From a virus: DNA of 27,540 nucleotides. Numbering within the stretch: position 1 is the first letter of the stretch; every line of letters begins with the position of its first letter. The position numbers were made by a program, and so were the translations under genes. Positions 1 to 27,540 of this stretch are shown piece by piece. Location of the stretch: positions 1 to 27,540 of the IMG/VR virus record IMGVR_UViG_3300048672_001472; one strand, given 5' to 3'. The notes beneath the pieces are model-generated. The model did no database searches. It saw nothing but the letters and a program-made list of their open reading frames with translations, and was not told where the DNA came from.

Positions 1-1
1 A

Positions 2-424
2 GCTATATCCGATCAAGATCCAGAAGCAATGGCTGAATTAGCGGATAAGATAACTGCTAGTAGAAGAGCTGGGTTATCCAAGTCAGGTGAGTGGAACCCA
101 GAAAATCTAGTTTTCAAGATTCTTCGCAATGAGAAATATATCGAACGATTAACCAACGCACGCCACAAGGCTACTGATATGGAACTATCAATAGAAGAGG
201 AAGAAGAAGATAAAGATGATCCTTGGTCCGATATTGGATACACCAAATCTAAGTCCGCGAAACCTAATGCTTCTGCAAAAAAAGAACGAGTGAATCTAAA
301 TGTTCCTTATTCTCATCGAGATTCTGCAAAACGGTTTGGGTGTCGATATGACCCAGGCATCCGCAAGTGGTACGTTATTATTGATCCAAAACAACTACAT
401 ACCATCCCATCTAGTTGGAGATAA
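2..424 (+). CDS. DUF5710-like C-terminal part of a larger protein (5' truncated)
   Basis: The reading frame is open from base 2, so the true start probably lies upstream of the window; the first internal ATG is at 29. The last ~45 residues carry a short module of the DUF5710 type: VNLNVPYSHRDSAKRFGCRY followed by DPGIRKWYVII. DUF5710 is a small domain of unknown function often appended to phage and plasmid DNA-metabolism proteins. Before it lies an acidic linker with a run of glutamates (residues ~52-66 counted from the ATG at 29) and an alpha-helical stretch containing KILRNEKYIERL that I do not recognise. The gene reads in the same direction as the downstream NAD genes. The function of the main body cannot be told from this end. 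Confidence 0.7.
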   Translation, partial: AISDQDPEAMAELADKITASRRAGLSKSGEWNPENLVFKILRNEKYIERLTNARHKATDMELSIEEEEEDKDDPWSDIGYTKSKSAKPNASAKKERVNLNVPYSHRDSAKRFGCRYDPGIRKWYVIIDPKQLHTIPSSWR

Positions 425-449
425 TAAGGTAAGTACTCATTATCCATTC

Positions 450-500
450 TTGTAATTAACAATAATTAACGTATAATAGAGTTTTATTATTGTTAATTAC
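450..500 (+). promoter_or_regulatory. Sigma70-like promoter inside a 15-bp inverted repeat, upstream of nadV remnant
   Basis: TTGTAA (450-455), a 16-bp spacer and TATAAT (472-477) form a good promoter. A perfect 15-bp inverted repeat flanks the -10 box: arm GTAATTAACAATAAT at 452-466 and its complement at 486-500. The left arm overlaps the -35 region and would not be transcribed from this promoter, so the repeat could be an operator or a hairpin formed only in read-through RNA. It was probably the original nadV promoter, since a nadV 5' remnant starts at 513. Confidence 0.6.
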
Positions 501-512
501 GAGATTATTACA

Positions 513-578
513 ATGTTAGAACATTTAAAGACATCTAATTTTATATTATTATCAGATGCGTATAATCCAATCACATAA
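513..578 (+). pseudogene. Duplicated 5' remnant of nadV
   Basis: A 21-codon frame reads MLEHLKTSNFILLSDAYNPIT then stop. Its first ~20 codons match the start of the intact nadV at 1453 (MLDHLKPLNIILMSDGYKVN), including the LxSDxY core. Similarity ends near base 572, just before the late-promoter-like box of the GIY-YIG gene that follows. The fragment sits directly behind a promoter, so it is probably the original 5' end of nadV, left when the endonuclease cassette inserted and a second copy of the 5' end restored the gene downstream. Alternatively it is a translated decoy or leader peptide. It is too short to be an enzyme. Confidence 0.8.
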
Positions 579-582
579 ATAC
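574..582 (+). promoter_or_regulatory. T4-late-like promoter box CATAAATAC
   Basis: CATAAATAC lies 25 nt before the ATG at 607. The same box at the same distance precedes many genes in this window. It overlaps the stop codon of the nadV remnant, so it marks the left edge of the mobile cassette. Confidence 0.6.
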
Positions 583-606
583 TTATATCCATCAGTTGGA
601 ATAATA

Positions 607-1419
607 ATGGAATTTTATGTATATCAATTAAGAGTAGAAAACGAAGAACACCCTTTCTACATCGGAAAGTCCTTTGTTGGAAGTAAGCGGTATATTGAAC
701 ATTGCTACGATGCTAATTCATCTGGACGGAATGGGAAGCTTTTTAAATCGAAAAAGATAAGAAAAGCTTGGAAATCTGGATTAGCATTTATGGAAGAGGT
801 TATTGCTACCTTTCCAACAGAAGAATTGGCATTACTTCTCGAGATGGACTTAATTACTCAGTATGGCAGGCGAGACAACGACACTGGTATCCTTTGCAAT
901 CACACTAACGGCGGCGAACGTGGATTGGGCAAGGTGGTTTCCGATGAAACCAGACAAAAAATGTCTAAATCTAAAATGGGTAATAAAATCAATGTGGGTA
1001 GGAAACGACTAGACATTCGTGATAGGTGTGGTAAGCCGTTGACTATGTACACATCGGATGGAACAAAAGAGCGTGAATTCTCTTCTCTACAAGAATGTGC
1101 TGACTTTTTGGGACTACACAAAGCCACGGTAGGAGGATGTGCAAGTGGAAAGGTTAGGTCTTGTGTACTGGACCGAGATGGAACAAAACATCAAGTCCTA
1201 TATGGAGTCGATCTACCAGAGACGATACCTCCATTCACAAAAAACGTACAAAATAAATTTGGTAGAATTGCTCAATACCACATCAATGGAACCCACATTG
1301 CGGATTATGATTCTGTAGTATTAGCTGCTAATAGCACTGGAATTGATGCTGGTATGATACGGTCCGTGATATTAGGCAAACTACAAACAGCCGGAAAGTT
1401 TTTCTGGAAACAAATATAG
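607..1419 (+). CDS. GIY-YIG homing endonuclease
   Basis: A free-standing homing endonuclease of ~270 residues that should cut a target in an uninvaded nadV gene and copy itself in. The N-terminus has the GIY-YIG signature in the form YVYQLRV...FYIGKS with a following RYIEHC segment, and a catalytic-region glutamate in LLLEMDLI. The C-terminal half carries NUMOD-like DNA-binding repeats (SLQECADFLGLHKATVGGC; a second begins GRIAQYHINGTHIADYDS). I prefer ATG 607 over an in-frame ATG at 556, because 556 lies inside the nadV remnant and the GIY fold begins right after 607. It is flanked by a nadV 5' remnant and intact nadV, which points to nadV as the homing target. Confidence 0.88.
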   Translation: MEFYVYQLRVENEEHPFYIGKSFVGSKRYIEHCYDANSSGRNGKLFKSKKIRKAWKSGLAFMEEVIATFPTEELALLLEMDLITQYGRRDNDTGILCNHTNGGERGLGKVVSDETRQKMSKSKMGNKINVGRKRLDIRDRCGKPLTMYTSDGTKEREFSSLQECADFLGLHKATVGGCASGKVRSCVLDRDGTKHQVLYGVDLPETIPPFTKNVQNKFGRIAQYHINGTHIADYDSVVLAANSTGIDAGMIRSVILGKLQTAGKFFWKQI

Positions 1420-1452
1420 ACATATTAATTACTCACACAATAGAAGGACAGT

Positions 1453-2922
1453 ATGTTAGATCACCTTAAACCTCTTAATATAATTTTGATGAGTGATGGA
1501 TATAAAGTCAATCATTACCTCCAACAAAAACCAGATACCACACATTCTTATGTGGTAATTGTTCCAAGACGCGCAAGTTCATATGCTGATCATATCGTGG
1601 CAGCAGGACAAGCGATGCTATCATCATTACTCGCTTCTGTTAGAATTACTCATGATATGATTGATGAAGCTGAAGTTGAAATTACCGAACAAGGGTATAT
1701 TTTCAACCGTGCTGGATGGGAATATATCGTCAACGAGTTAGATGGTAAGTTGCCGTTAGTGATTTATGGCGTTGAAGAAGGTAGAGTAGTAGCTCCCCAA
1801 ACGCCAATCGTTGGCATCTACAATACTGATGATGAATGTTGGTGGTTACCGACCTATGTTGAGACTATCGCACAAAGTATTATGTGGACTATGTCTACCA
1901 CTGCTTCTCTTTGTAGAGCAGCTCGGTTGAAGATTGCTGCATTTTGTGAAAAAACTGGAACTGATGTTGCCAATGTTGATTATATGCTGCATAACTTTGG
2001 TGATAGAAGTGCTAATGGTCCTGAAGCGGCTGTGCTTACCGCAATATCACACGCTATGTTGTTTAATGGATCCGATTGCTTGGCAGCGAACTCGTACATC
2101 AAAAAACTTTATAATACCAATAAAGCATATCTCTCCAGTATTGAAGCTACTGAGCATAGTACTACAGCATCGTGGTCCGATGCTAAGACTCTAAATGACA
2201 GGGACGCGGCATTGATGGTGGTTAATCGTTTATTAGCAGTGGTAAAACGACACCAAGAAACTGGCTTAGGCTTGCCATTTGTATCTGGGGTAATTGATCT
2301 ATATGATTCTCGCAGATTTGTGCGCGACTTTTGGGGTGATGAATTCAAGAGCTTGATTGAAACAAGTGGTGGAAGATTAATCGGCCGCCCTGATTCTGGG
2401 GATGTTACAGTAGAACCTGGTTTAGTTGGGTTAGATTTCAAAAATGCATTTGGTGGGCATGCTAATGAATTGGGATACTGGGTATTGCCATCTTATGTAG
2501 GTGTCATCCAAGGCGATGGATGTAAGATTCATACTATTGACAAGATCATGCAAGGATGGGTGGATGCTGGGTTCTCAATGGATAATTTCTGTTTGGGGAT
2601 GGGTGATGGTATTTCGCATCATGCAGCAAGAGATGACTTCAGCTTCTCTGTTAAAAGCATCGCCAACCAGATAACAGATGGAACCTTTAGATCTTTATTA
2701 AAGAAGCCCATCACAGACCTAGCAAAATCATCTTTGACGGGATTGATGAGATGTACCGAAGATGGTCAAGGTAACTTACAGGTAATTGACTGTAGTGTCG
2801 ATGGCGTGTGGAAGTTGTTTCCAACAGAAGGGGAACCTGGGTGGCAATTGTGGTTCAGCAACGGTAACAGAAAATACAGACAAACATTTGATAACGTCCG
2901 TGTTCGAGCACGAATTGTATAA
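1453..2922 (+). CDS. nadV: Nicotinamide phosphoribosyltransferase (NAMPT/NadV)
   Basis: Makes nicotinamide mononucleotide from nicotinamide and PRPP, the first step of NAD salvage. The 489-residue length matches the family. Family signatures are present: MSDGYK (residues 13-18), HNFGDRS in place of the usual HDFGYRG, the catalytic-histidine motif EHSTT (His235), the phosphate-binding RPDSGD (312-317), VIQGDG, and a degenerate GMGDG glycine loop. The SD is AGAAGGA just upstream of ATG 1453. An endonuclease gene and a duplicated nadV 5' fragment lie immediately upstream; despite that, the frame is intact. Phage nadV genes are known, for example in vibriophage KVP40, and phage NAD rebuilding has been linked to escape from NAD-depleting immunity. 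A NADAR gene follows within 400 bp. Confidence 0.95.
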   Translation: MLDHLKPLNIILMSDGYKVNHYLQQKPDTTHSYVVIVPRRASSYADHIVAAGQAMLSSLLASVRITHDMIDEAEVEITEQGYIFNRAGWEYIVNELDGKLPLVIYGVEEGRVVAPQTPIVGIYNTDDECWWLPTYVETIAQSIMWTMSTTASLCRAARLKIAAFCEKTGTDVANVDYMLHNFGDRSANGPEAAVLTAISHAMLFNGSDCLAANSYIKKLYNTNKAYLSSIEATEHSTTASWSDAKTLNDRDAALMVVNRLLAVVKRHQETGLGLPFVSGVIDLYDSRRFVRDFWGDEFKSLIETSGGRLIGRPDSGDVTVEPGLVGLDFKNAFGGHANELGYWVLPSYVGVIQGDGCKIHTIDKIMQGWVDAGFSMDNFCLGMGDGISHHAARDDFSFSVKSIANQITDGTFRSLLKKPITDLAKSSLTGLMRCTEDGQGNLQVIDCSVDGVWKLFPTEGEPGWQLWFSNGNRKYRQTFDNVRVRARIV

Positions 2923-2939
2923 CAATGAGGATCACTAGC

Positions 2940-3314
2940 ATGACTTTACGAGCATTAGCTAGACGTGATCGTATTACTCGTAAGTATTTGAGGTTAGCAG
3001 CAACATACAGAAGATTTGCTGAATATAAGACTCAACACTACTACGATTTCTCTTGGGATATGTTGGTCGAGTGTTATAACAGAGAAACACACGGCAAGCC
3101 AGCATCAGATCGAAATGGATATCTCTACGGAAAGTGGTGTAGAGATATAACGGTAGGTATGTGGATAGAAGATATTCGCCGGGGGGATTTCTGCAAGTGG
3201 GAATTTATAACCATAAACAATAGATGGTGGCTTCTCCCTATATTTGATACTATTACGTCAACTCCCCTATTTGGGCACGTAAAAACAATAACTCAACCAA
3301 TCAAGGATAACTAA
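2940..3314 (+). CDS. Hypothetical protein between nadV and NADAR
   Basis: A basic 124-residue protein rich in aromatic residues (Tyr and Trp), not recognised. ATG 2940 is preferred because GAGGA sits 8 nt upstream; an in-frame ATG at 2925 would leave that SD inside the gene. Its frame lies 3 nt after the nadV stop and it ends 1 nt before the NADAR start, so it is co-transcribed with both. The C-terminal half (WCRDITVGMWIEDIRRGDFC, then a Trp-Trp motif) looks globular. No membrane segment or signal peptide is visible. Position suggests an NAD-related role, but this is only guilt by association. Confidence 0.75.
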   Translation: MTLRALARRDRITRKYLRLAATYRRFAEYKTQHYYDFSWDMLVECYNRETHGKPASDRNGYLYGKWCRDITVGMWIEDIRRGDFCKWEFITINNRWWLLPIFDTITSTPLFGHVKTITQPIKDN

Positions 3315-3315
3315 G

Positions 3316-3834
3316 ATGACAAAAGTAATCATACACAGACAATATGATGTAACAGAAACGGACCAATTTGCACTATTTTACGGTGGTCCGTTTTCCAATT
3401 TTGCTCCTACTCCATTCGAAATGGATGGGTTAATGTTTAATACATCTGAACAAGCTTTTATGTACCGAAAAGCAATGGCATTTGGTGATGATGCGACGGC
3501 TCGTAAAATTCTTGCATCTACCTTACCAGCCAAGCAAAAAGCCTTCGGTAGACAGGTAATTGGGTTTGATCCGGAAGTTTGGTCGAATCAATCTATGTCT
3601 CATATGTATGACGCCTGTTATGCTAAATTTAGCCAGAATGCGAACTACAAAGAATTGTTGTTTAAATTTATGCATTTAGAGTTTGTGGAAGCTAGTGAAT
3701 TTGATCGCATATGGGGCATTGGGTTGTGGGCAAATGATGAACGCGCATATGATCGCGAGACCTGGCAAGGCGAAAACCGGTTGGGGTTGGTGTTAAACCA
3801 AGTAGCAACTACATTATTTAATGAAGCACAATAA
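3316..3834 (+). CDS. NADAR (YbiA-like) domain protein
   Basis: A 172-residue single-domain NADAR protein. Members bind ADP-ribose-like or riboflavin-pathway compounds; some remove ADP-ribose from guanine in DNA. Visible family features: FYGGPFSNF (residues 21-29), TSEQAFMYRKA (43-53), the AFGRQV segment, SQNANYKELLF, and the C-terminal RIWGIGLW with ENRLG. These are the usual NADAR blocks in order and at full length. SD AAGGA lies upstream. Its place beside nadV is a known phage pairing and fits NAD or ADP-ribose metabolism. Whether this one acts on small molecules or modified DNA cannot be told from sequence alone. Confidence 0.9.
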   Translation: MTKVIIHRQYDVTETDQFALFYGGPFSNFAPTPFEMDGLMFNTSEQAFMYRKAMAFGDDATARKILASTLPAKQKAFGRQVIGFDPEVWSNQSMSHMYDACYAKFSQNANYKELLFKFMHLEFVEASEFDRIWGIGLWANDERAYDRETWQGENRLGLVLNQVATTLFNEAQ

Positions 3835-3857
3835 TCTATTGGATTAAAGGAGATAAC

Positions 3858-4271
3858 ATGGCACATACAGTTCCAGATCACAACGTAGGCAATCTGTTGC
3901 GGAATGATTTTTATACCGTAAGAGTGAAGTACGATAATACGAGTCAATTATATACATTTAAAGTTCATACGGACCTGGTGGTTATCCCAGGCGACTTGGT
4001 ATTAGTTGAAACTAGAGAAAACAAAGGAACATATCGATCAGTCGAGGTTGTTAAAGTCGATCCAGTAATTGATATGCAGTTCGATAGTGATATTCGGTAT
4101 AAGTGGGTAGTGAGTAAAATCGACGATACACGATATGCCGAATTGTGCTCTAGAGATGCGGATGACATCATTCGTGCTAAACAAATTAGAACAGCAAAGC
4201 GAGTCGCAGCGTTAAGAGACCAATGTGGGATTGATTCCACAGAATTCCAATCTACTAATGTGGTGGTATAG
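3858..4271 (+). CDS. Hypothetical beta-rich protein
   Basis: A 137-residue protein with a very strong SD (AAAGGAGA, 3847-3854). The first ~90 residues alternate in the manner of a small beta barrel (YTFKVHTDLVVIPGDLVLVE), with a PGDLVLVET turn reminiscent of OB or Tudor-like folds; the last ~40 are helical and charged. No enzyme motif is recognised. Its end overlaps the SLOG gene start by 14 bp, so the two are probably translationally coupled. Confidence 0.75.
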   Translation: MAHTVPDHNVGNLLRNDFYTVRVKYDNTSQLYTFKVHTDLVVIPGDLVLVETRENKGTYRSVEVVKVDPVIDMQFDSDIRYKWVVSKIDDTRYAELCSRDADDIIRAKQIRTAKRVAALRDQCGIDSTEFQSTNVVV

Positions 4272-4638
4272 CGGAATTGGATCTAGGTCCACCCCCACTC
4301 TAATACAAAACCAAATGGTTGAGTATGCTAGCGCATTAGCTAGGTGTGGGGGTGTATTGCGTTCAGGTGGAGCGCTTGGAGCTGATTCGGCATTTGAGAC
4401 GGGATGTGATTTAGTTGATGGTAGCAAAGAGATATATCTACCATTCAAATCATTCAATAACAACGCATCTGATTTATATCAAGTATCCGAAGATGCATTA
4501 TATTTGGCATCTACTATTCATCCGGTGTTTAATAAATTAAGTAGAGTCGCTAAGCTATTAGTAGCTAGAAATATGTACCAAATATTAGGTGAAAATTTAC
4601 ACACTCCAGTTGAATTTGTCAGGCGTATTGCCAAATAA
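4258..4638 (+). pseudogene. SLOG-family (DprA/LOG-like) protein, N-terminal part of a split gene
   Basis: The N-terminal two thirds of a SLOG-fold nucleotide-binding protein. It opens with YSGIGSRSTP and contains LRSGGALGADSAFETG, the Rossmann-like glycine segment of the phage DprA/LOG-like family. Start ATG 4258 is chosen because the family begins exactly at this YxGIGSR strand; a GTG at 4225 adds residues not expected in the family. After EFV (codon ending at 4620) the frame runs into the 3' end of an opposite-strand endonuclease gene and stops six codons later. The missing C-terminal part is found downstream at 5354-5545. SLOG proteins bind nucleotides or NAD-derived molecules, which suits the neighbouring nadV and NADAR genes. 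Confidence 0.8.
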
Positions 4639-5332
4639 ATCCACCCGTTGTTTTGCTGTGTCCAGAACAACACCTACTGATATTGCCACTATTACTTCCC
4701 ACGCTATCAACCGCTGCTGTAATAGACGAAAATTGTTGAACAAAGACTAAATCTGTGGTATATTGATTTACTGGCCTTTTGTTTTGTTCGTGGTACTCAC
4801 ATGCTGCCATGGGATGTAACACGTCCCCAGTATAGGTCCAGCGAAACCCACCAGCGTAATTCTGTGTTCTTTTACAGCACGCTAGTATGCCACTATTTCT
4901 CATATTATTTTGTATCGCTGCTGATGCAGCATTGGGGTATTGGTTTAATGGCATGCCATCCATTGAGTATTGAGTCACTGATTTAGTCTTACCGGTTGAT
5001 TTTTTGTTTGAGTGTTCGCCACCTTGTCTAATGTTAGTGAGTATTCCGGTATTAGTTACCAATAGACCATATTGTAGTATTATCTGTGACTCATATTTAT
5101 ATGCCGCCTCTTCTGATAGGTTGGTATGCAATTTGGTAACAATTACAGATAGTCCAGTCCTCCATATAGACTGAATTCGCTCACACTTAAGACGATTGGT
5201 CCATCTAACTACTGGTTGCTTAGCCTCTGTCAAATGTGAATTAGCTCTATACCCAGTTCCCTTTCCTACATAAAAAGGAAAGTCGTTTCTTGGGTCAACC
5301 AATAAGTATATATAAAATCTGTTGTCAGTCAT
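4619..5332 (-). CDS. GIY-YIG homing endonuclease inserted in the SLOG gene
   Basis: A 237-residue endonuclease on the minus strand. The N-terminus has FYIYLLVDPRNDFPFYVGKG, a clear GIY-YIG start, with an arginine-containing helix after it and a catalytic-type Glu in YKYESQIILQYG. Two C-terminal DNA-binding repeats follow (VTQYSMDGMPLNQYPNAASA and VNQYTTDLVFVQQFSSITAA, each ending in GGFxWxY). Its TGA stop (4621-4619) shares two bases with the last intact SLOG codon, so the insertion is almost pure coding sequence: only ~25 nt lie between its ATG and the right junction. That leaves no room for a group I intron, so this is a free-standing endonuclease that splits its host gene. Confidence 0.87.
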   Translation of the reverse strand: MTDNRFYIYLLVDPRNDFPFYVGKGTGYRANSHLTEAKQPVVRWTNRLKCERIQSIWRTGLSVIVTKLHTNLSEEAAYKYESQIILQYGLLVTNTGILTNIRQGGEHSNKKSTGKTKSVTQYSMDGMPLNQYPNAASAAIQNNMRNSGILACCKRTQNYAGGFRWTYTGDVLHPMAACEYHEQNKRPVNQYTTDLVFVQQFSSITAAVDSVGSNSGNISRCCSGHSKTTGGFIWQYA

Positions 5333-5353
5333 AGATAGTTGTAGTATTATATA

Positions 5354-5545
5354 GTGTGTATTTATGTGAGTACTCCAGACGGCTGTAGCTCACACGATGA
5401 GTACTCAATAACCACTGGTGGGACGGGAACAGCAATATCCTTAGCGAGTCTAAATAATATTCCTGTGTTTAATTTAAAAAACCCAAATCACATTCGCGAT
5501 ATCGAAATGTTGATTTCACAATTGGGAAGTGTAAATAATGATTAA
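5354..5545 (+). pseudogene. SLOG-family protein, C-terminal part of the split gene
   Basis: The reading frame contains CIYVSTPDG, then TTGGTGTAISLA and IPVFNL, the glycine-rich TGGTGxAI loop and last strand of SLOG proteins. It continues the N-terminal part ending at EFV (4620) if the ~736-bp endonuclease segment (about 4621-5356) is removed. A GTG at 5354 could start translation of the fragment, but no SD is visible. Either the gene is inactivated, the halves associate, or the junction is restored in another way. The downstream gene overlaps its end by 8 bp, as expected of the original operon. Confidence 0.8.
5358..5366 (-). promoter_or_regulatory. T4-late-like promoter box CATAAATAC (minus strand)
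   Basis: The minus strand reads CATAAATAC 26 nt before the ATG of the GIY-YIG gene at 5332. The box lies within host-gene codons (TGT ATT TAT GTG), so the endonuclease may use a box contributed by its insertion site. Confidence 0.5.
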
Positions 5546-5771
5546 CAACGTTAGAATATTGAGATTTCACAATTCTCAATCATCAATAATGGAATCTACT
5601 ATTAATGAATTAATAGAGGATGGATATCAACCTATCGGCAAATTAGAAGTCTTCCCTGCCACGAAGTCGGATGGAGAGTATTATCTTATTCAACAAATGG
5701 TAAAATCATCTCAGATGGGTGGGATTGTAGTATCTGATGGAATACCCATCTCACAACTAATCCCTCATTAA
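5538..5771 (+). CDS. DUF1737-like small protein
   Basis: 77 residues. The block INELIEDGYQPIGKLEVFPA followed by YYLIQQMVK matches the DUF1737 pattern (a helix, then G[WY]QPxGG and a strand ending in YxQxMVK); function unknown. Start ATG 5538 overlaps the SLOG fragment stop, indicating an operon. The C-terminal third is not recognised. Confidence 0.7.
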   Translation: MINNVRILRFHNSQSSIMESTINELIEDGYQPIGKLEVFPATKSDGEYYLIQQMVKSSQMGGIVVSDGIPISQLIPH

Positions 5772-5779
5772 CCAATATT

Positions 5780-5821
5780 TTGTGCTGTATAAATAAAAGA
5801 TATAATACGTATACAGCACAA
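5780..5821 (+). promoter_or_regulatory. Promoter embedded in a 12-bp inverted repeat that covers the next start codon
   Basis: Arms TTGTGCTGTATA (5780-5791) and TATACAGCACAA (5810-5821) are perfectly complementary; the right arm ends on the A of ATG 5821. Between them lie TATAAT (5801-5806) and, overlapping the left arm, TATAAATA (5788-5795), a T4-late-like box 25 nt before the ATG. Read-through RNA would fold and hide the start. RNA begun at the internal promoter would lack the left arm. Confidence 0.6.
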
Positions 5822-5994
5822 TGGATACCTCACAAAAATACCAAGTAGTAATTAAAGGCGTTGTAGTTAGTCCTAAGTTCACATCATATCAATTAGCAGA
5901 GCAGTATCTTCTTCAGTCGGTTCCATTACATGAGCAATCACTAGCTGAAATAAAAACAGTATTATCATCTGGTGCCGAATTATTATTGGGGTAA
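5821..5994 (+). CDS. Small hypothetical protein (57 aa)
   Basis: Begins MDTSQKYQVVIKGVVVSP and continues with two short helices ending in AELLLG. No known family is recognised. There is no SD and almost no leader if transcription starts from the promoter at 5801-5806, so translation may be near-leaderless. The start codon sits in the right arm of an inverted repeat, which suggests controlled expression. Frame integrity and a dedicated promoter support it being a real gene. Confidence 0.6.
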   Translation: MDTSQKYQVVIKGVVVSPKFTSYQLAEQYLLQSVPLHEQSLAEIKTVLSSGAELLLG

Positions 5995-6004
5995 TAGTCA
6001 AATA

Positions 6005-6013
6005 GATAAATAC
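6005..6013 (+). promoter_or_regulatory. T4-late-like promoter box GATAAATAC
   Basis: GATAAATAC is 25 nt before ATG 6039 of the acidic virion-like protein gene, the spacing shared by the other boxes in this window. Confidence 0.55.
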
Positions 6014-6038
6014 CTTCACTTATTGAGGATATATTTAC

Positions 6039-7145
6039 ATGACACACTTTTCAGATGGCTTTCTTAGCTTTTTAACAGAATCATCCACATCTCTTACCTT
6101 CGGTAATAAATTACCAAACAACTCAGAAGATCCTTTTGGTGATGGGGATGAGGAAGCAAATCACTCCATCGTTGTTGATGATTACGAATTTGCTGATGTG
6201 GATTCAGGCAACGAAGACGACGATGATATGGGTGAGTTTGATGACGATTCGGAGTCCGAACCCGATCCCGATGAACCTGATTCGTTTGATCATGATGAGT
6301 CGGAGTTCGATGAGACTGATATGGACCCTGAGTGTGATGCATCATTGGATCCTGATTGCGAATCAAATGATTTCGATGACTCAGATGAAGACGACGTTGA
6401 CGTCATGATGCAGCGCGAATCTTTGTCGTTTTTACGCTCATTGCTTACGGAAAAATCTATTGGGAAAAAGCGCGTTCCTATTAAGACTGCACAAAAGGCT
6501 GTATACCACAGAGACTACGTAAAGACCAAGAAGAAACCATATCGCAAGTATCACCCCGAACAAACTAATGAAGGCTTTGCTGACTATGCAAAATCAATGG
6601 CGTCTTCGGCTGGATCTGGAATAGCAAATGCTGGACGGTCTATGGCAAATGCTGGACGGTCTGCAGTTGATGCAGTAAAACAAGTACCAGGACAGATTCA
6701 ACAAAAAGCTCAAGCAGCCCACGCAAACGCATCTACTCAATCTGCGATCGGGGATGCTAAAAGCGCGGCATACAAATTAGCTGTTACTATTCACAAATAC
6801 CTTAAGTTGAAAAATTCAGCTCCTGTTCAAGAAGGGCTGATGGATTACATGAGAGGAGCTGGACAAGAAACTGGCAAGAAAATTAACGCTGCAGTTCAAC
6901 CAATCCGCGACATTCACAGCGCTGGCAAAGAACGATCAAGAACAGCTGATATGGCAAAACTAAATAACGAAGCCAAAATTCATTTTACTGAATTAGTTAG
7001 ATTGCTGAATAGAGTTCCTCAAGACCAGAGAATAAAAACTCTCCAATCTATCTTACCGGAGCAGGCTCCCGCAAAAGTAAAAGCGATGATATTGAAACAG
7101 TTTACGGCAACTATGCCAAATCCATTTCGAGCGTCTCAATTCTAA
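6039..7145 (+). CDS. Acidic, probably virion or prohead-associated protein
   Basis: 368 residues. The N-terminus is SDGFLSFLTESST. Residues ~30-125 are almost a run of Asp, Glu and Ser. Then comes LSFLRSLLTEKS, a basic segment, Ala-rich helices with a short tandem repeat (residues ~195-208), and a helical C-terminus. LTE occurs twice (FLTE-SS and LLTE-KS) and fits the (L/I)xE sites cut by T4-type prohead proteases, so this may be a processed head-internal or core protein; that is inference. GAGGA lies 9 nt before ATG 6039, a late-type box precedes it, and a strong terminator follows. No enzyme motif is visible. Confidence 0.8.
   Translation: MTHFSDGFLSFLTESSTSLTFGNKLPNNSEDPFGDGDEEANHSIVVDDYEFADVDSGNEDDDDMGEFDDDSESEPDPDEPDSFDHDESEFDETDMDPECDASLDPDCESNDFDDSDEDDVDVMMQRESLSFLRSLLTEKSIGKKRVPIKTAQKAVYHRDYVKTKKKPYRKYHPEQTNEGFADYAKSMASSAGSGIANAGRSMANAGRSAVDAVKQVPGQIQQKAQAAHANASTQSAIGDAKSAAYKLAVTIHKYLKLKNSAPVQEGLMDYMRGAGQETGKKINAAVQPIRDIHSAGKERSRTADMAKLNNEAKIHFTELVRLLNRVPQDQRIKTLQSILPEQAPAKVKAMILKQFTATMPNPFRASQF
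6624..6662 (+). repeat. Tandem repeat within the acidic protein gene
   Basis: An 18-bp stretch (GCAAATGCTGGACGGTCT) occurs at 6624-6641 and again at 6645-6662, period 21 bp. It encodes the repeated residues ANAGRSM-ANAGRSA and is a recent in-frame duplication. Confidence 0.85.
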
Positions 7146-7151
7146 TGAACC

Positions 7152-7178
7152 GAAAGCCCTTAATTGGGCTTTCTTTTT
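7152..7178 (+). terminator. Rho-independent terminator
   Basis: An 8-bp stem GAAAGCCC / GGGCTTTC with loop TTAATT, followed by five T's. It lies 7 nt after the stop of the acidic protein gene and before the promoter of the next gene. Confidence 0.92.
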
Positions 7179-7187
7179 ATCCATACA

Positions 7188-7216
7188 TTGATTACCACAC
7201 GATAATTCATTATAAT
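7188..7216 (+). promoter_or_regulatory. Sigma70-like promoter of the CCA enzyme gene
   Basis: TTGATT (7188-7193), a 17-bp spacer and TATAAT (7211-7216), just after the terminator and 30 nt before ATG 7247. TTGATT recurs as the -35 box at 8806, 16667 and 26231. Confidence 0.75.
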
Positions 7217-7246
7217 ATCTTTAAATTAAAAATAAGGAATTAACGC

Positions 7247-8344
7247 ATGTTTAACTCAGATCGGACAGAAGTGTATGTGGTTGGAGGAGCCGTTAGAAAC
7301 GTGTTGTTGGGCATCCAACCAAAAGACATAGATTATGTAGTAATTAATGGGTCACATGACGAGATGATCGAATTGGGCTTTACTATGGTGGGTGCTGATT
7401 TTCCAGTATACTTATCACCAGATACAAACGAAGAGTATGCGTTTGCTAGACTGGAGCGCAAGGTCGGAGTTGGATATACTGGATTTGAGTGTTTTGTAGA
7501 GGGAGTGACGCTACTAGAAGATCTCGCGAGACGAGATTTGACCATCAATTCTATGGCTGTTTCACTCCATGATTGGGATATATTTCGCAATACTGGCGAT
7601 AGATCGCTTGTCATTGACCCGTATAATGGGTTGGTGGATTTGTCGAATAAGCAAATAAAACACACGAGTGCTGCATTTACAGAAGACCCATTGCGGGTAA
7701 TGCGTGCTGCTAGATTTGCGAGTACTTTCGGGTTTGTTATTCATCCAGATACACTCCAACTGATGACTACTACATCTCCCTCCATATCAGATATTTCAAT
7801 GGAGCGGATTTGGACAGAATTGGTAAAAGGTATTATGGGAAGTGCTCCTGATGTTATGATGGATATATTGAGTGAAGTAGGGGTATTTGATGTTGTTAAA
7901 ATAAAACCTCTGTCTGGATACCATGGGTTTGGATTAAGCCGTTTACTGGATACAGATTCATTAGATATTAGATTTGCCTTAATTGGGTTAAATGTTGCTG
8001 AAGATGAGTACGACGCGTTGTGCATACCAAATGCCATAGCTAGAATATCTATGATATTCAATGAGTTTGCTACAATGGTGTTATCTTATACTTCCAGTTC
8101 TGCTGCTATTCGATATAAATTCCTTAATGCATGTGGAGTTCGTCATACGGATAAGATATTGTTAAATGTCCTGAGAGTTATACAAATAGTAGCTCCATTT
8201 CGATATGAGAGACACGCTCCATTTATTATGGATGATGTTCAGAAATTGAAGTCATTAGACCTCACATCAGCAGCATCCCAGTGTCCAAGTGGAATGACGA
8301 TTTCCACTTACATTAAAGGATTGATTGAGCGGGAGTTGACATAA
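7247..8344 (+). CDS. cca: CCA tRNA nucleotidyltransferase
   Basis: Class II CCA-adding enzyme or poly(A)-polymerase-like nucleotidyltransferase, which adds or repairs the CCA end of tRNAs. The catalytic head is clear: VVGGAVRN (residues 11-18), metal-binding DID (27-29), RRDLTINSMA (the family's RRDFTINAMA), and EDPLRVMRAARFASTFGF in the neck. At 365 residues it is slightly shorter than bacterial enzymes, and the tail is less conserved. SD AAGGA. It opens an RNA-handling island with a tRNA-like non-coding RNA, Pth2, Ro60 and RNA ligase, and might act on phage or host tRNAs damaged by host nucleases. Whether it adds CCA, CC or A cannot be decided here. Confidence 0.92.
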   Translation: MFNSDRTEVYVVGGAVRNVLLGIQPKDIDYVVINGSHDEMIELGFTMVGADFPVYLSPDTNEEYAFARLERKVGVGYTGFECFVEGVTLLEDLARRDLTINSMAVSLHDWDIFRNTGDRSLVIDPYNGLVDLSNKQIKHTSAAFTEDPLRVMRAARFASTFGFVIHPDTLQLMTTTSPSISDISMERIWTELVKGIMGSAPDVMMDILSEVGVFDVVKIKPLSGYHGFGLSRLLDTDSLDIRFALIGLNVAEDEYDALCIPNAIARISMIFNEFATMVLSYTSSSAAIRYKFLNACGVRHTDKILLNVLRVIQIVAPFRYERHAPFIMDDVQKLKSLDLTSAASQCPSGMTISTYIKGLIERELT

Positions 8345-8348
8345 ATAT
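8340..8348 (+). promoter_or_regulatory. T4-late-like promoter box CATAAATAT
   Basis: CATAAATAT overlaps the cca stop codon and is 22 nt before ATG 8371. The last base departs from the ATAAATAC consensus. Confidence 0.4.
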
Positions 8349-8370
8349 TTAATAACTGTTTGGAATAGTA

Positions 8371-8616
8371 ATGAGTACATTGACATATGATTTTGCTCCT
8401 GGTAGTACTGTGTTTATCGCAACCGAAGCTACGGGAGTTCGATCTGCGGTTATATCTTCTGTAGCCGCTAATATCTTACCAACATCAACTGCTGTGAATT
8501 ATCACATAGTGTATACCAAGACTAAATTTGGGATAGCAACGGTATCTGATGCTGTGTTATTTGCCGATATTGACAGCGCATTAGCAGCTTATAAGGCTTT
8601 AGTTTTAGCACCATAA
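8371..8616 (+). CDS. Small hypothetical protein (81 aa)
   Basis: A compact protein with alternating hydrophobic strands (TVFIATEATGVRSAVISSVA) and a C-terminal helix (DIDSALAAYKALVLAP). The pattern is that of a small beta-rich virion or accessory protein; no family is recognised. A weak SD (TGGA) and a late-type box lie upstream, so it is probably expressed late together with the next membrane peptide. Confidence 0.65.
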   Translation: MSTLTYDFAPGSTVFIATEATGVRSAVISSVAANILPTSTAVNYHIVYTKTKFGIATVSDAVLFADIDSALAAYKALVLAP

Positions 8617-8627
8617 TAGAGGTTCAA

Positions 8628-8789
8628 ATGAACGATTATCCCAATTTAGTAGACGTTAGTTTTGTAGATAGTGTAATCATTGAATGGTTGACTTCATCGG
8701 TACGAAGTGAGTTACAGGTTGGGGCAATCGCTTTCGGGATTGGTCTGGTTATATATGGAATTTGGGCCTTCGTAGTAAAGAAGCACTAA
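8628..8789 (+). CDS. Small single-span membrane protein (53 aa)
   Basis: Starts MNDYPNLVDVSFVDSV. The C-terminal half has one hydrophobic helix (VGAIAFGIGLVIYGIWAFVV) followed by KKH, as in a membrane anchor with a positive end. SD AGAGG is 5 nt before ATG 8628. It sits just after the 81-aa gene and just before the promoter of the non-coding RNA. Function unknown. Confidence 0.7.
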   Translation: MNDYPNLVDVSFVDSVIIEWLTSSVRSELQVGAIAFGIGLVIYGIWAFVVKKH

Positions 8790-8805
8790 AATAGTTTATC
8801 CAGTG

Positions 8806-8833
8806 TTGATTTATTTTAATAACCGTGTATAAT
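8806..8833 (+). promoter_or_regulatory. Promoter of the structured non-coding RNA
   Basis: TTGATT (8806-8811), a 16-bp spacer and TATAAT (8828-8833). The expected start, ~8841, is exactly the first base of a long self-complementary stem (8841-8959), which supports an RNA gene here. Confidence 0.75.
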
Positions 8834-8840
8834 AGTTTTT

Positions 8841-8959
8841 AATAAGTGATATTCCATTTGACTACATAACTGATCATCCCTCAGATATTAACACCCGCAA
8901 GTGTTGTATAAAGTGGATACAAGATGCTAGTCACATCTTGGGTGAAATGTCACTTATTT
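8841..8959 (+). ncRNA. Structured non-coding RNA, domain 1 (candidate Y RNA stem)
   Basis: No gene-like frame covers this stretch. The ends pair: AATAAGTGA at 8841-8849 with TCACTTATT at 8950-8958, continued by CATTT (8855-8859) with AAATG (8945-8949) after a bulge on the 5' side. Inside are three hairpins: CTGA-TCATCCC-TCAG, AACAC-CCGCAA-GTGTT, and CAAGATG-CTAGTCA-CATCTTG. The promoter start coincides with the 5' base of the closing stem. A long bulged stem made by the RNA ends is what Y RNAs use to bind Ro60, and a Ro60 gene lies ~1.1 kb downstream. I cannot check the Ro60-binding consensus, so the Y RNA identity is inferred from context and shape. Confidence 0.6.
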
Positions 8960-8966
8960 ATATAGT

Positions 8967-9070
8967 TGTCGTATATTGGTTAATACGTGGCACCGAGGGC
9001 AGGGGATGGGTTCGATTCCCATTATTATCGGAGCTCGGTGGAACTTCGTCTGAGCAATAGTAATATACAA
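8967..9070 (+). ncRNA. Structured non-coding RNA, tRNA-like domain (candidate YrlA-type Y RNA module)
   Basis: Contains a tRNA-style D arm (GTATATTGGTTAATAC, 8970-8985, with GG in the loop) and an almost ideal T arm (ATGGG-TTCGATT-CCCAT, 9006-9022). A 7-bp stem CACCGAG (8991-8997) / CTCGGTG (9034-9040) encloses the T arm. Outer bases GTATATT (8970-8976) could alternatively pair with AATATAC (9062-9068). It is not a tRNA: the space for an anticodon arm is too short and the 3' strand after the T arm does not pair with any upstream acceptor strand. Bacterial and phage Y RNAs encoded near Ro60 are known to carry tRNA-mimicking domains (Chen et al., RNA 2014), which matches this arrangement. It is probably part of the same transcript as 8841-8959. 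Confidence 0.65.
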
Positions 9071-9245
9071 TCCTAAGAAACCACTATATGATTAGTGTGA
9101 GGAAAAGCCCAACTAAATATCTGGTGCTCCAGAGGCGGCAATTACATATGCATAAGTGGAGGACAGAGAACTGGAGATATGAGTAGCTATCATACCGATT
9201 GTCTCTACCTGGATGTTGAAATGATTACAATTCCACCACCTTTTT
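9071..9245 (+). ncRNA. Probable 3' part of the structured RNA
   Basis: A further ~175 nt with no supported gene. Small hairpins are visible (CACT-ATATGATT-AGTG; CTGG-TGCT-CCAG; TATGA-GTAGCTA-TCATA), and the stretch ends in T5 at 9241-9245 after a weak stem (TGG...CCA), a poor but possible terminator. It may be the 3' domain of the same RNA, a second Y RNA, or simply the leader of the membrane-protein gene at 9274. Confidence 0.35.
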
Positions 9246-9273
9246 CTTTAACTACCGTCGAGAGTATCTCAAT

Positions 9274-9474
9274 ATGAGTATCTTCGTTATATTTTGTGGT
9301 TTATTTATATGGTTGCATCAACACCACACTCGCAATATTCAATTACTAAAATCCAACAATTCATTCCCATATGAAATTACACCAGGAACCACCCGTTTCA
9401 ACACAGAAACTTGTGCCGTTGAAGAATACAGAATTAGTCCCACATCCTCAGGATGGGTTACAAAAACCGACTGA
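9274..9474 (+). CDS. Small membrane-anchored protein (66 aa)
   Basis: The N-terminal hydrophobic helix (MSIFVIFCGLFIWLHQHH) is followed by a polar tail of ~45 residues. GAGAG lies ~11 nt before the ATG. It resembles many small phage inner-membrane proteins; function unknown. It is the first frame after the non-coding RNA and may be transcribed with it. Confidence 0.6.
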   Translation: MSIFVIFCGLFIWLHQHHTRNIQLLKSNNSFPYEITPGTTRFNTETCAVEEYRISPTSSGWVTKTD

Positions 9475-9546
9475 TTGGTATTCCAATCTCACATACTGCT
9501 TACCGTGGTATGTAACTCAATTAACTCATACTTATAAAAGGCAACG

Positions 9547-9663
9547 ATGAACCACTTATGTAAAACTATATTAATTTTGGTCGCTTTGATTGGATTGGCA
9601 GCATGTGGCGATGATACATGCTTTACCAAAACCGCTGACGGTGTGTGTGTATCAACATTATGA
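9547..9663 (+). CDS. Very small lipoprotein (38 aa)
   Basis: MNHLCKTILILVALIGLAAC is a complete lipoprotein signal peptide with lipobox LAAC; cleavage would leave a 19-residue lipidated peptide starting CGDD and containing two more cysteines, which could form a disulfide. SD AAAGG is 6 nt before ATG 9547. Its TGA stop overlaps the Pth2 ATG (ATGA), so the two are coupled. Possible roles by analogy are a superinfection-exclusion lipoprotein or a minimal outer-membrane spanin component; neither is shown. Confidence 0.7.
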   Translation: MNHLCKTILILVALIGLAACGDDTCFTKTADGVCVSTL

Positions 9664-10076
9664 GTCAACTACCAAAACAAGTAATCGGCATCCGTACTGA
9701 TTTGCGTACTGTGTTAGGGCACAAACCCAGAACGGGGAAAATAGCTGCTATGGCGAGTCATGCATCATTAGCTGCCATGTTGTCGCTATCTAAACCTGAC
9801 GAAAATGGTGATTTAGTACTAAACATATCTAAGTTACCAGAAGCAGTTCGCACTTGGATTACTAACAAATTCACGAAAGTTGTAGTAGCCATTCCCAACG
9901 AGGTTGAATTACATCAAATATACAACCAAGCAGTTGAGTTAAATCTTCCATGCTCTCTCATTGTTGATGAAGGATTAACAGAGTTCGGTGGAAATAAAAA
10001 CGCAATTGCAATTGCAGTTGGCCCTGGTGATCCTGCGGTAATAGATCGCATTACCAGACACTTATCTTTATTGTAA
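9660..10076 (+). CDS. Peptidyl-tRNA hydrolase 2 (PTH2 family)
   Basis: 138 residues, the usual PTH2 core length. Family features: VIGIRTDLRTVLGHKPRTGKIAAMASHAS (in PTH2, RTDLxMxxGKxAAQxxHA), VVVAIPNEVELHQIY with A...NLPCSLIVDEGLTEF, and a final IAVGPGD. PTH2 enzymes release tRNA from stalled peptidyl-tRNA and are typical of archaea and eukaryotes but also occur in phages. ATG 9660 is chosen over GTG 9645 because it forms an ATGA overlap with the lipoprotein stop and the conserved core starts just after it. Together with the CCA enzyme, Ro60 and RNA ligase it forms an RNA-maintenance set. Confidence 0.85.
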   Translation: MSQLPKQVIGIRTDLRTVLGHKPRTGKIAAMASHASLAAMLSLSKPDENGDLVLNISKLPEAVRTWITNKFTKVVVAIPNEVELHQIYNQAVELNLPCSLIVDEGLTEFGGNKNAIAIAVGPGDPAVIDRITRHLSLL

Positions 10077-10090
10077 CAAGAGGAAATACC

Positions 10091-10306
10091 ATGGAATTTT
10101 TAATGTGGATTAGTTTAAGCATTACTGTAGTGTGCATTATTGGGATATTATATGCGACATATCATGATGTGAAGGCGGGTGGTTTTCGAAAATTAGAATG
10201 GGCAGATTGGTTTGCCGCCATACTCATGTTGGTTTTATGTTTTGTACCAATCCTTAATGTAGTAATTGCATTCATGACGCACACTGAATTAAAAAAATAC
10301 AAATAA
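10091..10306 (+). CDS. Two-span membrane protein (71 aa)
   Basis: Two hydrophobic helices, residues ~3-24 (LMWISLSITVVCIIGILYA) and ~40-62 (WFAAILMLVLCFVPILNVVI), joined by a positively charged loop (KAGGFRKLEW). SD AAGAGGAAA precedes the ATG. Not recognised; its place between Pth2 and Ro60 does not by itself indicate a role. Confidence 0.75.
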   Translation: MEFLMWISLSITVVCIIGILYATYHDVKAGGFRKLEWADWFAAILMLVLCFVPILNVVIAFMTHTELKKYK

Positions 10307-10335
10307 ATCATTTTAACTTCTGCTCCGAGAAACTT

Positions 10336-11307
10336 ATGTCACAGTTAAACAAATCAGCACCAAAACCATCTATATCAGCTCCATCGTTTACTAGCGCAGT
10401 TGCAAAAGCTACAGGAAACAAATTGGCGGTATCCGCAAACAACAACGTTCAGTTCGCAAAAACTCCACATCATATATTGTACGAATTAGTAACATCATCC
10501 TTACTAGGGCGTAATACATTTTACAATACTGGTGACGTCTTGGTTGCTCGATTGGTAACAGCAATTGATCAATTAGTAGCAATTGATGAGTTTGATTTTA
10601 TCGCAAATGCTGCGATACACGCTCGAACTGAAATGCACATCAGATCTATGCCAATTGTGTTGGTGGTTCAATTTGCTGCTGCGCTGCGGAAACGTAATAA
10701 AACATTTCCTGCTATGCGCCGTCTGACATCGACTGTGATTAGTAGAGCAGATGAATTGACTGATATGTTATCATACGCCTTACAAGTATTTGGCGGGAAA
10801 CAACATATTCCATCTGCGATTAAGAAGGGTATCGCTGATGCGTGTAATAAATTCAATGAATATCAATACGGTAAGTACAACCGCAAAGGAAAATCTGTAA
10901 CATTTTCGGATTTGTTGCGAATTGTGCATCCAGTTGCTAATACCATTGAACAAGGAGCCTTATACGCTAATATTATTGCTGATACTGTGCCAACTCCATA
11001 TACTTGGGAAACTGAATTATCTAATCCATCCACTTCCTCTACTGGATGGTGTGAGGTTTACTCATCTGCTCCTAGACCAACCGCAACGCCAGAATTCGCT
11101 CCAAATGTTGATTTACTGGGAGGTATGGTTGTTAGTGAACCTCTGTTGTGTAAATTGCCAGGGGTAAAATACCACCCGTCGTTTATTATGAGTGTAGATG
11201 GTAGAGAGTTTCAACAAATTAGTTGGACTCATCCACCAAAAACAAAATCCCAAATATGGGAAGAATTAATTCGGTCTGGATTTGAGGGGTGGTTGGAAGT
11301 TGCGTAG
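10336..11307 (+). CDS. rsr: Ro60/TROVE protein, N-terminal part of a split gene
   Basis: HEAT-repeat half of a Ro60 (Rsr) ring protein, which binds Y RNA and misfolded RNA ends. TROVE features: FIANAAIHARTEMHIRSMP (the yaRe...lRs.P block), KKGIADACNKFNEYQYGKY, FSDLLRIVHP, and DTVPTPYTWETELS. A ~65-residue segment without TROVE similarity then precedes KTKSQIWEELIRSG, where TROVE normally continues with LPxMALLRNLRNI. Here the frame instead reads eight more residues and stops at 11307; the expected continuation is at ~12430 in the next Ro60 gene, with an endonuclease between. A tRNA-like RNA lies upstream. Both halves keep their signatures, so the protein may work as two chains. Confidence 0.85.
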   Translation: MSQLNKSAPKPSISAPSFTSAVAKATGNKLAVSANNNVQFAKTPHHILYELVTSSLLGRNTFYNTGDVLVARLVTAIDQLVAIDEFDFIANAAIHARTEMHIRSMPIVLVVQFAAALRKRNKTFPAMRRLTSTVISRADELTDMLSYALQVFGGKQHIPSAIKKGIADACNKFNEYQYGKYNRKGKSVTFSDLLRIVHPVANTIEQGALYANIIADTVPTPYTWETELSNPSTSSTGWCEVYSSAPRPTATPEFAPNVDLLGGMVVSEPLLCKLPGVKYHPSFIMSVDGREFQQISWTHPPKTKSQIWEELIRSGFEGWLEVA

Positions 11308-11336
11308 GGTCGGTAGTGACGCCATTTGTGATTTAG

Positions 11337-11345
11337 TATAAATAA
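11337..11345 (+). promoter_or_regulatory. T4-late-like promoter box TATAAATAA
   Basis: TATAAATA at 11337-11344, 24 nt before ATG 11369. It lies between imperfectly spaced 7-bp arms TAGTATA (11334-11340) and TATACTA (11349-11355), a weaker version of the promoter-in-hairpin layout. Confidence 0.5.
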
Positions 11346-11368
11346 GTATATACTATTGAGCATATGAT

Positions 11369-12367
11369 ATGGATGATTTAAAAGCTTGGATATTACAAAA
11401 TCTGTACAAAGACAACAAGATAATTCACGGACGGATGAAACGATGGAGCACATCATCTCCTTATTGGGTAGAAAAACACTATCCTGTATTCTTTGATAGA
11501 ATCACCAGGTCTCCTGGGAGGTTATTTAGTGAGCAGGTGTACTTAATCATTAATGATATGTCCAGCATTCCAACTTGTGGAGCTGATGGGTGTAATAACT
11601 TTGTTGATTTTAAGACTTACGATAAAGGACACTATACTTATTGTTCCACTACTTGTTGTAATCGTGATGTTGACTTACTTAAAGTAAAAATTGATAATAA
11701 ACGAGAAAGTGGTGGATTCATACGAGCCTCCCAATCTATCAGGAATACTGCGTTGTTACGGTATGGTGTTGATTGGCCTACGCGCACGTCTGATTGTAAA
11801 GAGAAGCGAATACAGACGAACTTGATAAAATTCGGTGTAGATAATCAATCTAAATTACAATTAGTAAAAGACAAGCAAGTTACTACTAATCTAATCAGGT
11901 ATGGAGTAGAACATCCACTTCAACAACAAGAATTACACGATAAAGCACTTCGGAATGGGCTGGGGCGATCAAAAGTTAAGTGGTATAATAGTGATTTGTG
12001 GTACCAAGGAATGTGGGAATTTTCGTTTTTAGTTGAGCAGTATAAAATAACAAATAATATCCGTAGGGGTCCTAGGTTATTTTATAAGAGCATATCTGGT
12101 AGTAATAAGGTATATAGCCCAGATTTTATAGTTGATGATACTCGTTGTTATGAGATTAAGTCTGGGTGGACTTGGGACAACTATGGTGCTGATAAAAAAC
12201 TAAGAGTGACTAATAAATTAAAATTGAGAGCAGCCAAGCGGCTGGGATATGTTGTGTTTTTAGTAATCGATGGGATACATCTATCCTATTCACAGTTAAT
12301 TAAATTAAGGAGTTGGGACAATGAACGTGGTAACGCAGAAATTCTTGGATACACAAGAAAATGTTAG
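11369..12367 (+). CDS. EDxHD/PD-(D/E)xK-type homing endonuclease splitting Ro60
   Basis: 332 residues. After a short helical start there is a putative zinc-binding segment (CGADGCNNF...YCSTTCC), then three copies of a DNA-binding-like repeat (LLRYGVDWP, NLIKFGVDNQ, NLIRYGVEHP, each with a following Lys-rich helix). The C-terminal nuclease-like core has YSPDFIVDD...CYEIKSGW, an acidic/E-x-K arrangement, then AAKRLGYVVFLVID, the Gly-aromatic-hydrophobic strand of Vsr-like endonucleases. It lies exactly between the two Ro60 parts, so Ro60 is its probable host gene. It has its own late-type box. Its 3' end overlaps the start of the Ro60 C-terminal frame by 47 bp. Confidence 0.78.
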   Translation: MDDLKAWILQNLYKDNKIIHGRMKRWSTSSPYWVEKHYPVFFDRITRSPGRLFSEQVYLIINDMSSIPTCGADGCNNFVDFKTYDKGHYTYCSTTCCNRDVDLLKVKIDNKRESGGFIRASQSIRNTALLRYGVDWPTRTSDCKEKRIQTNLIKFGVDNQSKLQLVKDKQVTTNLIRYGVEHPLQQQELHDKALRNGLGRSKVKWYNSDLWYQGMWEFSFLVEQYKITNNIRRGPRLFYKSISGSNKVYSPDFIVDDTRCYEIKSGWTWDNYGADKKLRVTNKLKLRAAKRLGYVVFLVIDGIHLSYSQLIKLRSWDNERGNAEILGYTRKC

Positions 12368-13196
12368 TCTTACTGATGAATACAAAGAAGAGAACGGCAA
12401 GCGATACCGAAAAGTATCGTATGGCCATCGTCTACCTTGGATGGCGCTGCTGAGAAATCTCCGAAATATTAGCCAAGCTGGAGTATCCGAAGAGGCTGAA
12501 CGCCAAGTTTATGATTATATAACAAATCCAACAGCAGTTGCCAACTCAAAGCAACTTCCTTTTGACTTGTTAGAGGCGTATAAGGCAGTTAAAGAGGTGA
12601 ACTCTACGTTCTTCGCTAAGGCTGTTTCGCAGGCAATGGATATTAGTTTATCCAACATCCCATCGTTTGGGGAGAAAATTTGGGTTATTGTGGACTTTTC
12701 TGGGTCTATGGGAAATAATGATGGGATTGTGATGTCGAATGCCACGTTACTAGCTTCGGCAATTCTAAAGAGTAACAACAACACTCGCACTGCACTAACT
12801 CTATTTGGATCGGGCGCATTAACGCTGACGGATTTCCCATCTACTGATTCGTTGGTTACTATGCAACACGCTATGCTGACTTATCGGGTCGGTGAGATTG
12901 CTGGATATACTCAGTTTGATAAAGCCTTGAATGAATATAATAGACTTGGTTTTATCCCTGATACTATTATTGTGTGTACTGATGGAGAGGTGAATCGGTT
13001 TCCATATCAAGCATTATTTGGGTTAGCAGATGGCGCAATTAAGTTGGTTATTAACATGGAAGGAGCACAATCCACTCCGTTCATTAAATCAGATGGATGG
13101 CACTCGTTATCTGGATTTTCGAGCTCTATGTTTAAGTTCATCGAAGGTATTAGAAATGAACAATCCGTAGTAGAACAATTATCCCATCCATTCTAA
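12321..13196 (+). CDS. rsr: Ro60/TROVE protein, C-terminal part with von Willebrand A domain
   Basis: Second part of the split Ro60. After a ~36-residue leader unlike TROVE, it resumes at RLPWMALLRNLRNISQAGVS, the conserved end of the TROVE ring, then continues into a vWA domain with a complete MIDAS: DFSGS (D125, S127, S129), T197 in GYTQF, and TDGE (D221). Full-length bacterial Ro60 has these modules in one chain. SD AAGGAG is 8 nt before ATG 12321, so this half is translated on its own, starting inside the endonuclease gene. The leader lacks the HN-(C/S/T) end of an intein, so there is no sign of protein splicing. It ends TAATG, coupling it to the next gene. Confidence 0.87.
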   Translation: MNVVTQKFLDTQENVSLTDEYKEENGKRYRKVSYGHRLPWMALLRNLRNISQAGVSEEAERQVYDYITNPTAVANSKQLPFDLLEAYKAVKEVNSTFFAKAVSQAMDISLSNIPSFGEKIWVIVDFSGSMGNNDGIVMSNATLLASAILKSNNNTRTALTLFGSGALTLTDFPSTDSLVTMQHAMLTYRVGEIAGYTQFDKALNEYNRLGFIPDTIIVCTDGEVNRFPYQALFGLADGAIKLVINMEGAQSTPFIKSDGWHSLSGFSSSMFKFIEGIRNEQSVVEQLSHPF

Positions 13197-13972
13197 TGCA
13201 AGTGGATACTACTTTTCCAACCACATTAGTACATAATTATGTCGATGTGGTTGGAACCACTCATGTGGATGATCCTGATATCATTAGAGTGATATTGGAG
13301 GTGGGAAGGAAGTTAGCTCCGCTAACGGAGATCATCCAAGTGTTGCCGACTAACAGGATGTCGTTTGAGTCATACAATCTGGATCGTACTGGATCGGTGA
13401 CTCGCCATCAACATCGAGTGGATACTATCTTATTGGAATACTGCAATGGCCCTGGAGAATTAACAGATAGTGGGATTAATGCAATTGCTGATGAATTGTT
13501 GTCTGATGTGCTATCGATGTTGTACCGAGGGCCTATAGAACAATCCACTCATCCACTATCTCCACAATCTTTGTTTGATCAGATTAGTCGAGTTAGACGA
13601 AATTCAAATGGGTGCGATTGTTTTATATTAACAACTCCAACAAATCATGCTAGATTAATTAAAAGTATTGAAACTCTCATTCACCGGGATCTACTAGAGG
13701 ACCCAATATCGGATGAATTGTTGTATCGTGCTGGTGCGATAGGAGGGTATCCTGTGTACTTAACCAAATCGATTCCCACTAACATGGTAATAGTGGGAAT
13801 CGACCCATCTCCACCAACTAATAGCGTAGTCGCTGCCTACAGTCCATATGTGTTGTTGCACAGTTTTACTGGAGTTGATGAATTTGGCAAACCTCAAACG
13901 AGATATCGCACATCAAGACATCTGGGATTAGATGCAATTCCAGAGCAATCATACTTGGCTGTTAATTATTAA
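13196..13972 (+). CDS. Unidentified protein with possible HK97-capsid-fold C-terminus
   Basis: 258 residues; the start overlaps the Ro60 stop (TAATG) with no clear SD, indicating coupling. The C-terminal half reads like the last part of T4 gp23-type major capsid proteins: DCFILTTPTNHARLIKSI, AGAIGGYPVYL, NMVIVGIDP, AAYSPYVLLHSF, and TRYRTSRHLGLDAIP (compare YAPYVPL and KTRYGI in gp23-like proteins). The N-terminal half has no recognisable similarity and the protein is about half the size of gp23. This is a weak resemblance judged by eye. A capsid-like protein between Ro60 and RNA ligase would be odd; an unrelated new family is equally possible. Confidence 0.55.
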   Translation: MQVDTTFPTTLVHNYVDVVGTTHVDDPDIIRVILEVGRKLAPLTEIIQVLPTNRMSFESYNLDRTGSVTRHQHRVDTILLEYCNGPGELTDSGINAIADELLSDVLSMLYRGPIEQSTHPLSPQSLFDQISRVRRNSNGCDCFILTTPTNHARLIKSIETLIHRDLLEDPISDELLYRAGAIGGYPVYLTKSIPTNMVIVGIDPSPPTNSVVAAYSPYVLLHSFTGVDEFGKPQTRYRTSRHLGLDAIPEQSYLAVNY

Positions 13973-13987
13973 CAATAGGAATATTAA

Positions 13988-14869
13988 ATGAGTACATTCG
14001 CGGTAAAAATAACACAAATTGTAGTACATCCTCATCCAGACGCGGACTCTTTAGAAATTGCACAGGCTGCAGATTACTTATCAGTAGTTCGTAAAGGCCA
14101 ATATCAAACTGGTGATCGAGTGGCATACATACCAGAAAATGCTATTGTTCCAACTTGGTTACTCCGCCACATAGATATGTGGGACGATGAAAAACAAAAA
14201 GGTAGATTATCTGGGTCGTTTGGGAATAAAGTAATTCCAAGACGGTTGCGCGGGGTAGTTAGTCAAGGACTTTGTGTTCAGTTATCCCCAGTCCCAACCA
14301 CCCCTAGTATCACCGATCCGCAATACGCTGATGATCAATGGATTCTCCCATTGGATAATTGCGATACTTGTATAGTGATAGACGATCAAGATGTTAGTGA
14401 ATTATTAGGCGTTAGTAAATGGGAACCACCAGTACCTGTTCATTTAGCGGGTGAGGTGTTTAATGTGGGCTCATCATACACCATAAATTTCGATGTGGAG
14501 AATATTAAGGCATATCCTAATGTGTTCATTCCTGGTGAAGAAGTTATCATGACAGAGAAAATACATGGCTGCGCATCTTTTCACACATTATTAGATACTG
14601 TGGAGTTTGGACTAATAACAATTGGGCGAGTAGTAGATGAACGATTAAAAGTTCATGTTAAGTCTATGGATATTCAAACCCACGAAATTCAGTTTAATGA
14701 AGTGTTGGGTTGGTCATCCCAACCCAACATCGATAATTGGTATGAATTGGAAACAGAGGATGGTACTATAATGAAATTGACGGGTAACCATCCGGTGTGG
14801 CTTCCTGACATCAACGCATATCGCAGAGTTGATGAATTAGTTGGTAATGAATCCATCACCATGGACTGA
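13988..14869 (+). CDS. Rnl5-like RNA ligase N-terminal part fused to an N-terminal split intein
   Basis: Residues 1-194 are the N-terminal part of an Rnl5 (Deinococcus DraRnl)-like RNA ligase: an OB-type domain (FAVKITQIVVHPHPDADSLE, VVRKGQYQTGDRVAYIPE) and the start of the adenylyltransferase domain up to the nucleotidylation motif EKIHG, with Lys191 the expected AMP-accepting residue. Residue 195 (Cys, codon 14570-14572) begins an intein: block A CASFHTLL and block B GTIMKLTGNHPVW with the TxxH-type histidine. The frame stops 99 residues into the intein. The rest of intein and ligase is encoded from 15742. SD AGGA precedes ATG 13988. Protein trans-splicing should rebuild a ~400-residue ligase. 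Confidence 0.9.
   Translation: MSTFAVKITQIVVHPHPDADSLEIAQAADYLSVVRKGQYQTGDRVAYIPENAIVPTWLLRHIDMWDDEKQKGRLSGSFGNKVIPRRLRGVVSQGLCVQLSPVPTTPSITDPQYADDQWILPLDNCDTCIVIDDQDVSELLGVSKWEPPVPVHLAGEVFNVGSSYTINFDVENIKAYPNVFIPGEEVIMTEKIHGCASFHTLLDTVEFGLITIGRVVDERLKVHVKSMDIQTHEIQFNEVLGWSSQPNIDNWYELETEDGTIMKLTGNHPVWLPDINAYRRVDELVGNESITMD
14570..14866 (+). other. N-terminal split-intein half (99 aa)
   Basis: Starts with Cys1 directly after the KIHG nucleotidylation motif and holds splicing blocks A and B (TGNHPVW). There is no endonuclease or linker domain and the chain ends ~15 residues after block B, a normal length for the N half of a naturally split intein. Confidence 0.9.
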
Positions 14870-14893
14870 AAAAGTTCACTGAACTTTTTCAGT
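14865..14893 (+). terminator. Perfect 13-bp hairpin at the end of the intein N half gene
   Basis: ACTGAAAAAGTTC (14865-14877), loop ACT, and its exact complement (14881-14893). The TGA stop lies in the left arm. There is no downstream T tract outside the stem, so it could be a terminator, an RNA-stability element, or a cassette boundary. Confidence 0.6.
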
Positions 14894-14921
14894 ATAAATA
14901 CTCTCTTTATAAAGAGAGTAT
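14893..14921 (+). promoter_or_regulatory. Late-type promoter overlapping a 24-bp palindrome that covers the endonuclease SD
   Basis: TATAAATAC at 14893-14901 overlaps the left arm of a perfect 24-bp palindrome (14898-14921). The right arm contains GAGAG, the likely SD for ATG 14925. Read-through RNA would form the hairpin and hide the SD. RNA started ~6 nt after the box would lose most of the left arm. The same plan is established for T4 intron endonuclease genes. Confidence 0.65.
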
Positions 14922-14924
14922 CAT

Positions 14925-15770
14925 ATGGATATTTGTCCGCATTGTAACAACGAAGTAAAAAAATTATCAAGTCATTTAAAATATTGTTCCAGCTACAAAG
15001 AGTGGTATTCGGTTAATATCACCAAGGATATGTTATTGTTGGAGTATGTGAATGGCGGGAAGTCCGCAAATGAAATATCCAAGCAATTAGGCCTACCTTC
15101 TAGCACCACTATAAACAGAGCATTAACCAAGTTCGGGATTGCTAAACGCGGGATATCCGAATCCAGAAAAATGGATAGATGTAGAGACCAGTCAGAGGCT
15201 ACTAATCTATCTAGGTATGGCGTGAGGCATAATATGTGTAATGACCACCCCAGTAGAATAGCGTGGCAACTAAGATTGTTTAGTGAAGAAGGGATTACCA
15301 ACGTATTCCAGCGAGAGTCAGTAAAGCAAAAAATCGCCAATGCTATTAGGAACTCCACTGGTGGTGTAAATGGGAGTAGAATATCAAGTATTCATAGATT
15401 GGTATACAACACCCTACTGTCGTATGGTATATCGGTAATTAATGAATATAATATCCCAAATACCAAATACTGGTATGATATATTGGTAGTCGGTACCAAC
15501 AAAATAATAGAGGTTAATGGTGATTTCTATCACGCAAATCCCATTAAGTATGTATCTACTGATATCCTACATTTTCGTCGTGATGATGCGCATTTGGCAT
15601 CTGATTTGTGGAATAAAGACAAAGTCAAGAATGGTACAGCTAAACAATTGGGATTTGATGTGTTGGTGGTGTGGGAGTGTGACATCCGTACTCAATTTGA
15701 GTCAACTATCGATACCATTTTAAATTTTATAGGAGAGGTAAATGAAGATAAGCAAGTTGAAGTCGGTTAG
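14925..15770 (+). CDS. EDxHD (Vsr-like) homing endonuclease between split-intein halves
   Basis: 281 residues. N-terminal zinc-finger-like CPHCNNEVKKLSSHLKYC; a helix-turn-helix (YVNGGKSANEISKQLGLPSS); a linker with NLSRYGVRHN as in the other EDxHD genes here; and a Vsr-type nuclease core YDILVVGTNKIIEVNGDFYH, then LWNKDKVKNGTAKQLGFDVL ending VVWECD. The order Asp, Glu, (G)D-x-x-H, then Lys and W-E is that of the endonucleases described in fractured, split-intein genes (Dassa et al. 2009) and of I-Bth0305I. It sits exactly between the two halves of the ligase intein, replacing the endonuclease domain a normal intein would carry. Its 3' end overlaps the ligase C-part start by 29 bp. Confidence 0.88.
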   Translation: MDICPHCNNEVKKLSSHLKYCSSYKEWYSVNITKDMLLLEYVNGGKSANEISKQLGLPSSTTINRALTKFGIAKRGISESRKMDRCRDQSEATNLSRYGVRHNMCNDHPSRIAWQLRLFSEEGITNVFQRESVKQKIANAIRNSTGGVNGSRISSIHRLVYNTLLSYGISVINEYNIPNTKYWYDILVVGTNKIIEVNGDFYHANPIKYVSTDILHFRRDDAHLASDLWNKDKVKNGTAKQLGFDVLVVWECDIRTQFESTIDTILNFIGEVNEDKQVEVG

Positions 15771-15855
15771 AAAAATAGACCACGATTCTAATAGATACGA
15801 TATAGAAGTAGCCAACACATCCAACTTTTTTGCTGATGGGGTGTTGGTACATAAT
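15742..15855 (+). other. C-terminal split-intein half (38 aa)
   Basis: A 38-residue segment beginning at the start codon and ending HN immediately before Ser+1 of the ligase. The length is typical for C halves of natural split inteins, which supports efficient trans-splicing with 14570-14866. Confidence 0.9.
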
Positions 15856-16476
15856 TCGTTTTGTGCCATGAGTTACATTCCTGGTCTTAACCACACCGAA
15901 GCGTTTGATGGTAATTTTATTGTGTATTCCAAAGGGTTGGGAGCGCAAGGGTTAGTATTCAAAGACAATGAGAAAAACGCCAATAATGCGTATGTTAAAA
16001 TGTTTAAGCAGTATAAACAAAACATACTCGATGTTCATGATGCATTTGGGTTGGATGATACTACCCAAATTACTATTTTGGGTGAAGTATTTGGTCCTGT
16101 TCAGGATTTGAAGTACTCATTTTCTGATCTTCAGTTTAGAGTATTTGATGTATACATCGGACGTCCTCGGTATTCAGATGAATTAAGTTGGTTTGTGTCA
16201 AAAGGAACAACACTCGCTGTATGTAAGTCATTTGGTATTCCCACAGTGCCATTGTTGTACCAAGGTCCATTTTCAGCAGAGATGCTCGAATTATATACGA
16301 ATGGTGTTGAACAAGTATCGGGAACAGAAGCTCACATCCGTGAAGGTGTTGTAGTTAGTCCGATAGAAGAACGTCAATGCAACACTCATCGAAATAATCT
16401 AGGTAGAGTGTTGTTGAAGTCTGTATCTAATGATTATTTGTTGAGAAAGTCGTCAACAGCAACTGAATATAACTAA
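15742..16476 (+). CDS. C-terminal split intein fused to RNA ligase C-terminal part
   Basis: Residues 1-38 are the C-terminal intein half: SNRYDIEVANTSNFFADGVL then VHN, i.e. blocks F and G ending in His-Asn. The next residue, Ser39, is the +1 extein residue. From there the chain continues the ligase with SFCAMSY (the residues normally following KxHG or KxDG in Rnl5/Rnl2-type enzymes), FIVYSKGLGAQGLVF (motif III region), ILGEVFGPVQDL (motif IIIa/IV region), and HIREGVVVSP...RVLLKSVSNDYL (motifs IV-V; EGVV and LLKS are typical). SD AGGAGAGG sits just before ATG 15742. Mature C-extein is 206 residues. Confidence 0.92.
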   Translation: MKISKLKSVRKIDHDSNRYDIEVANTSNFFADGVLVHNSFCAMSYIPGLNHTEAFDGNFIVYSKGLGAQGLVFKDNEKNANNAYVKMFKQYKQNILDVHDAFGLDDTTQITILGEVFGPVQDLKYSFSDLQFRVFDVYIGRPRYSDELSWFVSKGTTLAVCKSFGIPTVPLLYQGPFSAEMLELYTNGVEQVSGTEAHIREGVVVSPIEERQCNTHRNNLGRVLLKSVSNDYLLRKSSTATEYN

Positions 16477-16485
16477 GGAGCCTAT

Positions 16486-16653
16486 ATGTCTATTACCGTC
16501 GAGATAAAAATCAATAAATTGGAGACATTGGTCACAGCTATGAAAATTCAGATATCTCGGTTGGATCATGAGTGCAAACGACAGGAGGTGATCAACAAAC
16601 GATTATCTGAACGCATTACTATGTTGACCAATAAGGTAGACGCGAAGAAGTAA
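16486..16653 (+). CDS. Small coiled-coil protein (55 aa)
   Basis: SD AAGGAG five nt before ATG 16486. Nearly the whole chain is amphipathic helix (IKINKLETLVTAMKIQISRL, then a second Lys/Arg-rich half), consistent with a small coiled coil. No family is recognised. It directly follows the RNA ligase gene. Confidence 0.65.
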   Translation: MSITVEIKINKLETLVTAMKIQISRLDHECKRQEVINKRLSERITMLTNKVDAKK

Positions 16654-16666
16654 GTATCCCTACCCA

Positions 16667-16722
16667 TTGATTTAACACATTAATCCCTGTATAATTTTAC
16701 TTAATTTACGGGGATTAATGTG
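16667..16722 (+). promoter_or_regulatory. Sigma70-like promoter inside a hairpin that masks the next start codon
   Basis: TTGATT (16667-16672), 17 bp, TATAAT (16690-16695). Arms CACATTAATCCC (16676-16687) and GGGATTAATGTG (16711-16722) pair perfectly over 12 bp; the right arm holds the GGG SD and the GTG start of the endonuclease gene. RNA started at ~16702 lacks the left arm, so only this promoter would yield an open start site. Confidence 0.7.
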
Positions 16723-17841
16723 AAATTAACCAAGAAAATGAAAGAATGGCTTTCTTTGAATACTAAAGAATGGCCAATTAAATGTAAAATGTGTGATAAT
16801 TTGGTTAAGTGGAATCCACAAGGTGGTAGTTTTAGAATTTATTGTGGACCTGAATGTGCTAAATCAGATAAGAAATCCCAATTGGATAAGGCCTCATTCA
16901 CTAAAATGAGCAATAGGAAGTTGGTTATCGAGGATATAGATAACACTCCCTCCAGGCTAAGCACTCAATACAAACAAGATAGATTTATTCGTAAGGCAAT
17001 AGCAGTACATGGAGATGAGTATGACTACTCTATGGTAGAATACTCATCTCCTGATACACCAGTGATTATCATCTGCTCACTACATGGGGCGTTTACTCAA
17101 TCCCCAAACGCCCATATAAATCAATCTTGTGGTTGTAGATTGTGTGCACGACTTAAACAAAAAGATAATTGTATGATGCAGTATGGGGTAGACCACCATT
17201 TTAAAGATAGTAGATGTAGAGAAAAAATTAAACAAACTAATTTAGAAAGACATGGGCACGAAAATCCACTTGGATCCCCTATTATCAAGGAGAAGCGGAA
17301 ATCTACTAATTTAGACAAACATGGAACTGAATATCATACACAAAAACACATGATAGCTATTCTTCCTCTTTTAAATAACCCAGAATGGCTATCAGACCAA
17401 TATATAACACAAAATAAAACCATCGTTCAAATAGCAAGTGAGTTAGGAATTAGCGGATTTGCTATTGGGTTGTATTTGAGAAAAGCTGGAATAGAAATAA
17501 AACTCAACTACTCCCAAAGCTATAAAGCCAACCAATGGCTCGATTCATTAGGAATACATATCAGAGAATATCAATATCACCCAACAAATAAACGACTAAA
17601 ATCAGATGGATACTGCCCACTAACAAATACTATTTATGAATTTAATGGTGATAGATGGCATGGAAATCCAGAAACACAACCACAAGATAAAATATTCCAC
17701 GGAGATATTACTTTTGGTGACAAATACAGAAATACCATTGAACGAGAAGAAGAGATTCTATCATTAGGATATAACTTAGTAGTTATGTGGGAGTCGGGAA
17801 GTACATATAAATACACTCATGAACTAGAGATTACTACATGA
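16720..17841 (+). CDS. EDxHD (Vsr-like) homing endonuclease with zinc-ribbon repeat
   Basis: 373 residues, start GTG 16720. Order of parts: Cys pairs CKMCDNLV...YCGPEC; a repeat of the type HGDEYDYSMVEY...IIICSLHGAFTQSP...CGCRLC (a recurrent module of phage endonucleases); NUMOD-like segments (MMQYGVDHHF, NLERHGHENPLGSP, NLDKHGTEYH); a helix-turn-helix (KTIVQIASELGISGFAIGLY); and a nuclease core LKSDGYCPLTNTIYEFNGDRWHGN...EEEILSLGYNLVVMWESG. The core motifs D, E, D-x-x-H and W-E match the EDxHD/Vsr fold. Its stop overlaps the next ATG (ACATGA), so it is compactly inserted. The host gene is unclear; no split gene is evident at its edges. Confidence 0.85.
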   Translation: MKLTKKMKEWLSLNTKEWPIKCKMCDNLVKWNPQGGSFRIYCGPECAKSDKKSQLDKASFTKMSNRKLVIEDIDNTPSRLSTQYKQDRFIRKAIAVHGDEYDYSMVEYSSPDTPVIIICSLHGAFTQSPNAHINQSCGCRLCARLKQKDNCMMQYGVDHHFKDSRCREKIKQTNLERHGHENPLGSPIIKEKRKSTNLDKHGTEYHTQKHMIAILPLLNNPEWLSDQYITQNKTIVQIASELGISGFAIGLYLRKAGIEIKLNYSQSYKANQWLDSLGIHIREYQYHPTNKRLKSDGYCPLTNTIYEFNGDRWHGNPETQPQDKIFHGDITFGDKYRNTIEREEEILSLGYNLVVMWESGSTYKYTHELEITT

Positions 17842-18569
17842 AATTTGTATCAAAAGCGCTAGACACTGATATAGCAGCAAGTGCTGCTGATATGACCGAT
17901 CGTATCCCGAATCAGTATGAGATAAAAAACATATCCAACAACCCACGCAAGCCGAAAAAACACAAATATCCAGTGAAATCCAGTAGTACAGGAAAGGTAT
18001 ATTGGAATCCAGTAGTGTATGAGTCGTTTAGTACCTATTTAATCAATGAGTCATCCGCTCTCAAATATGACGAGCAACTGACCGCACTACCAGAAGCAGT
18101 TATTGGTGAACTGAAAAAATTAATAAAGAAGGGTGCTTCTGACTTAAATCAGAACTGGGAAAATGCAGCGGAACTTGTTAATACAGCTTACCACATTTCG
18201 CGAATTCGTAGACCCACTCCGGAGCAGCGTGGGGCCTGGAAACAATATGAAGAACTAATTCGAGTTGGAGTGCAATCGTTATATGCTAATAGAGGTGCTA
18301 CTGCTGGATGGAGATCGTCATCGGTGATGTATGCAGAAAGTACATCACATCCAATATATGAAGGATCGAGATTTTTCGTTAAGATTCCGGGGTCAGTTGA
18401 TACTGAGATCGAAGCCGCGAGTATGGGCGAAGTTATAACTCAATTAACTAATAAATTCAGACATAAAGGCATTGCTTGTGAGGTGAAATATCGCACCGAA
18501 CATGGAGCAGTACTTCACCTCACAAAGAATCAAGAGGAATTAGACGAGATCGTGATACAAGAAGTTTAA
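17838..18569 (+). CDS. Probable virion-associated protein, unidentified
   Basis: 243 residues, ATG overlapping the endonuclease stop. A basic N-terminal arm (NNPRKPKKHKYPVK), then ESFSTYLINESSALKYDEQL, which resembles the capsid-targeting or prohead-protease sites of T4-type head proteins (I-N-E before SS). The remainder is helical, followed by a small alpha/beta C-terminal domain (RFFVKIPGSVDTEI...GIACEVKYRTEHGAVLHLT). No enzyme motif is recognised. The assignment to the virion rests on the cleavage-like motif shared with two other genes here and is weak. Confidence 0.65.
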   Translation: MKFVSKALDTDIAASAADMTDRIPNQYEIKNISNNPRKPKKHKYPVKSSSTGKVYWNPVVYESFSTYLINESSALKYDEQLTALPEAVIGELKKLIKKGASDLNQNWENAAELVNTAYHISRIRRPTPEQRGAWKQYEELIRVGVQSLYANRGATAGWRSSSVMYAESTSHPIYEGSRFFVKIPGSVDTEIEAASMGEVITQLTNKFRHKGIACEVKYRTEHGAVLHLTKNQEELDEIVIQEV

Positions 18570-18920
18570 TTATTTGTGTGACGATTGATAGGTAGTTGGA
18601 GTGTTCTGTTGTTCTACATCCTTGTGGACGGTATATGCGGCACCTAATAACGCCGATATTACAATAGATACTGTTGCTATTACTTTCCAAGTTTGAGTTA
18701 CTCTATCATTAAAGCTATGCGCTTGTTGAATTTGTGCCGCTAAGTCCGATAAGCTTTTAGTTGCGTTAGTAATCATATCATGTAAGGCAATGTTGTTAAA
18801 GTCTAATTTCTGTTGTAGTAATTGGTGATTTGTTTCACATTGATGCGCGTGTATCATTAACTCTCGCTCAATTGCTTGTATTTTCATATCCAAATCATGT
18901 AGGGCTTCTGGTGTTTCCAT
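18570..18920 (-). CDS. Coiled-coil protein with C-terminal membrane anchor
   Basis: 116 residues on the minus strand. A long heptad-like helix (residues ~5-70; ETPEALHDLDMKIQAIEREL at the start) leads to one transmembrane segment (TWKVIATVSIVISALLGAAY) and a short polar tail. It is one of few non-endonuclease genes on the minus strand and has its own TATAAATAC box 25 nt upstream. Its stop codon abuts the stop of the plus-strand gene with no base between. Function unknown; tail-anchored coiled coils in phages can act in lysis control, superinfection exclusion or as membrane organisers. Confidence 0.75.
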   Translation of the reverse strand: METPEALHDLDMKIQAIERELMIHAHQCETNHQLLQQKLDFNNIALHDMITNATKSLSDLAAQIQQAHSFNDRVTQTWKVIATVSIVISALLGAAYTVHKDVEQQNTPTTYQSSHK

Positions 18921-18945
18921 GTGTTTGTGAGTTTACGTTACTGCC

Positions 18946-18954
18946 GTATTTATA
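18946..18954 (-). promoter_or_regulatory. T4-late-like promoter box TATAAATAC (minus strand)
   Basis: Minus-strand TATAAATAC, 25 nt before the ATG at 18920. It matches the consensus of the other boxes fully. Confidence 0.6.
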
Positions 18955-18980
18955 TATTTAATGGTTTTCTTATCCTATTC

Positions 18981-19009
18981 TTGTCATTTGATTGACGATA
19001 TCGTATAAT
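18981..19009 (+). promoter_or_regulatory. Sigma70-like promoter of the DpdA-like gene
   Basis: TTGTCA (18981-18986), 17-bp spacer, TATAAT (19004-19009), close to consensus. The 10-bp palindrome ACGATATCGT in the spacer and the 12-bp palindrome GTTTATATAAAC right after the -10 box could be operator sites. Confidence 0.65.
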
Positions 19010-19041
19010 GTTTATATAAACTAGACAAAGGAATTTAATAT

Positions 19042-19881
19042 ATGATTCAATCCACAAAAACCCCCACCTTCTGTCCAATTGCTCCCACCGCGTATCTGGA
19101 ACATTATTGCTCGACCAGCACTACACATCTGGTATTGGCTCATCTAATAGACCGAGATGATGCTTATTGCTCATTTTATAAGCGAATGAGTGAGCGAGGT
19201 GATTATGTTATTTTAGACAACGGAGCATTCGAGCATAATACTCCATACGATCCCACTAGGTTGGTAGGATTAGGCAAGAAGTGTGGTGCTACTACTATAG
19301 TACTTCCTGACTATCCGTTTCAACCTGGGAAGAAAACTATTACTGGAGCAATTCGGTATGCTCCATTGTTTAAGGATGCTGGGTTTAGTACTCTCTTTGT
19401 TCCTCAATCGACTACCAATCATTTAGAGGATTGGATTGATGCTTATGTTTGGGCGACTAGCAATACCCACATGATCGATGCGATAGGGATGAGTATATTG
19501 GGTTGTCCTAACGCATTACCTCATATTCCTAAACAATATGCGAGAGTTGTAATGACCTCACTGTTGATTGATAGAGGATTATTTGCGTATAATATGTATC
19601 ATCATTATTTGGGATTAAATTGTGGATCCAACGTAGAGATTCCATCGCTTATTTCGATGAATGTGTTAGATTCATGTGATTCATCAGGACCTATCTGGTG
19701 GGGGATACAAGGAATTAGCTATAATCCGACTTATAGTGATTTTGCTGGGGTGAATAAAAAATACATTCGACCAGTAAATTTTGATGAACCATTATATGAC
19801 CAACCACATATAGCTCAAATTATTCAATTTAACTTAGATCGCACCATAGCGACATTTACCGACCCAGCAGCATATTTATAA
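19042..19881 (+). CDS. DpdA-like TGT-fold protein (7-deazaguanine transglycosylase candidate)
   Basis: 279 residues. Looks like the phage DpdA branch of the tRNA-guanine transglycosylase superfamily, which swaps guanine for a 7-deazaguanine base in DNA. Visible: YVILDNGAFE (residues 55-64, first catalytic-site Asp region), ATTIVLPD (83-90), a middle segment DAIGMSILG, YHHYLGL (186-192), and DSCDSSGPIWWG (210-221) near the end of the barrel. A QueE-like enzyme 4 kb downstream could supply the precursor. SD AAAGGAA and a near-consensus promoter precede it. Alternatively it is a TGT-like protein of other specificity; the assignment was made by motif spacing only. Confidence 0.7.
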   Translation: MIQSTKTPTFCPIAPTAYLEHYCSTSTTHLVLAHLIDRDDAYCSFYKRMSERGDYVILDNGAFEHNTPYDPTRLVGLGKKCGATTIVLPDYPFQPGKKTITGAIRYAPLFKDAGFSTLFVPQSTTNHLEDWIDAYVWATSNTHMIDAIGMSILGCPNALPHIPKQYARVVMTSLLIDRGLFAYNMYHHYLGLNCGSNVEIPSLISMNVLDSCDSSGPIWWGIQGISYNPTYSDFAGVNKKYIRPVNFDEPLYDQPHIAQIIQFNLDRTIATFTDPAAYL

Positions 19882-19910
19882 CACTCAACTTCATTCCAAG
19901 GAAGGAATAT

Positions 19911-20477
19911 ATGTATCTTAACCCAAATCAAGCAATACAAGAAGGATGGATCACCTTTCCATCGTGGATGGACAAAGATTTTCGAGATAAGTGCATTCAG
20001 CCGAATGCACTGGACTTTACTGCAGATTATATGCACTCTCCTGATGGAGGTGGGTTAATATTATCAGAAACTCGTAAAGTAATGAGACCGTTGATTCCAA
20101 CATTACCACACATTCTTAATGATGATACGGAGTATTTCCCAATAGAGTCAAACACGTATGTGGATGTTACTTCAGATTTCTATGTATCGATTCCTCCTGG
20201 TGTTGCTGCATTGATGATCATCCGATCTACACTGAATCGAAATGGGTTGTTTATTACCAGTGGCCTATTTGACTCGGGATATTCTGGGTCGGTGGGGTGT
20301 GCTTTACACAATCGCGGACCAATTGCATATATCGCTCCTCATACCAGAATAGGACAAATTATATTTGTTAAGTCAGAAGATAGCGGATTGTTATATTCTG
20401 GGTCGTATAATCACGCACAAAACACACATTGGAGTGGAGAACTCAATCGTCCATCGATGGTACATGCTCCTAAATAG
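19911..20477 (+). CDS. dUTPase/dCTP-deaminase superfamily protein
   Basis: 188 residues with strong SD AAGGAAGG. Trimeric dUTPase-fold motifs: IIRSTLNRNG (Arg105-Ser106), LFDSGYSG (Asp121, the position of the dUTPase general base), ALHNRG, and RIGQIIF. The C-terminal YSGSYNHAQNTHWS recalls the YxGKYQxQ tail of dCTP deaminases. However, the deaminase catalytic Glu (in the family's GxIVLE strand) appears to be Ala131 here, so dUTP or dCTP hydrolysis seems more likely than deamination. It would lower dUTP or supply dUMP for phage DNA synthesis. Confidence 0.85.
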   Translation: MYLNPNQAIQEGWITFPSWMDKDFRDKCIQPNALDFTADYMHSPDGGGLILSETRKVMRPLIPTLPHILNDDTEYFPIESNTYVDVTSDFYVSIPPGVAALMIIRSTLNRNGLFITSGLFDSGYSGSVGCALHNRGPIAYIAPHTRIGQIIFVKSEDSGLLYSGSYNHAQNTHWSGELNRPSMVHAPK

Positions 20478-20486
20478 GATATAATA

Positions 20487-20882
20487 ATGAAACATTCAAT
20501 CTTAACGTACAAGACGATATCAGAGGCTGCAAAGCAATCAAGCTCACCGGTTGAACGGGATTTGGGATATTTTATGTCTCAGTTAATACAACACGTGGAA
20601 CAATTAGAGCAGACCTCAATACCGCAGACCACGAAGCAATATCATCAAAAATCGCCAATTACTGAGCGTATGCGGAAATCTGCTGATGCTGTGTATTTGG
20701 TAACGGATGCTCAGGTAGCCGATGATATTAGTAATCAATTAGTAACTGCAGCTAATCGAATAGACGAGTTAGAATCTACCATGAAGTCTTTGTTAGATCC
20801 GTTGGCTAACTCCAACAAACCATCAAATGACACCATCCATGCTGCATTAGCAGTGTGGTTTAACACTGAAGTAAGGACATAA
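20487..20882 (+). CDS. Hypothetical helical protein (131 aa)
   Basis: SD AGGA before ATG 20487, directly after the dUTPase-like gene. Mostly helical with coiled-coil propensity (YFMSQLIQHVEQLEQ; ANRIDELESTMKSLLDPL). No recognised family, Cys pairs or membrane segment. Possibly a small accessory or virion protein. Confidence 0.7.
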   Translation: MKHSILTYKTISEAAKQSSSPVERDLGYFMSQLIQHVEQLEQTSIPQTTKQYHQKSPITERMRKSADAVYLVTDAQVADDISNQLVTAANRIDELESTMKSLLDPLANSNKPSNDTIHAALAVWFNTEVRT

Positions 20883-20884
20883 TT

Positions 20885-21133
20885 ATGAAAGTTATAACAA
20901 TATCAGCCGAAACCGCTCATAACTTGTTGATGTTTATGAATTCACCACAAGTTACTGACATCATCCCATCTTTTACTCACCCACAGCAATTGGACATTGT
21001 AAAGAATATGGGTGAGCTGGAATCCGCCTTAATTAGAGCGGATGTAATATCAGGTCGCGATAAACAAATGAATCCCAGACGAAATGAACCGGGAATGGGC
21101 CCTATCGTAGATGATAGTTCTTCTTTTGTATAA
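20885..21133 (+). CDS. Hypothetical protein (82 aa)
   Basis: SD AAGGA, start 2 nt after the previous stop. The N-terminal two thirds is helical (SAETAHNLLMFMNSPQVTDI...MGELESALIRADVI); the tail is polar with GMGPIVDDSSSFV. Not recognised. Confidence 0.65.
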   Translation: MKVITISAETAHNLLMFMNSPQVTDIIPSFTHPQQLDIVKNMGELESALIRADVISGRDKQMNPRRNEPGMGPIVDDSSSFV

Positions 21134-21145
21134 GGTTATATTAAT

Positions 21146-21748
21146 ATGAAAAAAGGTAAAAGTTATTTTAATAGATTGTTGGTTGCTGATGGCGAAACCA
21201 CTGGATTGTGTTTTGGTGGAGTGGATCCCAGTCACAACGAGATAGATAGATATCAGTTAGTGTCATTAGGATTAATTGTAGTTGATGCTGATACGTTGCT
21301 TCCTCTTGAAAAACTATACGTTGAGCTTAAATGGGATGGCAAATCTGTTTGGTCTGATGGAGCTCAACGAGTGCATGGGCTATCTAAGGAATATCTCGAA
21401 GCGAATGGCGTTAGTAGCCAAGAAGCGGTTGAATTAGTTGCTGATCTGATATTGCGGCACTGGGGAACTTTAGGACCTATTAATATCTGTGGCAATAATC
21501 CATGGTTTGATAAGTGTTTTATCGTTGATATGTTTGCAAACGAGGGCATTGTGTTAAAAACAGCAGCACGGTTAGTAGACACGAATAGCATCGGATTTGC
21601 TGTGTTCGGTACCTACGACTCAGATGAACTGTTTTCGTTGATTACAGACGGTGATAGACCGGTTAAACATAATGCATTACATGATGCGGAGATGGCATTG
21701 CAAGTATTATCTACTGTCAGACAATTATCTAATGTTATGTTGAGCTAA
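21146..21748 (+). CDS. DEDDh 3'-5' exonuclease (RNase T/oligoribonuclease-like)
   Basis: 200 residues with all DEDDh motifs: ADGETTG (Asp15, Glu17) for motif I, ICGNNPWFDKCF (Asp122) for motif II, and KHNALHDAEMAL (His179, Asp180) for motif III. It is a stand-alone exonuclease domain without polymerase or other modules. Phage members of this group process small RNAs, trim tRNAs, or act in replication. The spacing and W-F-D motif II are closest to RNase T or oligoribonuclease in feel, but DNA substrates cannot be excluded. It starts at ATG 21146 with a modest AAGG SD. Confidence 0.9.
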   Translation: MKKGKSYFNRLLVADGETTGLCFGGVDPSHNEIDRYQLVSLGLIVVDADTLLPLEKLYVELKWDGKSVWSDGAQRVHGLSKEYLEANGVSSQEAVELVADLILRHWGTLGPINICGNNPWFDKCFIVDMFANEGIVLKTAARLVDTNSIGFAVFGTYDSDELFSLITDGDRPVKHNALHDAEMALQVLSTVRQLSNVMLS

Positions 21749-21757
21749 GGGGGATTG

Positions 21758-22201
21758 GTGAAGAAGATATACTATTCGTATCAGGATATTCATGATAAGT
21801 GTATTGACGCTATTGATTTGATCCAAGCGTCCGGTGTTGTATATGATGGGATTATAGCGATTGGAACGGGAGGATTAATTCCTGCCGTTATAATCCACAA
21901 GCGGTTAAATATCCCAATTGAAGTTGTGATGTTTTCATCTGGTAAAAGCGCAGGTGATAATAAAAACCACAATAACTTATTGGGAGTGTCCGCATTCACT
22001 CGTCCAATCATTATTGATGATATTGCGGATTCGGGTCATACGCTAGCAGAAGTTCAAGCATTTTATCAACAATCCATAGTTACCGACCACTCAATCGATA
22101 CTCTATCGTTGATATATAAACCCCATAGTTGCTTCTTGCCAACGTATATTACAGAAGTAGTGCCGAATAATCGATGGGTAACATTTCCATGGGAGATGTA
22201 A
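21758..22201 (+). CDS. Phosphoribosyltransferase (xanthine/hypoxanthine-type)
   Basis: 147 residues. Has the type I PRTase loop IIAIGTGGLIPA, the PRPP-binding signature IIIDDIADSGHTL, and the ending WVTFPWE characteristic of xanthine-guanine-type phosphoribosyltransferases. It would make a nucleoside monophosphate from a free base and PRPP. The start is GTG 21758 behind AAGGGGG; an in-frame TTG at 21755 is too close to the SD. An endonuclease gene lies on the opposite strand 8 bp after its stop. Confidence 0.85.
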   Translation: MKKIYYSYQDIHDKCIDAIDLIQASGVVYDGIIAIGTGGLIPAVIIHKRLNIPIEVVMFSSGKSAGDNKNHNNLLGVSAFTRPIIIDDIADSGHTLAEVQAFYQQSIVTDHSIDTLSLIYKPHSCFLPTYITEVVPNNRWVTFPWEM

Positions 22202-22208
22202 GGGCGAC

Positions 22209-22991
22209 TTATACTGAATAAGACCAAAAGAATCCAAGTGCTTTCGTAGTAGGACTCTTACAGGCTTTTGATATGTATCCTCTCGATGAGTTCATATAAT
22301 TAGCTGCATCTGTTACAGAATTAAAAGCTTGTATTACTGTTTTATTATCATCTAACTGGACTACCGGTTTCGTATTCGATGTAGGTGGGGTGTGTGGGGT
22401 GGAATACTCCCAAATGTATCCACCTGCTGTAGCATAGGTTCCATTACAACATCTTGATATTTGAACGTTGTCAACTCCAGTCGACCTACTAGCGTCTTTT
22501 GCTGATATAAAAGACGCTAGTAACGTACCAGTAATTGTATATTGATTAACCGCCACGTTGGCGGATGTTTGTTGCAGTTTGGCTTTATGTACATCGGTTG
22601 TGGGAATGCCAGACTTGGCGTTACTGATATTGCATCTAACTTCATCTGGTAGAGGCTTTCCCAATCGAACCACTGACCGCTTAGCTCGTGTTTCGTCAGA
22701 TGGGGTGGAATTGTTACCTCCAGTCATTAGATTATATCCATTTGGTGATAGTGTATTGTGTTCTAATATTAACGCTGGTTCCCAATAGTTGGCTTCTTCT
22801 GATGATAGGCCTTCCATTAATATTTCATGAGTGAAGTTTGTCAACTCGTATTTAGTGATGGCGCTATGAAACGCTCTACACGTTGACGTAGACCGTTTGT
22901 GTTCTGTTAAGCGGCGAGTCAAATTTTTGGTCTGTCCAATATAAGATTTGCCCGAAGGGCTAGTGCACTTATAAATTAAATAGGTTTCCAT
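22209..22991 (-). CDS. GIY-YIG homing endonuclease
   Basis: 260 residues on the minus strand. A textbook N-terminus: YLIYKCTSPSGKSYIGQTKN, then LTRRLTEHKR, and a catalytic Glu in EANYWEPALI. The middle has an AT-hook-like or NUMOD3 segment (SDETRAKRSVVRLGKPLPDE), followed by two repeats (VNQYTITGTLLASFISAKDA; VVQLDDNKTVIQAFNSVTDA), each closed by GGYIWEY or GFFWSY. Its 3' end sits 8 bp from the phosphoribosyltransferase stop, and a full late-type box precedes it. The phosphoribosyltransferase is complete, so the insertion is intergenic or at its 3' end. Confidence 0.9.
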   Translation of the reverse strand: METYLIYKCTSPSGKSYIGQTKNLTRRLTEHKRSTSTCRAFHSAITKYELTNFTHEILMEGLSSEEANYWEPALILEHNTLSPNGYNLMTGGNNSTPSDETRAKRSVVRLGKPLPDEVRCNISNAKSGIPTTDVHKAKLQQTSANVAVNQYTITGTLLASFISAKDASRSTGVDNVQISRCCNGTYATAGGYIWEYSTPHTPPTSNTKPVVQLDDNKTVIQAFNSVTDAANYMNSSRGYISKACKSPTTKALGFFWSYSV

Positions 22992-23018
22992 TGTCGATGT
23001 CTGGTGCTGTATTTGCTG

Positions 23019-23027
23019 GTATTTATA
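23019..23027 (-). promoter_or_regulatory. T4-late-like promoter box TATAAATAC (minus strand)
   Basis: Minus-strand TATAAATAC, 27 nt before the ATG of the GIY-YIG gene (22991). Confidence 0.6.
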
Positions 23028-23058
23028 AAGAAGTTGCCGTGGGAAGTGTAGAATCGCA

Positions 23059-23162
23059 ATTTATTTGCTATCCTCCGTATCATATAAGAATATAATGGAG
23101 TATAATATAATTAATGATGGAGGGATGGAGTAATATTTATTCGCTATCTTCCTTATTCAATA
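23059..23162 (+). repeat. Imperfect direct repeat in the leader of the Cys-rich gene
   Basis: ATTTATTTGCTATCCTCCGT starting at 23059 and ATTTATTCGCTATCTTCCTT starting at 23135 match at 17 of 20 positions, 76 bp apart. The segment between holds two TATAAT-like boxes. It may be a duplicated leader left by insertion of the neighbouring endonuclease, or a pair of regulatory sites. Confidence 0.5.
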
Positions 23163-23171
23163 GGAGGTATC

Positions 23172-23375
23172 ATGAGCTATAATGTATTAAATGTGATTAA
23201 AGACTTAATTCATGGTGAATTGGAATTTGCCGATACTGAAACAGCAGTAAATAGAATAACAATATGTAATACCTGCGAAGTGTTGAATACACTTCGCCAG
23301 TGTACCGCATGTAGTTGTTTTGTAGATGCTAAAACAAAACTAAACAAATCTGAATGTCCATTGGGATTTTGGTGA
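23172..23375 (+). CDS. Small zinc-ribbon-like protein (67 aa)
   Basis: SD TAGGAGG is ideal for ATG 23172. The C-terminal half has five cysteines plus a sixth near the end: ICNTC...QCTACSCFVDAKTK then ECPLGFW. The CxxC...CxxCxC...K...CP..W pattern is that of DUF6171-like small zinc proteins common in tailed phages; function unknown. Confidence 0.75.
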   Translation: MSYNVLNVIKDLIHGELEFADTETAVNRITICNTCEVLNTLRQCTACSCFVDAKTKLNKSECPLGFW

Positions 23376-23380
23376 ACTGT

Positions 23381-23758
23381 ATGGCTTATATAAGCACAGC
23401 ACGAATTGATACTCTACCACTACCTGCTTTTATTAAGCGAGTTAATCGCTGGTGTAGCGACTCACATATCATAATCGATTCAATAGCAAGTGAACGATAT
23501 ATCGAACGGCTACTACTGGGATTATTGCCTGGGGAATTTGCTTTTATTGAGGATTCTACATCGGGGCAGTGGGTGGTAGTCGATGGAGAAAAACGGTTAA
23601 GCGCGATCGTGGGGTATTTGAACAATGAGTTATCAGTATGTGATAAGTTGTATAATGAAACAGATAATCGCACATTAAATGCGTTAGATTCAATCTACAT
23701 TCGATATTCTATATTAGAAGGATATCAAGTAGATAATATTCGGCCATATTACATATAA
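23381..23758 (+). CDS. DUF262/ParB-like N-terminal-type protein
   Basis: ~125 residues. The block LPAFIKRVNRWCSDS...RYIERLLLGLLPG followed by GQWVVVDGEKRLSAIVGYLN resembles the DUF262/GmrSD N-terminal domain (VVDGxQRLxxI) or ParB-like nucleases, but without the C-terminal parts of GmrSD. Start ATG 23381 lies 5 nt after the previous stop; an in-frame ATG 23354 would overlap that gene and has no SD. Related DUF262 domains hydrolyse nucleotides in restriction of modified DNA, but here it is a small stand-alone version. Confidence 0.65.
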   Translation: MAYISTARIDTLPLPAFIKRVNRWCSDSHIIIDSIASERYIERLLLGLLPGEFAFIEDSTSGQWVVVDGEKRLSAIVGYLNNELSVCDKLYNETDNRTLNALDSIYIRYSILEGYQVDNIRPYYI

Positions 23759-23768
23759 GGAGAAGATT

Positions 23769-23927
23769 ATGATATATATTGGCAAATTACGTAGTTTGTT
23801 ATTAATTCCAGGTAGCTGGAAATGGAATGCTTGGGTACGGGATATTACAGCAAAGTATGAAGGATCTTGGTTGATTCGATCAACTGGGAATTCTCCATAT
23901 ACGTGTGTTGACGTGAGTGAGAAATAA
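23769..23927 (+). CDS. Small hypothetical protein (52 aa)
   Basis: SD AAGGAGAAG seven nt before ATG 23769. Trp- and Tyr-rich (GSWKWNAWVRDITAKYEGSW), with the look of a small single-domain beta protein. Not recognised. It lies 10 nt before the QueE-like start with its own SD, so probably an operon. Confidence 0.65.
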   Translation: MIYIGKLRSLLLIPGSWKWNAWVRDITAKYEGSWLIRSTGNSPYTCVDVSEK

Positions 23928-23936
23928 GGAATTGGT

Positions 23937-24830
23937 ATGGTAGATTTTAGTTGGAGTGAGGTATTCCTATCTCTGGAAGGAGAGGGTCCACTAACCGGTA
24001 GACCGACAATATATGCTAGGTTTACTGGATGTAATATGACTTGTAGTAAATTCAACAATCCAGAAGGATTAGATACGACCGATCATTCTGTATTGATGTT
24101 TAATCCCGTTGATTACAAAGACATTTATTCTATTCCTGTAATATCTAGGGGATGTGATAGTCAATATTCCTGGAACCGGGATTTTGCTCATATGTGGATA
24201 ACAGGAGATGAGCACAAATTAGCTGCTGAAATAGTATCAAAGCTACCAAATAGTACATGGGTGCATCCAATTACCAAACAACCAGTAATCTTTTCTATTA
24301 CTGGAGGTGAGCCGATGTTGCATAGTAAGAAGCTACCTGTATTATTAAACCATCCCCAAATGATGGGGTGTAAAATATTGTTGATTGAAACCAATGGCTC
24401 GGTACCAATCCATGCCAATCTATTGTCATTTCTACATGATTGGTTAGATGAAGATCCTACTAGAAGTGTGATATTCTCAAATAGTCCAAAATTATCATCT
24501 AGTGGTGAGCGTGCAGCTCGTGCAATTAAGCCTAGCGTAATCATATCTCAAGAAATTTTATATGATACATTTCCAGCTCAGGTACAACAATACTTTAAGT
24601 TTGTATGTGGATCTGTAGCTGATGTAGATGAGATAGATCAAGTAATGTCCACATATGCAGAACACCATGTGTTAGTTCCTGACGTCGGAGTGTATCTAAT
24701 GCCAATGGCGTGCACTGCAGATCAACAGACTACAATAGCTCCAATCATAGCGGATCTATGCATATCAAGAGGATATACATTTTGTATACGATTACAAAAC
24801 GTGCTGTGGTCAAACTCTGTTGGCACTTAA
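23937..24830 (+). CDS. queE: QueE-like radical SAM enzyme (7-carboxy-7-deazaguanine synthase)
   Basis: 297 residues. QueE converts carboxytetrahydropterin to 7-carboxy-7-deazaguanine, a step towards queuosine and 7-deazaguanine DNA bases. Matches: SLEGEGPLTGRPTIYARFTG at the N-terminus, GCNMTC (Cys32, Cys36), SITGGEPMLH, LIETNGS, KFVCGS, and the terminal LWSNSVGT like the RLxxxLxGNxxGT end of QueE. The third cluster cysteine, expected at residue 39, is Phe; Cys73 in RGCDSQYSW is a candidate replacement after a ~35-residue insertion. From memory, phage QueE-like proteins often share this layout. SD AAGGA. The stop overlaps that of the opposite-strand endonuclease. Confidence 0.88.
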   Translation: MVDFSWSEVFLSLEGEGPLTGRPTIYARFTGCNMTCSKFNNPEGLDTTDHSVLMFNPVDYKDIYSIPVISRGCDSQYSWNRDFAHMWITGDEHKLAAEIVSKLPNSTWVHPITKQPVIFSITGGEPMLHSKKLPVLLNHPQMMGCKILLIETNGSVPIHANLLSFLHDWLDEDPTRSVIFSNSPKLSSSGERAARAIKPSVIISQEILYDTFPAQVQQYFKFVCGSVADVDEIDQVMSTYAEHHVLVPDVGVYLMPMACTADQQTTIAPIIADLCISRGYTFCIRLQNVLWSNSVGT

Positions 24831-25642
24831 TCGCGGGGGATACAGTAAAATCCAATTTCCCGTTTGGTTTTCCCTATCCAAGTAGGAGATATTTTGTCTC
24901 CTAATTTTTTTGTGAGTTTGGTAATTGCGCACTTGGATATTATGGTGTCACTGGATCTCATCCAAGCTGAAATCATATCAACGGTGTAATACGATGTTGC
25001 AGTAGATCTGTTGGTACCACTGGGATGGTGTGGCGTGAAGTATATCATCCCAGTGGGGTTGGCTATAGCTTTATCTCTCATAAATGATGAATGGTCAGGT
25101 CTACGTTTCCCAACATTCATTAGATGGGTACGTCTTGCCACAAGATAATCAAAATTTCTAAGGCGAGGGGTATCACCGTAATAACACACATAATATCCCT
25201 TTACTTGAGAAGCTTTTCCATCTGCGGCATTTTTGCACGCTTTGGTAACTGTGGTGGAGTTGCAAGCGCCCAACCAATCTTTTGCTTTGGTCGCACTCGA
25301 ACAGCTGGTAATATAACACAGATTATTATCATAAATCAGAACCTCTCTACTCCTACGATTAATACCATTATTACCTTTGCCTCCTTCTGCTAGGTTATAA
25401 TTATTCCGATCGCAGGTGAATAGGTCGTTCACTATTGATTTTTCCACCATAAATGCTTCTTCTTTAGAATGGCAGTATTGTAATATTTCACGACTAAAAT
25501 TAGATCTGCCGTATTTTTTGATAGCTAGTTTTAATAGTTTACCAGACCCTAGGTAGTTATCAAGTAAATCGACAGTAGAGTGAACTCCAATATACACTTT
25601 GTTGTTCACCTTATTGGTAGTCTTGTATATAATGTGATACAT
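24827..25642 (-). CDS. GIY-YIG homing endonuclease (Seg-like)
   Basis: 271 residues on the minus strand. N-terminal YHIIYKTTNKVNNKVYIGVH then NYLGSGKLLKLAIKKYG and NFSREILQYC, the pattern of T4 Seg-type endonucleases, with Glu in MVEKSIVND and YNLAEGGKGNNG following. The C-terminal half includes a GMIYFTPHHPSGTN block and other parts unlike the other three GIY-YIG genes, so it belongs to a separate lineage. Its TAA stop overlaps the queE stop by two bases on opposite strands, placing the insertion exactly at the end of queE. Confidence 0.9.
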   Translation of the reverse strand: MYHIIYKTTNKVNNKVYIGVHSTVDLLDNYLGSGKLLKLAIKKYGRSNFSREILQYCHSKEEAFMVEKSIVNDLFTCDRNNYNLAEGGKGNNGINRRSREVLIYDNNLCYITSCSSATKAKDWLGACNSTTVTKACKNAADGKASQVKGYYVCYYGDTPRLRNFDYLVARRTHLMNVGKRRPDHSSFMRDKAIANPTGMIYFTPHHPSGTNRSTATSYYTVDMISAWMRSSDTIISKCAITKLTKKLGDKISPTWIGKTKREIGFYCIPRD

Positions 25643-25671
25643 AATATCCGCTGTTGACTAATATATGATAA

Positions 25672-25680
25672 GTATTTATA
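25672..25680 (-). promoter_or_regulatory. T4-late-like promoter box TATAAATAC (minus strand)
   Basis: Minus-strand TATAAATAC, 29 nt before the ATG at 25642. Two direct copies of ATAAGTAT flank it on the plus strand. Confidence 0.6.
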
Positions 25681-25762
25681 ATAAGTATCGACTGAATCAT
25701 CATATAGGGAAATGGGGTTGGTACCTAATGATAATAATTAATACAACACAAGGAGGTCGTTA

Positions 25763-26215
25763 GTGAGCGACATTATAGAATTTAATGAACGAAATCCAGA
25801 TCAAATATACAGAGCGGCGTTGGTGCCGTATGTAGTAGAGTCTGGTAAAATTTTAATGCTGTTTATGAAACCCAGCTTCCAAGGCTACGAAGGTAGCGAA
25901 GATTGGCAGCTCGCGAAGGGGAAAGTGGAGGACGACGACCAAAGCTTTGAAGATGCAGCAATTCGAGAGGGACGGGAAGAACTAGGATTTTTTAAAGGGA
26001 ATTCTTTCTTTGTAGAAGCAGTTGGAAACTTTATGGGTAGGACGGCAGTATACGTTGCTAAAGTAAAAGATAAGTCTATGTTCGGTCTTCCATCGGATGA
26101 AACATCAGATGTTAAGTGGTTATCGCTTGAGGATTTTCAGTATGATGGTAGATCCCTACACTATCCAGTCGTTCAAGCAGCAGTGCGAAAGATCAAGCAA
26201 ATAGAAAATATGTAG
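25763..26215 (+). CDS. Nudix hydrolase
   Basis: 150 residues, start GTG 25763 behind an ideal AGGAGG. The Nudix box spans residues ~53-76: GKVEDDDQSFEDAAIREGRE then ELGF, with REGREELGF complete; one extra residue and a Gln replace the usual G-x5-E spacing. LAKGKVE is typical of NTP or diadenosine-polyphosphate and ADP-sugar hydrolases. Substrate unknown: in a phage with nadV and NADAR an NADH or ADP-ribose role is conceivable, as is RNA decapping or dNTP cleaning. Confidence 0.9.
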   Translation: MSDIIEFNERNPDQIYRAALVPYVVESGKILMLFMKPSFQGYEGSEDWQLAKGKVEDDDQSFEDAAIREGREELGFFKGNSFFVEAVGNFMGRTAVYVAKVKDKSMFGLPSDETSDVKWLSLEDFQYDGRSLHYPVVQAAVRKIKQIENM

Positions 26216-26230
26216 TTTAATATCCTATTA

Positions 26231-26280
26231 TTGATTTAACCAATTAATCCCTGTATAATTTTAATTAATTTATAGGGATT
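26231..26280 (+). promoter_or_regulatory. Sigma70-like promoter inside a hairpin that masks the endonuclease SD
   Basis: TTGATT (26231-26236), 17 bp, TATAAT (26254-26259). AATCCCT (26246-26252) pairs with AGGGATT (26274-26280), extended by a G-T pair and two more pairs inside. The right arm contains the SD AGGGA of ATG 26287 and is followed by T's, so read-through RNA could also terminate. It is nearly the same sequence as the element at 16667-16722. Confidence 0.7.
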
Positions 26281-26286
26281 TTTTTT

Positions 26287-27225
26287 ATGTCAATACCACT
26301 AACCACCTCCAGATTCGTGGAGAAGGCAGTTGCGGTGCATGGAGATAAATATGATTATAGTGAAACTGAATATGTAAATCGCAATACCGTGGTATTTGTA
26401 CTATGTCCAACTCATGGAGGGTTTTACCAGCGCCCAAGTGTCCATTTATTGGGACATGGTTGTCAACTATGTAGAAAAGATAAACAGTCACGTGAAACTA
26501 CTAAATTGCAGCAAACTTTTATATCAGATGCCATACGGACTCATGGATTGTTGTATGATTATTCGGACGTAGATTATACTGGAACTCATAGCAAGATTAC
26601 CATTATATGCAAAGCTCATGGGCAATTTGCCCAGCAGCCTTACGCTCACTTGGGTGGGGCTGGTTGTCCCGCGTGCAAACCCAATCATCAATCAACAGCA
26701 CAGCAGAACTTCGTAGATAAAGCGAGGATGGTACACAACTATAAGTACAAATACGATTCAGTAAAGTACAAAAATAACCGTACAAAAGTTCTCATACATT
26801 GCCCATCGCATGGCTCATTTGCTCAATCCCCAGCAAGTCACCTACGAGGGTCTGGATGTCCCACTTGTGCGAAGTCTAATATATCAAGTGCCTCATCAGA
26901 TTGGTTAAATTCGGTAGCTACATCTACTGGGTGTTGGATACAACACGGAGGGAATGTAGGAGAATTTAGAATCCCTGGAACTAAATATAAAGCAGATGGA
27001 TATTGCAAAGAAACTAATACCATTTTTGAATTCCACGGCGATAAATGGCATGGGAATCTTGATATATTACCTAATGATGCAAAATGTCATCCAAAAGATA
27101 GTAATATTACTGCTATAGAGTTATATCAGAAAACAAAAGCCAGAGAACAAGAAATAGTAAAACTGGGATATAATTTAGTGGTTATGTGGGAGCATGATTG
27201 GAAAATGTTAAGCAAAACTAAATGA
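26287..27225 (+). CDS. EDxHD (Vsr-like) homing endonuclease with three zinc-ribbon repeats
   Basis: 312 residues. Three tandem modules of the type HGDKYDYSETEY...VFVLCPTHGGFYQRP...GHGCQLC (residues ~18-65, ~79-125, ~141-190), each with Cys-x-x-His and Cys-x-x-Cys, i.e. likely zinc binding. The C-terminal nuclease core is YKADGYCKETNTIFEFHGDK, then WHGN and REQEIVKLGYNLVVMWEHDW, closely matching the endonuclease at 16720-17841. The start is ATG 26287, 8 nt after the SD. Host gene not obvious; it separates the Nudix gene from an acidic virion-like gene. Confidence 0.85.
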   Translation: MSIPLTTSRFVEKAVAVHGDKYDYSETEYVNRNTVVFVLCPTHGGFYQRPSVHLLGHGCQLCRKDKQSRETTKLQQTFISDAIRTHGLLYDYSDVDYTGTHSKITIICKAHGQFAQQPYAHLGGAGCPACKPNHQSTAQQNFVDKARMVHNYKYKYDSVKYKNNRTKVLIHCPSHGSFAQSPASHLRGSGCPTCAKSNISSASSDWLNSVATSTGCWIQHGGNVGEFRIPGTKYKADGYCKETNTIFEFHGDKWHGNLDILPNDAKCHPKDSNITAIELYQKTKAREQEIVKLGYNLVVMWEHDWKMLSKTK

Positions 27226-27227
27226 CC

Positions 27228-27236
27228 CATAAATAC
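27228..27236 (+). promoter_or_regulatory. T4-late-like promoter box CATAAATAC
   Basis: CATAAATAC, 26 nt before ATG 27263, same spacing as the other boxes. Confidence 0.6.
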
Positions 27237-27262
27237 TCACATAAATTTATCTATGGATTATT

Positions 27263-27540
27263 ATGGACGCACAAAGAATGAGAGAATTAGCTGGTCTTCC
27301 TGCTATTTCAACAACTACATTACACGAAACCACTACTGGATCTCCTAAGCAAGTGGCGGCGGAATTTTTAACAGAAAATTTGATCGATATGTGCAAGATC
27401 GCGGGCGTTAAAATCACAGAAGGGTCGTGTGGTGGCAAAATGAGTAAGGCTACTGAAGAAGAAGAGGATGATGACGAAGATGAAATAGAATACGACGAAG
27501 ACGGCGATCCTATTAAACCAAAACCTCGTCGAGTTGCATT
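27263..27540 (+). CDS. Acidic, probably virion-associated protein (3' truncated by window end)
   Basis: Open from ATG 27263 to the end of the window (92 codons seen). Starts MDAQRMRELAGLPAI; QVAAEFLTENLIDMCKIAGV contains an (L)xE site; then an acidic stretch (EEEEDDDEDEIEYDEDGDP) followed by a basic KPKPRRVA. Composition and the LTE motif resemble the protein at 6039, and both have a late-type box, so both may be head-internal or core proteins. The SD is weak. The rest lies beyond the window. Confidence 0.7.
   Translation, partial: MDAQRMRELAGLPAISTTTLHETTTGSPKQVAAEFLTENLIDMCKIAGVKITEGSCGGKMSKATEEEEDDDEDEIEYDEDGDPIKPKPRRVA

What the first reader, a model, noticed from the sequence alone, without database searches (positions are those of the whole stretch)
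13988..16476. Fractured RNA ligase: split intein with a homing endonuclease gene between its halves
Seen: an Rnl5-like ligase is interrupted right after its KIHG motif by a Cys-starting intein half with block B TGNHPVW, which stops; then an independent EDxHD endonuclease gene with its own promoter; then a 38-aa intein C half ending VHN-Ser fused to the ligase remainder. Known: this 'fractured gene' plan (split intein plus free-standing Vsr-like endonuclease) was described from metagenomes by Dassa et al. 2009 in other genes. Inferred: trans-splicing rebuilds a ~400-residue ligase; the RNA-ligase host and the complete promoter layout make it a good natural example, and the short halves suggest an efficient new split intein.
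Basis: partly seen in the sequence, partly recalled or inferred. Interest (0 to 1): 0.92.

Follow-up and report, generated by a model that had tools for sequence, protein, structure and literature searches.

The report
Split-intein RNA ligase with homing endonuclease
A phage RNA ligase gene is broken exactly at its catalytic motif by a split intein whose two halves flank a separate DNA-cutting homing enzyme gene, and relatives show that one family of such split inteins has settled on this same motif in RNA ligases and DNA ligases of many phages.

Summary
An Rnl5/DRB0094-type RNA ligase (spliced form 400 aa, TIGR02306 203 bits, above cut-off) is cut after K191-I-H-G. The first gene ends in a 99-aa intein N-half. 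A complete 281-aa EDxHD (Vsr/I-Bth0305I-fold) endonuclease gene follows. A 38-aa intein C-half (..LVHN|Ser) then leads the rest of the ligase. Intact homologues align straight across the junction, and all class-1 splicing residues are present.

Three things go further. (1) It is not a single case: 39 records (including this one) carry related split inteins in RNA ligases (Rnl5 and Rnl1 types) and ATP-dependent DNA ligases, 35 of them directly after motif I KxxG. These inteins form one lineage (98/98 support) apart from split inteins of reductases and helicases. (2) The endonuclease has a T4-type late promoter and a perfect hairpin over its ribosome site, the I-TevI/SegB control anatomy; such leaders recur at related loci (p = 3e-5). 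(3) Relatives show endonucleases intact, reversed, eroded or lost: a homing life cycle.

Splicing, cleavage and promoter use are inferred. I found no report of a split-intein ATP-dependent ligase, but Dassa 2009 itself was not available.

The parts
13988..14569 (+). Ligase N-extein, residues 1-194 (OB domain plus start of nucleotidyltransferase domain)
   Evidence: PF21189 OB-fold E 2e-7; TIGR02306 positions 9-172
14558..14569 (+). Motif I K191-I-H-G; intein follows directly
   Evidence: K191 and G194 invariant in alignment A2
14570..14866 (+). Intein N-half, 99 aa, Cys1 ... TGNH (14780-14791); stop 14867-14869
   Evidence: Intein_splicing/intein_Nterm weak hits; 50-54% identity to inteins of L005/L014; Npu DnaE and NrdJ-1 match in PDB
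14865..14893 (+). Perfect 14-nt inverted repeat overlapping the stop of the N-half gene; terminator-like hairpin
   Evidence: the repeat finder I1, 100% complementary, 1 nt between arms
14893..14900 (+). T4-type late promoter consensus TATAAATA, at -32 of the endonuclease ATG
14898..14921 (+). Perfect 24-nt palindrome whose 3' arm holds the endonuclease ribosome site AAAGAGAG (14911-14918)
   Evidence: I2; fold -11.4 kcal/mol, 2 of 200 shuffles as stable; z -4.0 in the 58-nt leader
14925..15770 (+). Free-standing EDxHD homing endonuclease, 281 aa (N-terminal C-x2-C..H..C finger, helical middle, Vsr-like nuclease)
   Evidence: Foldseek to Vsr and I-Bth0305I; alignments A4, A7
15510..15563 (+). 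Catalytic EVNGDFYHANPIKYVSTD motif (E196, D200, H203, D213)
   Evidence: E196, H203, D213 invariant in A5 and D200 at 90% or more
15732..15738 (+). Ribosome site GGAGAGG of the C-half gene, inside the endonuclease gene
   Evidence: read from the sequence
15742..15855 (+). Intein C-half, 38 aa, ending VLVHN; overlaps the endonuclease end by 29 nt
   Evidence: TIGR01443 E 3.8e-7, Intein_splicing 1.4e-5
15856..16476 (+). Ligase C-extein, 206 aa, starting Ser+1 (motifs GEVFG, FRVFDVY, REGVVV, LLKS)
   Evidence: PF09414 E 9e-16; TIGR02306 179-341

Best explanation
The locus is a fractured RNA ligase gene carrying a two-part mobile element: a split class-1 intein and a free-standing EDxHD homing endonuclease. 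The two host-gene products (ligase 1-194 + IN; IC + ligase 195-400) meet through their intein halves, and Cys1, the TxxH block, the penultimate His and terminal Asn, and Ser+1 carry out trans-splicing. This rebuilds a seamless 400-aa Rnl5-type ATP-dependent RNA ligase. Because the cut lies next to the nucleotidyl lysine, neither half can work alone, so the phage must keep the intein active. The endonuclease cuts the uninterrupted ligase motif in co-infecting phages, and repair copies the whole intein-endonuclease-intein segment into the break. Its gene is predicted to be silent in read-through transcripts, because a hairpin hides its ribosome site. It would be translated late from a T4-type promoter whose transcript starts inside the hairpin, the known I-TevI/SegB/MobE scheme. 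Shown: anatomy, seamless junction, conserved residues, fold, recurrence at the same motif, recurring hairpins. Inferred: splicing, cleavage, homing, late expression.
For: Joined ligase passes the family cut-off and aligns end to end to intact ligases. Splicing residues are invariant in related inteins. The same layout and site occur in L014 and L005 and, with related inteins, in Rnl1-type and DNA ligases. Motif residues E190, K191, G194, E271, E357, K382 are invariant in A2. The endonuclease has the Vsr/I-Bth0305I fold with its catalytic residues intact. Endonuclease states range from intact to reversed, eroded or absent while the intein halves stay intact, as expected for homing followed by decay under continued need for splicing. 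Endonuclease and intein distances track each other (Mantel r 0.94 over 12 loci). Late promoter: 4 of 11 TATAAATA sites stand at -32..-38 of endonuclease genes (p 7e-8). Endonuclease leaders fold better than 112 control leaders (mean z -2.4 against -0.2, p 3e-5). The anatomy matches the T4 scheme described in PMC2988022.
Against: No experiment. No closely related phage with an empty allele was found (nearest intact ligase 40% identical), so homing at this site is not seen directly. No operator resembling the homing site was found in the leader, unlike I-TevI. The hairpin is weak or absent in several related loci (L026, L027, L029, L033). The N-half structure model was poor (pLDDT 55) and was not used.
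Confidence: 0.86

Rival explanations
1. The two ligase pieces never splice; they associate non-covalently as a genes-in-pieces enzyme, as reported for nrdA of phage Aeh1 after mobE insertion, and the intein halves only act as a docking pair.
For: The split TROVE gene next door (10336-11307 and 12321-13196) is cut by an endonuclease gene with no intein recognised, so genes-in-pieces may exist in this phage.
Against: All catalytic splicing residues are kept in the window and in relatives down to about 35% identity; a mere dock would not keep them. The cut would leave intein tails inside the active site.
Confidence: 0.06
2. The ligase is dead or dying: the insertion inactivated it and the pieces are decaying.
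For: No expression data; the endonuclease is eroded in some relatives.
Against: All three frames are open; ligase motif residues are invariant in both pieces; in relatives the endonuclease decays while the ligase and intein halves stay intact.
Confidence: 0.05
3. The endonuclease is an independent hitch-hiker in the gap of an already split intein and does not drive the intein's spread.
For: Endonuclease reversed in L036-L039 and absent in L031, L032 and L127 while the intein is still split.
Against: Endonuclease and intein distances correlate strongly (r 0.94), so they mostly travel together; the same endonuclease kind sits between halves of split-intein polB genes.
Confidence: 0.15

Closest known systems
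'Fractured genes' (Dassa et al. 2009, NAR 37:2560; known to me from memory and from citations in held papers, text not available)
   Same: Split intein halves at the ends of two host-gene pieces, with a free-standing Vsr-like (EDxHD) endonuclease gene between them
   Different: Host is an ATP-dependent RNA ligase cut at its catalytic lysine motif; as I recall, the published hosts are replication and nucleotide-metabolism genes (gp41, NrdA/NrdJ, IMPDH and others)
Split-intein DNA polymerase with VSR endonuclease, Tenacibaculum phage PTm1 and Aeromonas phage Aes123
   Same: Same three-gene order, endonuclease 25-27% identical
   Different: Inteins belong to another branch, have no Cys at the aligned first position, and the host is PolB
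NrdJ-1 split intein (PDB 8ubs)
   Same: Closest characterised split intein, 34% identity over 140 aa, same split point
   Different: Sits in a ribonucleotide reductase; outside the ligase intein group with 98/98 support
I-TevI / I-TevII / I-TevIII / SegB / Aeh1 MobE control (PMC2988022)
   Same: Late promoter next to a hairpin that hides the endonuclease ribosome site in read-through RNA
   Different: There GIY-YIG or HNH enzymes in introns or between genes; here an EDxHD enzyme between the halves of a split intein; no operator-like repeat of the homing site found
I-Bth0305I, EDxHD homing endonuclease (PDB 3r3p)
   Same: Catalytic fold and E-D-H-D residues
   Different: I-Bth0305I is described among group I intron endonucleases (PMC3943268); sequence identity 17%

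Membership tests
Fractured gene (split intein + free-standing EDxHD endonuclease) | Host ORF ends in an intein N-half with its own stop; a later ORF starts with the intein C-half | tested here: met
Fractured gene (split intein + free-standing EDxHD endonuclease) | Complete endonuclease gene of Vsr/EDxHD fold between the halves | tested here: met
Fractured gene (split intein + free-standing EDxHD endonuclease) | Host gene restored in frame if the intein is removed | tested here: met
Fractured gene (split intein + free-standing EDxHD endonuclease) | Trans-splicing occurs | not testable with these tools
   needs co-expression
Class 1 intein | Cys1, TxxH block, His-Asn at the end, Cys/Ser/Thr +1 | tested here: met
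RNA ligase Rnl5/DRB0094 (TIGR02306) | Joined protein scores above the curated cut-off (151 bits) | tested here: met
   203.5 bits, profile 9-341
RNA ligase Rnl5/DRB0094 (TIGR02306) | Nucleotidyltransferase motif residues (Lys in motif I, Glu, Glu, Lys) | tested here: met
   K191, E271, E357, K382 invariant
RNA ligase Rnl5/DRB0094 (TIGR02306) | Joins RNA ends | not testable with these tools
   needs assay
EDxHD homing endonuclease | Vsr-like fold and E/D/H/D residues | tested here: met
EDxHD homing endonuclease | Cuts the uninterrupted host site | not testable with these tools
   needs cleavage assay
I-TevI-type late control | Late promoter consensus and hairpin over the ribosome site, promoter placed so that late RNA lacks the 5' arm | tested here: met
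   sequence level only:
I-TevI-type late control | Operator similar to the homing site (autorepression) | tested here: not met
   best 20-mer 13/20, reached by 44-46 of 100 shuffles

The most novel reading that the evidence does not exclude
One lineage of split inteins with EDxHD endonucleases is specialised on motif I (KxxG) of the nucleotidyltransferase ligase superfamily and has moved between very different enzymes (Rnl5-type and Rnl1-type RNA ligases and ATP-dependent DNA ligases; the two RNA ligase types are about 16% identical) because they share this catalytic motif; its endonuclease is timed by an I-TevI-like late promoter and hairpin.
Probability: 0.5. Interest if true: 0.75.

Novelty: new variant of a known kind. 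Interest (0 to 1): 0.6.

Why it matters
It gives a natural split intein at the catalytic lysine of an RNA ligase and a family of about 20 distinct relatives, useful for studying how a selfish element keeps its host gene dependent on it and how it crosses between RNA and DNA ligases. It also joins two classic themes of phage mobile DNA, fractured genes and I-TevI-style late control of endonucleases. The inteins are new candidates for orthogonal protein trans-splicing tools, and a ligase that is inactive until two halves splice could be a simple splicing reporter.

Tried and rejected
Operator-like copy of the homing site in the endonuclease leader: not found. Near-identical phage relatives by megablast of 5 kb: none. 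First scan of bacterial/archaeal genomes with a three-sequence intein query: none; a nine-sequence query found three ligase cases in metagenome bins, probably phage (L127-L129). Structure of the N-half precursor: model too poor to use. L013 (LR756501): endonuclease relative with no intein halves seen, dropped. tRNA and Rfam searches of the window: nothing. Sigma-70 promoter and terminator scan: no more than chance in this stretch. Literature: no paper found that reports a split intein in an ATP-dependent RNA ligase; of the candidates I opened PMC3322345, PMC11208441 and PMC5259590, whose mentions are incidental. Dassa 2009 is not held, so its list of hosts could not be checked.

Full report
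1. What is there. The window is an IMG/VR virus fragment of 27,540 bases. Three genes on the + strand cover the finding. Gene A (13988-14869, 293 aa) is the N-terminal part of an RNA ligase (residues 1-194) followed by 99 residues of intein. Gene B (14925-15770, 281 aa) is a nuclease. Gene C (15742-16476, 244 aa) begins with 38 residues of intein and goes on with the last 206 residues of the ligase. The profile TIGR02306 (RNA ligase DRB0094, the Rnl5 type) is matched by gene A over positions 9-172 and by gene C over 179-341; the joined protein matches 9-341 at 203.5 bits against a cut-off of 151. tblastn aligns the joined 400 residues in one piece with intact phage ligases: LR756508 (40.5%, residues 1-398) and Brevundimonas and Caulobacter phages (33-37%). 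At the junction the window reads TEKIHG|SFCAM where intact homologues read MEKLHGTFCCI or TEKLHGTFCRM.

2. The intein. IN+IC is 137 residues. It has Cys1, the TGNH block, YDIEVANTSNFFADG, VLVHN and Ser+1. IN is acidic (net -10) and IC slightly basic (+1).

3. The endonuclease. It has a C-x2-C..H..C finger at the N terminus and the EVNGDFYH..D and WECD motifs of the EDxHD group. The AlphaFold model (pLDDT 86) matches the Vsr endonuclease (1cw0, probability 1.00) and the catalytic domain of the homing endonuclease I-Bth0305I (3r3p, probability 1.00, TM 0.78 on the target). The same kind of enzyme sits between split-intein halves of DNA polymerase in Tenacibaculum phage PTm1 and Aeromonas phage Aes123, as annotated by their depositors.

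4. It recurs at the same motif. A search of IMG/VR with three ligase inteins gave 28 loci. Twenty-seven of them are fractured RNA ligases, although the query held no ligase sequence. Some hosts are of the window's type (PF21189 OB domain + PF09414: L005, L014, L032, L033); others are T4 Rnl1-type ligases (PF09511 confirmed on L006, L027, L035 and L036, the rest of L016-L031 and L037-L040 by sequence likeness). A wider search added ATP-dependent DNA ligases (PF01068: L054, L058, L062, L067; L055, L059 and L061 by the same KLDG|CR motif) and RNA ligases in three metagenome bins (L127-L129). In 35 of 39 records, the window included, the insertion is directly after KxxG of motif I. The exceptions are L033/L034 (upstream), L067 (just before the lysine) and L128 (two residues later). 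A further set is cut between the lysine and TDG (K|TDGQ; L064, L075, L080, L087, L117), but its host family was not identified. The search was seeded with ligase inteins, so it cannot say how common other hosts are.

5. One lineage. In a tree of 35 inteins all 21 ligase inteins (RNA and DNA) fall on one side of a branch with 98/98 support, away from inteins of ribonucleotide reductase, helicases and K|TDG proteins. The DNA ligase L067 groups with RNA ligase inteins, so at least one change of host kind is implied. Inteins of Rnl5 and Rnl1 hosts are on average 49% identical, the same as within the Rnl5 hosts, while the ligases themselves are 16% identical between the types. Transfer across ligase types through the shared motif explains this best; an old common insertion followed by many losses is not excluded. 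Endonuclease and intein distances correlate at r = 0.94 over 12 loci, above ligase-intein (0.85). Conserved active-site positions are known to be favoured intein sites (PMC3359363).

6. A life cycle. Among relatives the endonuclease is intact and in the sense direction (window, L005, L016, L025-27, L029, L030, L035 and others), has its motif Asp changed to Asn (L014, EVNGNLWH), is reversed (L036-L039), frame-shifted (L006, L028), eroded with the catalytic His changed (L017/18 Arg; L019-24 Tyr), or absent (L031, L032, L127), while both intein halves persist. This fits homing, then decay of the endonuclease, with the intein kept because the ligase needs it.

7. Timing control. Between genes A and B lie a perfect 14-nt inverted repeat (14865-14893), TATAAATA (14893-14900) and a perfect 24-nt palindrome (14898-14921) whose 3' arm contains the ribosome site AAAGAGAG of gene B. 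TATAAATA is over-represented in the window (11 against 4.15; none of 100 shuffles reaches 11). Six of the 11 lie 32-38 bases before a gene start and four of these genes are homing-type endonucleases (p 1e-8 and 7e-8), so it is very likely the late promoter of this phage. A transcript from it would begin inside the 5' arm (inferred from T4 spacing) and leave the ribosome site open, whereas read-through RNA would form the hairpin (-11.4 kcal/mol). This is the arrangement reviewed for I-TevI, II, III, SegB and Aeh1 MobE (PMC2988022). L014 has an unrelated but equally placed hairpin (z -6.5) around CATAAATA. Over 14 loci endonuclease leaders fold more strongly than 112 control leaders (p 2.8e-5; 8e-5 without the window). 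Several of these loci are related, so the p value is generous, and some show no hairpin. A consequence worth testing: the C-half gene lies behind the hairpins and promoter, so full ligase may form mainly late.

8. Context. The ligase lies close to a TROVE (Ro60-like) gene that is itself in two pieces around another EDxHD-like endonuclease gene (10336-11307, 11369-12367, 12321-13196), with no intein recognised there. In cellular bacteria Ro60-like proteins and RNA ligases are linked with RNA repair (my knowledge), so both may belong to one RNA-repair module of this phage. The 27.5 kb hold eight homing-type endonuclease genes.

9. Verdict. Observation confirmed, interpretation supported; the class is known. 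What is new to me is the host (ATP-dependent ligases), the fixed site at the nucleotidyl lysine across RNA and DNA ligases by one intein lineage, and the I-TevI-like control between the halves. I could not consult Dassa 2009 itself, so priority for the ligase host is not certain.

Noticed in passing
window 10336-11307, 11369-12367, 12321-13196: A TROVE (Ro60-like) RNA-binding protein gene is in two pieces (TROVE profile 21-189, then 301-371 plus a vWA domain) with a DUF7487 EDxHD-like endonuclease gene between them; no intein recognised, so perhaps genes-in-pieces.
   Followed up: partly
window 16660-16720 and 26229-26287: The leaders of two endonuclease genes (16720, DUF7487/DUF723; 26287, DUF723/DUF4379) are nearly identical, with TTGATT..TATAAT and a hairpin closing on GGGATT just before the start: a shared mobile control leader. 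Their domain make-up resembles the CapR/DUF4379/DUF723 + Vsr-like group of PMC12350094.
   Followed up: partly
window 556, 4619, 22209, 24827: Four GIY-YIG endonuclease genes, two of them (22991-, 25642-) with TATAAATA at -36 and -38.
   Followed up: partly
L054, L055, L058, L059, L061, L062, L067: ATP-dependent DNA ligases of viral contigs fractured by split inteins at motif I (KLDG|CR, KIDG|CR; L067 just before the lysine), with an endonuclease gene detected in all but L067.
   Followed up: partly
L064, L075, L080, L087, L117: Proteins cut directly after a lysine at K|TDGQ by split inteins; L075 and L117 carry a nucleotidyltransferase-like N-terminal region. No Pfam match for L064; possibly an undescribed ligase-like family.
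   Followed up: no
L047 (LR756500, 161847-169047): A DNA topoisomerase/gyrase-like gene of a huge phage interrupted by split inteins with endonuclease-like genes.
   Followed up: no
L048 (Salmonella phage S16), L049 (Proteus phage PM2): UvsW helicase fractured by a split intein with a 'hypothetical' ORF between the halves; annotated only as helicase pieces and hypothetical protein.
   Followed up: no
L036-L039: Endonuclease gene between intein halves lies on the opposite strand to the fractured ligase.
   Followed up: partly
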